Shown in pieces: positions 1 through 54,294 of a DNA stretch of 54,294 nt; the stretch's first letter is position 1, and each line of letters opens with the position of its first letter. The notes under the pieces are model-generated. The model did no database searches. It saw nothing but the letters and a program-made list of their open reading frames with translations, and was not told the origin of the DNA. The stretch spans positions 1 to 54,294 of the forward strand of contig DFHZ01000026.1 in NCBI GenBank assembly GCA_002371985.1, written 5' to 3'. The position numbers were made by a program, and so were the translations under genes. This stretch comes from Ruminococcaceae bacterium UBA3710. Its GTDB lineage: Bacteria; Bacillota; Clostridia; Oscillospirales; Acutalibacteraceae.

Positions 1-27
1 GAAAACCGCTTTAATAAAGCGGTTTTC
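1..27. terminator. Bidirectional terminator-like hairpin
   Basis: A perfect 12-bp inverted repeat with a 3-nt loop begins at base 1 (GAAAACCGCTTT / AAAGCGGTTTTC). It could end the gene left of the window or the spoVT transcript. The stem reaches the window edge, so the U-tract on the minus-strand side cannot be seen. Confidence 0.5.
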
Positions 28-39
28 GCTTACATGGTA

Positions 40-146
40 TTTTTCCGCCGCACCTGTCGCCGGAAAAATAAATCGGCACCCACATGGTGCCGGACTTAAA
101 AATAGTTTTATCGACAGACTGTGCGGTACCGTTTAGACGGTACCGC
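40..146. repeat. Cluster of three palindromes downstream of spoVT
   Basis: Three inverted repeats follow one another: TTTTTCCG/CGGAAAAA (40-47 with 61-68), CGGCACC/GGTGCCG around a CACAT centre (about 74-92), and GCGGTACCGT/ACGGTACCGC (123-132 with 137-146). None is followed by a clean U-tract in the minus direction, so they look more like REP-type palindromes than classic terminators. The middle one resembles the palindrome at 15804-15825, which also has a CCCA(CAT) centre. Confidence 0.4.
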
Positions 147-155
147 TTAAATATT

Positions 156-689
156 TTATGACATTTGATTTCCTAAAAATTTCGCCGCAACATTTATAAG
201 TCCTATATCCGACTCTTTTGGCTTTTGACAGTCCTTATTCTGGACAAGGACAACCGCTCCTCCTATATCCCCCGAAGCGACAATCGGCGAAACGGCACAA
301 ACTTTGTTTTCAAGTCCCTCAAGTGCTAAAATGTTTTTCTCGCTTTCATTTACAAAACTGCTTCTGCCCTCGATTATTTTTTCAAGTTCTTTGGTTACCT
401 TTTTCTCCAAAGTTTCTCGCTTTGAAATCCCTGCCGCAGAAACGCATCTGTCCCTGTCGCAAATCAAAACCGAAAGTTTTGTTCCGCTCGACAAAGCATC
501 GGCATACTCTCCGGCAAAATTTGAAAGTTCGCCTATCGGCGAATACTTCTTAAAAATTACTTCCCCTCCGGCATCTGTATATATTTCCAACGGGTCGCCC
601 TCTCGAATACGCATGGTGCGTCTGATTTCCTTTGGAATTACCACTCTGCCTAAATCATCTATTCTTCTGACTATTCCTGTTGCTTTCAT
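156..689 (-). CDS. spoVT: Stage V sporulation protein T (SpoVT)
   Basis: This is a 177-aa transcription factor of the AbrB/SpoVT family, which modulates sigma-G-dependent genes in the forespore. Residues 1-50 are the swapped-hairpin AbrB DNA-binding domain: it starts MKATGIVRRIDDLGRVVIPK and continues with the typical IRRTMRIREGDPLEIY segment. Residues from about 55 to the end fit the GAF-like regulatory domain of SpoVT. The length matches the family (about 178 aa). An upstream in-frame ATG at 704 would add five residues, but GGAG lies 9 nt before the ATG at 689, which favours the shorter form. A sigma-G-like promoter lies upstream. The gene sits alone downstream of the eps operon and is read in the same direction. 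Confidence 0.93.
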   Translation of the reverse strand: MKATGIVRRIDDLGRVVIPKEIRRTMRIREGDPLEIYTDAGGEVIFKKYSPIGELSNFAGEYADALSSGTKLSVLICDRDRCVSAAGISKRETLEKKVTKELEKIIEGRSSFVNESEKNILALEGLENKVCAVSPIVASGDIGGAVVLVQNKDCQKPKESDIGLINVAAKFLGNQMS

Positions 690-725
690 AAAGTTCATCT
701 CCATATAAATATTTATTTACTTTTG

Positions 726-754
726 TATTATTTACAAAAAAATAAATTGTATTC
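726..754 (-). promoter_or_regulatory. Candidate sigma-G promoter of spoVT
   Basis: Read on the minus strand, GAATA (750-754) is followed after 17 bp by AATAATA (726-732). This matches the B. subtilis sigma-G pattern GNATR-N17/18-CATNHTA at all but the first base of the -10. SpoVT is sigma-G dependent in Bacillus, which agrees. The region is very AT-rich, so a chance match is possible. Confidence 0.4.
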
Positions 755-806
755 AGAACTTTAAGCAACATTTCTCTTAATTTTATAAGATTTTTTAAAA
801 TTTCGG

Positions 807-1991
807 TTAATCTCTGAAGAACAAATCTCTGGTGTAGATTTTATCTTCGGCACCTTTCAATTCATCATTCCAGCGATTGGCAATTATTACATCGCTTTTT
901 TCTTTAAATTCATTAATATCTTTTATCACCTTACTATTAAAAAACATATCTTCTTTCATAGTCGGCTCATACACAACAACTTCTATGCCCTTCGCCTTTA
1001 TTCGTTTCATAACACCTTGTATACTGCTTTGGCGGAAGTTATCGCTGCCCGATTTCATTGTCAATCTGTAAACGCCAACGGTTTTAGGGTTTCTTGATAC
1101 AATCTGGTCTGCTATGAAATCTTTTCTTGTCCGGTTTGCCTCAACAATGGCAGAGATAATATTCTGCGGTACATCATTATAGTTTGCCAAAAGTTGTTTT
1201 GTATCTTTAGGCAAACAATAACCGCCATATCCGAAACTCGGATTATTATAATGCGTTCCTATTCTCGGGTCAAGCCCTACTCCCTCGATTATTGATTTTG
1301 TATCAAGACCTCTAACGGCCGCATATGTATCAAGTTCATTAAAGAAACTAACTCTGAGAGCGAGATAGGTATTAGCAAAAAGTTTAACCGCTTCCGCTTC
1401 GGTAGGATTCATATAACGAACTTCTATATCCTTTTTTATTGCCCCTTCTTTGAGTTTTTCGGCGAAAGTTTTTGCGGCTTGTTCCAAGCGATTATCGCCA
1501 TTTGGAACACCGACGATAATACGGCTTGGGTAAAGATTATCATAAAGAGCCTTGCCCTCACGCAAAAATTCAGGACTAAACAGTATATTATCGCTGTTGT
1601 ATTCTTTTCTTACGCTTTCAGTAAATCCCACGGGGACGGTTGATTTTATAATCATAATAGCATTCGGATTTACTTTTTTCACCTGCTCTATAACCGATTC
1701 AACCGAAGAGGTATCAAAATAGTTCTTTGCGGGGTCATAATTTGTCGGTGTTGAGATAACAACAAATTCCGCCTCTTTATAAGCCGATTCTCCGTTTGTT
1801 GTTGCAACAAGATTTAAATTTTTAGTTGCCAAATACTCCTCGATTTCTTTATCTACAATCGGAGATTTTTTACTGTTAATAAGTTGAACCTTTTCGGGTA
1901 CAATATCGACCGCTACAACCTCATTATGCTGTGCTAAAAGACAGGCGATAGAAAGCCCTACATAGCCCGTTCCTGCTACTGCAATTTTCAT
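807..1991 (-). CDS. ugd: UDP-glucose 6-dehydrogenase
   Basis: This 394-aa cytoplasmic enzyme oxidises UDP-glucose to UDP-glucuronate with two NAD+. The N-terminal Rossmann motif GTGYVG is at residues 7-12. KSTVPVG (116-122) and FLREG (142-146) are family motifs, and the catalytic Cys259 lies in [14 protein letters not shown]. The length is typical of bacterial UGDs. The start at 1991 has AGGAG 9 nt upstream; an in-frame ATG at 2000 is too close to that Shine-Dalgarno. It is the last gene of the eps operon, 20 bp after a UDP-glucuronate 4-epimerase, so the pair should supply UDP-GlcA and UDP-GalA for the polymer. Confidence 0.95.
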
Positions 1992-2011
1992 ATAATGCAT
2001 CTCCTAATATA

Positions 2012-3082
2012 TTACTGAATTTTATAATAATCTTTATACCACTCGGCAAATATTTTAAGTCCTGTTTTAAGGTCGGTGTTTGGCTTGAAACCCATATCTG
2101 ATTCAAGCGCCGAAGTGTCCGCATAAGTAACAGGAACATCGCCGGGCTGCATAGGCACAAGTTCTTTGTGCGATTCAAAATCATAGTCTTGTGGTAAAAC
2201 TCCCGCACTCACAAGTTCTTCCTGCAAAATATTTACAAAATCAAGCAGATTTTCCGGATGGTTATTGCCTATGTTATAAACTCTATAAGGCGGCAAAGGC
2301 AAACCGTCTTCTCCGATTTGTTTTTCAGGTGCCCTTTGCATAACCCTTTTTATGCCCTCAACTATATCGTCAACATATGTAAAATCTCGTTCACAGTTTC
2401 CAAAATTAAATATTTTTATTGTTTCTCCTTTTATCAATTTATCGGTAAAACCGAAATAAGCCATATCCGGTCTCCCTGCCCTGCCGTATACAGTAAAAAA
2501 TCTCAACCCTGTTGACGGAATATTATAAAGTTTTGAATAAGCATGAGCCAAAAGTTCATTGCTCTTTTTTGTTGCCGCATATAAGGAAACAGGGTTGTCC
2601 ACCTTGTCTTCTGTGCTATAAGGAATTTTTTTATTGGTTCCATAAACAGAGGATGAAGAAGCGTACACTAAATGCTCAACAGGATGTTTTCGACATGCCT
2701 CTAAAATATTATAAAAACCGATAATATTAGATTCTATATAGACATCAGGGTTTGTAATAGAATAGCGAACCCCGGCCTGTGCCGCAAGATTTACTACTAA
2801 ATCAAATTTATAATTATTAAAAAGATTTTCTACCGTTCCCTTATCGGCAATATTGCCCTTTACAAAAGTCCATTTACTTCCTTTTTTATTAGTTTTTTCT
2901 ATTTCCGACAAGCGATATTTTTTAAGCGAAACATCGTAATAATCATTCAGATTGTCAAGACCGACAATATTACATTTTTGGACCGTTTTAAGCAATTCCA
3001 TAACAAGATTTGAACCTATGAACCCGGCGGCACCCGTAACAAGAATTGTTTTTTCTGTTAAATCTACATTTATCGGTAACAT
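2012..3082 (-). CDS. UDP-glucuronate 4-epimerase-like NAD-dependent epimerase
   Basis: This 356-aa extended short-chain dehydrogenase has GAAGFIGSN near residue 15 (NAD-binding GxxGxxG), LAAQAGVRYSI, SSSSVYG and the catalytic pair in YAATK (YxxxK). The sequence LRFFTVYGRAGRPDMAYF is characteristic of UDP-GlcA 4-epimerases of the LpsL/Cap1J type. It would convert UDP-GlcA made by the next gene (ugd) into UDP-GalA. The track start is TTG at 3100, but GGGGGAG just upstream of the ATG at 3082 makes that the better start. The gene is 21 bp after the YdjC-like deacetylase in the same operon. Confidence 0.88.
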   Translation of the reverse strand: MLPINVDLTEKTILVTGAAGFIGSNLVMELLKTVQKCNIVGLDNLNDYYDVSLKKYRLSEIEKTNKKGSKWTFVKGNIADKGTVENLFNNYKFDLVVNLAAQAGVRYSITNPDVYIESNIIGFYNILEACRKHPVEHLVYASSSSVYGTNKKIPYSTEDKVDNPVSLYAATKKSNELLAHAYSKLYNIPSTGLRFFTVYGRAGRPDMAYFGFTDKLIKGETIKIFNFGNCERDFTYVDDIVEGIKRVMQRAPEKQIGEDGLPLPPYRVYNIGNNHPENLLDFVNILQEELVSAGVLPQDYDFESHKELVPMQPGDVPVTYADTSALESDMGFKPNTDLKTGLKIFAEWYKDYYKIQ

Positions 3083-3103
3083 TATTATCTCCCCCAACAA
3101 GAA

Positions 3104-3853
3104 TTACATTTCATTATAAGAAAAATGATTTTGGCTGATTTTTTTGGCATTTTCATTCAACTTTTCACCTACAGGGTATCCGTTTTCAAGGTCTATTCTA
3201 TCAATCAATATCCCCTCAGCATTGTAGTCCGGATGCACCATAATTTCAAGCATATCGCTTGGCAAATTATCTTTAATATCCTCAAGAGAGCCAAAATAGT
3301 CCGTCGTCCTAAAACCTTTGAATTTCAAATAACGATTATATATCTTTTTGACGATTCTTTTAACAATTGAAATGCTGCCAATATTTCTGTGCAAACGAAT
3401 TTTATTTATGCCGTGTTCTTTACAGATTTTTACAACTATCGGTGCAATAAAAATATCGGTGTGGATATGATGGTGAGAATCTGCGTGAGTAATTCTTATA
3501 CCGGAATTTTCAATCTTTTCGATTTGTGCAGTCAATTCTTCATATACTGCTTTTTTCTCATAGCGAGATAACGGCTTTGTACGGTTTACTTTTCCGTGAA
3601 ATCTTCCGTTCATAACAAAACTGCTACATTTTTTGATGTTTTCAGTAAGAGGAACGCCTTCGGTTAAATTAAAATGCACACCGATATTGTTCTTTATGTC
3701 GCTGTTTTGAGAAACATTCAGTGCTAAATCAAAGGCACCACCGTTTGCAACCATAGTTGTATCGGTTATTAAGCCTTTGTTAAAAGCATCAAATATCGCC
3801 CTTGTACACGTTTCTGATAAACCGAAATCATCGGCGTTTATAATTAGTTTCAT
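3104..3853 (-). CDS. ChbG/HpnK (YdjC) family carbohydrate deacetylase
   Basis: This 249-aa protein of the YdjC fold is a metal-dependent deacetylase family acting on N-acetylated sugars. The N-terminal NADDFG (residues 6-11) and the HADSHHHIHTD segment near residue 123 are the metal-binding and catalytic signatures. MVHPDY near residue 207 is also typical. The start has AGGT 6 nt upstream. Within the eps operon it may trim N-acetyl groups from lipid-linked intermediates or from the finished polymer. The exact substrate cannot be read from sequence. Confidence 0.85.
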   Translation of the reverse strand: MKLIINADDFGLSETCTRAIFDAFNKGLITDTTMVANGGAFDLALNVSQNSDIKNNIGVHFNLTEGVPLTENIKKCSSFVMNGRFHGKVNRTKPLSRYEKKAVYEELTAQIEKIENSGIRITHADSHHHIHTDIFIAPIVVKICKEHGINKIRLHRNIGSISIVKRIVKKIYNRYLKFKGFRTTDYFGSLEDIKDNLPSDMLEIMVHPDYNAEGILIDRIDLENGYPVGEKLNENAKKISQNHFSYNEM

Positions 3854-3896
3854 ACATTACCTTTCAATCAAATTGCCATTCGATTATTTTTTACAT

Positions 3897-5102
3897 TTAA
3901 AATCGTTTCTTGTTATTGATCGCAAAAAGAATAATCGGCATATATAACGCAAGTACTTCAAACCAAAGTCCGGTATTAATAGCCGACAAAAATATCGCTT
4001 GAATAAATGTCCAGACAATAAAACCATATCCGGAATTATTAGAATAAGGTTTTATAAAAACATTATATATCCTTTTATACATAGCATACAAAACCCCAAG
4101 TCCTATCAGCCCGTATTGTGCCAGTGTGTCAAGTATTGCAGAATGTCCGCCAACTGAGCCATGTCTAACAAACATATTACCGAACAACGGACTTGATAAA
4201 AAGGTTTCTAAAGAATACCTGTACAACCATATTCTTTTATCATCTGATGCCTCTAAAGATCTCCTGCCACCGGCAAAAGCAATTATTCTGTCTGACAATA
4301 TTTTACTATCAACCCTATCGGCTAACGAGATTAAAAGGTCTGATATAACGCCTTGAAACAGCAATATAAAAATTACTGAAAATATGCCGAAAATAACAAT
4401 GCCTTTAAGCGAAATTTTTCTCGAAAGAAAAATCAAAATAGACGAAGTTATAAGGAGCAATAGTGCTGTTGCATATTCGGTTACAATTGCTAATGCAAAT
4501 GCTGAAATTGCCAGTGGGACAAATATAAACCACGCTATTCTTTTTTGTTTATATGCATATATTATAAGCGGATATAGCAAAACAACAGTATAAACGAAAC
4601 CGTATCCGCCTATGTTTTGCCAGGTAAAACTTATGTTTCGTGCGTCCTGAGCATTATCTATAGTAGCAAGAATTCTTGCCGCAGTTGGATTTCTTATACA
4701 ACCAGCAATTGTTGTTATAATAGTTGCAACAAGTGCAAATCTAAATGCAGAAAAAGACCTATTTATTGAAACCGTATCCGCCTCAAAAAAGAAAAATTGT
4801 CCGATAATAAGAGGCAGTAAAAACAGCAAAACAGAATATCCCCACAGCATAAAATCAGATGTTCTGTATATCAGTGTTAATGCCTGGTAAAATATAAACG
4901 GCAACAACATAGAAAAATACTTTTCAAAACTTTGAAAACCGTGAGCAAATGTAATCGACAGAAAGGTAAATGCACAAATCAACATATATGAATATGTAGT
5001 AAGATACTGACTGAAAACAACGCTTAAAATTGGCATAAGAGAATACAATATGACCGTTATAATCAAAAAACCAATAATCCCATTTTGATTATTTCTTGCC
5101 AT
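3897..5102 (-). CDS. O-antigen ligase/polymerase (Wzy-like) membrane protein
   Basis: This 401-aa integral membrane protein has about 11-12 hydrophobic segments spread over its whole length, from GFLIITVILYSLMPIL at residues 9-24 to a last helix near residue 385. A large hydrophilic loop lies around residues 265-325 (RVDSKILSDRI to GHSAILDTLAQYG). This layout is typical of Wzy/WaaL polymerases, which join lipid-linked repeat units outside the membrane. The assignment rests on topology and operon context because the family is poorly conserved. The ATG lies 1 bp after the upstream TGA (TGAAATG), so the genes are probably translationally coupled. Confidence 0.7.
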   Translation of the reverse strand: MARNNQNGIIGFLIITVILYSLMPILSVVFSQYLTTYSYMLICAFTFLSITFAHGFQSFEKYFSMLLPFIFYQALTLIYRTSDFMLWGYSVLLFLLPLIIGQFFFFEADTVSINRSFSAFRFALVATIITTIAGCIRNPTAARILATIDNAQDARNISFTWQNIGGYGFVYTVVLLYPLIIYAYKQKRIAWFIFVPLAISAFALAIVTEYATALLLLITSSILIFLSRKISLKGIVIFGIFSVIFILLFQGVISDLLISLADRVDSKILSDRIIAFAGGRRSLEASDDKRIWLYRYSLETFLSSPLFGNMFVRHGSVGGHSAILDTLAQYGLIGLGVLYAMYKRIYNVFIKPYSNNSGYGFIVWTFIQAIFLSAINTGLWFEVLALYMPIILFAINNKKRF

Positions 5103-5103
5103 T

Positions 5104-6273
5104 TCAAACCCTCTTTTCTATAAAACCGATAATTCTTTTGCTTTGGACTAAGTTGGATTTTTTCGACAAAACAAAATCTCTGGCAGACAGTCCCTTGTTT
5201 GTCCTATCCTGTGCCGAATATGAAAACACCTTTTTTAATGCTTTTGAAACATCTTCCGCCGTATCTCCGTCAATAGTATAAAAAAACTCATAATACTCTT
5301 CGGGTATTCCGGGAAGCCTTGTTGTCAGCAGCGGTGTTCCTGATGCCATATATTCAATGGTTTTTGACGGGAAAGAATACCTTGTATATTTTGGCGAAGT
5401 CGGTCTTGGATTAACCAAAAGGGATGCTTTCTTTTCTACTTCAAAAACTTCTTCGTTCGGATGTACCCCTTTATATATTATGCTATCGTGATTTTGACAT
5501 ATTTTTTCAAGTTCTTTCAGGTAATCTCCGTCGCCGTATATCCACAACTGAGCATCCGGCAGATTGGCATTCAAAAAACCGTCAACAAGGTTCTTTATTC
5601 CATAAATTTTTGCCAAACTCCCTGCATAAACTACTATGTCTTTTCCGGTTTTGCTTTTTAACAAGTCTGTTTTATCGGACAAAGTAGCCGAAGAGTCGGC
5701 TATTCCCTCTATTACAATATACGGCTTATCCTTTTTGTTGGCGACATCATTCATTTGTTCAGTCAAAAAAATAAAACTGTCGGCAAGTTTAAATGTTCCC
5801 TCATACATTTTTTGAACGGTTTTTTTGCCCGAAAGAAAATCAGGCAAATCCATAACAATGACAACTGTAGGTATTCGGCGTAGTTTTGCGGCTAAAAGCG
5901 TACCGTAAGCATTTGCGAGATTTTGGAAATCACAAAGCAAGTAACTCTTTTCTTTTCCCGAAAAAAGGACATTTAAAAATCCCCCGCAAAAAACCATAAT
6001 TTGACGGAGAATAGGTATATTTAAAGATTTATAATAATGATATGATACCGTTCCTTCAAATTCGTCGGGCTCATTTATAAACAGTTGTTTTTTTACATGT
6101 CGGCTAATCGGCAGACTTGAAAGGCAGCGAACATTAACATTGCTCTCAGCAAAACCCTTAATCAATAAACTATGATACTTTTGGTCTGCTCTCAGCACAA
6201 ATTTTTCACTATCGCCAAACAATTGCCTGTATTTTTTCTCGCTGCAATTTGTGTACGAATATAAAATATTCAA
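5104..6273 (-). CDS. Glycosyltransferase family 4
   Basis: This 389-aa GT-B type glycosyltransferase has the C-terminal nucleotide-sugar half from about residue 200 (VVYAGSLAKIYGIKNLVDGF, then LWIYGDGDY) and the donor-binding segment KTIEYMASGTPLLTTRLPG near 330. It should transfer a sugar onto the undecaprenyl-linked repeat unit at the cytoplasmic membrane face. The start is TTG at 6273; no in-frame ATG occurs for about 90 residues, and a GAGAG-type Shine-Dalgarno precedes the TTG. Donor and linkage are unknown. Confidence 0.83.
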   Translation of the reverse strand: MNILYSYTNCSEKKYRQLFGDSEKFVLRADQKYHSLLIKGFAESNVNVRCLSSLPISRHVKKQLFINEPDEFEGTVSYHYYKSLNIPILRQIMVFCGGFLNVLFSGKEKSYLLCDFQNLANAYGTLLAAKLRRIPTVVIVMDLPDFLSGKKTVQKMYEGTFKLADSFIFLTEQMNDVANKKDKPYIVIEGIADSSATLSDKTDLLKSKTGKDIVVYAGSLAKIYGIKNLVDGFLNANLPDAQLWIYGDGDYLKELEKICQNHDSIIYKGVHPNEEVFEVEKKASLLVNPRPTSPKYTRYSFPSKTIEYMASGTPLLTTRLPGIPEEYYEFFYTIDGDTAEDVSKALKKVFSYSAQDRTNKGLSARDFVLSKKSNLVQSKRIIGFIEKRV

Positions 6274-6288
6274 TATGTTTCACTCTCA

Positions 6289-7395
6289 TTAATTATTTAT
6301 TATTTCTATATGCTTTTTTGCCATTTTCTCTATAGTATAATTCTCAATTGTTTTTAAAGCATTATCAGATATATCAGACAAAAGTTTATCATCGTTTAAA
6401 AGCATTTTAATGATCTTAACGGTATCAGCCGCATCGTCCACCTTTACAATATACCCATTTTTTCCGTTTTCGATAAGTTCGAGTCCGGCTACGCAAACAT
6501 CGGTTGTAATAACCGGTGTTCCATTTGCCATAGATTCGTTTACTACAAGCCCCCATGCCTCTCCACGAGTAAGCAAAACAGACATATCCGCAGCCTGATA
6601 GTATTTAAACAACGCCTTTTTCTCTTTGAAAGGCAAAAAGTGGACATTCGTAAGTGATTTTTCTTTTTTCCAAAGAAGGAATTCTTCTGTCGGCTCATCG
6701 CCGATTATGTAAAATCCTACAGTGTTAGGCAATTTTTCGGCTACTTTTAATAGTGTATCATAGCCTTTTCCGTATCCGTTCAAGTACGAAAAACGGCCAA
6801 CCGATACAATTATTTTTTCTTCTGTTAGTTGAAGTTCTTTTCTTAAAGAAACTTTTTCGCTTTCCAAAAGCGGTCTTTCAAGTATATCTGAATCATAAAG
6901 TGATGTAAACGGATAACGATGTATTTGATTTTTTAAGGCTCCATATGCAATAAAGTATTCATCACAAGATTTACTTGAACTAAAATACCCTTTTGCACCG
7001 GTAATTAAATAGCTCTTTAGCTTTTCTTTAAAGCCCTTGCCGTTTTTAGGAGTTGCTCCATCAGCCTCTATATAATAATCTATGTGTTTTTTCTTCATAT
7101 AACAAATAGTCAAAATTGCCGTTATAGAAGAAATACCGCCGCAAATTATAACATCATAATTATTTTCCTTAATATTCTTTATTGCCTTTAATGAAAATGC
7201 CGTATCAACTCCGGTGGAAATTCCATTCAGTGTTATCCCACGAAAATTTTCAAACCGGTGTTTTTTCCAAGACGCATCTCGCTCATCTGATGTTTCTTTC
7301 TCAAATAAAACCGTTAAATCACATAGTTTTCCTAATTCGTTAAAAAAATTAACCCTATATGGCGAAGGAATGTTTGTTAAGTATAGAACTTTCAT
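6289..7395 (-). CDS. Glycosyltransferase family 4
   Basis: This 368-aa GT-B enzyme starts MKVLYLTNIPSPYRVNFFNE, a common GT4 opening. The C-terminal donor domain shows IIVSVGRFSYLNGYGKGYD near residue 195 and the EX7E motif in EAWGLVVNE (near 285), followed by SMANGTPVITTDVC. It is one of four GT4 genes in this operon and lies 15 bp from its downstream neighbour and 3 bp from the upstream epimerase. It probably adds one sugar of the repeat unit; the donor is unknown. Confidence 0.87.
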   Translation of the reverse strand: MKVLYLTNIPSPYRVNFFNELGKLCDLTVLFEKETSDERDASWKKHRFENFRGITLNGISTGVDTAFSLKAIKNIKENNYDVIICGGISSITAILTICYMKKKHIDYYIEADGATPKNGKGFKEKLKSYLITGAKGYFSSSKSCDEYFIAYGALKNQIHRYPFTSLYDSDILERPLLESEKVSLRKELQLTEEKIIVSVGRFSYLNGYGKGYDTLLKVAEKLPNTVGFYIIGDEPTEEFLLWKKEKSLTNVHFLPFKEKKALFKYYQAADMSVLLTRGEAWGLVVNESMANGTPVITTDVCVAGLELIENGKNGYIVKVDDAADTVKIIKMLLNDDKLLSDISDNALKTIENYTIEKMAKKHIEIINN

Positions 7396-7398
7396 ATC

Positions 7399-8280
7399 CT
7401 AACCCTCGCCGGAGATAGTTCTATACGAAAATTTAAGCAATTTATCTAATTTGGAACTATCAAAAACAGAATGTTTGACTTCTAATTTCTCATCAAACGC
7501 CGGAAATGTAACATACTTAACTGTTGCATTGTTTTTTTTGGCAATTATTTGTGCCAACTCGCCAAGAGTTTTTGTGTCTCCTCCAACATTATACACTCCC
7601 AAACAACTCTTGTTGTTTGCTGCCTGTACCAGCACTTCACAAATATCAATTATATGAGTAAATGTTCTCCTTGAGGTTCCGTCGCCAAAAACAGTTATTT
7701 CCTTGTTTTCTTCTGCCTGTTTAGTAAAAAACTCGTATGTACCGTAGGTCGGCTCAATGCCGGGAAGAGAACCGTAGGGAACGCAAATTCTCAGCACGCA
7801 ATAAGGTATATTATAAATATTTGAAAAAACTTCCAAATATTTTTCTGCCGCATATTTATTTACAGAATATATGCTTTTAAAAGCTTTTAAGGCTGTCTCT
7901 TTGATAGGTTTATCACTTGAAGCATACATAAGCCTTGTAGACGGATAGATTATTTTTGCCCTTGATTGTTTACGGATATAAGCCTTAAGGAAATTTATAA
8001 GGAACACTTCGTTTACTTTAATGAATTGCTCGTACTTGTCAAAACCGGCTTTTGTTCCGGTAAGACCAGTAAAAAAGAATAAGACATCACAAGAAAAATC
8101 TATGTTTTCCAAGGACTTTTCATCTTCAAAATCAATTTGAGTATAGTTCTTGGTTGAGCCACCATCAGGCTGTATATCATATAAATTTATATCAAAACTT
8201 CCAGCATATTTGGCATTAAGATATTCTTTTAAGTTTTTTGCAATATAGCTGTTAGCACCTATTATCGCAACCTTTCGCAT
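7399..8280 (-). CDS. NAD-dependent epimerase/dehydratase (SDR)
   Basis: This 293-aa extended SDR has a Rossmann start KVAIIGANSYIAKNL in which the usual GxxGxxG is altered to GANSYIA. YSVNK supplies the YxxxK catalytic pair near residue 143, and RRTFTHIIDICEVL near 210 is a typical substrate-domain segment. It is probably a nucleotide-sugar epimerase, reductase or dehydratase for the polymer; the altered glycine motif prevents a finer call. The ATG at 8280 has AAAGG 9 nt before it, whereas the ATG at 8289 abuts the Shine-Dalgarno. The start overlaps the end of the upstream glycosyltransferase gene by 29 bp. Confidence 0.78.
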   Translation of the reverse strand: MRKVAIIGANSYIAKNLKEYLNAKYAGSFDINLYDIQPDGGSTKNYTQIDFEDEKSLENIDFSCDVLFFFTGLTGTKAGFDKYEQFIKVNEVFLINFLKAYIRKQSRAKIIYPSTRLMYASSDKPIKETALKAFKSIYSVNKYAAEKYLEVFSNIYNIPYCVLRICVPYGSLPGIEPTYGTYEFFTKQAEENKEITVFGDGTSRRTFTHIIDICEVLVQAANNKSCLGVYNVGGDTKTLGELAQIIAKKNNATVKYVTFPAFDEKLEVKHSVFDSSKLDKLLKFSYRTISGEG

Positions 8281-9490
8281 ATTGCACATCCTTTACTATT
8301 CGTTTTACCAGATCGTTTGCTTTGTTCTCAAAATCAAAGTTTTCGAGTGCATATTCCCGACATTTCCTTGATGTTTCATCTGTTTTCTTATCAATTGTTT
8401 TTATATAATTTATCAAAGAATTCAATTCATCTACAGGAAACAACTTAGCAGTTTCCGGACAAGCGGTATCAGGTATTCCCGAAGAATTAAAACCTATTAT
8501 CGGAGTGCCGCAGGCTTGAGAAATCAAACAAACCGTTGGGTATGTGTCTTCTTTACTTGTCATAACAAAAGCGTCTGCCAAAGTGCAAATTTGGGAGAGT
8601 TTTTTCTGGTCTTTAATATAAGGGAGCGACACGCAGTTTTTCGGTATAATGAACGATTGATCGTCGTTTCCTATATGAACAAATTGAACATCGCTGTTTT
8701 GACATTCCCTTGCCGCTTTGAAAAACACTTCTTTCACACATTTTCTTGGGTCTGATAGTTGATTTATCGAAATAACCACCGGTTTTGTTATATCCAAACC
8801 AAGTTCTTTTATAACATTGCTCGGGTCTGTCGGCTTATAAACATTTTTCACATCTATTCCCCATGCACAGGACAGCACTCTTTCCTGCTTTTCGTTAAAA
8901 AGCGGCGAATCGAGTGCACGGCGACAATTTTGAGGCGTTGAAATGAAATAAAGATTAGATAATCCGTTATAATTTCTTGTTTTGTTTTCAAAACCTTTTT
9001 TTGAACAATCAAATAATGTTTTTGGATACTCTTTTAGTTTCGGACAGTTTCCGCAACCATCTTTATATTTTTTGCAATCGCCCGCATAAGTGCATTTGCC
9101 GTGATAAGCATACTCGTCAAACATATAATAATAAACCGGAACATTAATGCTTTTCAGAAGTTTGAAAAGAAAATTTTCATTTATATAATAACCATGCAAA
9201 TTACCAAGAACCACAGCATCGGGCTTAAACTGCTTAAATTGCCTTTTTAATCTTATGGAAGATATGGGAGATTTTACACTATTTAAACCAAACAATCTTG
9301 TAAACAACGCATTTACATAGAATTCTATCGCAGGAGTAATCTTTTTGGCTCTTTGCTGCTCGGGATGTTTTCCTCTTCCGTACAAAAACAAAGTTTTATG
9401 TCCGTTCTGACGAAATATTTCTTGTAGATTAAACATTATATTTCCGGTGCTACCGTCTTTAATAACGCTGTTAATAAACAATACTTTCAT
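8252..9490 (-). CDS. Glycosyltransferase family 4 with Cys-rich insert
   Basis: This 412-aa GT-B protein of the WcaC-like GT4 group carries the Cys cluster CTYAGDCKKYKDGCGNCP near residues 133-150 (four cysteines), known from colanic-acid-type transferases. The donor half begins near KPVVISINQLSDPRK (235). In the EX7E region the first acid is present (KEDTYPT) but the second is replaced: CLISQACG stands where LEAxACG is usual. The start has GGAGG 6 nt upstream. It probably transfers a sugar to the repeat unit; the altered motif could mean a different catalytic mode. Confidence 0.82.
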   Translation of the reverse strand: MKVLFINSVIKDGSTGNIMFNLQEIFRQNGHKTLFLYGRGKHPEQQRAKKITPAIEFYVNALFTRLFGLNSVKSPISSIRLKRQFKQFKPDAVVLGNLHGYYINENFLFKLLKSINVPVYYYMFDEYAYHGKCTYAGDCKKYKDGCGNCPKLKEYPKTLFDCSKKGFENKTRNYNGLSNLYFISTPQNCRRALDSPLFNEKQERVLSCAWGIDVKNVYKPTDPSNVIKELGLDITKPVVISINQLSDPRKCVKEVFFKAARECQNSDVQFVHIGNDDQSFIIPKNCVSLPYIKDQKKLSQICTLADAFVMTSKEDTYPTVCLISQACGTPIIGFNSSGIPDTACPETAKLFPVDELNSLINYIKTIDKKTDETSRKCREYALENFDFENKANDLVKRIVKDVQYAKGCDNRC

Positions 9491-9508
9491 TTTTCCTCCG
9501 ACTATCTT

Positions 9509-10744
9509 TTACGCATTGATCAGTTTTTGAATTTCCCTCAAATATCTTGACACGCATATCTGCTTTGACAAATTGTTTTTTACATAATCCCGTGAGTTGC
9601 ATTCGGTTTTTATGTTTAAAGACCATTCGTTATATTTTTTTTCAATTTCTTTTGCAAGAAGTTTTTTGTTTTCAGGCTCAACACATGTTCCGCCACCGGA
9701 TTTTTCTAAAACCCCCGATAAAGCACTATCCGTATCAAAAGATGCTACAATCGGAGTGTTACAAGCCATAATGCTCCATGTTTTGCTTGGCAACCCTGTT
9801 TTCCCTACACCTTTTTTGCCTGTTATCAGTGCCAAATCGCCTAAACTGTAAACTTCAGAAATTCTATCAGGTGGCATAAGCCCTCTGATTACAATATTGT
9901 TTATATTTTCCTGTTTTACCCGTTCCTTTATTCTCTCAAACTCAGAACCGCTTCCAAAAAGCAAAAACAATATGTTTTTGCTTGAAAAATCTTTCGCAAC
10001 ATCCAATATTATGTCTACATTCTGAGATTCTCCCATATTTCCGGCATAGACAACGATAAACGAATCGGGCAAAACTCCGAGTTCGCTTATAAGTTTATTT
10101 TCGCTTTTTAAAACAGGGCGAATTTTTTGAGTATCAACCCAATTAGGTATTATTTCTAATTTTTTCTCCGAAACTCCTTTTGCCAAAAGATTATTTTTCA
10201 TTGAATTTGATATGGTAATAATTTTATCCGCTTTTAAGTATGTACGGTTTTCGATAAATCTGCCGATTTTCCAAAGGACAGAGCCTTCCTTTGTAAGACC
10301 TGTAGAAACGAGTGAATCGGGGAAGACATCCTGCAAAGAGTAAAGAAAAGGTATGTTTTTCTTTTTTGCGACTATGCCGGAAATATAACCTTGCGTTGGG
10401 GGAGTGCTGTTGGAAAATATCAGGTCGGCATTGCTTTTTTTGGCAAAATGAATTGTGCGAAAATTACACCAAAAATATCTGATTGCTCTTAAAATTACCG
10501 ATTTGCCCTCTTGCGGAGCGGAAAATCTCAATATTTCCAAGTTACCGCCATTTTTAATTTCTTTTTTTATCTTTTTATATTCTTTTGCGGTTTTAGCCGT
10601 TATTCCTCTTGTTGGTGTAGGGCATATAACCTTAACTTTATAGCCTTTTTCGATTATTCCCTCTATTAAATCTTTTTCCAGGTGGGAAAAAGCAATAATT
10701 TCAGGTTCGTAATATGCATCAAGTATCAAGACTGTTTTTTGCAT
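9509..10744 (-). CDS. Glycosyltransferase family 4 (WbuB-like)
   Basis: This 411-aa GT-B enzyme has an N-terminal acceptor half with YFWCNFRTIHFAKKSNADLI and LYSLQDVFPDSLVSTGLT near residues 95-155, typical of WbuB-like enzymes. A donor half follows from about 225 (FIVVYAGNMGESQNVDIIL), with LPSKTWSIMACNTPIVAS near 325. It belongs to the eps operon, 18 bp from the next transferase. WbuB-type enzymes often add the second sugar after the initiating transferase, and this position close to the PglC-like gene fits that role by inference. Confidence 0.83.
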   Translation of the reverse strand: MQKTVLILDAYYEPEIIAFSHLEKDLIEGIIEKGYKVKVICPTPTRGITAKTAKEYKKIKKEIKNGGNLEILRFSAPQEGKSVILRAIRYFWCNFRTIHFAKKSNADLIFSNSTPPTQGYISGIVAKKKNIPFLYSLQDVFPDSLVSTGLTKEGSVLWKIGRFIENRTYLKADKIITISNSMKNNLLAKGVSEKKLEIIPNWVDTQKIRPVLKSENKLISELGVLPDSFIVVYAGNMGESQNVDIILDVAKDFSSKNILFLLFGSGSEFERIKERVKQENINNIVIRGLMPPDRISEVYSLGDLALITGKKGVGKTGLPSKTWSIMACNTPIVASFDTDSALSGVLEKSGGGTCVEPENKKLLAKEIEKKYNEWSLNIKTECNSRDYVKNNLSKQICVSRYLREIQKLINA

Positions 10745-10764
10745 TCATTTCCAACATCTTTCTT

Positions 10765-11427
10765 TTATATTCCGGAAAACCTATACTCGTTCATAAGTCT
10801 TCCTTCACGAGTTGTAAACTGTCTATGTAATACGAAATTGTTTTTTTGATAAAATTTGTTTGCCGCTTCATTATTCTCGGCATCGGTTTCAAGGGTTATA
10901 TAATCATATTTGTTAAAGTCTACTGATTTTTTAAGATAATCTATCATAGCACTGCCTATACCGTTTGTTTTTTCGTCAGGCAAAACTCCGATAGAAGACA
11001 ACTCAACATAAGGCTCGTCCCTTTTTGACTCGGAAGGTTTTAAAAATGCACCCAATATATGCATAAATGCTTTCGGTCGCCTCAAAAAAGCCAGAAAAGC
11101 AAACCACCCGAACGCAATCAACCTTTTTCTTATCATATATTTATAAAGTTCGCTCAAATTCGCCGAATAGGCTAAAAAACCTACGGTTTTGCCGTCGTCT
11201 TCGGCAATCAAAAGTCCGGAGTTTTTATCCTCTGTAAAAGAATGGTACATCTGATACAAAAAACCTTTTCCCATAAAAGTCAAGAAAAAACCTTTGAATG
11301 TTTCATTATGTATTTCAACTACATTCTTTAAAGTATCAATTTCTTCCGGTCCTGTTTCTCTGACCGTTATAACTTTGGTAGAGGTGTTGCTTTCGGTATT
11401 TGATACTTTTGAATATGTTTGAGCCAT
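10765..11427 (-). CDS. GNAT family N-acetyltransferase
   Basis: This 220-aa acetyl-CoA-dependent acyltransferase carries the GNAT core in the C-terminal half: VELSSIGVLPDEKTNGIGSA (residues about 141-160) holds the acetyl-CoA pyrophosphate loop, followed by YITLETDAENNEAANKFYQK. The N-terminal 20 residues are Ser/Thr-rich and unconserved. Its ATG overlaps the upstream stop (TAATG), so it is coupled to the sugar transferase gene. Next to an aminotransferase and an initiating transferase, it probably N-acetylates a 4-amino sugar, as WecD or PseH do. That role is inference. Confidence 0.85.
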   Translation of the reverse strand: MAQTYSKVSNTESNTSTKVITVRETGPEEIDTLKNVVEIHNETFKGFFLTFMGKGFLYQMYHSFTEDKNSGLLIAEDDGKTVGFLAYSANLSELYKYMIRKRLIAFGWFAFLAFLRRPKAFMHILGAFLKPSESKRDEPYVELSSIGVLPDEKTNGIGSAMIDYLKKSVDFNKYDYITLETDAENNEAANKFYQKNNFVLHRQFTTREGRLMNEYRFSGI

Positions 11428-12125
11428 TACTTATATTCCTTTCCGAGTACGGCAAATACTGTTCTTAATAATGTCAACATTTCTCTTAGAAAAGAAAATC
11501 GTTCAATAGAATTTAAATTCCATACCATTTTAGCCGGTAAAATATTTTCTATATACACTTTATCAACATCGTCTGCTTCGCTCAAAAAAGCATATTCGTT
11601 TTTATAGCGAATGGATGCCTCGCTTGTAATTCCGGCAGGTAATAAAAGGGTCGCCATAAATTCAGGTTTGTATTGCTCGACATATTTAACTACTTCGGGT
11701 CTTGTGCCGACAAAGGACATATTTCCGGACAAAACATCAAGTAATTGCGGTAATTCGTCAAGCCTGAAACGGCGGAGTTGTTTTCCGATTTTTGTAACTC
11801 TTGCGTCATTTTTTACGGTAACAGCAGAGCCAATCTTTTCCGCATTTACAACCATTGTTCTGAATTTATGTATTTTGAAAACTTTTCCGTTGGCGGTAAC
11901 TCTGTCTTGCAGATAAAAAGCCGGTCCTTTAGAATCAATCTTAATCGTTATAGCAATGATTATCATCGGTATCGCCAAAATAATCAATAAAATCAGCGAC
12001 GCAAAAAAGTCAAATGCTCGTTTTATCCACAACGAAAGTCTTCTTTTTTGTAAAATATCGTAATATGGCTTAACTTCGTCTGTTCTCATATTTGTAGGGA
12101 GATCTTCCCATTTTTTTAATGCCAT
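11427..12125 (-). CDS. Undecaprenyl-phosphate sugar phosphotransferase (PglC/WbaP type)
   Basis: This 232-aa monotopic membrane enzyme moves a sugar-1-phosphate from UDP-sugar to undecaprenyl phosphate, the first step of polymer assembly. A hydrophobic helix (FDFFASLILLIILAIPMIII) spans about residues 39-58. FKIHKFRTM and LRRFRLDELPQLLDVLSGNM hold the catalytic Asp-Glu (LDELPQ), and FVGTRPE follows. The size fits the small one-TM bacterial sugar transferases rather than full-length WbaP. It is the second gene of the operon, after the aminotransferase, which suggests the first sugar is an amino sugar. Confidence 0.92.
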   Translation of the reverse strand: MALKKWEDLPTNMRTDEVKPYYDILQKRRLSLWIKRAFDFFASLILLIILAIPMIIIAITIKIDSKGPAFYLQDRVTANGKVFKIHKFRTMVVNAEKIGSAVTVKNDARVTKIGKQLRRFRLDELPQLLDVLSGNMSFVGTRPEVVKYVEQYKPEFMATLLLPAGITSEASIRYKNEYAFLSEADDVDKVYIENILPAKMVWNLNSIERFSFLREMLTLLRTVFAVLGKEYK

Positions 12126-12150
12126 TTTTTAGCCCCTGCCGTGTATTATT

Positions 12151-13428
12151 TTAATTACAGTTATCAAGATATTCCCTTGTAATTTCGCAGTAATTCTTTA
12201 TAATATACTCTACATCTTCGTCGCTTAATTTTGTATGCAGAGGTAATGTTATGCTATTAACATATTTTGAATATGCTACGGGGTACTCTGATATATTAAA
12301 GCCTAATTTCTTGTATGCCGTGTGCATGGGAAGAGGTTTATAGTGAACATTGGTTGCTATTCCACGCTCTGCCATTTTCGTTATTATTTCATTTGCCTGT
12401 TCTCTGTTTATGCCAGGAATTCTTGTAATATACAAATGCCCAGAACTTGTTATATTTTCGCTGTAATGCTTAAGAACTTCTATGCCAAGCGGTTTGAATG
12501 CTTTATCGTACTGCTCTATTATTTGCTTTCTTCTTTTCAGCATTTCGGGGTATCTTTCAAGTTGTGCAAGACCCATAGCAGCCATAATATCGGTCATATT
12601 ACATTTGTACCATGTTCCGACAATATCGTATTCCCATGCCCCGATTTTGTTTTTGGAAAAAGCATCCTTTGACTGTCCGTGCAAAGAATAGAGTTGAAGT
12701 TTATGATAAATTTCTTCGTCGTCGATACCGTCTATATGATTCCAAAGTATCGCTCCGCCTTCGGCAGTAGTAAAATTCTTAACGGCATGGAAAGAATAGT
12801 TTGAAAAGTCGGCAACAGAGCCTATCATTGTTCCCTTGTAACAAGCACCGAACGCATGGGCACAGTCTGCAACAACGGCAACTCTGCCCATTGCCTTCTG
12901 AATATCGTTATCGGGTTTGAAAACAGATTTTTTCTTTTCTACTATTGAAAAAATCTTATCATAATCACACGGAATACCGCATAAATCAACCGGTATTATC
13001 GCCTTTGTTCGTTCGTTGATTGCATTTTCTAATTTCTCGTAATCAATCTGCAACGATCCGGCTTCGTCAGAGCAATCAACAAGGACTGTTTTTGCTCCTA
13101 TATGTGAAATAACCGATGCCGACGAAGTATATGTATATGCACAAGTAATAACCTCATCATCTTTACTTCCGCCATCTTGCGGTCCGATTCCGAGAACACG
13201 AAGCGACAGTTCAAGTGCAGCAGTGGCAGAATTCAGGCAAACACAACGGGGAGAGCCCTCGCCTTTGTAGCCTTGAACCCACTCGGAAATCTTTTTTTCG
13301 AGAAGTTTGGTTTTAGGACCTGTTGTAATCCAGCCGGAACGCAATACTTCGGACACATATTTTATTTCGAGTTCAGAAATATCCGGCGGACTAAATGCTA
13401 TTTCTCGTTTTTCAAATACATCTTTCAT
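12151..13428 (-). CDS. DegT/DnrJ/EryC1/StrS-family sugar aminotransferase
   Basis: This 425-aa PLP-dependent enzyme aminates keto-sugars on nucleotide carriers. The N-terminal SGWITTGPKTKLLEKK and VCLNSATAALELSLRVLGIG are family signatures. VADCAHAFGACYKG holds the PLP-ring Asp, and SFHAVKNFTTAEGGAI carries the PLP-binding Lys (HAVKN). The length is slightly above the 370-400 usual. It is the promoter-proximal gene of the eps operon with GGGGAATTCTA before its ATG. No nucleotide-sugar 4,6-dehydratase, its usual partner, occurs in the window. Confidence 0.92.
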   Translation of the reverse strand: MKDVFEKREIAFSPPDISELEIKYVSEVLRSGWITTGPKTKLLEKKISEWVQGYKGEGSPRCVCLNSATAALELSLRVLGIGPQDGGSKDDEVITCAYTYTSSASVISHIGAKTVLVDCSDEAGSLQIDYEKLENAINERTKAIIPVDLCGIPCDYDKIFSIVEKKKSVFKPDNDIQKAMGRVAVVADCAHAFGACYKGTMIGSVADFSNYSFHAVKNFTTAEGGAILWNHIDGIDDEEIYHKLQLYSLHGQSKDAFSKNKIGAWEYDIVGTWYKCNMTDIMAAMGLAQLERYPEMLKRRKQIIEQYDKAFKPLGIEVLKHYSENITSSGHLYITRIPGINREQANEIITKMAERGIATNVHYKPLPMHTAYKKLGFNISEYPVAYSKYVNSITLPLHTKLSDEDVEYIIKNYCEITREYLDNCN

Positions 13429-13464
13429 TAGAATTCCCCAAACACAAAATCGAATTTTCTCTGC

Positions 13465-13519
13465 CTTGGTCTTTTTTTCTTTTGCCTTTTACATTTTTTC
13501 CTTGCTTTTTAAAACCAAG
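13465..13519 (-). other. Structured 5' leader of the eps operon
   Basis: The predicted leader from about 13558 to 13429 is about 130 nt long and purine-rich. It contains a 9-bp pairing between CTTGGTTTT and AAGACCAAG (13511-13519 with 13465-13473). Long operons of this kind in Firmicutes often carry antitermination leaders (EAR, LoaP). I cannot match this leader to either. Confidence 0.35.
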
Positions 13520-13565
13520 AAAATCAAAAAGGGCGCAGACAACCCCACAATATAGAATTTTAAAT

Positions 13566-13594
13566 ATTATACAATAAAATAAATAAAATATCAA
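13566..13594 (-). promoter_or_regulatory. Sigma-A promoter of the eps operon
   Basis: On the minus strand TTGATA (13589-13594) and TATAAT (13566-13571) are separated by exactly 17 bp. A transcript starting near 13558 would have a leader of about 130 nt before the aminotransferase gene. No other strong promoter was seen within the 12-gene operon. Confidence 0.8.
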
Positions 13595-13704
13595 GTAAAA
13601 ACGGTAATTATGCCTGTTTTTCTAAACATTGACATTTTTATTGTAAGTTCGACCGATTTTTCCAAATATAACAGTTTTTGCGATGATAAATATGCAAATT
13701 TTGG

Positions 13705-13733
13705 TTTACTTTTTTTGAGTTTTGTAATATTAT
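13705..13733 (+). promoter_or_regulatory. Promoter of sstT
   Basis: TTTACT (13705-13710) and TATTAT (13728-13733) are spaced 17 bp apart, about 50 bp before the sstT start. The match is moderate. Confidence 0.5.
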
Positions 13734-13785
13734 ACTTATATTGCATAATCGTATTTCATTAAAAATTTTGTTTAAGGAGTTTGAA

Positions 13786-15042
13786 ATGTTTAAAAAAGCA
13801 ATTAACAAATGGAACAGCATCGGGCTCATTTTCCGCATTTTAGGCGGAATTGTTTTGGCGGTGCTTCTGTACTTAATTTTTGATTTAGGTTTTAATCACA
13901 CAATTTCTTGGCTTGTAATTTTCGGTGATTTATTTGTCGGTGCCTTAAAAGCGATTGCACCGTTGCTTGTATTCACCTTGATTATGAGTTCTCTTGCAAA
14001 CGCCAAAGGAAATATCGGGCGTCGTTTTTCGCTTGTCATTGTACTTTATATTCTGACAACCTTACTTGCGTCGCTTATTGCCGTAAGTGCAAGTTTCTTG
14101 TTCCCGATTACCGTAAAACTAACATCGGTTGCCGGAGCAGACGGATATTCGCCGGTCGGCAGTATAGGCGAAGTGCTTAAATCTCTTCTTCAAAAGACGG
14201 TTGCAAACCCTGTAGAGGCTATTTCTCAAGGCAATTATATAGGCATTCTGTTTTGGGCTGCTTCTCTCGGTACGGCATTTAAACTTTTCGGTTCAGATGC
14301 TTCAAAATCATTTTTGGAAGATGCTTCAAATGCCGTTTCTGCCGTAGTTCGCGGCATAATATCATTCGCACCGTTCGGTGTATTGGGTCTTTTGTATTCC
14401 ACCCTTTCTACTACCGGATTTGATATTTTCACAGATTACGGTCGCCTTGTTTTAATGATTGTCGGCTGTATGGCAGTCTCGGCACTCATAATAAACCCGT
14501 TAGTTGCCGGAATAATGTTAAAAGCAAATCCATACCCGCTTTTGTTTAAGTGCATTAAAGAAAGTGCAATAACCGCTTTCTTTACCCGCTCTTCTGCGGC
14601 TAATATACCTGTAAATATGTCGCTTTGCAAAAAACTGAATTTAGACCCCGACTTTTACTCGGTTTCAATTCCGCTGGGTGCTACGATAAATATGGACGGA
14701 GCGGCGATAACAATTGCCGTTATGTCGCTTTGTGCCGCTAAATCTTTGGGCATTGAGGTTGACTTTGCAACCGCCCTGCTTTTATGCGTTGTTTCAACCC
14801 TCGGTGCTTGCGGTGCGTCGGGTATAGCAGGTGGGTCGCTGTTGCTTATTCCTCTTGCTTGTTCTTTGCTCGGCATACAAAACGATGTCGCTATGCAAAT
14901 GGTAACTATCGGCTTTATAATCGGTGTTATTCAAGACTCGGTTGAAACCGCACTTAACTCTTCGGGCGATGTTTTCTTCACCGCAACCGCCGAATTTTAC
15001 GAGTGGAAAAAGCAAGGAAAATCTATTTCTTTGCCGAAATAA
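13786..15042 (+). CDS. sstT: Serine/threonine:sodium symporter SstT
   Basis: This 418-aa dicarboxylate/amino-acid:cation symporter imports serine and threonine with Na+. It has the long hydrophobic profile of the family. The re-entrant hairpin region carries AFFTRSSAANIPVNM (serine-rich HP1), followed by PLGATINMDGAA in TM7 and the HP2 region GACGASGIAGGSLLL. All are typical of SstT. AAGGAG lies 7 nt before the ATG at 13786; the longer reading from 13741 has no ribosome binding site. It is a single-gene unit with its own promoter and terminator. Confidence 0.93.
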   Translation: MFKKAINKWNSIGLIFRILGGIVLAVLLYLIFDLGFNHTISWLVIFGDLFVGALKAIAPLLVFTLIMSSLANAKGNIGRRFSLVIVLYILTTLLASLIAVSASFLFPITVKLTSVAGADGYSPVGSIGEVLKSLLQKTVANPVEAISQGNYIGILFWAASLGTAFKLFGSDASKSFLEDASNAVSAVVRGIISFAPFGVLGLLYSTLSTTGFDIFTDYGRLVLMIVGCMAVSALIINPLVAGIMLKANPYPLLFKCIKESAITAFFTRSSAANIPVNMSLCKKLNLDPDFYSVSIPLGATINMDGAAITIAVMSLCAAKSLGIEVDFATALLLCVVSTLGACGASGIAGGSLLLIPLACSLLGIQNDVAMQMVTIGFIIGVIQDSVETALNSSGDVFFTATAEFYEWKKQGKSISLPK

Positions 15043-15061
15043 AATTGAATAAGACAAAAGG

Positions 15062-15089
15062 AAAAAGCACTCGTGTGAGTGCTTTTTTT
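15062..15089. terminator. Bidirectional terminator after sstT
   Basis: AAAAAGCACTC (15062-15072) pairs with GAGTGCTTTTT (15077-15087) across a 4-nt loop, with T-runs on both strands. It separates the convergent sstT and SLOG-like genes. Confidence 0.85.
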
Positions 15090-15104
15090 ATATCTTATAA
15101 CTTT

Positions 15105-15557
15105 TTAAAATCGTATTTTCGCAATGTTTATAATTCTTTTTCCCTGCTTTTCTGCCTTTTCGACCATTTGTCCTGCCCCTCCTAAATGGTGATAGGCATA
15201 ACAAACAACTATGTCGGACTGTTTTAGCATCCATTCGTTTCGCCATACTATTCCAAATCTTCTCGGGACTTTTTCAAGACCGTTAGGAAAAACGGTTTCT
15301 TCAGGCTCAACAAAACAAAAATTATCGGTACTTTTAGGCATATAGGCGAGTACAACCCTATAATCTATATGCGAAAACTCTTCTTTCATTTCACGAAGAA
15401 CTTTAATAACCATATAATCAAAATGTCCGTGATTGCCGACATAAAAACGGCTGACATTTTCGTTTTCTATTAAAGAGCGAATTTGCTGACGAAGATTATC
15501 CATTATTTCTTCTTTTGCATCGTGATGCCCGAAAAAGCAACAAACGGTTTCTTTCAA
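15105..15557 (-). CDS. SLOG/DUF1273-like small protein behind a structured leader
   Basis: This 150-aa protein begins with the Rossmann-type opening KETVCCFFGHHD (compare TCCFTGHRP in YpsA/DUF1273 relatives). It continues with FYVGNHGHFDYMV and ends in the segment VVCYAYHHLGGAGQMVEKA. These features place it near the SLOG nucleotide-binding superfamily, by recognition only. I choose TTG at 15557, preceded by GGGG at 8-11 nt. The longer reading (to 15689) would run through the terminator hairpin at 15572-15600 and the structured RNA, so it is rejected. No promoter lies between that terminator and the gene, so expression should depend on read-through. Function is unknown. Confidence 0.72.
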   Translation of the reverse strand: MKETVCCFFGHHDAKEEIMDNLRQQIRSLIENENVSRFYVGNHGHFDYMVIKVLREMKEEFSHIDYRVVLAYMPKSTDNFCFVEPEETVFPNGLEKVPRRFGIVWRNEWMLKQSDIVVCYAYHHLGGAGQMVEKAEKQGKRIINIAKIRF

Positions 15558-15571
15558 ATAATCACCCCAAT

Positions 15572-15600
15572 AAAAAAAGCACATCCCCGAAGGGATGTGC
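15572..15600 (-). terminator. Intrinsic terminator of structured RNA 1
   Basis: GCACATCCC pairs with GGGATGTGC (9 bp, UUCG loop) and is followed by seven Us on the minus strand. It ends 14 nt before the TTG start of the SLOG-like gene, the position expected of an attenuator. Confidence 0.9.
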
Positions 15601-15721
15601 CGAAAAAGCGTTCTCCTCGGTATGTGCGACCATAACCTATCCACTGCGTGAGATTTCAGAAAACGCCTTTTACCAAGGTATTTTCTCACGCAGATAAAAG
15701 AATATTAAGTTATGGTCGCAG
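15572..15721 (-). ncRNA. Structured RNA copy 1 (candidate attenuator leader or 6S-like RNA)
   Basis: A promoter (15726-15754) starts an RNA at about 15721. The closing stem is TGCGACCATAAC with GTTATGGTCGCA, and a second stem is CTGCGTGAGA with TCTCACGCAG. The apical hairpin is CCTT/AAGG flanked by GAAAA/TTTTC, and an asymmetric internal loop lies between the two stems. A tail and a UUCG terminator follow. The apical 3' arm (15659-15671) can instead pair with the tail (15603-15615). A second copy at 34959-35121 shares promoter geometry, closing stem, tail spacing and this alternative pairing. The family is not recognised. Confidence 0.75.
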
Positions 15722-15725
15722 GTTT

Positions 15726-15754
15726 ATTTTACCATAAGGAATAAATATTTGCAA
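15726..15754 (-). promoter_or_regulatory. Promoter of structured RNA 1
   Basis: TTGCAA (15749-15754), 17 bp, TAAAAT (15726-15731), then AAACCTGCGAC. It has the same layout as the promoter of RNA copy 2 (TTGCTA, 17 bp, TATAAT, AAACTTGCGAC). Confidence 0.8.
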
Positions 15755-15756
15755 TA

Positions 15757-15786
15757 ATAAAAAAACACACCCTTTTTAGGGTGTGT
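15757..15786 (-). terminator. Terminator of the greA-lysS unit
   Basis: ACACACCCT (15778-15786 on the minus strand) pairs with AGGGTGTGT (15765-15773) around a 4-nt loop, followed by seven Us on the minus strand. It lies just upstream of the RNA 1 promoter and insulates it from lysS transcription. Confidence 0.85.
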
Positions 15787-15803
15787 CAAAAAATAATATG
15801 TAG

Positions 15804-15825
15804 GGGACGATGCCCACATCGTCCC
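15804..15825. repeat. REP-like palindrome next to lysS
   Basis: GGGACGATG and CATCGTCCC form a perfect 9-bp inverted repeat with a CCCA loop, preceded by TAG and followed by GG. Similar short GC-rich palindromes are scattered in many Oscillospirales genomes. A related one lies at about 74-92. Confidence 0.5.
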
Positions 15826-15839
15826 GGTCAGGAGATTTT

Positions 15840-17333
15840 TTAATCTATCGGTTTCATCGTGGGGAAGAGGATAACATCTCGTATAGATTCATTTCCCGTA
15901 AGGAGCATTACAAGTCGGTCGATACCGATACCGCAACCGCCTGTTGGCGGCATACCGTATTTTAATGCGGTAACGAAATCGTCGTCAAGCATATTTGCTT
16001 CGTCGTCGCCGCATTCACGGAGCATTAACTGATGTTTAAATCTTTCAAGTTGGTCGATAGGGTCATTAAGTTCGGAATAGGCATTTCCGTATTCCGTTCC
16101 CATAATGAACAACTCAAATCTTTCGGTCAGATACGGTTTATCGGGTTTTCTCTTGGTAAGCGGAGAAACCTCAACCGGATAGTCCATAATGAATGTCGGT
16201 TGTTCGAGTGTTTCTTCGACAAATGCGTCAAAGAAACTTACCAAAATATCGCCCCATGTTTCTTTTCCGTTTTCAATTTCGATATGTTTTTCCTTTGCGA
16301 GAGCAATAGCCTTTTCGTTATCCTCTGCAAAACTTTCAAAATCTATGCCGGTAACATCTAAAACCGCTTGTGCCATAGTCTTTCTTGCAAAAGGCTTTTC
16401 AAGGTCTATATCGACACCCTTGAATGATACCTTATAGGAATCATTTGCGGCAAGAGCGGCATTTCTTATTATTGCTTCCGTTCTGTCCATCATACCTTTA
16501 TAATCGGTATAAGCCTCATAAAATTCAATAGAGGTAAATTCGGGGTTATGTTTGGTATCCATTCCCTCATTACGGAAAATTCTGCCTATTTCGTAAACTC
16601 TATCCATTCCGCCGACGATAAGTCGTTTAAGGGGAAGTTCGGTAGCAATTCTCATATACATATCAATATCAAGAGAATTATGATGCGTTACAAAAGGTCT
16701 CGCCGTAGCACCACCGGCGATTGTATTAAGAACCGGTGTTTCAACCTCTAAATAGCCAACATCGTCAAGAGTTTTTCTGACTGATTTTATAATTTTACTG
16801 CGTTTTACAAATGTTTCCCTTACTTCGGGGTTTACGATAAGGTCAACATAGCGTTGGCGGTATCTTGTATCGGTATCTTTAAGACCGTGGAACTTTTCAG
16901 GCAACGGAATTAAAGATTTCGTTAAAAGTTCGATTTTTTCGGCGTGAACAGAGATTTCTCCTGTTTTAGTCTTGAAAACATAGCCTGTAACACCGATTAT
17001 ATCGCCTATATCCCATTTTTTAAACGAAGCATAATCTTCCTCGCCGACGCCGTCCCTTGAAACATAAAGTTGAATATCGCCGTCGCCGTCACGAAGACCG
17101 GCAAAACTTGCTTTTCCCATTATTCTACGGCTTATCATTCTTCCTGCAACAGAAACTGTTTTTTGGTCGAAAGAATCAAAATCGTCTTTTATTTCTTTAG
17201 CGGAATTGGTTACATCAAATTTTGTCTTAACAAAAGGGTCTTTTCCGCTTTCTTTAAGGGCAGACAATTTATCAAGTCTTACCTTTAAAAGTTCGTTCAA
17301 ATCCTGATTTTGCATATTTGTTACATCAGCCAT
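15840..17333 (-). CDS. lysS: Lysyl-tRNA synthetase, class II
   Basis: This 497-aa class II aminoacyl-tRNA synthetase charges tRNA-Lys. The N-terminal OB-fold anticodon domain covers about residues 60-160 ([21 protein letters not shown]). Motif 2 is seen in [18 protein letters not shown] near residue 260 and motif 3 in [15 protein letters not shown] near 470. [10 protein letters not shown] precedes the catalytic core. The length is typical. It lies downstream of greA, an order widely seen in Clostridia, with a hairpin between them that may reduce read-through. Confidence 0.97.
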
Positions 17334-17362
17334 AGTTTTTTCACATCTTCTTTCCTTAATAA

Positions 17363-17388
17363 AAGGGCAGTTTTCAAAAACTGCCCTT
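17363..17388 (-). terminator. Hairpin between greA and lysS
   Basis: AAGGGCAGTTTT and AAAACTGCCCTT form a 12-bp stem with a 2-nt apex, followed on the minus strand by TTATT. The weak U-tract suggests partial termination, allowing some read-through into lysS. Confidence 0.65.
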
Positions 17389-17394
17389 CGAGAA

Positions 17395-17868
17395 TTACTT
17401 TGAAATTTTTAAAATTTTAAGTTTAATTTCTCCGGCAGGAGCTTCAACGATAACCTCGTCGCCAACCTTTTTACCCAAAAGGGCTTTGCCGACAGGAGAT
17501 TCATCGGAAATTTTTTCTTCCATAGGGTTCGCTTCGGTAGACCCTACTATTTTATATGTGCATTCCTCGTCAAATTCTATATCAAGAACTTTAACCTTGG
17601 TACCAACCATAACGGTTTTTGCGGCACCTTTAATATCTGCAATAACCTCAACATTTTTAAGCATTGCTTCAATTTCAACTATTCTTGCTTCGATTTTTGC
17701 TTGTTCGTTCTTTGCTTCGTCATATTCGCTGTTTTCAGAAAGATCGCCATAACCTCTGGCAATCTTGATTTTTTCGGCAATGTCTGCGCGGCCGACCGTT
17801 TTTAGTTTTTCGAGTTCGTCTTGTAGTTTTTTAAGACCGTCTTCGGTTACTTTAAATGTTTTAGCCAA
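17395..17868 (-). CDS. greA: Transcription elongation factor GreA
   Basis: This 157-aa factor rescues backtracked RNA polymerase by stimulating transcript cleavage. The N-terminal coiled-coil covers about residues 1-75 ([13 protein letters not shown], then [18 protein letters not shown] with the acidic tip residues). The C-terminal FKBP-like domain includes [18 protein letters not shown]. The TTG at 17868 has AAGGTGG 8-9 nt upstream and gives the standard length; the reading from 17886 would add six residues with no Shine-Dalgarno. It has a near-consensus promoter and a hairpin leader. Confidence 0.96.
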
Positions 17869-17896
17869 GAAAACAACCACCTTCAAAAAATAATTA

Positions 17897-17914
17897 TCGG
17901 TGCTTTTGCACCGA
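17897..17914 (-). other. Leader hairpin of greA
   Basis: TCGGTGC and GCACCGA form a 7-bp stem with a 4-nt loop in the untranslated leader, about 20 nt from the predicted transcription start. It is not followed by a U-tract. Role unknown; it may stabilise the mRNA 5' end. Confidence 0.45.
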
Positions 17915-17925
17915 ACGACCTACAT

Positions 17926-17954
17926 ATTATATATTCATTACCGGAAGATGTCAA
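17926..17954 (-). promoter_or_regulatory. Consensus sigma-A promoter of greA-lysS
   Basis: TTGACA (17949-17954) and TATAAT (17926-17931) are both perfect matches with a 17-bp spacer on the minus strand. Confidence 0.92.
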
Positions 17955-17962
17955 GTTTTATC

Positions 17963-17992
17963 TTGACAGGGGTAATATATGTGTGTTAGATT
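17963..17992 (+). promoter_or_regulatory. Possible promoter of the MFS gene
   Basis: TTGACA (17963-17968) is perfect, but the best -10 (TAGATT, 17987-17992, 18-bp spacer) is poor. It is divergent from, and adjacent to, the greA promoter. Confidence 0.4.
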
Positions 17993-18036
17993 AAAAAGAA
18001 AAGCAGTCCTCAATTTTTCAGTTTGGTGGGTGCGTT

Positions 18037-19335
18037 ATGAAATTAAATACGAAGCAAACTATACTTATAGGCTTTTCTTTTATGTCTATACTTTGTTTTT
18101 GGCAGTTTTACGACCAGGTTATACCGTTTCTGCTTGAAAACAAATTCGGACTTAAAACCTTTACGGCAAACGCCATTATGTCTATAGACAATGTTCTTGC
18201 CATATTTATGTTGCCGCTGTTCGGCACAATTTCCGACAGGACGAACACGAAACTCGGCAAAAGAACACCTTATATATTATTCGGCACGATATGTGCTGTA
18301 ATTCTTATGGGTGTTATGGCATATTTTGTAAATATAATAAACTTTACAGGCTTTATTATTTCGTTGATTTTGCTTCTTATTGTTATGGCGATTTACAGAA
18401 CTCCTGCTGTCGCCTATATGCCGGATGTTACCCCTAAACCGCTGAGAAGCAAGGCAAACGCTATTATTAACCTTATCGGTTATCTCGGAGGAATTTTTGC
18501 CACCGTTGTTATGATGTTTATGCTTAAAAGCAAAAAAACAGCCGACGGAACGAGTATTTATACCGAAGAGCAGTCATTTGTACCCATTTTTATTGTTATC
18601 GCTTTATTTATGCTCATAAGCGTCCTTATTATGGTGTTTTCGGTAAATGAAAGCAAAGCTGTAAAGGACGCAAACATAGAAAAAGAACAAGAGGAAACCT
18701 CTAAGCATCACGAAAAACTTGACAAATCAAAATTCACCAGCCTTGTTTTGATACTTATCTCCGTATTTCTATGGTATGCGGCATACAACTCTGTTACAAC
18801 CGCTTTTTCAAGATATTGCGTAAATATTTGGAATACCGACCTCGGCACCTCTTCCGGATATTTGCTCGTTGCAACGGTTGTCGCTATCGCTTCTTTTGTT
18901 CCGCTCGGTTTTTTGTCTAACAAAATAGGCAGGAAAAAGACGGTGATAATAGGCGTTATAATGATGGCGGTCAGTTATTTCGCTGCATTTTTCATTAAAA
19001 CGCAAACTCCCGTTATGTATGTGATTTTCGGAGTTGTAGGTATTGGCTGGGCGGCTATAAATGTAAATTCTTTCCCGATGGTTGTAGAACTTTCAAATGC
19101 TTCAAACATCGGAAAATATACCGGTTATTATTACACATTTTCTATGGCGGCACAAATAGCAACCCCTTTACTTTCGGGATTTATTATCGACAATTTAGGT
19201 TTTGGATATAAAATCCTTTTCCCATACGCTACAGCATTTATGGTATTGGCATTTATAACAATGCTTTTTGTGAAGCACGGCGATTCAAAGCCGGAAGTTT
19301 CCGATGCCATAAAAGATGCCATTTCGTCAGATTGA
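18037..19335 (+). CDS. MFS transporter, SLC45/GPH-like
   Basis: This 432-aa protein has 12 predicted membrane helices. The loop after helix 2 holds GTISDRTNTKLGKRTPYIL, the signature of the SLC45/glycoside-pentoside-hexuronide group of sugar:cation symporters; helices 10-12 lie near 310-420. A charged loop in the middle (KEQEETSKHHEKLDKSKF) separates the two six-helix halves. It probably moves a sugar or disaccharide. No sugar hydrolase is adjacent, so the substrate cannot be named. A GGTGGG ribosome binding site precedes the ATG. Confidence 0.85.
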   Translation: MKLNTKQTILIGFSFMSILCFWQFYDQVIPFLLENKFGLKTFTANAIMSIDNVLAIFMLPLFGTISDRTNTKLGKRTPYILFGTICAVILMGVMAYFVNIINFTGFIISLILLLIVMAIYRTPAVAYMPDVTPKPLRSKANAIINLIGYLGGIFATVVMMFMLKSKKTADGTSIYTEEQSFVPIFIVIALFMLISVLIMVFSVNESKAVKDANIEKEQEETSKHHEKLDKSKFTSLVLILISVFLWYAAYNSVTTAFSRYCVNIWNTDLGTSSGYLLVATVVAIASFVPLGFLSNKIGRKKTVIIGVIMMAVSYFAAFFIKTQTPVMYVIFGVVGIGWAAINVNSFPMVVELSNASNIGKYTGYYYTFSMAAQIATPLLSGFIIDNLGFGYKILFPYATAFMVLAFITMLFVKHGDSKPEVSDAIKDAISSD

Positions 19336-19354
19336 TATTTTGGAGGAATTGATT

Positions 19355-19870
19355 ATGCAATGCCTTTTCAGACGCTTTGTTGAAGCAATATTGGTTGAAG
19401 TCTCCCTTTCGTTATTTGCTATTCTTTTATATTTACTTAATTTTTTTAAAAACGAAATGCTGATTATAGTCGTTTGCTCTGCTTTTGCCATAATATATTT
19501 AGTCTGGACTGTAATTTGCCTTTTCGGATACAGAATGTCTATTGCCGGTAAACAAACATATTACAAAACAAACCTTTTTGTATATTCTGTTTTGTGTATT
19601 GCTGCACTTATCGTTACAACCGCTATTCACTTTGTGAAAAACAACAAGTTATTATTAGTTTTAAAACTATGTAATTCCGCATTATTTTTTCCTTTTAAAA
19701 TTTTCCATTATTTAGGAAAATTGGTGGGACTTAATATAGGTTTTGCCCCTTCGGCGGCAATGTTTTCGGCTCTTATATTTATCATTGTTTTACTTTTGCC
19801 CGTTTTTGTAAACAAAGGGCGATATTTAAGACGCCATTGGCAATTTGAGAGAAATTTGTTTGGAGATTGA
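19355..19870 (+). CDS. Small four-helix membrane protein, unknown
   Basis: This 171-aa protein has four hydrophobic segments: around residues 10-30 (VEVSLSLFAILLYLLNFF), 36-58, 72-92 and 138-158. I do not recognise a family. The ATG at 19355 has GGAGG 8 nt upstream; the longer reading from 19316 overlaps the MFS gene and has no ribosome binding site. It lies 19 bp after the MFS transporter and before a strong terminator, so the two are probably co-transcribed and it may be an accessory protein. Confidence 0.7.
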   Translation: MQCLFRRFVEAILVEVSLSLFAILLYLLNFFKNEMLIIVVCSAFAIIYLVWTVICLFGYRMSIAGKQTYYKTNLFVYSVLCIAALIVTTAIHFVKNNKLLLVLKLCNSALFFPFKIFHYLGKLVGLNIGFAPSAAMFSALIFIIVLLLPVFVNKGRYLRRHWQFERNLFGD

Positions 19871-19879
19871 TATATAGCA

Positions 19880-19916
19880 AACTCGCCATCAGCAAGGTGC
19901 TGATGGCGAGTTTTTT
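19880..19916 (+). terminator. Intrinsic terminator
   Basis: CTCGCCATCAGC (about 19882-19893) pairs with GCTGATGGCGAG (19899-19910) and is followed by six Ts. An A-rich start (AAAC) gives partial function on the minus strand for the convergent gene. Confidence 0.9.
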
Positions 19917-19933
19917 AATTCCTCACTTTATAA

Positions 19934-20347
19934 TTACCGCTCGTTTCCGTTTGAGAGGTACTTTATAATACACAGGGTTGAGGTAAGCAAAAGGGTGAAG
20001 AAGAAGGCATAAAAACCGGCTACAACCGTGATTACCGCTGTCGATACTGCCGTATCTACCAACAATGCAACAACCGACAAAACAATAGAGCCTATAATTC
20101 CTACTATCTGTGCAAACAAGGCAGGAGAATTACCTAAATTTCGGGAATTTGAATAGGTTACTCCGGCAACTAACAAGGTCGCCGTCATATACAAGATAGC
20201 AACCGCAAGAAGAACAACAAAGAATATGGGGCTTAATACTATATTTTCAGACATTGCCGCAAAAGCAAATACAAGACCGATTACAATACTTATAATTACA
20301 GCACATATTGTGCATCCTTTTCTATCGCTTCGACAAAACAATGACAT
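19934..20347 (-). CDS. Four-TM membrane protein, unknown
   Basis: This 137-aa protein has a short basic Cys-containing N-terminus (LFCRSDRKGCTIC) followed by four hydrophobic segments at about 14-32, 40-63, 78-98 and 102-125. No family recognised. AGGGAGGTG precedes the ATG by 6 nt, strong support for translation. It is convergent with the preceding small membrane protein and divergent from the DeoR gene. It may be a minor envelope protein; nothing supports a specific role. Confidence 0.72.
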   Translation of the reverse strand: MSLFCRSDRKGCTICAVIISIVIGLVFAFAAMSENIVLSPIFFVVLLAVAILYMTATLLVAGVTYSNSRNLGNSPALFAQIVGIIGSIVLSVVALLVDTAVSTAVITVVAGFYAFFFTLLLTSTLCIIKYLSNGNER

Positions 20348-20421
20348 TTTTTCACCTCCCTTTTATACTATGTTTTTATCCGCTCCTTGTTCCCAAAACA
20401 AACGGACAATTAACTAAAATG

Positions 20422-20450
20422 TTGAAAAAAATTTTTTTATATGATAATAT
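20422..20450 (+). promoter_or_regulatory. Promoter of the DeoR-family gene
   Basis: TTGAAA (20422-20427), 17 bp, TAATAT (20445-20450). It lies 24 bp before the ATG, giving a short leader. Confidence 0.55.
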
Positions 20451-20473
20451 TTTTTAGAGTAGGGGGATATTTT

Positions 20474-21250
20474 ATGTTATCTGATGCACGGCAAAAATAT
20501 ATTAAAGATGTGGCATTTAAAAACGGGGAAGTTATAATAAGCGAGGTGGCAAAAGACCTTGATGTTTCGCTTGAAACCGTAAGGCGGGATATAAACACAT
20601 TAGTAAGACGTGGTTTCCTCGAAAAGGTTCATGGCGGTGCCGTTCCTGTTTTGCCAAATTTTATTATAAGCAAATCTACAGAGAGAAAAAGTGCAAAAGA
20701 ACGCAAAAAACAAAAACTCGGTGTCTTTGTCGGCGACATTATAAAAGGTTACTCTACCATTTTTCTTTCTAACGGAACTGCCGTCGAAACCATTACAAAT
20801 CTCGGCAACAATCAAAACTCCGTTTGCGTTATCACGAACTCTCTTTCCGTTGCCGAAACTTTCGGCAACGGAACCGAAGAAGACTTAAAAATCAATGTTC
20901 ATTTATTGGGCGGACAATTTAATTCCGAAAAGCGATATACATTTGGTCCTGCCGTTATTTCGGAGATAGGAAAATACAATGCTGATGCAGTTGTAATAAC
21001 CGCTGACGCTATTGACGAATACGGGGCTATGTGTAATTCTGCCGATGAAGGAATGATAATATCCGAAATGGTAAATTCCTCCGCAAAGGTTATCCTTATG
21101 GCCGACAGTTCAAGTTTCGGAGAAAAGGCAGTTTTTCGCCATTGTCCCATGGATAAAATCGACCGCATCGTTACCGACGATTTACGAACCATTCCCCAAT
21201 CAATAATAAAAGTTGCCAAAAAGAAAAAGATTAAAATTGACATTATTTGA
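20474..21250 (+). CDS. DeoR/GlpR-family transcriptional regulator
   Basis: This 258-aa regulator has an N-terminal winged helix (residues 1-60: AKDLDVSLETVRRDINTLVR, then LEKVHGGAV), the diagnostic DeoR signature. A C-terminal sugar-phosphate isomerase-like sensor domain follows (TIFLSNGTAVETI, HLLGGQFN, DADAIDEYGAMC, DSSSFG). Such proteins repress sugar or nucleoside catabolic genes until a phosphorylated sugar binds. The start at 20474 has AGGGGG 7 nt upstream. The next gene, an MBL hydrolase, follows after 48 bp. The ligand is unknown. Confidence 0.9.
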   Translation: MLSDARQKYIKDVAFKNGEVIISEVAKDLDVSLETVRRDINTLVRRGFLEKVHGGAVPVLPNFIISKSTERKSAKERKKQKLGVFVGDIIKGYSTIFLSNGTAVETITNLGNNQNSVCVITNSLSVAETFGNGTEEDLKINVHLLGGQFNSEKRYTFGPAVISEIGKYNADAVVITADAIDEYGAMCNSADEGMIISEMVNSSAKVILMADSSSFGEKAVFRHCPMDKIDRIVTDDLRTIPQSIIKVAKKKKIKIDII

Positions 21251-21298
21251 TATAGAAATCGAATGTTTTTATGTTTATGAATATAACAAGGAGAAACC

Positions 21299-22183
21299 AT
21301 GTACGATTTAGTAAAAGTAAATGACAACGATTACTACATTGATTATCCGTCAAAAATCGGTATTGTTCGGATAAACGATAACGATGTTGTATTGATTGAC
21401 AGCGGAAACGATGCGTATTCCGCCAAAAAGACATTGAAAATATTAAACGAGAACGGCTGGAACTTAAAAGCGGTTTTTAATACGCATTGCCATGCTGACC
21501 ATATCGGCGGAAACAAGTATCTGCAAGAACATACAGGGTGCAAATGTTTTGCTTTTAAAACCGAAGAGCATTTTGCAAATGCGACCTATTTCGGACCTAT
21601 CGCTCTTTTCGGTGCCAAACCGATAAAGAAACTTAACGGTAAATTTTTCAAGGCAGAGCAAAGTGTTGTTTCTCCCCTTACCGAGAGCGATTTGCCGGAC
21701 GGAATGTCTATAATTCTTCTTCCCGGTCATACCGAGTCGATGATTGGTTTTTTAACTAAAGACAAAACCGCATTTATTGCCGATGTTGTATCGAGCGAAA
21801 AAACGATTGAAAAATACGGTGTTTGTTATCTTTGGGACTATAAAACCGCACTTAATACCCTTGACTATGTAAAAGAAATCGACGCTGAAATTTTTGTACC
21901 GTCCCACGCAGAGGCATCCAAAGATATTTCGGCACTTGTTGAAATAAACAAAGAACAGATATTGAAAACAGAGGCTCTTTTGCTTAAAATTTGCGAAAAG
22001 CCTACCGCTTTTGACGATATTTTAAAGCAGGTTTTTGATTATTTCTCGCTTTCTATGACCGAGGGACAGTTTGCACTCGTCGGAAGCACAATTCGTTCCT
22101 ATCTTTCCAAAATGCAGGAAGAAAAATTACTCGATATAGAATTTAACGACAATTATATGCTTTGGGTAAAGAAAAATGATTGA
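21299..22183 (+). CDS. MBL-fold metallo-hydrolase
   Basis: This 294-aa metallo-beta-lactamase-fold protein carries the metal motif HxHxDH at residues 63-68 (NTHCHADHIGG). A second metal histidine lies in LPGHTESMIGF, DVVSS stands near residue 160, and PSHAE contains the final histidine. A C-terminal winged-helix-like domain of about 80 residues (LKQVFDYFSLSMTEGQFALV) resembles that of LACTB2-type hydrolases. AAGGAG lies 6 nt before the ATG. The Crp/Fnr gene overlaps its 3' end by 8 bp, implying one operon and a shared process, possibly thiol or redox related. The substrate is not evident. Confidence 0.85.
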   Translation: MYDLVKVNDNDYYIDYPSKIGIVRINDNDVVLIDSGNDAYSAKKTLKILNENGWNLKAVFNTHCHADHIGGNKYLQEHTGCKCFAFKTEEHFANATYFGPIALFGAKPIKKLNGKFFKAEQSVVSPLTESDLPDGMSIILLPGHTESMIGFLTKDKTAFIADVVSSEKTIEKYGVCYLWDYKTALNTLDYVKEIDAEIFVPSHAEASKDISALVEINKEQILKTEALLLKICEKPTAFDDILKQVFDYFSLSMTEGQFALVGSTIRSYLSKMQEEKLLDIEFNDNYMLWVKKND

Positions 22184-22838
22184 TAAAAAGTATCTTGCTG
22201 TTTTAAACGAATGTCCCCTTTTTAAAAATATGGACGAAGAAACTGTAAACAAGACTGTTTCTATTATGTCTGGAAAAATAAAAAGTTATGAAAAAGGCGA
22301 ATTTTTACATAATGATTATGAAATTTTAACCTCTTTCGGGCTTGTTTTAAGCGGAACGGTTGCCGCTTGTGTCGACGATATAGACGGAAACCGAATGATT
22401 ATGACAAATGTAGAAAAGGGACAAACTTTCGGCGAATCTCTCGCATTTTTGAAAATAAAAAATTCTCCCGTTTATGTCTATGCAACTTCAAACTCTTCCG
22501 TTCTTTGGCTAAACCCGGACAATTTGTACGAAAACAAGGCGGAAGGTTTTAACCTTGAACTTTTAAAGCGGTTTACGGAAATTATAGCAATACGCCCCCT
22601 TCAAATGAATGAAAGAATACAAGTTTTATCAAAAATAAAACTAAGGGACAGAATAATTACATACCTTAGCGGTCTTGCAAACGAAAAAGGAAAAAAGGTA
22701 ATAACCGTACCTCTTAACAGGGAAGATATGGCAAATTATATCGGTGCAAACAGAACAGCACTTTCAAGAGAATTATCCTCTATGAAAAAGGACGGCATTA
22801 TAGATTTTCGCAAAAACACATTTTATATATTACACTGA
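22176..22838 (+). CDS. Crp/Fnr-family transcriptional regulator
   Basis: This 220-aa regulator has a cyclic-nucleotide-binding-type beta barrel at about residues 15-120 (GLVLSGTVAACVDD, then FGESLAF) and a C-terminal helix-turn-helix (VPLNREDMANYIGANRTALS, then RELSSMKKDGII). It lacks the N-terminal cysteine cluster of Fnr, so a 4Fe-4S sensor is unlikely. The effector is unknown. Its ATG lies within the end of the MBL gene (8-bp overlap), so it is translationally coupled and probably regulates its own operon. Confidence 0.88.
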   Translation: MIDKKYLAVLNECPLFKNMDEETVNKTVSIMSGKIKSYEKGEFLHNDYEILTSFGLVLSGTVAACVDDIDGNRMIMTNVEKGQTFGESLAFLKIKNSPVYVYATSNSSVLWLNPDNLYENKAEGFNLELLKRFTEIIAIRPLQMNERIQVLSKIKLRDRIITYLSGLANEKGKKVITVPLNREDMANYIGANRTALSRELSSMKKDGIIDFRKNTFYILH

Positions 22839-22839
22839 C

Positions 22840-22868
22840 AAAAGCACTCGGAGTTAAGAGTGCTTTTT
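22840..22868. terminator. Bidirectional terminator between Crp/Fnr and SGNH genes
   Basis: AAAAGCACTC (22840-22849) pairs with GAGTGCTTTT (22858-22867). The right arm carries the last codons of the convergent SGNH gene, so its stop codon lies in the loop side. Confidence 0.8.
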
Positions 22869-23771
22869 AGTGTTATAAACCGATAAAGTTTTATTTAAAA
22901 TGTATTCGTGCCCCTCGCTGTTCGGGTGAGGATCAATGCAAAAGCACCTGTTTTCAAAATCTATTTTTACATTCGTTTTTTCACTGCCAAGCGAAGAAAT
23001 ATCTGACACATAATATTTCTTATTGTAATATTTGTTTGTCATTAAAAACTTGTTCATTTCGTCAATATATGTTTGAACATTATCGCCGAACTGGATAAGC
23101 CTTACTCCCCCTTTATCATAAACAAAATCTTTATAGGGATTATAATAACTCTCAACTATTATAAGGGCATCCGGGTTGATTTTCTCAATCTCGTCAATTA
23201 TTTTTACAAAATTATTTTTGTACCCGTCCAATACATTTTGAAGTTTTTCCTTTGCCGTTTTACTGCTGATAGATTTTGTCATTGTATCAAACAGCAAAAA
23301 CAGTTTCATTTTATCTTTTTTCAGCGAATCTATTTTTTTGATTATATCCTTTTCGTTTGCAGCATTTACAGAAGAGTATAAGATTTTAAGCCCGGGAGAC
23401 AAGCAGTCGTTTGAGCCTATCGAAATAGTTATAACATTCGATTCTTCTATGCTTTTTTTATATTTATCATTCTTTAATGATTCGAGCAAATCTTTTGTTT
23501 TTGCTCCGCTTACGGCAAGATTGTTTACCTTTTTTGCATTTATTTTTTCCGAAAATTTATATGCAAAATTTTCTTCGACATTTTCTCCGTCTTTTTCGTA
23601 TCCGGGAAGTGCAAAACCCGACGAAATGCTATCACCTAAATAGGTATATACAATATTTTCCTGCTTTTTCTTTTCAGCAACGGAATTTACGCACTCAAAC
23701 AGAATAATCGCAACAAAAGTACCTACAATAAACACACAAATAACTATTAAAAAATATTTTAAAACTTTCAT
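22854..23771 (-). CDS. SGNH/GDSL hydrolase, membrane-anchored
   Basis: This 305-aa protein has an N-terminal membrane helix (FLIVICVFIVGTFVAIILF, residues 7-25) and an extracellular SGNH hydrolase domain. Block I is YLGDSISSGFALPGY with catalytic Ser48. Block II Gly is in NNLAVSGAKT, and block III is ISIGSNDCLSPG. Block V is DPHPNSEGH with the Asp and His. It is probably a lipase, esterase or cell-wall deacetylase. GGTGAAAAAGTT precedes the ATG. The gene is monocistronic and ends in a shared terminator. Confidence 0.88.
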   Translation of the reverse strand: MKVLKYFLIVICVFIVGTFVAIILFECVNSVAEKKKQENIVYTYLGDSISSGFALPGYEKDGENVEENFAYKFSEKINAKKVNNLAVSGAKTKDLLESLKNDKYKKSIEESNVITISIGSNDCLSPGLKILYSSVNAANEKDIIKKIDSLKKDKMKLFLLFDTMTKSISSKTAKEKLQNVLDGYKNNFVKIIDEIEKINPDALIIVESYYNPYKDFVYDKGGVRLIQFGDNVQTYIDEMNKFLMTNKYYNKKYYVSDISSLGSEKTNVKIDFENRCFCIDPHPNSEGHEYILNKTLSVYNTKKHS

Positions 23772-23858
23772 AACTTTTTCACCCTTATAGTATTATTTTT
23801 CTTAAAATAACAGTTATTATCGGTAAATAAAGTTATTGATTTTGCGGTAATATATTTG

Positions 23859-23887
23859 TTGAAAAAAAATAAAAAATATGTTAAAAT
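23859..23887 (+). promoter_or_regulatory. Promoter of purA
   Basis: TTGAAA (23859-23864), 17 bp, TAAAAT (23882-23887). The start codon is 35 bp downstream, so there is no room for a purine riboswitch. Confidence 0.7.
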
Positions 23888-23921
23888 GGAATGTAAAAAA
23901 TGTTTTTAAGAAGGTATGATT

Positions 23922-25199
23922 ATGGTTAAAGCAGTTGTAGGAGCAAACTGGGGCGATGAAGGCAAAGGAAAAATTACCGATATGTTGGCAAAAGATGCCG
24001 ATATAGTTGTCAGATTTCAAGGCGGTGCAAATGCCGGACACACTATAAAAAACAACTACGGTAAATTTGCTTTACATACGCTTCCTTCGGGTGCTTTCAA
24101 CGAAGGCGTTGTAAACTGCATAGGAAACGGTGTTGCTCTCGATATTGACAAACTTATAAACGAGTATAACGAGATTATTTCAAGGGGTGTTCCTGCTCCC
24201 AAACTTATGGTTTCCGAGCGTTGTCAGATGGTAATGCCGTATCATGTTCTCTTTGATGTATATGAAGAAGAGCGTCTTGGAAAGGCAAGTTTCGGTTCCA
24301 CAAAATCGGGAATTGCCCCGTTCTATTCAGATAAATTTGCAAAAATCGGTTTTCAGGTTTGCGAACTGTTTGACGAAGAGGCATTAAAGGCTAAAATAAA
24401 AAGGGTTCTTGAGGTCAAGAACATTTTAATAAAAAATCTTTACGGTAAAGACCCTATTGACGAGCAGGAACTCTTCCGAAAAATGATGGACTGGAAAAAG
24501 AAGATTGCTCCGTTTGTCGGCGATGTCCGCAAATTCGTTTATGAGGCGGAAAAGCAGGGTAAGACTATTCTTCTTGAAGGTCAACTCGGTACCCTTAAAG
24601 ACACCGACCACGGCATTTATCCTATGGTTACCTCTTCCAATACCATTGCTTCTTACGGTGCAGTAAGTACCGGTCTTCCACCATATTCAATAAAGGAAAT
24701 ATATACCGTTATAAAGGCATATTCTTCTGCGGTTGGTGCCGGTGCTTTTGTAAGCGAAATTTTCGGCGAAGAAGCAGAGGCTATGCGTAATCACGGCGGT
24801 GACGGCGGTGAATACGGTGCTACAACGGGAAGACCTCGCAGAATGGGCTGGTTTGACTGCGTTGCTACAAAATACGGATGTGAAGTGCAGGGTACTACTC
24901 ATGCGGTTTTAACCGTTGTTGACGCACTTGGATACCTCGATGAAATCAAGGTTTGCACCGGATACGAAATTGACGGCAAAATCACCACCGATTTTCCGGT
25001 TACAAGCGGACTTGAAAAGGCTAAACCCGTACTTGTTACACTCCCCGGTTGGAAATGTGATATTTCGGGTATTACAAAGTATGCCGACCTTCCCGAAAAC
25101 TGCCGTAAGTATATAGAATTTATCGAAGAACAAATCGGCTTTAAAATTTGCCTTGTAAGTAACGGACCGGCGAGAGAAAACATTATCGTAAAGGAATAA
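23922..25199 (+). CDS. purA: Adenylosuccinate synthetase
   Basis: This 425-aa GTP-dependent enzyme makes adenylosuccinate from IMP and aspartate in AMP synthesis. The N-terminal GANWGDEGKGKITDML is the P-loop with the catalytic Asp, and GGANAGHT follows. HGIYPMVTSSNTIASYG lies near 230 and TTGRPRRMGWFD near 300; both are family signatures. The length is typical (about 425-430). The start at 23922 is 7 nt after AAGG; an ATG at 23916 is closer than usual. It heads a run of housekeeping genes on the plus strand. Confidence 0.97.
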   Translation: MVKAVVGANWGDEGKGKITDMLAKDADIVVRFQGGANAGHTIKNNYGKFALHTLPSGAFNEGVVNCIGNGVALDIDKLINEYNEIISRGVPAPKLMVSERCQMVMPYHVLFDVYEEERLGKASFGSTKSGIAPFYSDKFAKIGFQVCELFDEEALKAKIKRVLEVKNILIKNLYGKDPIDEQELFRKMMDWKKKIAPFVGDVRKFVYEAEKQGKTILLEGQLGTLKDTDHGIYPMVTSSNTIASYGAVSTGLPPYSIKEIYTVIKAYSSAVGAGAFVSEIFGEEAEAMRNHGGDGGEYGATTGRPRRMGWFDCVATKYGCEVQGTTHAVLTVVDALGYLDEIKVCTGYEIDGKITTDFPVTSGLEKAKPVLVTLPGWKCDISGITKYADLPENCRKYIEFIEEQIGFKICLVSNGPARENIIVKE

Positions 25200-25205
25200 A
25201 CTTTT

Positions 25206-26174
25206 ATGAATTTTACTTTACTTGACGACGGCAGGGTTGACGGCTTTGCCATAGTAAAAAGCGTCGATAAAAAAACCTCTTCAAAAGGGGATGTTTACCT
25301 CGATTTCACCCTTGCTGATAAATCGGGCGAAATAAACGGAAAACTTTGGCGATATTCTCCTGCCGAGCACGGTGAATACGAAGCAAACGATATTGTTAAG
25401 ATAAGGGGTACGATTTCGCCGTATAACGGTGCCGACCAACTTCGTATAGAAAGAATAAGAATTGCTCTGCCTCAAGATAACATTTCTCTTGACGATCTTG
25501 TTAAAAGTGCGGTTTATTCCTCGGAAAAAATGTATAACGAAGCCATAGATATTGTTAATTCTTTTAAGGATGAAGAATTAAAATCTCTTGTTTTGGCAGT
25601 ATATTCCGATTATAAAGAACAACTTATGTTCTGGCCGGCGGCATATAAACTTCACCACGCAATAAGAGGCGGTCTTCTGCTTCACAGCCTTTCAATAGTC
25701 AAACTTTGTGAGGGTGTTTGCTCAATTTATCCTTTTATAGACCGCGAACTCTTAATTGCCGGTGCTCTTCTTCACGATATTGCCAAAATAGACGAATTTG
25801 AGGTCGGAGAGACGGGAATAGCAAAAGGATATTCTCTAAAAGGCAACCTTTTGGGACATCTTACAATGGGAGCCGAAAAAATCGAAATGTATGCAAAGAA
25901 ATTAAATATCAGTGAGAGAACTGCAACTCTCTTAAAACATATGATTTTATCGCACCACGGTGTGCCAGAATACGGTGCTTGTGTAAAACCTATGACTATC
26001 GAGGCTGAGATTTTATCGGAACTTGACCTTATGGATTCAAGAATATATGAGATGAAAGATGCTTTAATGGGTGTTTCGGAAGACGGCTTTTCTCATCCGG
26101 TATGGGCTCTTGACAACCGAAAACTCTTTAACCACCAAAGAACAAATTTACAAGACGAAACAAAATTATTTTAA
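25206..26174 (+). CDS. 3'-5' exoribonuclease YhaM-like (OB-fold + HD domain)
   Basis: This 322-aa protein combines an N-terminal OB-fold nucleic-acid-binding domain (residues 5-90, including SSKGDVYLDFTLADKSGEIN and VKIRGTISPYNGADQLRI) with a C-terminal HD phosphohydrolase domain. The HD domain is marked by HHAIRGGLLLHSLS, ALLHDIAKIDEF and MILSHHG. This order is that of YhaM/CBF1, a Mn2+-dependent 3'-5' exoribonuclease of Gram-positive bacteria. It follows purA by 6 bp and is likely co-transcribed with it. Confidence 0.9.
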   Translation: MNFTLLDDGRVDGFAIVKSVDKKTSSKGDVYLDFTLADKSGEINGKLWRYSPAEHGEYEANDIVKIRGTISPYNGADQLRIERIRIALPQDNISLDDLVKSAVYSSEKMYNEAIDIVNSFKDEELKSLVLAVYSDYKEQLMFWPAAYKLHHAIRGGLLLHSLSIVKLCEGVCSIYPFIDRELLIAGALLHDIAKIDEFEVGETGIAKGYSLKGNLLGHLTMGAEKIEMYAKKLNISERTATLLKHMILSHHGVPEYGACVKPMTIEAEILSELDLMDSRIYEMKDALMGVSEDGFSHPVWALDNRKLFNHQRTNLQDETKLF

Positions 26175-26185
26175 GGAGAATTATT

Positions 26186-26386
26186 ATGACTATTACAAAA
26201 GATATGCTTATAGGCGATGTTCTTGATATGGACCAAACTGCTGCTCAATACTTTTTGGAAATCGGTATGCACTGTCTTGGTTGTCCCTGCTCAAGAGGTG
26301 AGAGTATTAAGCAGGCTTGTGAAGCTCACGGAACCGACTGCGACAAACTTCTTGAAAAACTAAACAAGCATTTCGGTAACAAATAA
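26186..26386 (+). CDS. DUF1858 domain protein
   Basis: This 66-aa protein is a single DUF1858 domain, a small helical fold often found with hybrid-cluster or disulfide-oxidoreductase partners. It has MTITKDMLIGDVLDMD and a MHCLGCPCSRGES cysteine motif at residues 28-40. AAGGAG precedes the ATG by 8 nt. Its stop overlaps the start of trmK (TAATG), so the two are coupled. The cysteines may bind a metal or take part in redox chemistry; the role is unknown. Confidence 0.88.
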   Translation: MTITKDMLIGDVLDMDQTAAQYFLEIGMHCLGCPCSRGESIKQACEAHGTDCDKLLEKLNKHFGNK

Positions 26387-27060
26387 TGCCTGTTTTAAGC
26401 GAAAGACTTAAACTTATTGCATCTATGGTGCCTCGGGGAAAAAGCGTTTGCGATGTGGGAACTGACCACGGCTACCTCCCTGCGGCACTTTGTTTAAGTG
26501 GGAAATATGGCAGCATAACCGCAACCGATATAAGGGAAAAACCGCTTGAGAATGCGAGGAAAAACCTCGAAAAACTTAACATAAAGGGTGTAGACCTTAT
26601 TCTTTGCGACGGTCTGCAAAAAGTAAGCGAAGAAAAGGCGGAAACGGTCATTATTGCAGGAATGGGCGGAGATGTTATAAGCGGAATAATCGAAAACTGC
26701 CCTTATAAAGAAAAGTCTGTTTTCATACTTCAACCTATGACCGCCGCACAGGTACTCCGGGAATATCTGGCAAAAAACGGTTTTTTTGTCGAAACGGAGG
26801 TTGCCATAACCGAAAACAAAAAAATCTATTCTGTTATGCGGTGTCGGTTTGACGGTAAAAAACGGAAACTTTCCCCTTCTCAAAAGAGAATAGGCAAACT
26901 TTCCACCACAACCGAGGAAAACATAAAATACATAAAAAAGCAATCAGATATTTGCAACAAGTGTATAAAAGATTTAAAAAATGCCGGAATTTCCTCTCCT
27001 GCTTTAGAGGAGAATATTATAGCGGCAAATGAAATGAAAACTATTTTGGAGGATATATAA
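26386..27060 (+). CDS. trmK: tRNA (adenine22-N1)-methyltransferase TrmK
   Basis: This 224-aa SAM-dependent methyltransferase forms m1A22 in tRNA. The N-terminal Rossmann motif VCDVGTDHGYLPAAL (residues 21-35) is highly characteristic of TrmK, followed by ATDIREKPLENA and VIIAGMGGDVIS. The C-terminal coiled coil (about 160-220) is typical. Start ATG overlaps the DUF1858 stop. Length agrees with the family (about 225-235). Confidence 0.93.
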   Translation: MPVLSERLKLIASMVPRGKSVCDVGTDHGYLPAALCLSGKYGSITATDIREKPLENARKNLEKLNIKGVDLILCDGLQKVSEEKAETVIIAGMGGDVISGIIENCPYKEKSVFILQPMTAAQVLREYLAKNGFFVETEVAITENKKIYSVMRCRFDGKKRKLSPSQKRIGKLSTTTEENIKYIKKQSDICNKCIKDLKNAGISSPALEENIIAANEMKTILEDI

Positions 27061-27061
27061 A

Positions 27062-28768
27062 GTGGCTTTTGACGGCATTTTTACCGGAACAGTTGTCGCC
27101 GAACTTAAATCGGCTGTTGATTCGCATATTGACAAAATATATCAACCGTCAAGCAGTGAAATTTGCCTTTCTTTCAGAAAAAAAGGCTTTTTTAAACGCT
27201 TGATTATTTCGGTAAAAAGCGGTTTTCAAAGAATTCATTTTACAGATATGAAACTCGAAAACCCCGAAAAACCTCCTATGTTTTGTATGCTCCTTCGGAA
27301 GCATTTTTCTTCGGCTCGGCTTATAGATGTTTCTCAAAAAGGCTTTGAAAGACTTATAGAATTCACTTTTGAATCGACAAACGAAATGGGCGACCGTGTA
27401 AACAGACGAATTGTTTGCGAACTTATCGGCAATATGAGCAATGTAATTTTGCTCGACGAAAACGGAAGGATAATAGATGCCCTTAAAAGAAGTGATATTT
27501 CAGCCGAGCGAATAATTTTGTCGGGTGCTAAATACGAATACCCGAAACCGCAGGATAAACTTGACCCTAAAATTTCAGATACGGAAGAAATTTTAGGCAA
27601 AATTTCAGAACTTAAAGATTTACCGCTTTCAAAGGCTATACTTGATAAAGTCGGCGGAATATCTCCTCTTGTAGCACGGGAAATAGTTTTTGCTTCGGGG
27701 CTTGACGACAAACCCGTTTCCGAAATACAGGATATTTCACCGCTTAAAAAACAAATAGAAAAACTTAAAACGGCTTTTAATAATCCTACTCCGTTTATGC
27801 TTATCAAGGACGGTTCGCCGTTTGATTTTTCGTTTTTTGAGATAAATCAATACGGGAACTTATGCTCGAAAAAGAGTTTTTCCTCTTTTGGCGAGTTGCT
27901 CGATTCTTTCTATATGGAAAGAGAAAAAGTTTCGGTAAGAAATCGTATCACAGGCGAGGTTTCAAGGTTAGTCGAAAACCTTATTTCAAGAGCAGTTAAG
28001 CGTATGTCTGCAAGGGAGAACGAACTTGTTTTATGCGAAAAAAGGGACGAACTTCGTATAAAAGGCGAACTTATAAAGGCAAATATCGGCATAATAAAAC
28101 CGGGGCAGAAAAGTGTGTGCGTTCAAAATTTTTATGACGAAAATCTGGGCTTAATAGAGATAAAATTGGACCCTGCATTAAGTCCGCAGAATAATGCTTC
28201 AAAATATTTTAAAGAATATAAAAAAAAGGCTGTTGCCGCCGTTACTCTTAATAAATTCATTGAAGACGACAAAAGGGAGATTGAATATTTATCGTCCGTC
28301 GCCGAAAGTCTTACAAGATGCGAAAGTGTTTCCGACCTAAATGAAATAAAAAATGAACTTAAACTATCGGGTTATATCCGTTCTGTAGGTAGCAAAAAAC
28401 AAAAGTCAGCCTCCGCTTCTTTTAAAGAATACAAAAGTCCCGAAGATTACCGCATAATAGTCGGAAAAAACAATCTCCAAAATGATTTTATTACAACAAA
28501 AATGGCTTCAAAAAACGATATGTGGTTTCACACAAAAAACATTCACGGGTCGCATGTTGTTGTCTTTTCGCAAGGCGGAAATTTAAGCGACGAAACTATT
28601 CTTTTTGCCGCAAAACTTGCCGCAAAAAATTCAAAAGCCTCTTCATCTTCAAATGTCCCCGTAGACTATACTCAAATAAGATATGTCAAAAAACCGTCGG
28701 GAGCAAAACCCGGAATGGTTATTTATACAAACAACAACACAATATTTGTAACGCCGGAAAGTGATTAA
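27062..28768 (+). CDS. rqcH: NFACT-family protein RqcH (Rqc2 homologue)
   Basis: This 568-aa protein of the NFACT family adds alanine tails to nascent chains on stalled 50S subunits (ribosome quality control); older annotation calls it fibronectin-binding protein. The N-terminal NFACT-N domain is seen in FDGIFTGTVVAELKSAV and ENPEKPPMFCMLLRKHF. The middle is helix-rich and coiled coil (about 260-430). The C-terminal NFACT-R domain has IIVGKNNLQNDFITTKMASK and WFHTKNIHGSHVV. Start is GTG at 27062, 8 nt after GGAGGATATA. Length matches RqcH (about 570). Confidence 0.93.
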   Translation: MAFDGIFTGTVVAELKSAVDSHIDKIYQPSSSEICLSFRKKGFFKRLIISVKSGFQRIHFTDMKLENPEKPPMFCMLLRKHFSSARLIDVSQKGFERLIEFTFESTNEMGDRVNRRIVCELIGNMSNVILLDENGRIIDALKRSDISAERIILSGAKYEYPKPQDKLDPKISDTEEILGKISELKDLPLSKAILDKVGGISPLVAREIVFASGLDDKPVSEIQDISPLKKQIEKLKTAFNNPTPFMLIKDGSPFDFSFFEINQYGNLCSKKSFSSFGELLDSFYMEREKVSVRNRITGEVSRLVENLISRAVKRMSARENELVLCEKRDELRIKGELIKANIGIIKPGQKSVCVQNFYDENLGLIEIKLDPALSPQNNASKYFKEYKKKAVAAVTLNKFIEDDKREIEYLSSVAESLTRCESVSDLNEIKNELKLSGYIRSVGSKKQKSASASFKEYKSPEDYRIIVGKNNLQNDFITTKMASKNDMWFHTKNIHGSHVVVFSQGGNLSDETILFAAKLAAKNSKASSSSNVPVDYTQIRYVKKPSGAKPGMVIYTNNNTIFVTPESD

Positions 28769-28772
28769 GTTT

Positions 28773-29579
28773 ATGAATTTAGGAATTTCAACTTCTTGCT
28801 TTTATCCTCTTCTTACCGAAAAATCGCTTGAACTTTTAGGAAAAAACGGCATAAAAACAACCGAAGTTTTCTTTAATGCAACAAGCGAACTTTCAAAAGA
28901 TTTTGTCAAAGAACTAAAAAAAATAAAAGATTACTATGGAATGAGTATAAACTCTGTTCACCCGACTATGTCCCTTGCCGAATCTTTTATGCTTTTTTCC
29001 GCCTATGACAGGCGAAAAGAAGAGGGACTTGAAGATTTCAAAAGATATGGTGAGATATGCAGTGAACTTGGTGCAAAATATATAATTCTGCACGGCGGAA
29101 AGCCAAACGGAGTTTTGTCCGACACAGAATATTTTGAACGCTTCGCCGAAATATCCGCCGTTTCAAAACAAACGGGCGGTATCTTGCTTCAAGAAAATGT
29201 TGCAAAATTTCGTGCCGGGGATATAGATTTTCTTAAAAAGATGTCCGAATATCTCGGAAGCGATGCCGCTTTTTGCCTTGATGTAAAACAATGTATAAGG
29301 GGTGGATATTCTCCTTTTGATGCCCTTTCGCTATTAAAAAACGGAGTAAAACATTTGCATTTAAGCGACCATAATAATACTAAAGACTGTCTGCCCCCGT
29401 CAAAAGGAAATTTTGATTTTTATGAGTTTTTACTGTCCGCCGAAAGATTTAATTTCACAGGTACTTCAGTTATAGAAGTATATCGGGATTCTTTTGAAAC
29501 CGAAAAAGATTTATTTAATTCTTTTTATTGGCTTGAAAATGTTTATTGCAAAATATTAAAAACACTTGAAAAATCTTAA
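28773..29579 (+). CDS. Sugar phosphate isomerase/epimerase (TIM barrel)
   Basis: This 268-aa AP_endonuc_2/xylose-isomerase-like TIM-barrel protein has metal-ligand style segments YIILHGGKPNG, LLQENVAKF, FCLDVKQC and HLHLSDHN, and ends with a probable glutamate ligand in VIEVYRDSF. These fit the metal centre of the family. Substrate unknown. A GTG in frame at 28761 overlaps the rqcH stop; I prefer the ATG at 28773, though its ribosome binding site (GGAAAGTG) is distant, so either is possible. Confidence 0.83.
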   Translation: MNLGISTSCFYPLLTEKSLELLGKNGIKTTEVFFNATSELSKDFVKELKKIKDYYGMSINSVHPTMSLAESFMLFSAYDRRKEEGLEDFKRYGEICSELGAKYIILHGGKPNGVLSDTEYFERFAEISAVSKQTGGILLQENVAKFRAGDIDFLKKMSEYLGSDAAFCLDVKQCIRGGYSPFDALSLLKNGVKHLHLSDHNNTKDCLPPSKGNFDFYEFLLSAERFNFTGTSVIEVYRDSFETEKDLFNSFYWLENVYCKILKTLEKS

Positions 29580-29594
29580 TAAAAATGATAGAAT
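29566..29594 (+). promoter_or_regulatory. Promoter of the polysaccharide control module
   Basis: TTGAAA (29566-29571), 17 bp, TAGAAT (29589-29594), partly inside the end of the preceding gene and about 40 bp before the Wzz-like start. Confidence 0.65.
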
Positions 29595-29634
29595 GTAATT
29601 TGTATAAATCTGATTTTTTGAAAAGAGGTAAATT

Positions 29635-30414
29635 ATGCAGAATATTTCTGTTTCATATTTGCTTAATCTTGCTCTCAAACGGCTTTGGATAATTTTATTA
29701 ACAGCCTTTATTTTTGCTGTTTCTGCTTTTTCTTACAGCAAACTTGTTTTGGTACCTACCTATTCTGCTACCGCTTCTATTTTTGTAACAAACGGTAATA
29801 TTTTCTACCAAAGCGATTATAATACTACTGATTCAAAATCAACTACCGAAGATTCTATCAGCAGTTCTGATATTACTTCTTCGGTTGCTCTGGCAACAAA
29901 TGTTGTTGAACTTCTTAAATCTCCTAACAAATACATCAAACTCGCTGAAAAATTAGGCGACAACTATAATTATTCTTCTTTAATGAGTAAAGCCACAATT
30001 TCTCTCCGAGATGAAAAAACTCTTTTTGTTGATATAAAATTTATTTCAACTAACGGTAACGAGGCTATCCGTCTTGCAAATGCTTTTGCAGAACTTGCCT
30101 GCGAAGAAATTCCGAAAGATATTAAAAACTCTGATGTTTCTTTAGTTTCAACCGCTCTTTGGTACGGAAAGGTTTCTCCAAACGAACTTAGAAACACCAC
30201 CGTTTCTACTATTATCGGCATACTTCTCGCTTATGTTGCTGTTTTGGTCGTTGATATGCTTGACCAGTCAATAAGAGGCGAGGAAGAATATGTTGAAAGA
30301 TATGATGTTCCTTTGATAGGTTCTGTACCTGATTTTGAAGGTATTTCTTATAATAATTATGGAAAGTACAGGTATTCTTATGGAAAGAAAGGTGGTTATT
30401 ACGGTGAAAAATGA
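29635..30414 (+). CDS. Wzz/CpsC-like chain-length regulator (kinase modulator)
   Basis: This 259-aa membrane protein of the Wzz/CpsC/YveK family has TM1 at about residues 13-35 (LKRLWIILLTAFIFAVSAF), an extracellular domain, and TM2 near 185-205 (VSTIIGILLAYVAVLVVDML) followed by the proline/charged segment DQSIRGEEEYVERYDVPLIG. It sets polymer length and activates the downstream BY-kinase. The C-terminal tail is Tyr/Gly/Lys-rich (NYGKYRYSYGKKGGYYGEK), unusual for this family and echoing the kinase tail. AGAGGTAAATT precedes the ATG. Confidence 0.88.
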   Translation: MQNISVSYLLNLALKRLWIILLTAFIFAVSAFSYSKLVLVPTYSATASIFVTNGNIFYQSDYNTTDSKSTTEDSISSSDITSSVALATNVVELLKSPNKYIKLAEKLGDNYNYSSLMSKATISLRDEKTLFVDIKFISTNGNEAIRLANAFAELACEEIPKDIKNSDVSLVSTALWYGKVSPNELRNTTVSTIIGILLAYVAVLVVDMLDQSIRGEEEYVERYDVPLIGSVPDFEGISYNNYGKYRYSYGKKGGYYGEK

Positions 30415-31327
30415 TAAAACAAATAACATCGAAGCAACCGAAGAAACTGTAACTGATCAGCCTTCTGAAACTGTTTCTCCCGAAAGCGATACTGCTAATG
30501 ACAACCTGACAAACAAACGAGTACCTTTTGCTATAGTAGAGTCTTATAAAAATCTTCGTACAAGCATTACTTTTTTGCTTTCTGAAAACGAGGGAAATTC
30601 GTTTACTGTAACGAGTGCAAACGCAGGCGAAGGAAAATCTACCACATCGGCAAACCTTGCAGTTGCTTTTTCGCAACTCGGAAAAAAAGTATTGATTATT
30701 GATGCCGACCTTCGTAGAGCATCGCTCCATAAGAAATTTAAAATTGAAAATGATGTCGGTCTTTCAGATGTTATAATAGGTACAGCAAATATAAACGATG
30801 CTGTTAAAAATATAAGTCCTATGCTTGGTGTTTTAACCGCAGGACCGCTACCGCCAAACCCGTCTGAACTTTTAGATTCTCAAAATTTTTCGGATTTAAT
30901 GGTTTATCTTAATTCTACCTATGATTTTGTAATTGTCGATACTCCGCCCCTTAATGTTGTATCCGACTCTCTTATTGTTGCCCCAAATACTACAGGTGTT
31001 GTTTTGGTAATCAGAGACGGTTATACTCCTCATTATTCAATAAAAAAGGCTATTGAGGTTATGCGTTTTTCAAATGTTAATATTTTAGGAACTGTAATGA
31101 ACGGTATCAACCCGAGGTCAAAAAGCCGTTATATTTATCGTAAATCTAAATATTATTCTTATAATTCCGGATATAATAAAGGTTACGGTAATTCTTACGG
31201 CTACGGCTATGGCGGATACGGTTCATACGGTGGCTATGGCGGATACGGCAGTTACGGCGGTTATGGATACGGTCCTCGTCCGCAAGAAAATCTTTCTAAC
31301 GAAAACCGCAACAATGATCAAAATTAA
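30404..31327 (+). CDS. CpsD/CapB-type bacterial tyrosine kinase with Gly-Tyr tail
   Basis: This 307-aa BY-kinase controls polysaccharide export by autophosphorylation. Walker A is TSANAGEGKSTTSANLA (70-86), Walker A' is LIIDADLRRASLH (97-109), and Walker B is FVIVDTPP (175-182). PNPSELLDSQNFSDLM is typical of CpsD. The C-terminus has 17 tyrosines in residues 243-289, mostly in GYG/SYGG units; ordinary CpsD tails have about 4-7. GTG at 30404 has AAGGTGG 8 nt upstream and overlaps the preceding stop by 11 bp; the longer ATG reading (30335) would be within the Wzz-like gene. Confidence 0.9.
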   Translation: MKNDKTNNIEATEETVTDQPSETVSPESDTANDNLTNKRVPFAIVESYKNLRTSITFLLSENEGNSFTVTSANAGEGKSTTSANLAVAFSQLGKKVLIIDADLRRASLHKKFKIENDVGLSDVIIGTANINDAVKNISPMLGVLTAGPLPPNPSELLDSQNFSDLMVYLNSTYDFVIVDTPPLNVVSDSLIVAPNTTGVVLVIRDGYTPHYSIKKAIEVMRFSNVNILGTVMNGINPRSKSRYIYRKSKYYSYNSGYNKGYGNSYGYGYGGYGSYGGYGGYGSYGGYGYGPRPQENLSNENRNNDQN

Positions 31328-31335
31328 TATTTAAT

Positions 31336-31354
31336 AGGGGAGATTTTATCTCCC
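31336..31354 (+). other. Hairpin between kinase and phosphatase genes
   Basis: GGGGAGAT (31336-31343) pairs with ATCTCCCC (31347-31354) with a 3-nt loop, followed by CTTATTCTTTT. The T-run is broken, so it is probably a partial terminator or mRNA-processing hairpin lowering expression of the phosphatase. Confidence 0.5.
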
Positions 31355-31379
31355 CCTTATTCTTTTAAGGAGAATTTTG

Positions 31380-32105
31380 TTGAAATTAGTAGAAATTCAT
31401 TCTCATATTTTACCTTATATTGATGACGGTGCGAAAGACCTTGAAACATCAATACAAATACTTGATATTTATAAAGAGCAGGGTGTTACGGATATATTTG
31501 CGACACCTCACTTTTTGCCGATGGAAATGTCGCTTGAAGACTTTTTGAAGAACCGAAAAAACAGTTTTGACTTATTACAAGCCGAAATATCCGGAAAAGA
31601 TTATCCGAATATTCACTTAGGTGCGGAAGTATACTATTTTTCAGGAATTAGCAAAAGCGAGGAAGTTAAAAAACTTAAGTATGAGGGTACAAACTTTATT
31701 CTTGTTGAACTCCCGATTGACACTTTGTCCGACTACTTACTCTCGGATATAAGGAATATAAACAATAATTTAGGTCTTGTTCCGATAATTGCTCATATTG
31801 AAAGGGTATATTCCCAAAAAGGCTTTAAAAACCTTTTAAAAATCTTTGATTCGGGCGATGCTTTGGCTCAGGTCAATGCTTCTACATTTTTAAATAAAAA
31901 CTCTTTCCGTATTGCAAAAAAACTTCTTAAAAACGGATATGTTGATTTTATTGCTTCCGATACCCATGCAGTCGAATACAGGGCACCGAAAATAGAAGAA
32001 GGACTTTCTTTTATTAAAACAAATTTTTCAAACGAGCAGTATAATAGAATTTTAGAGAATATAGGCGAAAAATTTTTTGATGAAGAGATAAATTATGGTT
32101 TCTGA
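31380..32105 (+). CDS. CpsB/CapC-type PHP tyrosine phosphatase
   Basis: This approximately 241-aa metal-dependent phosphotyrosine phosphatase of the PHP family reverses CpsD-type kinase activity. It shows the PHP motif HSHILPYIDDGAKD near residue 8, ATPHFLP near 35, LGAEVYYF, AHIERVYS and ASDTHAVEYR, which supply the metal-binding His/Asp residues. The start is TTG (31377 or 31380, adjacent TTGs), preceded by AAGGAG; 31380 gives better spacing. Its end overlaps pgeF by 11 bp. Confidence 0.9.
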   Translation: MKLVEIHSHILPYIDDGAKDLETSIQILDIYKEQGVTDIFATPHFLPMEMSLEDFLKNRKNSFDLLQAEISGKDYPNIHLGAEVYYFSGISKSEEVKKLKYEGTNFILVELPIDTLSDYLLSDIRNINNNLGLVPIIAHIERVYSQKGFKNLLKIFDSGDALAQVNASTFLNKNSFRIAKKLLKNGYVDFIASDTHAVEYRAPKIEEGLSFIKTNFSNEQYNRILENIGEKFFDEEINYGF

Positions 32106-32913
32106 AACATTAAAAATAAATAAAAACGGCGAACTTTTATATATTACATTTCCTAAAATCGCAGAATTGGGAATTACTAACCATGCTTTTTCTACAAGGC
32201 TCGGCGGTGTAAGCGAAGGCTTTCTTTCTTCAATGAATATGAGTTTCAACCGTGGCGAAAAGGCGGAAAATGTAAGAAAAAACTATGAGATTTTATGTAA
32301 TGCTGTCGGCATAAAAACAGAAAATCTTGTTTTTACAAAGCAAACACATACGGATAATGTTATCGTTGTTACCGAAAAAGACAGGGGAACAGGTTTTTTG
32401 AAACCTTCTTTTGAGGATATTGACGGACTTGTTACAAATTGCAAAAATGTTGCCCTTGTAACTCAATTTGCCGATTGTACGCCTCTTTTGTTTTGCGACC
32501 CGGAAAAAAAGGTGATAGGGTCCTGCCATTCGGGTTGGAGAGGAACTGTAAAAAAAATAGGTCTTAAAACCGTAGAACTTATGAAAAATACCTTTGGCTG
32601 CAACCCCCAAGACATCGTTGCGGCAATAGGACCGAATATAGGCAGTTGCTGTTACGAGGTCGATGAGCCTCTTTTTGAGGCCTTTTCAAATGCAAATTTT
32701 GACACCGAAAAAATATTTACTAAAAAAGAAAACGGAAAGTATATGCTTGATTTAAGCCTTGCAAATAAACAAGTTTTACTTGAGGCGGGAATTTCAGAAA
32801 AAAATATAGATATTACAGATATTTGTACCTGTTGCAACAGTACCGAAATGTTTTCCCATAGAGCACACGGAGTAAACAGAGGCAATATGTGTGCGATTAT
32901 AGAATTAAAATAA
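32095..32913 (+). CDS. pgeF: Peptidoglycan editing factor PgeF (YfiH/laccase domain)
   Basis: This 272-aa Cu-oxidase-4 (YfiH) family protein is a purine nucleoside phosphorylase/adenosine deaminase-like enzyme that edits cell-wall precursors. Motifs are GGVSEGFLSSMNMS, KQTHTDNV (His), ADCTPLLFCD (Cys), CHSGWRGT (His) and GPNIGSCCYEV. They place the conserved His-Cys-His metal site. It overlaps the phosphatase gene by 11 bp and is likely co-transcribed, although it is functionally unrelated. Confidence 0.92.
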   Translation: MVSETLKINKNGELLYITFPKIAELGITNHAFSTRLGGVSEGFLSSMNMSFNRGEKAENVRKNYEILCNAVGIKTENLVFTKQTHTDNVIVVTEKDRGTGFLKPSFEDIDGLVTNCKNVALVTQFADCTPLLFCDPEKKVIGSCHSGWRGTVKKIGLKTVELMKNTFGCNPQDIVAAIGPNIGSCCYEVDEPLFEAFSNANFDTEKIFTKKENGKYMLDLSLANKQVLLEAGISEKNIDITDICTCCNSTEMFSHRAHGVNRGNMCAIIELK

Positions 32914-32949
32914 GCGTTCATTTAAAATTTTTAATAAGGGGTTAAATTT

Positions 32950-34347
32950 ATGAGAAAAGTGCTTAAATTATTGTCAGTTTTTCTTATTGTGATTTTGTTT
33001 TGCGGTATTTTTGTTTTTTCCTCGTTCGCAAAAGAATTAGAACCCTGTCGTCTTTGTAGTGGAAAAGGCGGTTATCATTGTGTTTCCTGCGGTAATACCG
33101 GCAGTGTAACATGCAGAGGTTGTGGCGGTTCGGGCAAATGGACCTGTCCCGGAGAAGATGGCAAGGGCAAGTGTACTAACGGTTATTATACCTGCCAAAG
33201 TTGTAACGGCGACGGTAAAAACCGCTCCGGAGACGGCAATATTATTGAGGGCAACTGCGGTAATTGCAAAGGAATGGGTAAATTAGAATGCTGGACATGC
33301 CACGGCAATCCAAATCGCAACTGCGATAAATGCAGCGGCACCGGAAAAGAGGAATGTCAGGTAGAAACCTGCAAGGTTTCAAAGGCTTACGGTTGGAAAT
33401 GCCCCGACTGTAAAGGAACCGGTTTTATTTTGGTCGGAAACCCCATGCCCCCGAAATCAAAAAATGACGGCGTTCAAAATGTCCCCTCAAAAGGCGACTA
33501 TATTGTTACAAACGATAAAACATGGGCAGGATATAAGTACGGCAGTTTCTCCGATACAAATAAGAGCAATAATACATCCTCTAAAGACAACAATACCTCT
33601 TCTAAAACAGTTGTTTCCTCAAATACCGAAAGCACGCAGTCTGAACCCGATTTTCCTGATGCGGATATGACATTAGTTCCCGAAAACCGTAACACCGATT
33701 TTGATATTCCTCTGCCTGTTCAGAACGACGGTACTCAAAAATCAGCCCTTTCCGTTCGTGTGGAAACCGGAAAAATGAGCGATAAGCAACAAAAATATTA
33801 TGCTGATTTGTCTGATGAAAAACTCGCACAAATTCTTACAAATGTCCGTACCATTGTCGCTTCGGCGGAAGCCGGAAGGTCAGACAGTCAAACAGACAAA
33901 ATTTTAAGTGATATTGCAGAGAAGAACGGTTTTGAAAGTTTAGAGGACGGTAAACTTTTCCCGCTTTATTTTGAGGGGCATCAGGATGTAGGTTTCCCTA
34001 TTTGCGTTACATTAGGTATCGACAAAGGTGTTCTTGCCGGTGGCTCAGATATTTTTGTTTATCATATTTCAAATGACGGCACCATCGAACTTCTCGGAAA
34101 AGCAGACTACAATACCTATGATGACGGAACGGTCGAGAGCTTGTCTTTTTATACCTCTTCTTTTTCTTCCTTTTTTACCTCTTCAAAAGAACTTGATGTT
34201 GATATTAAAGAAGATATTTTTACAACCGGAATAGTAGATAAAAAGAAAAATAAAAACTTACCAATTATAATTGTTTCCGTCATTTTGATAGCAATTTTAG
34301 TAACAGTAGTAATAATTTTTTTTAAAAAACGCAAAAGAGAAGAATAA
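32950..34347 (+). CDS. Secreted, membrane-anchored protein with DnaJ-type zinc-finger repeats
   Basis: This 465-aa protein has an N-terminal signal sequence (residues 1-27, LLSVFLIVILFCGIFVFSSF), then a Cys/Gly-rich region (33-154) with about nine CxxC or CxxCxGxG units like the DnaJ central domain. A Ser/Asn/Thr-rich linker follows (about 190-235), then an unrecognised domain (about 265-415). It ends with a TM helix (about 436-458, IIIVSVILIAILVTVVIIFF) and a basic KKRKREE tail. The zinc domain is therefore predicted outside the cell. No J-domain. Function unknown. Confidence 0.85.
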   Translation: MRKVLKLLSVFLIVILFCGIFVFSSFAKELEPCRLCSGKGGYHCVSCGNTGSVTCRGCGGSGKWTCPGEDGKGKCTNGYYTCQSCNGDGKNRSGDGNIIEGNCGNCKGMGKLECWTCHGNPNRNCDKCSGTGKEECQVETCKVSKAYGWKCPDCKGTGFILVGNPMPPKSKNDGVQNVPSKGDYIVTNDKTWAGYKYGSFSDTNKSNNTSSKDNNTSSKTVVSSNTESTQSEPDFPDADMTLVPENRNTDFDIPLPVQNDGTQKSALSVRVETGKMSDKQQKYYADLSDEKLAQILTNVRTIVASAEAGRSDSQTDKILSDIAEKNGFESLEDGKLFPLYFEGHQDVGFPICVTLGIDKGVLAGGSDIFVYHISNDGTIELLGKADYNTYDDGTVESLSFYTSSFSSFFTSSKELDVDIKEDIFTTGIVDKKKNKNLPIIIVSVILIAILVTVVIIFFKKRKREE

Positions 34348-34396
34348 TAGTTTTTATATTAAAATAATACTTGTCTGCTATTTTTTTGGTTTATTT

Positions 34397-34453
34397 AATG
34401 AATAATGAATAATACAAGCAAAAAATCCTACCACGAAAGTGATAGGATTTTTG
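34397..34453. repeat. Direct repeat copy A with terminator hairpin
   Basis: AATGAATAATGAATAAT followed by a hairpin AAAAATCCTA/TAGGATTTTT (34421-34430 with 34443-34452, inner CAC/GTG and loop GAAA). It recurs nearly unchanged at 35175-35253 in the same orientation and serves as a bidirectional terminator for the flanking genes. Confidence 0.8.
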
Positions 34454-34501
34454 TTTTTTTCATAAAATAAATATTTTTATATGTAGTTAAAAAGAAAAAT
34501 A

Positions 34502-34939
34502 TTATTTTACAGGTTGTGCATTATTATTTTTATAACAATCACTGCAAACAGCACGATAACGCGTCCCTAAATTATCTACAATTTTTACATCAGAAATCTC
34601 AACATTTTCTTTTCCGCATAATTCACATTTTCCGATTTTTTCAGCAGAAATTTCTGTTGTTTTTTCTTCGTTTGTTCTATCCTTAAAAATTTGGTCTTGT
34701 GTTTCACATACATTATTGGCTAATTTATCACTGTTTTCTATCAGTTGACCATATCCATAAAGTATCCATGACGAAATCCATGCAAGAATAGGACCTATTA
34801 GCATAACAGATAATCCTGCAGCGATTAAATATTCATTGACTGATAATATAACTATACCAACAATAAAATCAATAATTGCTAACACTATAAATTGTATCTT
34901 TGCTAATGCCTTTATTTTTCTTCCAATGTTATTAAACAT
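34502..34939 (-). CDS. Small two-TM protein with C-terminal zinc ribbon, unknown
   Basis: This 145-aa protein has two adjacent hydrophobic segments (about 17-36, VLAIIDFIVGIVILSVNEYL, and 40-64), a charged linker, and a C-terminal CELCGKEN...CSDCYKN pair of CxxC motifs (about 109-135) that should bind zinc. No known family. GGAAGGAGG is 7 nt before the ATG. The gene begins 20 nt after the terminator of structured RNA 2 and has no other visible promoter. Together with that RNA it is bracketed by direct repeats, like an inserted cassette. Confidence 0.75.
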   Translation of the reverse strand: MFNNIGRKIKALAKIQFIVLAIIDFIVGIVILSVNEYLIAAGLSVMLIGPILAWISSWILYGYGQLIENSDKLANNVCETQDQIFKDRTNEEKTTEISAEKIGKCELCGKENVEISDVKIVDNLGTRYRAVCSDCYKNNNAQPVK

Positions 34940-34958
34940 TTTATTTCCTCCTTCCTAT

Positions 34959-34987
34959 AAAAAAGTGCGCAGCCGAAGCTACGCACT
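34959..34987 (-). terminator. Intrinsic terminator of structured RNA 2
   Basis: AGTGCGTAGC pairs with GCTGCGCACT around a UUCG loop, with six Us. It ends 20 nt before the ATG of the downstream gene. Confidence 0.9.
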
Positions 34988-35121
34988 GAAAAATGCACAA
35001 CTCCGATTGCTGCGACACAAGTTTTCAACAGATTCTAAGAGAATGTGAAAACAGAGAGTGCATTTTTACCAAAAGATAAAAATACTCCCTTAAAATCTGC
35101 TTTTATTAACTTGTGTCGCAA
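34959..35121 (-). ncRNA. Structured RNA copy 2 (candidate attenuator leader or 6S-like RNA)
   Basis: Starts a few bases after a near-consensus promoter. The closing stem is GCGACACAAGTT with AACTTGTGTCGC, the second stem AGATTTTAAG with CTTAGAATCT, and the apical hairpin GAGTATTTTTA with TAAAAATGCACTC. The tail is GCAATCGGAG onward with a UUCG terminator. AAAAATGCAC in the apical 3' arm (35058-35067) is a perfect 10-nt complement of GTGCATTTTT in the tail (34989-34998). Same design as the RNA at 15572-15721 with different sequences in the paired arms. Confidence 0.75.
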
Positions 35122-35125
35122 GTTT

Positions 35126-35154
35126 ATTATATCATTAAATTAAAATATTAGCAA
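35126..35154 (-). promoter_or_regulatory. Promoter of structured RNA 2
   Basis: TTGCTA (35149-35154), 17 bp, TATAAT (35126-35131), then AAACTTGCGAC. Confidence 0.85.
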
Positions 35155-35174
35155 TATAAAAGTATGACAATATT

Positions 35175-35253
35175 AATGAATAATGAATAAAGAATAATTA
35201 AAAAAGAATAATACAAACAAAAAATCCTACCACAAAAGTGATAGGATTTTTTA
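35175..35253. repeat. Direct repeat copy B with terminator hairpin
   Basis: AATGAATAATGAATAA, a 17-bp variant filler, then AATACAAACAAAAAATCC and the hairpin AAAATCCTA/TAGGATTTT (35221-35229 with 35242-35250). It matches copy A at 34397-34453. Confidence 0.8.
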
Positions 35254-35303
35254 TAATATAATGAAATTTAACGGCTTCGGGGGAAAACTTTAAAATACAT
35301 AAA

Positions 35304-35329
35304 AGCCCGACCCGGAAATGGGTCAGGCT
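35304..35329 (-). terminator. Terminator after tRNA-Pro
   Basis: AGCCTGACCC pairs with GGGTCGGGCT (one mismatch) and is followed by TTTTATG on the minus strand; it lies 8 nt after the tRNA 3' end. Confidence 0.75.
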
Positions 35330-35336
35330 CTGCCTG

Positions 35337-35412
35337 TGGTCGAGGTGACAGGGTTCGAACCTGCGGCATCCAGTTCCCAAAACTGGCGCGCTACCAACTG
35401 CGCTACACCTCG
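35337..35412 (-). tRNA. tRNA-Pro (anticodon TGG)
   Basis: A full cloverleaf can be drawn. The acceptor stem is CGAGGTG/CACCTCG. The D-arm is GCGCAGTTGGTAGCGC. The anticodon stem CCAGT/ACTGG has loop TTTGGGA, so the anticodon is TGG. The T-arm carries GGTTCGAACC. Discriminator A and an encoded CCA follow (35337-35339). No clear sigma-A promoter was found just upstream. Confidence 0.95.
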
Positions 35413-35536
35413 ATATTAAATTTTTTATTTCAAAACTTGTTTTGGTAACCCTCTTGCGGTTATAAATTCTTCTCTTTTTTGGCGACGATATAGATAATAA
35501 CATACTTTTTTTGTTTTTTCAAGTGTTATTTCAAAT

Positions 35537-35568
35537 TTATCAACATTTTTTTCTTTTAATGTTGAAAA
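35537..35568. promoter_or_regulatory. DnaA boxes upstream of dnaA (oriC, left part)
   Basis: TTATCAACA at 35537-35545 is identical to two boxes after dnaA. A one-mismatch inverted box, TGTTGAAAA, at 35560-35568 overlaps the -35 of the dnaA promoter. These suggest DnaA binding and autoregulation. Confidence 0.7.
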
Positions 35569-35590
35569 TATATATATTATATGATATAAT
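35562..35590 (+). promoter_or_regulatory. dnaA: Promoter of dnaA
   Basis: TTGAAA (35562-35567), 17 bp of alternating AT, TATAAT (35585-35590). It is followed by a near-perfect AT palindrome (35591-35616, CTATATTGTATAAT and mirror), an easily melted region. Confidence 0.75.
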
Positions 35591-35651
35591 CTATATTGTA
35601 TAATTATATAATATAGATATATATAATAATAAATAGTTTTGGGGTGAAAAA

Positions 35652-36986
35652 ATGGCTGATAATTCTTTAGATGGAATATGGAATGCAGTTTGCGACGAAT
35701 GTAAAAAAACCATTTCTGAAGTTGCTTTTGCATGTTTTTTTAAAGATTTAAGACCACTTTACATAGATGCAGGAAGTTTTGTTATTGCTCATAATAACGA
35801 ATATATGTGTTCTGTTATAGAGCAAAACTATTTAGGACTTTTATCTTCTGCAATAAAAAAGATAATGGGGATAGATTTAATTCCTAAAATTGTTTATGAG
35901 GAAGAGGAAGAAAAAATAAGAAATGCAGAACTTCACAGTGAAGGACTTACTTTTGAAGATTTCTTTTCTTTTGATAATTTTATTGTCGGATCATCAAACA
36001 GATTTGCTCAAGCGGCGGCTTTTGCAGTAGCCGAAAACCCCGGTCTTATAAATTATAACCCTCTTGTTATTTACGGTCCGTCAGGTGTCGGTAAAACTCA
36101 CCTTATGCTTGCAATAAAAAATCATATAAAGAAAAAATTTCCAAGCAAAAAGATTGAATATACAAGAGGAGAAGATTTTACAAATCAACTTATTCAGGCT
36201 CTTCAAGAAGGAAAATTGGGACTTGGGACTATAGACGATTTTCGTTCTAAATTCAGAAATGTTGATATTCTTTTAATTGACGATATTCATTTTATTGCCG
36301 GAAAAGAACAAACACAGGAAGAATTTTTTAATACTTTTAATGCTCTTTATCAGAATAACAAGCAAATTGTAGTAACGCTTGACAGACCTTTAAGAGAAAT
36401 TAAAACTCTTGACGACCGAATCCGCTCCCGTTTTGCAAGCGGTCTTTTTGCTGACATAAATCCACCCGATTTTGAAACAAGAGTAGGAATAATAAAAAAG
36501 AAGGCAGAACAAAGCGGATTTACTCTTGACGAAAATATAGTATATTATATTGCCGAACATATAAAAGTTAATACAAGACAAATAGAAGGCGTTATTAAGA
36601 AACTTCAGGCTTACATAAACATACAAAACAAAAATCCTAATATTTCTATTGTTCAAGGCTTTATAAAAGATGTTATAAACGATTCTCAACCCGAGCCTAT
36701 AAAAATAGAAAAGATTATTGCCGAAGTTGCAAGAACTTATAATGTTTCAGAAAGCGATATTCTATCTAACAGAAGAACTGCTTCTTTAGTTCTTGCCCGT
36801 CAGGTTGCTATGTATATTGCAAGAGAAACAACAGAAATGTCCTATAAAATGATTGGTGAAAATTTTGGAAAAGACCATTCAACCGTTCTTTATAATGTAA
36901 ACAAAATAGAAGAATTTTTAAAGGACAAGCCTTACGAAAAAGAATTGGTAGAAGATATAATCAAAAATTTAAAAAGTAACACTTAA
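35652..36986 (+). CDS. dnaA: Chromosomal replication initiator DnaA
   Basis: This 444-aa AAA+ initiator binds DnaA boxes and opens oriC. Domain I covers about residues 1-85, followed by a short linker. The AAA+ domain III starts near 110 (FDNFIVGSSNRFAQAAA), with Walker A GPSGVGKTHLML and Walker B ILLIDDIHFIAGKEQTQEEF. Domain IV carries the DNA-binding helix with GKDHSTVLYNV near the end. GGGGTG is 7 nt before the ATG. Length is normal (440-460). Confidence 0.98.
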   Translation: MADNSLDGIWNAVCDECKKTISEVAFACFFKDLRPLYIDAGSFVIAHNNEYMCSVIEQNYLGLLSSAIKKIMGIDLIPKIVYEEEEEKIRNAELHSEGLTFEDFFSFDNFIVGSSNRFAQAAAFAVAENPGLINYNPLVIYGPSGVGKTHLMLAIKNHIKKKFPSKKIEYTRGEDFTNQLIQALQEGKLGLGTIDDFRSKFRNVDILLIDDIHFIAGKEQTQEEFFNTFNALYQNNKQIVVTLDRPLREIKTLDDRIRSRFASGLFADINPPDFETRVGIIKKKAEQSGFTLDENIVYYIAEHIKVNTRQIEGVIKKLQAYINIQNKNPNISIVQGFIKDVINDSQPEPIKIEKIIAEVARTYNVSESDILSNRRTASLVLARQVAMYIARETTEMSYKMIGENFGKDHSTVLYNVNKIEEFLKDKPYEKELVEDIIKNLKSNT

Positions 36987-37199
36987 AATTATCAACATTT
37001 TAAATGTTAATTAACTGTAAAAAAATGTTAATAGTGTTAGTTTTTGAAAGTTATTCATTTTATCAACATTTTTTAAATAATTTTTTAAAATCTAAATTTC
37101 TTTTATTTATAAGGTTTAAAACCTCTTTTTAACGGTTTTAACATATTATACTACTACTGTTATTTTAATATTCTTTTATTTAGAGAGGAATCAGTAAAA
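36987..37199. other. oriC region between dnaA and dnaN
   Basis: A 213-bp AT-rich gap with two perfect TTATCAACA boxes (36989-36997, 37060-37068), weaker relatives between them (ATGTTAA, TTATTCATT), and an A/T-rich candidate unwinding region at about 37069-37199. TACTACTACT at 37149-37158 reads as 3'-GAT-5' repeats on the complement, the DnaA-trio pattern. No promoter of good quality for dnaN was found. Confidence 0.75.
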
Positions 37200-38306
37200 A
37201 TGAAAATTTTAGTAGAAAGAGCATCTTTTTTAGACGCAGTATCAAAACTTCAAAAAGTTGTAACAAATAAAACTTCTATGCCAATACTTGAAGGCATTTT
37301 AATTTCTGCTGAGGAAGGTCTTTTAACCCTTGCTACATACAATCTTGAAATGGGTATGAAAAAAGAAATGTATGCAAAATGCGAAGAGCCCGGAGATATT
37401 GTAATAAATGTCAGACTTCTTTCGGATATTTTGAGAAAATTAAGTGGTGTTCAGGTAGAAATAGAATGCGACGATAATTTGATGTGTCATATAAAAAGCG
37501 GAGAAGCAACATTTGAAATTATGGGAATGGCAGCAAGTGATTTTCCCGAAATGCCATCAGTATCGGAAGGTACAAAGTTAAAATTACATGCAAAGATTTT
37601 CTGCGAAATGGTAAAGGGTACTATTTTTGCTGTTTCTCAAGTTGAAGGAACAAAACCTATTTTAACGGGAATAAACATTTCTATTGAAGATAATATGTTA
37701 AAGTTTGTTGCAATAGACGGATACAGACTTGCAAAAAGAAGTCAAAAAGTTGACTTAAATGAAAATATAGAATTTACTGCATCAGGAAAAGCAATAAATG
37801 AAATGGTAAAACTCGTTGAAGAAAACACAGAAAATATTGATTTTACCATTGGTAAAAGACTTATTTGTGCAAATATTGACGGATATGTTTTCATTTCCCG
37901 ATTGCTTGAGGGTGAATTTGTTAAATATGAAAAACTAATTCCAGAAGAATTTAAACAGAAAATGACGGTAAACGGACACGATATAATAGAATCTGTTGAC
38001 CGTGTTTCTCTTCTTATAAACGATATTTTTACAACTCCGATAAGATGTACTGTAAACGAAGATACTTTATTTTTAAACTGTGCTACAACTCTTGGCAGAG
38101 CAAATGAAAAGGTAAAAGTTAAACTTGAGGGCGAAGAACTTGAGATAGGTCTTAACAGTAGATATCTTAATGATGCTCTTAAAGCATGTGATGGCGGAAA
38201 TATATTATTTAAATTTAACGGAGCAAATTCAGGTGTTGTAATTGTTTCGGCAGACGAAAATAATAAAGATTTCTTATATTTAATAATGCCTATGAGGTTG
38301 AAATAA
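37200..38306 (+). CDS. dnaN: DNA polymerase III beta subunit (sliding clamp)
   Basis: This 368-aa ring-forming clamp tethers DNA polymerase III. Three repeats of the clamp fold are recognisable: N-terminal VVTNKTSMPILEGILISA, middle TKPILTGINISIEDNMLKFVA then IDGYRLAKRS, and C-terminal NSRYLNDALKACDG ending in the classical YLIMPMRLK. AGAGAGG lies about 11 nt before the ATG. It forms a tight operon with the S4 protein and recF: its stop TAATGG overlaps the next start. Confidence 0.98.
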   Translation: MKILVERASFLDAVSKLQKVVTNKTSMPILEGILISAEEGLLTLATYNLEMGMKKEMYAKCEEPGDIVINVRLLSDILRKLSGVQVEIECDDNLMCHIKSGEATFEIMGMAASDFPEMPSVSEGTKLKLHAKIFCEMVKGTIFAVSQVEGTKPILTGINISIEDNMLKFVAIDGYRLAKRSQKVDLNENIEFTASGKAINEMVKLVEENTENIDFTIGKRLICANIDGYVFISRLLEGEFVKYEKLIPEEFKQKMTVNGHDIIESVDRVSLLINDIFTTPIRCTVNEDTLFLNCATTLGRANEKVKVKLEGEELEIGLNSRYLNDALKACDGGNILFKFNGANSGVVIVSADENNKDFLYLIMPMRLK

Positions 38307-38518
38307 TGGAAGTTTTTATAAAAGAAGATTATATAAAACTTGATTCTGCTTTAAAACTTTCAAATTTGGTTTCTACCGGCGGACATGCAAAAATAATTAT
38401 TCAAAACGGTGAAGTAAAAGTAAACGGTGAAGTATGTCTGCAAAGAGGAAAAAAATTAAGAAACGGCGATAAAGTTGAATATAATAACAATTTATTTATT
38501 ATAAAAAATGAAAATTAA
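38306..38518 (+). CDS. yaaA: S4-domain RNA-binding protein (YaaA-like)
   Basis: This 70-aa protein is a single S4 domain: KLDSALKLSNLVSTGGHAK, then IIQNGEVKVNGEVCLQRGKKL. It sits between dnaN and recF, as YaaA does in Bacillus and many Clostridia. It probably binds structured RNA. Overlaps dnaN stop (TAATGG) and recF start by 11 bp, so it is translationally coupled to both. Confidence 0.9.
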   Translation: MEVFIKEDYIKLDSALKLSNLVSTGGHAKIIIQNGEVKVNGEVCLQRGKKLRNGDKVEYNNNLFIIKNEN

Positions 38519-39578
38519 AGAGATAAAAATAAGAAATTTCAGAAACATAGATAGTATTGATATTTTTCCAGATGAAAATATGAATATTATATGCGGAGAA
38601 AATGCACAGGGCAAAACAAATATAATAGAAGCAATCTGGTTTTTTACCGGGGCTAAAAGTTTCAGAAATTACAAAGATACTGTTTTTGTAAAATTCGGTG
38701 AAGAAAAGGCAAAACTTGAAATATCTTTTATTTTTAAGGGTTGCGAAGAAAACATAACAATAGAAATTGAAAATAATAAAAGAACTGCATTTTTAAATAA
38801 TAAAAAATTATCTTCTCCGTCTTTACTTGCAGGAAATTTCGGAGCAGTTATATTTTCCCCGTCTGATTTGTCGCTCATTAAAGATTCTCCGAGTGTAAGA
38901 AGAAAATTCTTAGATGTTTCTATCGGACAACTTTATCCGTCATTTATAGAAATTTTAAGTTCTTATACAAGGGCAGTAATTCAAAGAAATAAAATAATTA
39001 AAGATTATAAGTATGATAAAACATTATCTATAATGTTGGATATTTTTGAGAAAGAAATATCAGAAAACGGAATTAAAATAATAAATTACAGAAAAAAATA
39101 TCTTGATATTTTAGAAAAATATGTGCCTGATATATATTTTGGTTTATCTGCGGGAAAAGAAAAAATAAAAACAAATTATATAATAAATTGTGATTCTGAA
39201 AAAATAGAAGAAAAATTAAAAATTTCAAGAGAAAATGATATGCTTTCGGGTGTTACTTCTGTAGGTCCTCATAGAGACGATATAGATTTTAAAATAAATG
39301 ATATAAGTGTAAGAAATTTCGGTTCGCAAGGACAGCAAAGAAGTGTTGCATTAGCACTTAAACTTGCAGGTGCCGAAGTTTCAAAAGAAATTACAGGGGA
39401 ATATCCTATTTGTTTGCTCGATGATGTTATGAGTGAACTTGACCCCAGCCGTCAGAATTACATATTAAATCATATTAAGGAATGGCAGGTATTTTTAAGT
39501 TGTTGCGACCCTGCAAATATAAATAATTTAACAAAAGGAAAAGTTTTTAATATTCAAAAAGGAGCGATAAAAATATAA
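38508..39578 (+). CDS. recF: DNA repair protein RecF
   Basis: This 356-aa ABC-type ATPase loads RecA at gaps. Walker A is in IICGENAQGKTNIIEAIWF (residues about 27-45). The signature-region segment is VRNFGSQGQQRSVALALKL near 262, and Walker B is in YPICLLDDVMSELD near 292. The N-terminal MKIKEIKIRNFRNIDSIDI is family-typical. Length is about 360 as expected. Ends in TAATG overlapping the remB-like gene. Confidence 0.97.
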   Translation: MKIKEIKIRNFRNIDSIDIFPDENMNIICGENAQGKTNIIEAIWFFTGAKSFRNYKDTVFVKFGEEKAKLEISFIFKGCEENITIEIENNKRTAFLNNKKLSSPSLLAGNFGAVIFSPSDLSLIKDSPSVRRKFLDVSIGQLYPSFIEILSSYTRAVIQRNKIIKDYKYDKTLSIMLDIFEKEISENGIKIINYRKKYLDILEKYVPDIYFGLSAGKEKIKTNYIINCDSEKIEEKLKISRENDMLSGVTSVGPHRDDIDFKINDISVRNFGSQGQQRSVALALKLAGAEVSKEITGEYPICLLDDVMSELDPSRQNYILNHIKEWQVFLSCCDPANINNLTKGKVFNIQKGAIKI

Positions 39579-39850
39579 TGTTCGTTCATATAGGTAACGA
39601 TTATATTATAAATGATAAAGACATTATTGCTGTTTTTGATATTGATAATGCAAGTATTTCAAAGAGAACGAGAAATTTTCTTAAAAAAGCCGAAGAGGAA
39701 GGCAGAATAATAAATGTATCTTCCGATATTCCTCGGAGTTTTATTGTTTATAAGCCTAAAGAAAAAGAAAATAAACATATTATTTATTTATCTCAACTTT
39801 CTTCTTCTACTATATTAAAAAGAATAGAAAGAGGTAAAATAGTTTTATGA
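39578..39850 (+). CDS. remB: Extracellular-matrix regulator RemB-like (DUF370)
   Basis: This 90-aa DUF370 protein starts MFVHIGNDYIINDKDIIAVFD and contains the SxxxRNFLKKAEEEG helix. It is the YaaB/RemB position between recF and gyrB in Firmicutes. In Bacillus, RemA and RemB regulate matrix genes by binding DNA as an oligomer. Its stop overlaps the next start by 4 bp (ATGA). Confidence 0.88.
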   Translation: MFVHIGNDYIINDKDIIAVFDIDNASISKRTRNFLKKAEEEGRIINVSSDIPRSFIVYKPKEKENKHIIYLSQLSSSTILKRIERGKIVL

Positions 39851-40638
39851 AAATTGAAGAATTTATAAAAAACGAAAAAGAAAAACCACTTGATAATATT
39901 TTATCCGACGGCGGATTTACTGCAATTTTTCGTACAATAGCATGTATAGGAGACAGTTTATCGTCTGGAGAATTTGAGACATTAAACGAAAAAGGAGAGA
40001 GATGTTATAACGATTTTTATGACTATTCTTGGGGACAGTTTATTGCAAGATGTATAGGTTCAAAAGTTTATAATTTTTCAAGAGGCGGAATGACGGCAAA
40101 ATGGTATTTAGATACATTTGCGGACGAAAATGACCTTTTTAATCCTGATAAAAAATGTCAGTGCTATATAATTGCTTTAGGGGTTAACGATGTTTCCGAG
40201 GTTATAGGGGAAAAATATGAATTCGGCAATATAGAAGATGTTAAAAAAGATAATCTTGAAACATTTTGCGGAAATTACGGAAAAATAATAAAAAAATATA
40301 AAGAAATTTCACCTGACGCAAAATTCTTTCTGATGTCTTGTCCTTTTAATTCATTCGATGAAGAAAAAAGAAATATTCTATATGATAAACAGCAAAGTTT
40401 TTTATATGATTTATGCAAATATTTTGATAATTCCTATGTTCTCGATTTTAGAAAATACGCCCCCGACTACGGCAAAGAATTTAAAGAAAATTTTAATTTA
40501 TTAGGTCATCTTAACCCGGCAGGATATTTAATTACGGCAAAAATGGTTATGTCATACATAGATTTTATAATAAGAAATAATCCTCGTGATTTTGATGAGG
40601 TCGGTTTAATAAATACAGGAATAAAAAATTATAAATAA
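39847..40638 (+). CDS. SGNH/GDSL-family hydrolase within the replication operon
   Basis: This 263-aa protein has SGNH block I IACIGDSLSSGEF (Ser37), block II in YNFSRGGMTAKW (Gly), block III IIALGVNDVSE (Asn), and block V NLLGHLNPAGY (His; the Asp usual before it is absent or displaced). No signal peptide is seen, so it should be cytoplasmic, unlike the anchored SGNH protein at 22854-23771. It overlaps remB by 4 bp and lies 17 bp before gyrB, so it is in the dnaA-gyr transcription unit. Substrate unknown. Confidence 0.85.
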   Translation: MKIEEFIKNEKEKPLDNILSDGGFTAIFRTIACIGDSLSSGEFETLNEKGERCYNDFYDYSWGQFIARCIGSKVYNFSRGGMTAKWYLDTFADENDLFNPDKKCQCYIIALGVNDVSEVIGEKYEFGNIEDVKKDNLETFCGNYGKIIKKYKEISPDAKFFLMSCPFNSFDEEKRNILYDKQQSFLYDLCKYFDNSYVLDFRKYAPDYGKEFKENFNLLGHLNPAGYLITAKMVMSYIDFIIRNNPRDFDEVGLINTGIKNYK

Positions 40639-40654
40639 TAACAAGGAGAAAAAA

Positions 40655-42598
40655 ATGAGCGAAGAAATTAAAAACCAGGTTGAAGGCACTTATGACGAAA
40701 GTTCTATACAAGTGCTTGAAGGTTTAGAGGCTGTAAGAAAACGACCGGGAATGTATATTGGTTCAACAGGTGAGAGAGGACTTCATCATTTGGTTTATGA
40801 AATTGTTGATAACTCTATAGATGAAGCATTGGCAGGATATTGCGACAAAATAGTTGTTGAACTTCTTGACGACGGAATAGTAAGAGTTACCGATAACGGA
40901 AGAGGTATACCTGTAGGAATACATCCGCAAAAGGGTATTCCTACCGTAAGCGTTGTATTTACAATTCTTCACGCCGGAGGAAAATTCGGAGGAAACGGAT
41001 ATAAAGTTTCAGGCGGTCTTCACGGTGTTGGTGCTTCGGTTGTTAATGCTCTTTCCACTTGGCTCGAAGTAGAGGTAAAAGACGGCGAACATATATATAA
41101 ACAAAGATATGAAACCGGAAATATAAAAGAAGATTTAAAAATAATAGGAGATACAAAGGAAACAGGAACAACCGTAACTTTTAAGCCGGATGCTACTATT
41201 TTTACCGATACACAGTATTTTGACTATGATACTCTCCTTTTCAGACTTCGTGAACAGGCTTTTCTTAATGCAGGTGTAAGAATAATACTTAAAGATTTAA
41301 GAGAAGAATCAGATACATTTGAAAAAGAAGATGACCTCTGTTTTGAGGGAGGTATAAAGTCTTATGTTGATTTTCTCTTATCTAAAATAAAGAAGGACCC
41401 GTTAAATGAAAAAGTAATATATCTTTCGGGCGAAAAGAATGAAGAAACCGCAGAAATAGCACTCATTTGGTCTACCGCTTATGAAAATAAGATAATGTCT
41501 TTTGCAAATACATTACATACCATAGACGGCGGTACGCACGAACAGGCATTCAGACAGACTATTACAAGAGTTGTAAACAAGTATGCACACGACTTTAATA
41601 AAATTAAAGAGTCTTCCGATAATTTAAAGGGCGACGATGTTTTAGAGGGACTTGTTGCCGTTGTATCGGTAAAACTTCCTGATGCACAGTTTGAAAGCCA
41701 GACAAAAGCAAAACTCGGTAATACATCGATAGGTCAACTTGTAAGAGATATAGTAAACGACCAACTTTACAGATTTTTTGAAGAAAATCCGGCAGAAGCA
41801 AAAATTATAATTGATAAAGCAATAGCGGCTTCAAATGCAAGAGAAGCGGCTCAAAAAGCAAGAGATGCTTCAAGAAACAAGGCAGGAATAAGCGGAAAGG
41901 CAAGAATGCCTGAAAAACTTAAAGACTGCATTTCAAACGATGCTACAAAAACCGAAATATTTATTGTCGAGGGAGACAGTGCAGGAGGAAGTGCGGTAGA
42001 AGGCAGAAATTCAACATATCAGGCTATCCTTCCGTTATGGGGAAAAATGCTTAATGTTGAAAAAGCAAGAGAAGATAAGGTTTACGGAAACGATAAACTT
42101 ACTCCGGTAGTTATTGCATTAGGAACAGGAATAGGAGAGCATTTTGATATAACAAAACTTCGTTATGATAAAATAGTTATTATGGCGGATGCCGATGTCG
42201 ACGGTTCTCATATCAGAACTCTTCTTTTAACATTCTTTTTCAGATATATGCCGCAACTTATTGAAGAAGGGCATATTTATTTAGCACAACCGCCTCTTTT
42301 CAGAGTTGCCAAAGGAAAAAAATATTATGATGCCTTTACAGATGAAGAAAGAGATAAATACATAGAAGAACTCGGCGGAAATGTTGATGTTCAGCGGTAT
42401 AAAGGTCTTGGTGAAATGAACCCCGAGCAGTTATGGGAAACAACCCTTGACCCGGAACACAGAACAATGCTTCGAGTTAATATGGAAGATGCTGCTCTTG
42501 CGGACGAGACATTTTCGGTACTTATGGGCGAAGAAGTAGAGCCGAGAAGAAAATTCATTGAAGAAAATGCAGTATTTGCTACTGATCTTGATATATAA
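40655..42598 (+). CDS. gyrB: DNA gyrase subunit B
   Basis: This 647-aa ATPase subunit of gyrase begins with SIQVLEGLEAVRKRPGMYIG. The GHKL ATPase motifs include VDNSIDEALAGYC and SGGLHGVGASVVNAL. The TOPRIM domain has VEGDSAGGSAVEG and MADADVDGSHIRTLL, and the C-terminus has VQRYKGLGEMNPEQLWETT. AAGGAG lies 8 nt before the ATG. Typical Gram-positive length (about 640). Confidence 0.98.
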   Translation: MSEEIKNQVEGTYDESSIQVLEGLEAVRKRPGMYIGSTGERGLHHLVYEIVDNSIDEALAGYCDKIVVELLDDGIVRVTDNGRGIPVGIHPQKGIPTVSVVFTILHAGGKFGGNGYKVSGGLHGVGASVVNALSTWLEVEVKDGEHIYKQRYETGNIKEDLKIIGDTKETGTTVTFKPDATIFTDTQYFDYDTLLFRLREQAFLNAGVRIILKDLREESDTFEKEDDLCFEGGIKSYVDFLLSKIKKDPLNEKVIYLSGEKNEETAEIALIWSTAYENKIMSFANTLHTIDGGTHEQAFRQTITRVVNKYAHDFNKIKESSDNLKGDDVLEGLVAVVSVKLPDAQFESQTKAKLGNTSIGQLVRDIVNDQLYRFFEENPAEAKIIIDKAIAASNAREAAQKARDASRNKAGISGKARMPEKLKDCISNDATKTEIFIVEGDSAGGSAVEGRNSTYQAILPLWGKMLNVEKAREDKVYGNDKLTPVVIALGTGIGEHFDITKLRYDKIVIMADADVDGSHIRTLLLTFFFRYMPQLIEEGHIYLAQPPLFRVAKGKKYYDAFTDEERDKYIEELGGNVDVQRYKGLGEMNPEQLWETTLDPEHRTMLRVNMEDAALADETFSVLMGEEVEPRRKFIEENAVFATDLDI

Positions 42599-42612
42599 GG
42601 AGGGAATAGACA

Positions 42613-45138
42613 ATGCCAAAACAGGAAAATATTTATTGGCCGGATGATGAAAATACAAACATCAAACAGGTCGAAATCGTAGACGAAGTAAGAAGCAGTA
42701 TGCTTCAATATTCTATGTCGGTTTTAGTTGGCCGTGCTATTCCTGATGTAAGGGACGGTTTAAAGCCGGTTCACAGAAGAATTCTTTATACTATGTATGA
42801 AAACGGACTGACCCCCGATAAAGCATACAGAAAGTGTGCTGATACGGTAGGTTCGGTGCTTGGTAGATACCATCCGCACGGCGATACATCTGTTTATGAC
42901 GCAATGGTTCGTATGGCACAGGACTTTTCTCTCCGTTATCCTTTGATTGACGGACATGGAAACTTCGGTAACATAGACGGTTATCCTGCCGCTGCATATC
43001 GTTATACAGAATCAAGAATGAACAGGCTTTCTTTATCTATGCTTGACGATATAGATAAGGAAACGGTTAATTTTGTTCCTAACTATGATAACCGTTTACA
43101 AGAACCTGAAGTTTTACCCGTAAGATTTCCTCAATTACTCGTAAACGGTTCTTCGGGTATTGCCGTTGGTATGGCAACCGAGATACCACCGCATAATTTA
43201 GGCGAAGTAATAGACGGAATGTGCTGTCTTATTGACAATCCGGATGCAGATTTACCTGAAATTTGCCAGTATATCAAGGGACCTGATTTCCCGACCGGCG
43301 GAATAATAATGGGCAGAAGCGGAATAAGAGCCGCTTATGCTACCGGCAGAGGAAAAATAGTTATCCGTGGTAAAGCGGAAATTGAGGAAACAAAGAATAA
43401 TCATTTCAGAATTGTTATTTCCGAAATCCCATACAAGGTTAAAAAGCAGGATTTAGTAAAATCTATTTATGATTTGGCTGCCGAAAAGAAAATCGAAGGA
43501 ATTGACGATGTTGTTGACTATTCTTCAAAAAGAGACGGCGGTATAAGAATTATTGTTGACCTTAAAAGGGACGCAAACCCACAGGTTGTATTAAATAAGA
43601 TATATAAAAATACTGCTTTACAGTCTTCAATAGGTGTAATTCTGTTAGCCATTGTAAACGGCAAACCGCAAATTTTAACCTTAAAAGAAATGCTTACTAA
43701 TTGCATTGATTTCCAATGCGATATTATAAGAAGAAGAACTGCTTTCGACCGCAAAAAAGCGGCAGAGAGGGCTCATATTTTAGAAGGTTTAAAGATTGCT
43801 CTTGACTTTATTGACGAAGTAATTTCAATAATCAGAAACAGCAAAACCATACCCGAAAGTAAACAGGCTCTTACCGATAGATTTGGTCTTGACGATATTC
43901 AGACGACCGCTATCGTACAGATGCAACTCGGTAAACTTGCCGGTATGGAGAAACAAAAAATTCTTGACGAATTGCAGGAAAAACTTGATTTTATTAAAGA
44001 ATGCGATGCTATTCTTGCCGACGAAAAGAAAATTCTTGAAATCGTTAAGACAGAGGCTTTGAATTTAAGAGATAAATATACAGACGAAAGAAGAACCGAA
44101 ATTTCCGATGTTTTAGGTGAAGTTGATATTGAAGACCTTATCCCCGAAGAGGAATGCGTTATAACCAAGACAGTCAACGGATACATAAAGCGTCTGCCGT
44201 CTGATACTTATAATGTTCAAAACCGTGGCGGAAGAGGAATTACAGGTATGACGACAAGAGAAGACGATGTCGTTGAAAATATGTTTGTATGTTCTTCGCA
44301 CGACAGAATTATGCTCTTCTCTAACTTCGGCCGTGTTTACCGTATCAAAGCTTACGAAATTCCCGAGGGCTCAAGAACAAGTAAGGGTATGAATATTATA
44401 AATATCGTACCGCTTATGCCCGAAGAGAAAATAACCGTTATAATACCTGTTACAAAGACGGATGAAGAAGAACGCCATATTTGTATGATAACTAAAAAAG
44501 GTATTATCAAGAGAACAAAACTTTCTGACTTTAAAAATACAAGAAAGAGCGGAATTATTGCTATCAACCTTGACGAAGATGACGAACTCTGTCATGTTCG
44601 TATGACAAAGGGCGACGATAATCTTCTTGTTGCCACAAAGAAAGGTTTTGCTATTCAGTTTAATGAAACCCAGGCTCGTTCTATGGGTAGAACTGCCCGT
44701 GGTGTTAAGGCGATAACCATAAGAGAGGGCGACCAAGTAGTAGATATGGCAATTTGTAACGAGAATACGAAAGTTTTGACCATAACTGAAACGGGTTACG
44801 GCAGAATTTCCGATATTTCTTGTTACAGACTTCAGTCAAGAGGTGGTAAAGGTCTTATAAACTATAAGGTTGCAAAATACGGCGATGTTGCCGCAACACT
44901 TCCTGTTACCAAAGACCAAGATATAATAATGATTGCTTCAAACGGTATTATTATCCGCATTTATGCCGGGGATATTTCCGAGTTTGCCCGTCCTGCAAAG
45001 GGTGTAAGGGTAATGCGAGTTGCCGAGGGCGAGAAGATTTTGTCTGTGGGTCTTGCGGAACATGATGCTTCCGAGGTCAATGATGTACCCGAAGAGGCAG
45101 ATGCCGATGCCGGAACAGTTGACGAAAACGAAGAATAA
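42613..45138 (+). CDS. gyrA: DNA gyrase subunit A
   Basis: This 841-aa breakage-reunion subunit introduces negative supercoils with GyrB. The quinolone-resistance region HPHGDTSVYDAMVRMAQDF has Thr at the position of E. coli Ser83 and Asp at the equivalent of Asp87; Thr is also found there in other Clostridia. The catalytic Tyr is in AAAYRYTESRM. The C-terminal six-bladed pinwheel carries the GyrA box QNRGGRGITG. AAGGAGGG is 7 nt before the ATG; acidic tail at the end (EEADADAGTVDENEE). Confidence 0.98.
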   Translation: MPKQENIYWPDDENTNIKQVEIVDEVRSSMLQYSMSVLVGRAIPDVRDGLKPVHRRILYTMYENGLTPDKAYRKCADTVGSVLGRYHPHGDTSVYDAMVRMAQDFSLRYPLIDGHGNFGNIDGYPAAAYRYTESRMNRLSLSMLDDIDKETVNFVPNYDNRLQEPEVLPVRFPQLLVNGSSGIAVGMATEIPPHNLGEVIDGMCCLIDNPDADLPEICQYIKGPDFPTGGIIMGRSGIRAAYATGRGKIVIRGKAEIEETKNNHFRIVISEIPYKVKKQDLVKSIYDLAAEKKIEGIDDVVDYSSKRDGGIRIIVDLKRDANPQVVLNKIYKNTALQSSIGVILLAIVNGKPQILTLKEMLTNCIDFQCDIIRRRTAFDRKKAAERAHILEGLKIALDFIDEVISIIRNSKTIPESKQALTDRFGLDDIQTTAIVQMQLGKLAGMEKQKILDELQEKLDFIKECDAILADEKKILEIVKTEALNLRDKYTDERRTEISDVLGEVDIEDLIPEEECVITKTVNGYIKRLPSDTYNVQNRGGRGITGMTTREDDVVENMFVCSSHDRIMLFSNFGRVYRIKAYEIPEGSRTSKGMNIINIVPLMPEEKITVIIPVTKTDEEERHICMITKKGIIKRTKLSDFKNTRKSGIIAINLDEDDELCHVRMTKGDDNLLVATKKGFAIQFNETQARSMGRTARGVKAITIREGDQVVDMAICNENTKVLTITETGYGRISDISCYRLQSRGGKGLINYKVAKYGDVAATLPVTKDQDIIMIASNGIIIRIYAGDISEFARPAKGVRVMRVAEGEKILSVGLAEHDASEVNDVPEEADADAGTVDENEE

Positions 45139-45162
45139 TCATTACCGAAAGGGGCATTTTAA

Positions 45163-46188
45163 ATGGTAGAAAACTACGAAACGCCTCAAGTAACAACAGA
45201 CATCTTTAATTATGACTTTGAAAAAATGATTAAAGAAAAGAAAATCAAAAAAGAATACAGGAATGCCGCCGCAATAGTCGGCATTCCGTATTTGCTGTGC
45301 TTTTTGATTTCCTATTTTTGGGCAAGATTTTATTTGATTACTGCAACATATATGGGAGCAGATTTGAATGACGCAATAGATTTTGCAAATATGTCCGGTG
45401 TAAATGAGTGCATACAAATTTTTTTATCGGTCTTTTTGTTCGTTTTGCCGTTTTCTTTGGCTCTTGTATTTTCGGGAAGGACCGTATCAAAAACGGTTTC
45501 TTTTTCGCCACCCGAGAAAAAAACCGCTTTGCCGTATTATCTTTTCGGGTTAGCCTTTTGCCTCTTTTCAAATGTAGCGGTATCGTATGCCGGAGGAATA
45601 TTTGAAAAATTCGGCTTACATTATGATGTTGATTTTGGCGAAAACCCGACCGGCTTTTTTGGAATTATGTTAGCAGTAATTTCAATATGTATTATTCCCG
45701 CATTAGTTGAAGAATTTGCCTTTCGTGGCGTTGTTATGGGGATAACTCTTCCATTCTCCGAAAGTTTTGCAGTCTTTTCTTCGGCTCTTTTGTTTGGGAT
45801 AATGCACGGCAATTTTGAACAAATGCCGTTTGCATTTTTGGTTGGACTGATACTTGGACTTATAAGGGTAAAAACCGGAACACTATGGGTTTGTATCGCT
45901 CTTCACTTTACAAACAATTTGATTTCTTTGAGTATAGATTATATAAGCAAGTATGTTTCGGCAGAGCAACTTAATATTTGCTATGCGTTATTTATTTCAT
46001 TAGCCTTGATTTTGGTTGTTCCTGCTATGTTTTTAGCTGAAAAGAGATTTAAAGAAAAGGCATTCTCACTTGAAACAAACAGTAAAGACTTGCCGGAAAA
46101 AGAAAAATACAGACAGTTTTTCTCTTCGCCTTTCATTATAATTCCTGTATGTTTGTATTTTTACTCGGCTTTTAAATTTTTTATATAA
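45163..46188 (+). CDS. CPBP-family intramembrane metalloprotease
   Basis: This 341-aa multi-pass protein of the CAAX prenyl protease/ABI (CPBP) family has the catalytic pair EEFAFRG (Glu183-Glu184) and the downstream histidine FGIMHGN (His215). About eight hydrophobic helices surround them. The family processes membrane or signal-linked proteins in bacteria, though the natural substrate is not shown here. GAAAGGGGC precedes the ATG at 25 bp after gyrA, so it may be co-transcribed with gyrA. Confidence 0.88.
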   Translation: MVENYETPQVTTDIFNYDFEKMIKEKKIKKEYRNAAAIVGIPYLLCFLISYFWARFYLITATYMGADLNDAIDFANMSGVNECIQIFLSVFLFVLPFSLALVFSGRTVSKTVSFSPPEKKTALPYYLFGLAFCLFSNVAVSYAGGIFEKFGLHYDVDFGENPTGFFGIMLAVISICIIPALVEEFAFRGVVMGITLPFSESFAVFSSALLFGIMHGNFEQMPFAFLVGLILGLIRVKTGTLWVCIALHFTNNLISLSIDYISKYVSAEQLNICYALFISLALILVVPAMFLAEKRFKEKAFSLETNSKDLPEKEKYRQFFSSPFIIIPVCLYFYSAFKFFI

Positions 46189-46212
46189 CAATATAACATT
46201 GGAGGAAAATAT

Positions 46213-46845
46213 ATGTTTTCATTGTCTTCGTTAGGTCTTGTCCCCGAAACAATAAAAATTCTTTTTGTGTTTTATTTTATTTTCGGTTTGGTTTCGGTAA
46301 TACTTTCGCTTACTCTTTATGTACTTATGGCGGTAAGTGTTTATAAAATGTCAAAACCGTTCGGTTTCAGAGGCCGTTGGTTTGCCTTTGTGCCCTATTT
46401 CAGCGACTATGCCTACGGAAGATTGGCAGGAGCAACAATCAAGCAAAAATCCGATTTTTTAGCAAAACTGCTTTTGTTTTTAAATATTATCGCATCGGCA
46501 TTCTTTATGATTTCCGCATTGCTTTGCTCTTTATCGGTTATTGACCTTGTTTTTGCAGCGGATGACGCTCTTTTAAATAATCAGGCTCTTGATACGGCCT
46601 CTTTAAAGACATTCATTGTTCCGCTTTTGTTTATGGCAGTTGCGGTAGTTTTAAGTTTGATATATAAAATAGTATATTTGGTTTGCACCTATAAAATTTT
46701 CAAGATTTTTTCGAGCCAAAATGCGGTTTTATACCTTGTTTTGTCTATTATTTTCCCATTCCTGTTGCCGGTTTTCCTGTTTATAAATAAAGATAATAAG
46801 CCACAGTTGCAAGACGAACCTTACAATATATCTGAAAACATTTAA
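46213..46845 (+). CDS. Four-TM membrane protein, unknown
   Basis: This 210-aa protein has four hydrophobic segments (about residues 10-40, 75-105, 135-165 and 180-200) joined by short loops. I recognise no family. GGAGG precedes the ATG by 8 nt. It is part of a run of plus-strand genes after gyrA and lies 1 bp before tadA (TAATATG). It may be co-transcribed with the CPBP protease; function is not predictable. Confidence 0.72.
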   Translation: MFSLSSLGLVPETIKILFVFYFIFGLVSVILSLTLYVLMAVSVYKMSKPFGFRGRWFAFVPYFSDYAYGRLAGATIKQKSDFLAKLLLFLNIIASAFFMISALLCSLSVIDLVFAADDALLNNQALDTASLKTFIVPLLFMAVAVVLSLIYKIVYLVCTYKIFKIFSSQNAVLYLVLSIIFPFLLPVFLFINKDNKPQLQDEPYNISENI

Positions 46846-46846
46846 T

Positions 46847-47317
46847 ATGAAAAGCGAATATATGCTTGAGGCACTAAAGTTTGCGAAAAATGCTTTTAAT
46901 GACGGCGAAATTCCGGTTGGGGCAGTTATTGTTAAAAACGATAAGATAATTGCTACCGGCGAAAATCACCGAGAAAAGAAAAATAACGCCTTGTCTCATG
47001 CCGAAATAGAGGCAATAAATAATGCTTGTAAAGCACTTGGCAGTTGGCGACTTGACGGGTGCACGATGTATGTAACACTTGAGCCCTGTATGATGTGTAT
47101 GGGAGCAATTATAAATTCAAGACTTGATACACTTGTATTTGGTGCCTACGACACGAGGGCTGGTTGTGCGGATAGTCTTGTAAATTCTAAAAGTCTTCTG
47201 TCTTCTGAAAAACCCGAAATCTACGGCGGTATTATGGAAGAAAAGTGCGAAAAAATATTGAAAGATTTTTTTGATGTGGTGAGAAATAGTGGAAACCGAA
47301 AAGCAGAAAATTCTTGA
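46847..47317 (+). CDS. tadA: tRNA-specific adenosine deaminase TadA
   Basis: This 156-aa zinc enzyme deaminates A34 of tRNA-Arg(ACG) to inosine. The active-site motif HAEIEAINNA (His-Ala-Glu) and the zinc motif PCMMCMGAI (PCxxC) are intact, and LVFGAYDTRAG is family-typical. Length is normal (about 150-165). The following QueG-like gene starts inside its 3' end (29-bp overlap). Confidence 0.95.
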   Translation: MKSEYMLEALKFAKNAFNDGEIPVGAVIVKNDKIIATGENHREKKNNALSHAEIEAINNACKALGSWRLDGCTMYVTLEPCMMCMGAIINSRLDTLVFGAYDTRAGCADSLVNSKSLLSSEKPEIYGGIMEEKCEKILKDFFDVVRNSGNRKAENS

Positions 47318-48059
47318 TATTTTAGAAAAAAGCGGTATTAAAGACGCGTCGTTTTGTGCCTTTTTACCGCTTTTGCCATATCTTATTGAATGTCGGGCGA
47401 AAGCGAGACTTCCAAAAAATGCAAAAACGGTAATTCCCTGCATTTTTCCGTATAAAGTTAAAAGCAAATCGCCCAAAAACATAAGCAGATATTCTGCCGT
47501 TCCCGACTATCATAGAGTGCTCTCTGATTATTTATCCAATGCAACCGATAACTTGAGAAAACAATTTCCTCAAAACAAATTTGAGTTTTTTATTGATAAT
47601 TCCCCTATTCCCGAAGTTCGTGCCGCTTGTATAGCAGGACTTGGTGTCAAGGGTGATAACGGTCTTTTAATAACGGATAAATACGGAAGTTATGTATTTA
47701 TCGGTGAAATTGTTACAGATTTGGAAATTGAATGCTGCGAAGAATACAGAGAATGTTTGCATTGCGGAATGTGCAAAAAATTCTGTCCGAAAAAAGATGA
47801 TATAGGTTGCTTGTCGGAGATTACTCAAAAAAAGGGAGAACTCGATATAAAAGAGATTACCGCTATAAAAAAATATAAAACTATTTGGGGTTGCGATATT
47901 TGCTCGGAAGTTTGCCCTATGAATAGGGATAAGGAATACACCTATATAAAAGAATTTAAAGAGGGCTACAAAAACGAATATACAGATGGTGAAGATATAA
48001 GCGGACGGGCATTTGAATGGCGAGGTCCGAAAGTTATCAAACGCAATTTTGATTTATAG
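47289..48059 (+). CDS. Epoxyqueuosine reductase-like 4Fe-4S protein
   Basis: This 256-aa protein has two 4Fe-4S ligand sets: CLHCGMCKKFCP near residue 157 and CDICSEVCPMN near 205. The segment IDNSPIPEVRAACIAGLGVKG (about 100-120) matches the QueG catalytic region. It resembles the short form of QueG-type proteins; full QueG is about 380 aa. It could act in queuosine (Q34) synthesis, making it a wobble-base partner of tadA, or be a related cobalamin reductase. Start is GTG at 47289 with GGTGAGAAATA before it. Converges with spoVB-like gene (6-bp overlap at the stop). Confidence 0.78.
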   Translation: METEKQKILDILEKSGIKDASFCAFLPLLPYLIECRAKARLPKNAKTVIPCIFPYKVKSKSPKNISRYSAVPDYHRVLSDYLSNATDNLRKQFPQNKFEFFIDNSPIPEVRAACIAGLGVKGDNGLLITDKYGSYVFIGEIVTDLEIECCEEYRECLHCGMCKKFCPKKDDIGCLSEITQKKGELDIKEITAIKKYKTIWGCDICSEVCPMNRDKEYTYIKEFKEGYKNEYTDGEDISGRAFEWRGPKVIKRNFDL

Positions 48060-49565
48060 GAAATCTCTTATGCGATAGTCGGTTGTTTTTGATAAAATCA
48101 GTAAGTAAAGTCCCATCGAAAGAAGAACGACCAGCATTATGTAAACCAGTATGGGCGGATAGAAAAGCCTTTTGACCAACAAGTCCGCAATTAAGACCGA
48201 TAAAAAGGCTGACATCAAGGGAATTAAGACTGCTTTATTAAGACTAAATGTTGCGTTCGCAACCGAAATAAGACGACCAATATTTAAAAAGCCTGTAAAA
48301 GCATTTGAAAAATACATAATACCTATAAAACCCATAAGCCCGAATTTCGGCAAAAGAAAGATTACGGCGATAATTCTGATTGAAGAATCGCTTACGCTGG
48401 TAAAGAAAGTGAATTTTTGTTGGTCTAATCCCTTTAACATTCCGTCGCAAATGCTATCTAAATACATTAATGGAACTAATGGGGAAAGCAGTTTTATTAA
48501 ATACCCTACCGTTTCGCTTTTATAAACGAGTATGCCTATTTCCTCGCCGGCGATAAAGAAAACTGCCGAAAACAGGTATGAAATCAAAGCCGTGATTGAC
48601 ATACACCGGCTTACAATACCGCTGACTACGAATTTTTGACCTTTACTGTTAGCCTCGGAAAGTTCGGGAATAAGCAAGGTTGACATTGCATTAAGCATAG
48701 TTGACGGGAAAAAAATCAGAGGAAGAGCCATACCCTTTATCATTCCGAATTGAGAAAGAGCGGTTGTTTTCGCCTTTTTGTAGAACCCCAAAAATTTCGG
48801 TACAAGGATATTTTCGGCAGTTCGAAGAGCGGAGTTTAAATATCTTCCGCCGGTTATCGGAATTGCTATTTCCCCGATTTTTTTGTAAATGTTATATGTT
48901 ATTTTAATCTTTGTGTTTTGTGTTTGATGTTTTAACATATCAAACTTATATACAATATATAGTATAAAGCAGGAAACTGCCTCGGAAATTGTATCGCCTA
49001 AGAATACACCTGCACAACAGATGTCAAGACCTTTATCTACAGTTGTTTTTACTGCAAAAAATACTATAATAATTCTTACAATTTGTTCGATTATTTGGGA
49101 TACGGCAGGAGAAGTCGCCTTCCTTCTTGCTATGAAATAACCTCGAAAGCAGGAACATAAACCCATAAACGGGAGCGAAAAAGATAAAACCTTCAGGCTT
49201 AAAGTCGCTCTTATATCCCCTATTATGTTTTTTGAAATAACGGTTGCACCGAAAAATATAATACAAACACTTATTGTGGCAACCGAAAGCGTTACAAAAA
49301 CACTTTTTTTCAGCACCGATTTAACACCGTATTTGTTTTTTCTTGATATTTCGTCGGCACAAAGTCTTGTAACTGCGGTAGAAATTCCGCTTGTGGCGAA
49401 TGTACTTGCGAAAACATACACCGAAAAAACAATCTGATAAAGCCCGATACCCTCGCTTCCGATAATGGATGCGAGCCATACTTTAAATATAACACCGATA
49501 AATCTGAGCAATAACCCGGTGGCAGAAAGAATTATTGCGTTTTTAATAAATATTGTCTTTTTCAA
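48054..49565 (-). CDS. SpoVB-like polysaccharide flippase (MATE-like)
   Basis: This 503-aa protein has about 14 predicted helices over its length. GSEGIGLYQIVFSVYVFAST and SGISTAVTRLCADEISRK near the start and FRGYFIARRKATSPAVSQI near 150 are typical of the SpoVB/MurJ-like branch of the MVF superfamily. SpoVB supports cortex synthesis in the forespore, and relatives flip lipid-linked sugars. It could be the missing flippase of the eps system; this is inference. It ends with a 6-bp convergent overlap with the QueG-like gene. Confidence 0.85.
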   Translation of the reverse strand: MKKTIFIKNAIILSATGLLLRFIGVIFKVWLASIIGSEGIGLYQIVFSVYVFASTFATSGISTAVTRLCADEISRKNKYGVKSVLKKSVFVTLSVATISVCIIFFGATVISKNIIGDIRATLSLKVLSFSLPFMGLCSCFRGYFIARRKATSPAVSQIIEQIVRIIIVFFAVKTTVDKGLDICCAGVFLGDTISEAVSCFILYIVYKFDMLKHQTQNTKIKITYNIYKKIGEIAIPITGGRYLNSALRTAENILVPKFLGFYKKAKTTALSQFGMIKGMALPLIFFPSTMLNAMSTLLIPELSEANSKGQKFVVSGIVSRCMSITALISYLFSAVFFIAGEEIGILVYKSETVGYLIKLLSPLVPLMYLDSICDGMLKGLDQQKFTFFTSVSDSSIRIIAVIFLLPKFGLMGFIGIMYFSNAFTGFLNIGRLISVANATFSLNKAVLIPLMSAFLSVLIADLLVKRLFYPPILVYIMLVVLLSMGLYLLILSKTTDYRIRDFL

Positions 49566-49630
49566 AAGATATCACCGCTTAATAATATGATTTAAAGGCG
49601 ATTATCATACTAACGAAATGAGGAAAAACT

Positions 49631-50893
49631 ATGAAAAAGCCCCTTGCCGACAGAGTAAGACCAACGGATATAGACGAAATTGCAGGGCAAAAAGACCTTT
49701 TAGGAGAAGGAAAGGTTTTAAGACTGATAATAGAATCGGGACAAACACCTAATTTAATATTTTACGGACCGTCGGGAGTCGGAAAAACAACGGTTGCAAG
49801 GCTGATTGCCAATAAAGCAGGTAAGAAACTTTGTTATCTTAATGCCACAACGGCATCGACCTCTGATATTAAAGAAATAATTTCCGAAATAGGAACGATT
49901 GACGCACAAAACGGAATTTTGTTGTATCTTGACGAAATTCAGTATTTTAACAAGAAACAACAACAAATACTGCTTTCTTTCATTGAAAACGGCGATATTA
50001 CATTGGTGGCATCAACAACAGAAAATCCGTTTTTTTATGTTTATAATGCCATTCTCAGCCGTTCTACGGTTTTTGAATTTAAGCCATTAACCCCGCAGGA
50101 CATTGTTCCGGTAATAAAAAGGGCATCAAAAATTGTTTCAGAAGAAGAAAATACAGATTTTTCCGTTGATGACGAAATTGCATTAAAGATAGCAAGAGCC
50201 TCTTCGGGCGATGTCAGAAAAGCCTTAAACATACTGGAACTTGGCATTATGCTTTTAAAATCGACAAAAGAAACAAAACTTTCCGACGAAATTCTTGAGC
50301 AAATTCTCGCAGGAAATTCTGTAAGATATGACCGAGAGGGCGACGAACATTACGATATTGTTTCTGCATATCAAAAATCAATGCGAGGGTCGGACCCTGA
50401 TGCGGCACTTCACTATCTTGCCCGTCTGTTAGCCGCCGGAGATTTGCCGAGTGCTTGTAGAAGGCTTATGGTTTGTGCATGTGAAGATGTCGGGCTGGCA
50501 TATCCTCAGATAATACCTATTGTAAAATCTGCTGTTGATATTGCCAATGCTGTAGGACTGCCTGAAGCAAGAATTCCTTTGGCGGATGCGGTTATCTTGG
50601 TAGCGACTGCACCAAAATCAAATTCGGGCGAATCTGCAATAGATAAGGCATTAGCGGATGTTGAATCGGGCAATTTCGGTTCTATTCCAAGACAACTGCA
50701 AAACAAGCATTTCGACGGCGAAGAATCTTCTGTCAGAGGACAAAACTATTTATATCCGCACGATTTTAAAAATCATTATGTAAAACAACAATATTTGCCG
50801 GATATATTAAAAAATAAAACCTATTACAAATACGGCGACAATAAAACCGAAAGAGCATTTAAAGAATATTGGGAAAAGATTAAAAAAGAATAA
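49631..50893 (+). CDS. rarA: Replication-associated recombination protein RarA (MgsA)
   Basis: This 420-aa AAA+ ATPase acts at stalled replication forks. RPTDIDEIAGQKDLLGEG is the N-terminal signature, Walker A is YGPSGVGKTTVARLI, and Walker B is ILLYLDEIQYFNKKQQQ. The sensor 1 segment is TLVASTTENPFF. The C-terminal domain has RGSDPDAALHYLARLLAAGD and ACEDVGLAYPQ. Length is typical. It is divergent from the SpoVB-like gene across 65 bp. Confidence 0.96.
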   Translation: MKKPLADRVRPTDIDEIAGQKDLLGEGKVLRLIIESGQTPNLIFYGPSGVGKTTVARLIANKAGKKLCYLNATTASTSDIKEIISEIGTIDAQNGILLYLDEIQYFNKKQQQILLSFIENGDITLVASTTENPFFYVYNAILSRSTVFEFKPLTPQDIVPVIKRASKIVSEEENTDFSVDDEIALKIARASSGDVRKALNILELGIMLLKSTKETKLSDEILEQILAGNSVRYDREGDEHYDIVSAYQKSMRGSDPDAALHYLARLLAAGDLPSACRRLMVCACEDVGLAYPQIIPIVKSAVDIANAVGLPEARIPLADAVILVATAPKSNSGESAIDKALADVESGNFGSIPRQLQNKHFDGEESSVRGQNYLYPHDFKNHYVKQQYLPDILKNKTYYKYGDNKTERAFKEYWEKIKKE

Positions 50894-50923
50894 TTTAAAA
50901 ATAAATGCAAATACTATCTATGA

Positions 50924-50939
50924 TGTTTCACGTGAAACA
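50924..50939. promoter_or_regulatory. parS site 1
   Basis: TGTTTCACGTGAAACA, a perfect palindrome and the canonical ParB/Spo0J binding site, lies 16 bp before spoVAE. Confidence 0.97.
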
Positions 50940-50955
50940 TTGAAGGGATGGTATA

Positions 50956-51321
50956 ATGAGTTGTTTTATTGATTGCTTAACGGCATTTGCCGTTGGCGGA
51001 CTTCTTTGTTTGATAGGACAAATTTTAATCGACTATACAAAACTTACACCGGCAAGGATATTGGTTTCTTATGTGGTTGCAGGTGTGTTTTTGACGGCAA
51101 TCGGTATATATGAACCTATTGTTGATTTTGCAGGAGCCGGAGCGACAGTTCCTCTCACCGGTTTTGGATACAGTTTGGCAAAAGGTGTAGAAAAAGCGGT
51201 TGACGAGTATGGTTTTATCGGGGTTTTAACAGGCGGACTTACCGCAACATCTGCCGGAATAACCGCAGCAATACTTTTTGGTTATATCGCATCGCTGATA
51301 TTTAAGTCTGACGATAAATAA
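50956..51321 (+). CDS. spoVAE: Stage V sporulation protein AE (SpoVAE)
   Basis: This 121-aa three-to-four-helix membrane protein has the SpoVAE opening FIDCLTAFAVGGLLCLIGQIL and continues with LVSYVVAGVFLTAIGIYEPI and AKGVEKAVDEYGFIGVLTGG. It forms part of the channel that moves dipicolinic acid into the spore. The usual partners spoVAC and spoVAD are not beside it. Both parS sites flank it, and it ends at a terminator (51347-51374). Confidence 0.92.
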   Translation: MSCFIDCLTAFAVGGLLCLIGQILIDYTKLTPARILVSYVVAGVFLTAIGIYEPIVDFAGAGATVPLTGFGYSLAKGVEKAVDEYGFIGVLTGGLTATSAGITAAILFGYIASLIFKSDDK

Positions 51322-51346
51322 TTTAAAAAATATTTTGAACTTATAT

Positions 51347-51374
51347 AAAGCCGTGAAAACGGCTTTATTTTTTT
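51347..51374 (+). terminator. Intrinsic terminator after spoVAE
   Basis: AAAGCCGT/ACGGCTTT stem with loop GAAA, followed by ATTTTTTT. It insulates spoVAE from the parA promoter. Confidence 0.88.
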
Positions 51375-51375
51375 C

Positions 51376-51404
51376 TTTACATTTTGTTATACTCTTGATA
51401 TAAT
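51376..51404 (+). promoter_or_regulatory. Promoter of parA-parB
   Basis: TTTACA (51376-51381), 17 bp, TATAAT (51399-51404). The predicted start (about 51411) is just before parS site 2. Confidence 0.8.
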
Positions 51405-51415
51405 GATACACAGAA

Positions 51416-51431
51416 TGTTTCACGTGAAACA
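51416..51431. promoter_or_regulatory. parS site 2
   Basis: A second perfect TGTTTCACGTGAAACA, in the initially transcribed region of parA. ParB bound here could repress its own operon. Confidence 0.97.
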
Positions 51432-51505
51432 TTATTTTTTATCTTAATATATTACAATATATATTATATACTATATTGATATTACATATATTTGAGGAAA
51501 AACAA

Positions 51506-52270
51506 ATGGGAAAAATAATCTCTGTTGTTAATCAAAAAGGTGGCGTCGGAAAAACAACGACAGCCGTAAACCTCGCTTCCGGAATAGGAATGCTCGGCAA
51601 AAAAGTTTTGCTTGTTGATTCTGACCCTCAGGGCAATACCACAAGCGGTTACGGAATAAATAAGAAAGATATTAAGGTATCGAGTTATGAGTTGCTTATA
51701 GGCTTGGCAAAGGCAGACGAAGCAATTATAAAAACCGAGTTCAAAAATGTTGATGTCATTCCTGCTTCTATCGACTTGGCAGCCGCCGAGGTGGATCTTA
51801 TAAGCAAGGAACACCGTGAATCTCAGTTAAAAATGGCACTCTCCCCTGTTCGTGAAAAATATGATTATATGTTCATTGATTGTCCCCCGTCTTTGGGGTT
51901 AATTACCATAAATGCTCTTAATGCGAGTGATACGGTTCTGGTTCCCATTCAGTGCGAATACTTTGCACTCGAGGGACTTTCGCAACTTATGGCATCGGTA
52001 AGGCAGGTTAAGAGGCTTTATAATCCGACCATTGAAATTGAAGGCATTGTTTTAACGATGTATGACGCAAGACTTAATTTGACCGCACAGGTTGTAGCCG
52101 AAATAAAAAAGTATTTTTCAAACAAACTTTTTAAAACGGCGATTCCACGAGCAGTCAGATTGTCGGAAGCACCGAGTTACGGTCGACCGATACAGTATTA
52201 TGATAAACGCTCAAAGGGCGCAGATGCGTATAATGCACTTGCAAAAGAATTTTTAAAGAGAAACAGGTGA
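51506..52270 (+). CDS. parA: Chromosome partitioning ATPase ParA (Soj)
   Basis: This 254-aa deviant-Walker ATPase moves origins and regulates DnaA. VVNQKGGVGKTTTAVNLA is the Walker A (KGGVGKTT), and DSDPQGNTTSGYGI is Walker A'. YMFIDCPPSLGLITINAL follows. GAGG lies 8 nt before the ATG at 51506; the longer reading from 51476 has no ribosome binding site. 5 bp separate it from parB. Confidence 0.96.
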   Translation: MGKIISVVNQKGGVGKTTTAVNLASGIGMLGKKVLLVDSDPQGNTTSGYGINKKDIKVSSYELLIGLAKADEAIIKTEFKNVDVIPASIDLAAAEVDLISKEHRESQLKMALSPVREKYDYMFIDCPPSLGLITINALNASDTVLVPIQCEYFALEGLSQLMASVRQVKRLYNPTIEIEGIVLTMYDARLNLTAQVVAEIKKYFSNKLFKTAIPRAVRLSEAPSYGRPIQYYDKRSKGADAYNALAKEFLKRNR

Positions 52271-52275
52271 AATAA

Positions 52276-53115
52276 ATGGCTACAAGAAAAGGCGGACTCG
52301 GAAGAGGTTTAGAAGCTTTGTTTTCGGAGAACTCAACCGAAAATGAGAGCGTTATTACGGTAAAGACCATAGATATTGAGCCTAATAAAAACCAGCCGAG
52401 AAAAGATTTCGATGAAGAAAGTTTAAACGAACTTGCCGATAGCATATCAAAACACGGACTTATTCAACCTATCGTTGTGCGTCCTACGGCAAACGGTACT
52501 TATAGCATAATAGCCGGCGAGCGAAGATGGAGGGCCTGTCGCTTGGCAGGAATTTCGGAAGTTCCGGTTGTAATAAAGGATATTGACGAAAAGTCGGTTA
52601 TGGAATTAGCACTTATCGAAAATCTTCAGAGAGAGGATTTAAACTCGGTTGAAGAGGCACTCGGCTATAAATCTTTGCTTGAGACTTATAACCTTACCCA
52701 AGAAGAAATAGCGGAAAGCGTCGGAAAATCAAGAAGCAGTATAACTAATGCGTTAAGACTCTTAAATCTTAATGACAACGAACTTGAAGCACTTAGAAAA
52801 GGTTTGATTTCGGCAGGTCATGCGAGAGCACTTCTTTCTATCGAGGATGCTTCACTTCGCAAAGTTGCTTTAGAAATGGCACGGAAAGGTTGTTCTGTGC
52901 GTCAGATAGAAAACATAGCCAAACAAACAAAAGAAAAGGCAAAAAAGCCGACACCAACGAAGGATACATATTATAAAGAGGTTGAAATTGCCTTAAAGGA
53001 AGAACTCGGCAGGAAAGTTATTGTTAAGCCAAACGGAAAATCGGGTGGCACGATAACGCTTGAATTTTTTGACAAAAAAGAACTCGAGGAAATCGTTAAT
53101 AATTTAACAAAGTAG
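52276..53115 (+). CDS. parB: Chromosome partitioning protein ParB (Spo0J)
   Basis: This 279-aa CTP-dependent clamp loads at parS. N-terminal KGGLGRGLEALF; the ParB/Srx domain with QPRKDFDEESLNELADSI and the CTP-binding segment AGERRWRACRLAGI. The HTH is EEIAESVGKSRSSITNALRL, and the C-terminal dimer domain follows. The cognate parS sites lie upstream of parA and flank spoVAE. Confidence 0.97.
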   Translation: MATRKGGLGRGLEALFSENSTENESVITVKTIDIEPNKNQPRKDFDEESLNELADSISKHGLIQPIVVRPTANGTYSIIAGERRWRACRLAGISEVPVVIKDIDEKSVMELALIENLQREDLNSVEEALGYKSLLETYNLTQEEIAESVGKSRSSITNALRLLNLNDNELEALRKGLISAGHARALLSIEDASLRKVALEMARKGCSVRQIENIAKQTKEKAKKPTPTKDTYYKEVEIALKEELGRKVIVKPNGKSGGTITLEFFDKKELEEIVNNLTK

Positions 53116-53128
53116 AAAGAAGTATTTT

Positions 53129-54097
53129 ATGCTCTGGTTTTTTTTAATTTTCTCAACGCTTTGCTGGGGTTTGGCAGAAATATTTTATAAAAAAGGAAAT
53201 GTCGCCGACGAGCCTTATGCACATTTAAAGACAACGGTATTTGTCGGAATATTTTTCGGCATCTATTCCCTCTTCATTCTGCTCACTCAGGATGTAAATA
53301 TCAGATATTTACCTGCAAATTTTGTAAGGTACTTGCCTGTTGCGTTATGTTATATAGTGTCAATGGTATGTTCTTATTACGGAGTTCGTTATATAGAGGA
53401 ATCTATTTCGGACCCGATTGAAAACACCTCCTGTGCATTTGTGCCGATACTGTGTGCCGTATTTATGCACGAAGAATTGAGCCTTAAAACGGTAATAGCG
53501 ATAATAATAGTTGTTGTCGGTATCCTTGGAGTTGGATTTTTCGATTCACAAGGCAAAGAAAACAGAAAACGGGCATTTGGGAAAAAACTTGCGATTATAT
53601 CAATAGCAATGCCGTTTTGCTATATGCTTCTTGATGCAATCGGAACATTTTTGGATATATATTATACGGACGATGCAAGTACATCGGTTTTAATCGGCGT
53701 AACTGACAAGAATTTAGAGCATACGGCAAATTGTTGCTATGAGTTTACATTTTTCTTGGTTGCTATCGGAATACTTGTCTTTTTAAAAACAAAAAAGGTT
53801 AAGTTGTTCTCCTTAGCCGAAACGGAAGAAACAGGCAAAGAAAAAAATCTGCTTCAAAAAATCGGCGGTCAACACAATAAAATTTTGGCAGCACTTTTCG
53901 AAACAGGCGGTCAGGCTACATATCTGTTTGCTTTGTCGGAAGGCTCCGGTATAGCGGCAGTAATTCTCGGTGCAGGAACGGTTATTGTGTCGTTTATACT
54001 TTCAAGGTTTTTATTAAAAGAAAAACTTTCTGTTTTGCAGTATGCTTTCATTGCAATTATATTTGCGGGTATCATTTCCCTTTCCCTTTTCAGTTAG
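53129..54097 (+). CDS. DMT-family (EamA) transporter
   Basis: This 322-aa membrane protein has ten hydrophobic helices in two EamA repeats (1-140 and about 175-322). It starts with WFFLIFSTLCWGLAEIFYKKG and includes the EESISDPIENTSCAFVPI segment near residue 95. Small-molecule exporters of the drug/metabolite superfamily have this layout; substrate unknown. It is 13 bp after parB, possibly co-transcribed, and ends before a terminator. Confidence 0.83.
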   Translation: MLWFFLIFSTLCWGLAEIFYKKGNVADEPYAHLKTTVFVGIFFGIYSLFILLTQDVNIRYLPANFVRYLPVALCYIVSMVCSYYGVRYIEESISDPIENTSCAFVPILCAVFMHEELSLKTVIAIIIVVVGILGVGFFDSQGKENRKRAFGKKLAIISIAMPFCYMLLDAIGTFLDIYYTDDASTSVLIGVTDKNLEHTANCCYEFTFFLVAIGILVFLKTKKVKLFSLAETEETGKEKNLLQKIGGQHNKILAALFETGGQATYLFALSEGSGIAAVILGAGTVIVSFILSRFLLKEKLSVLQYAFIAIIFAGIISLSLFS

Positions 54098-54112
54098 AAA
54101 AGATTATGCTTT

Positions 54113-54159
54113 AAAATCAGGTATATAATGAAAAATTGTATATCTGATTTTATTTTTTT
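54113..54159 (+). terminator. Intrinsic terminator before the rRNA operon
   Basis: AAAATCAGGTATA (54113-54125) pairs with TATATCTGATTTT (54139-54151) and is followed by ATTTTTTT. Confidence 0.85.
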
Positions 54160-54210
54160 ACTTGTGTTTCGGTTAATTTTGCCAAAATGTCGAAAAAATT
54201 AAAAAAAGTG

Positions 54211-54239
54211 TTGACAAGGGGGAAAGGATGTGGTATTAT
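54211..54239 (+). promoter_or_regulatory. rRNA operon promoter
   Basis: TTGACA (54211-54216), 17 bp, TATTAT (54234-54239), GC-rich start region GGGCGCCC. Resembles strong stable-RNA promoters. Confidence 0.85.
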
Positions 54240-54294
54240 AATCGGGCGCCCTGAAAATAGCAGGGAGCGAACGGACCTTGAAAATTAAACAACG
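54240..54294 (+). other. rRNA operon leader (truncated at window end)
   Basis: A CCCTG/CAGGG hairpin followed by GACCTTGAAAATTAAACAACG, the sequence commonly found just before 16S rRNA in Clostridia. The rRNA gene itself lies beyond the window. Confidence 0.75.

Follow-up and report, generated by a model that had tools for sequence, protein, structure and literature searches.

A probable riboswitch-like transcription attenuator, equipped with a promoter of its own, ahead of unrelated genes in gut and rumen Clostridia

The decision whether to transcribe a gene can be taken within the leader of its own transcript, and several such systems are well described. The fluoride and ZTP riboswitches are transcription-terminating and possess a pseudoknotted aptamer, while the T-box leaders, common in Firmicutes, are built around a terminator and an antiterminator. 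The c-di-GMP riboswitches, comprising GEMM and c-di-GMP-II, occur in many copies per genome, some of them before genes for secreted or surface proteins. A survey of 2017 is said to have reported 224 candidate RNAs. One question then is how far an RNA found twice in a single contig of Ruminococcaceae bacterium UBA3710 resembles these systems. In the analysis described below, in which the window denotes the whole stretch of 54,294 nucleotides, we come to the view that this RNA is probably a cis-acting, riboswitch-like transcription attenuator, which would carry its own promoter and serve as a plug-in before unrelated genes, sometimes in tandem.

Both copies in the window, termed here A and B, lie on the minus strand. 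Matches were scored with R1, a model made from 26 aligned homologues including both window copies, and covariation was assessed in part on A3, an alignment whose model held only the closing stem P1 and the terminator, and neither the pseudoknot nor the antiterminator. The features are as follows.

35154-35126, minus: sigma70-type promoter of copy B, TTGCTA-17-TATAAT, read in the sequence
35125-35115, minus: start of copy B RNA, AAACTTGCGAC, read in the sequence
35121-34959, minus: leader RNA of copy B, running from P1 through the U-tract, from the R1 match and the fold
35108-35121, minus: P1 5' strand, UUGCGACACAAGUU, from fold, annotation and covariation on A3
35085-35100, minus: P2 5' strand, its alternative partner being the strand just after the apical A-run (hairpin H), from own-versus-swapped comparison
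35058-35067, minus: apical strand AAAAAUGCAC, putative 5' partner of the pseudoknot, from covariation
35027-35041, minus: P2 3' (distal) strand, from fold and own-versus-swapped comparison
35010-35023, minus: P1 3' strand, AACUUGUGUCGCAG, ending in GTCGCA, from fold, annotation and A3
34995-35005, minus: putative antiterminator strand CGGAGUUGUGC, sharing 4 nt with the pseudoknot strand and forming 11 bp with 34984-34974, from covariation and fold
34989-34998, minus: tail strand GUGCAUUUUU, putative 3' partner of the pseudoknot, from covariation
34974-34984, minus: terminator 5' arm and loop, GCGUAGCUUCG, partner of the antiterminator, from covariation
34959-34987, minus: intrinsic terminator AGUGCGUAGC-UUCG-GCUGCGCACU with U-tract, read and annotated
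34502-34939, minus: gene of a 145-aa membrane/zinc-ribbon-like protein, ATG at 34939, 19 nt past the U-tract, an open reading frame
15754-15726, minus: promoter of copy A, TTGCAA-17-TAAAAT, read in the sequence
15724-15573, minus: copy A of the RNA, read in the sequence; R1 E 2.2e-12, copy A being part of the R1 model
15105-15557, minus: gene of a 150-aa YpsA/SLOG-like protein behind copy A, likely with a TTG start, from a PF06908 match

A sequence-only reading of copy B had described a promoter, a start, a long closing stem, a UUCG terminator and a gene, all of which are present on the minus strand. It was right, too, in giving both copies the same promoter spacing (17 nt, with the hexamers TTGCAA/TAAAAT in A and TTGCTA/TATAAT in B) and the same 17-nt gap from GTCGCA to TTTTTC. 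The start that it called the same is near-identical, copy A (AAACCTGCGAC) differing from copy B (AAACTTGCGAC) by one mismatch, and taken by itself this 11-mer does not reach significance (3 matches with at most one mismatch against 1.20 expected). Similarly, the UUCG terminator does stand directly ahead of the gene, at a distance of 19 nt instead of the 20 claimed, and the description of the product as a membrane/zinc-ribbon protein agrees with the hydrophobic segments and the C-terminal Cys cluster recognisable by eye; the match to DUF7685 (25 bits) falls under the 27-bit cut-off. The product behind copy A likewise matches PF06908 at 26 bits, under a cut-off of 27.7 bits. Copy B itself, which forms part of the R1 model, is matched at 34959-35124 with an E value of 1.1e-26, and its fold (-68.2 kcal/mol, z -8.6 against 200 shuffles) is far from chance.

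The surroundings of copy B deserve a separate remark. Its divergent neighbour (window 35652-36986) resembles dnaA by eye, which may place copy B close to the replication origin. Copies B and C are both situated downstream of tRNA genes and of a terminator-like hairpin that is near-identical in the two, AATCCTACCAC...GTGATAGGATT; the regions concerned, 35218-35412 of the window and about 1750-2007 of the fetched locus L003, may thus have a common origin.

The search for further copies in related genomes, which the sequence-only reading had proposed, yielded many, mostly with the terminator ahead of a gene. The source genome holds four full copies by R1 and one partial copy at a contig edge. Matches occur in 54 of the 61 genomes of the genus (E <= 0.01) and, at order level, in 50 of 147 genomes and 38 of the 85 genera of the sample (E <= 0.001), with up to 14 matches per genome in the genus sample (G007) and 16 in the order sample (G492); across the phylum only one genome of 299, the source genome, gave a match in a search that scored few candidates per genome and that weak relatives could therefore escape. 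A pattern of tail and terminator recovered 45 stretches of named genomes, all of them metagenome-assembled, whose titles name Clostridia, Clostridiales, Clostridiaceae, Oscillospiraceae, Ruminococcaceae or Ruminococcus, and whose sample sources include many guts of sheep, goat, deer or buffalo and one sample of horse faeces. Altogether 203 unique copies were gathered, 193 with a perfect terminator according to the script. The first set began with 106 matches and came to 101 after removal of one partial match, one reverse-strand row and duplicates; 97 of these have a perfect terminator and 92 also the apical motif. The second set, fetched after the pairing idea had been written down and largely unseen before, began with 105 matches, of which three were identical to earlier sequences; the remaining 102, less one in A1, six lacking a perfect terminator and 15 lacking the apical motif, left 80. 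The pooled pseudoknot tests use 173 of the 203 copies, the others having no terminator or apical motif as defined, and a non-redundant set comprises 31 of the 173, no two being 70% or more identical over 110 nt.

Is this, then, a diverged member of a known family such as the c-di-GMP riboswitches, 6S, raiA or the T-box? The multiplicity of copies within a genome, some of which precede genes for surface proteins, recalls the c-di-GMP riboswitches. Yet when the window and 20 loci were scanned against Rfam 15, no family attained its gathering score on the RNA, although tRNAs and one THF riboswitch, and nothing else, were detected, and permissive RNA-family searches with both window copies produced no credible match. 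Moreover, the GGDEF domain was matched in 20 of the 61 genus genomes and in none of the other 41, as against 54 with R1 matches; it gave no match in the source genome (G000, 87% complete), nor in G007, G019, G025, G078 and G082, incomplete genomes which carry 8 to 14 RNA matches. Since GGDEF gave no match in several genomes rich in the RNA, c-di-GMP is unlikely to be the ligand. Membership of any of these known families appears extremely improbable. We take the RNA to be a new family, built, to judge from its predicted pairings, like a transcription-attenuating riboswitch and matching no Rfam 15 family. Among the papers listed by a literature search, and in the look-ups made in PMC11109978 and PMC8632094, no such RNA was found, which does not establish its absence from print. 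The THF riboswitch of the scan lies at 1759-1858 of L033, on the opposite strand and close to an RNA copy.

The order of elements in the family is promoter, long P1/P2 stem, apical GGUAAAAAYGC strand, tail, terminator, Shine-Dalgarno sequence and gene. The RNA has a median length of 167 nt and P1 a median of 15 bp, the tail measures 20-25 nt (5th to 95th percentile), and the terminator hairpin has a median of -16.3 kcal/mol. On A3, P1 and the terminator covary strongly, all seven modelled pairs of P1 being changed on both sides and 98.9% of the cells of the terminator helix being paired, in an alignment that was fitted to both. A promoter-like site lies just 5' of P1 in 172 of 191 copies, compared with 73 of 555 shifted controls, and its spacer is 17 nt in 158 of those 172. 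As regards a possible leader peptide, the one recurring AUG is inside AAAAAUGC, present in 106 of 173 copies. In a longer variant of 201-217 nt (L025, L030, L032, L035) the apical GGYAAAA is preceded by an extra arm, and GCAAAUUCCA follows the apical strand.

At its 3' end the RNA is mostly followed by a gene. Of the 198 copies whose downstream flank extends to 130 nt or more, 147 have a start codon with an SD-like site at most 40 nt past the terminator (the rule asking for an SD-like sequence, a start codon and an open reading frame of at least 35 codons), compared with 35 of 157 non-family terminators of the same loci, a rough control because the loci had been selected on account of the RNA or its best matches. 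Together with the frequency of the promoter-like site, this gives most copies the arrangement of a transcription attenuator, in which promoter, leader and terminator immediately precede the gene. Relatives lacking a terminator ahead of a gene, or standing alone only, had been named by the sequence-only reading as evidence that would count against it; most copies do not conform to that picture, and 25 of the 198 have no gene within 130 nt by the script's rule, five of these being followed by another RNA copy at most 49 nt downstream. These 25, along with the frequent absence of the RNA from homologous genes, count against an attenuator. The 25 copies could also be accommodated if the family consisted of stand-alone small RNAs ending at the terminator, with neighbouring genes read by leakage, a notion with which the abundance of promoter-like sites, the strong terminators and the tandem arrays described below also agree; the proximity to genes in 147 copies against 35 of the controls, and a covarying antiterminator with no obvious use in such an RNA, make it unlikely.

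What follows the probable attenuator is diverse. The 167 downstream proteins fall into 86 BLAST clusters, the largest (23 proteins, 12 shown) consisting mostly of leucine-rich-repeat surface proteins and lipoproteins, followed by small Cys-containing proteins (11), MFNNIG-type and related membrane proteins including the product of copy B (9), AMP-binding enzymes (6), tiny MPDYK-type proteins (6) and HTH proteins (5). Pfam, run on 141 of the 167, gave LRR_5 in 15, AMP-binding in 6, HTH_3 in 6 and SHOCT in 4, and by crude sequence rules 73 of the 167 have a hydrophobic N-terminus and 32 a lipobox. The small Cys-containing protein, of 59-69 aa, stands behind 11 copies (L048, L050, L071, L106, L115, L131 and others); the member from L048, the sole one scanned singly, has no Pfam match. 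Conversely, homologues of the linked genes often occur without the RNA: for the copy B protein the RNA lies ahead of 6 of the 30 best-per-genome homologues and of 4 of the 9 closest, leaving 24 of 30 loci without it, and for the SLOG protein, matched in 47 genomes, ahead of 3 of the 30 fetched, leaving 27 without. A strict tie of the RNA to one gene family is thus rejected, and the linkage between RNA and gene is optional. The diversity of clusters, set beside the gene proximity, supports the proposal of the sequence-only reading that a cis-regulator is reused before different genes, as far as can be judged from the sequences compared. A related possibility, which we regard as a serious if rather doubtful one, is that the attenuator answers to a protein or a trans-acting RNA instead of a small molecule, the fold serving as a binding platform; outputs with no evident shared pathway point to no single metabolite, and an optional linkage would suit a global factor, but the complex fold and its conserved apical and joining bases would suit a small-ligand aptamer too.

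The core of the argument concerns the tail between P1 and the terminator, whose commonest form is CGGAGUUAUGCGUUUUUC. The reading that preceded this analysis missed the apparent mechanism, namely that the predicted antiterminator strand doubles as a pseudoknot strand. The tail has two covarying partners: the apical AAAAAYGCAU strand, with which it would form the pseudoknot, and the terminator 5' arm and loop, GCGUGGCUUCG, with which it would form the antiterminator. When each copy's own partners were compared with partners swapped between copies, the pseudoknot in the first set (n=92) averaged -9.76 kcal/mol against -7.57 (z -11.7), the own partner being better than the median swapped one in 78 copies and worse in 11, and the antiterminator -13.75 against -12.11 kcal/mol (z -7.4), better in 52 of the 92 copies and worse in 28. 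In the second set (n=80) the values were z -13.0 and -11.2 (0/2000 each), and in the non-redundant set (n=31) -8.4 and -7.9. By contrast with these, the tail showed no such preference for the terminator 3' arm (z 0.6, -0.8 and 0.3 in the first, second and non-redundant sets), nor did the apical strand for the terminator arm (0.2, -0.4 and 0.3). Mild deviations in other pairings concerned the P1 5' strand and the arm (up to -2.9), the P2 5' strand and the arm (-2.6, 154 copies), and the P1 3' strand and the terminator 3' arm (-2.1, first set), the P1 3' strand giving 1.8 with the terminator arm in the same set. The P1 5' strand as main antiterminator against the terminator 5' arm was rejected, its z of -2.1 in the first set becoming 0.0 within terminator type, with -2.9 in the second set and -1.8 in the non-redundant one. 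A U-A-U triple helix of apical U-run, A-run and tail was set aside, because the apical U-run is absent from some copies.

At the level of single pairs, the three pseudoknot pairs that come first after the A-run are standard in 99, 98 and 98% of 173 copies, against 77, 79 and 82% after shuffling, with up to six pair types, and the next three in 86, 72 and 61% against 67, 51 and 55%. The antiterminator could be placed without gaps in 142 of the 173 copies; two central pairs covary clearly (91 versus 77% and 87 versus 70% shuffled), one modestly (81 versus 71%), and the others lie at most 5 points above shuffled. On A3 the covariation score was 0.248 against 0.143 shuffled for the pseudoknot and 0.309 against 0.247 for the antiterminator (0/500 in both), and the share of paired cells was likewise above the shuffles for both (0/500 each), while on A3 the count of pairs with both partners altered did not exceed them (pseudoknot 88/500, antiterminator 205/500).

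When 193 copies were folded from P1 to the U-tract, with pseudoknots disallowed, 101 formed the terminator, 91 the antiterminator and one neither of them, whereas after shuffling each tail once all 193 formed the terminator and none the antiterminator. Natural tails are accordingly poised near balance, and uptake of the tail into the pseudoknot should favour termination. Barring the ten pseudoknot bases of the tail from pairing gave the terminator in 193 of 193, a check of logic and no independent evidence, because the same bases serve the antiterminator. The minimum free energy fold of copy B shows the antiterminator unprompted; copy A has a weak one (-7.5 kcal/mol) and folds to the terminator in either case. 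Both the swapping and the folding tests thus point to an antiterminator that is mutually exclusive with the terminator. There is a further pair of alternatives upstream. In a test excluding the long variant (162 copies under 185 nt, 154 used), the P2 5' strand matched its distal partner with z -54 and the strand right after the apical A-run with z -12.8, compared with -0.1 for the tail. The second of these pairings, hairpin H, would remove the apical strand and so compete with the pseudoknot, and the choices between P2 and hairpin H, at the pseudoknot and at the terminator may be coupled.

From mutual exclusion and covariation, which are properties of the sequences themselves, we infer regulation, a direction and a signal as follows. 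In the OFF state the tail would be held in the pseudoknot and the terminator would form; in the ON state the tail would pair with the terminator 5' arm and loop as antiterminator, and the gene would be read. The two states would exclude one another because the tail bases overlap and the terminator 5' arm is shared. A signal sensed by the P1-P2-apical domain, be it a metabolite, an ion, a protein or an RNA, would decide whether the pseudoknot forms, most likely by stabilising it and thereby turning the gene off.

Tandem copies, each with a promoter, are neither needed nor explained by a plain attenuator. Among the fetched loci, L047 contains four copies with gaps of 49 nt, L226 three with gaps of 40 and 42, and L050 and L213 two each, with gaps of 47 and 107; in L218 and L234 the pairs are looser, one of the two members being partial or weak. 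The arrays run head-to-tail, and promoter-like sequence was read between the copies in L047, L050 and L226. An origin in phages or plasmids was rejected: one pattern of the RNA had 0 matches in viral_contigs, plasmid sequences gave no match to the RNA, and two phage-labelled records matched. One of them, L306 (MT835845.1), labelled Bacteriophage sp., looks bacterial chromosomal by eye, with ClpC-like and YicC-like open reading frames, and bears an RNA copy ahead of a lipoprotein-like gene. The other, L307 (MT837627.1, 1070-4775), an unannotated faecal record, has a copy before a zinc-ribbon protein and, by eye, an integrase-like open reading frame, so that the module may be carried by an integrative element. 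That copy, the many copies per genome and their unrelated neighbours might suggest a mobile promoter-like repeat spread by insertion, devoid of a regulatory fold and with helices that are remnants of inverted repeats; that the copies have diverged, and that P1, pseudoknot, antiterminator and terminator each show changes matched between their strands, renders this very unlikely.

We would go one step beyond the probable attenuator, albeit tentatively and with slightly more doubt than conviction, and propose a portable class of sensor: a self-contained module of promoter, aptamer, pseudoknot and terminator, single or in tandem before unrelated genes, which would place surface, small-protein and regulator genes across the genome under one signal by way of a series of either-or pairings: between P2 and hairpin H, between pseudoknot and antiterminator, and between antiterminator and terminator. 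The RNA would then be a regulatory family outside Rfam 15, yet one present in 50 of the 147 sampled genomes of the order, and it would point to a signal common to many genes, as yet little characterised, of gut and rumen bacteria, towards which the pseudoknot and antiterminator pairings offer a concrete handle. A switch with its own promoter, optional before any given gene, would show how regulons may be rewired by moving RNA modules.

How does the family compare with the known systems? A weak match to the freshwater-2 RNA (RF02980; 19.2 bits, E 1.2) covers the tail, the terminator and the start codon, far under the gathering score of 49.9 bits and leaving the P1-P2-apical part uncovered. With the c-di-GMP riboswitches the RNA shares its multiplicity within a genome and the placing of some copies ahead of genes for secreted or surface proteins, but it differs in having no Rfam match and in that 41 of 61 genus genomes give no GGDEF match. 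With the T-box it shares the terminator/antiterminator leader, but again it has no Rfam match, its putative antiterminator strand is shared with a pseudoknot, and none of its leading gene clusters consists of amino-acid genes. The likeness to the fluoride and ZTP riboswitches is that of a leader pseudoknot which, immediately before a gene, would settle whether a terminator or its alternative forms; from these the RNA is set apart by the lack of an Rfam match, by its unrelated outputs, by the attached promoter-like site of 172 of 191 copies, and by its tandem arrays.
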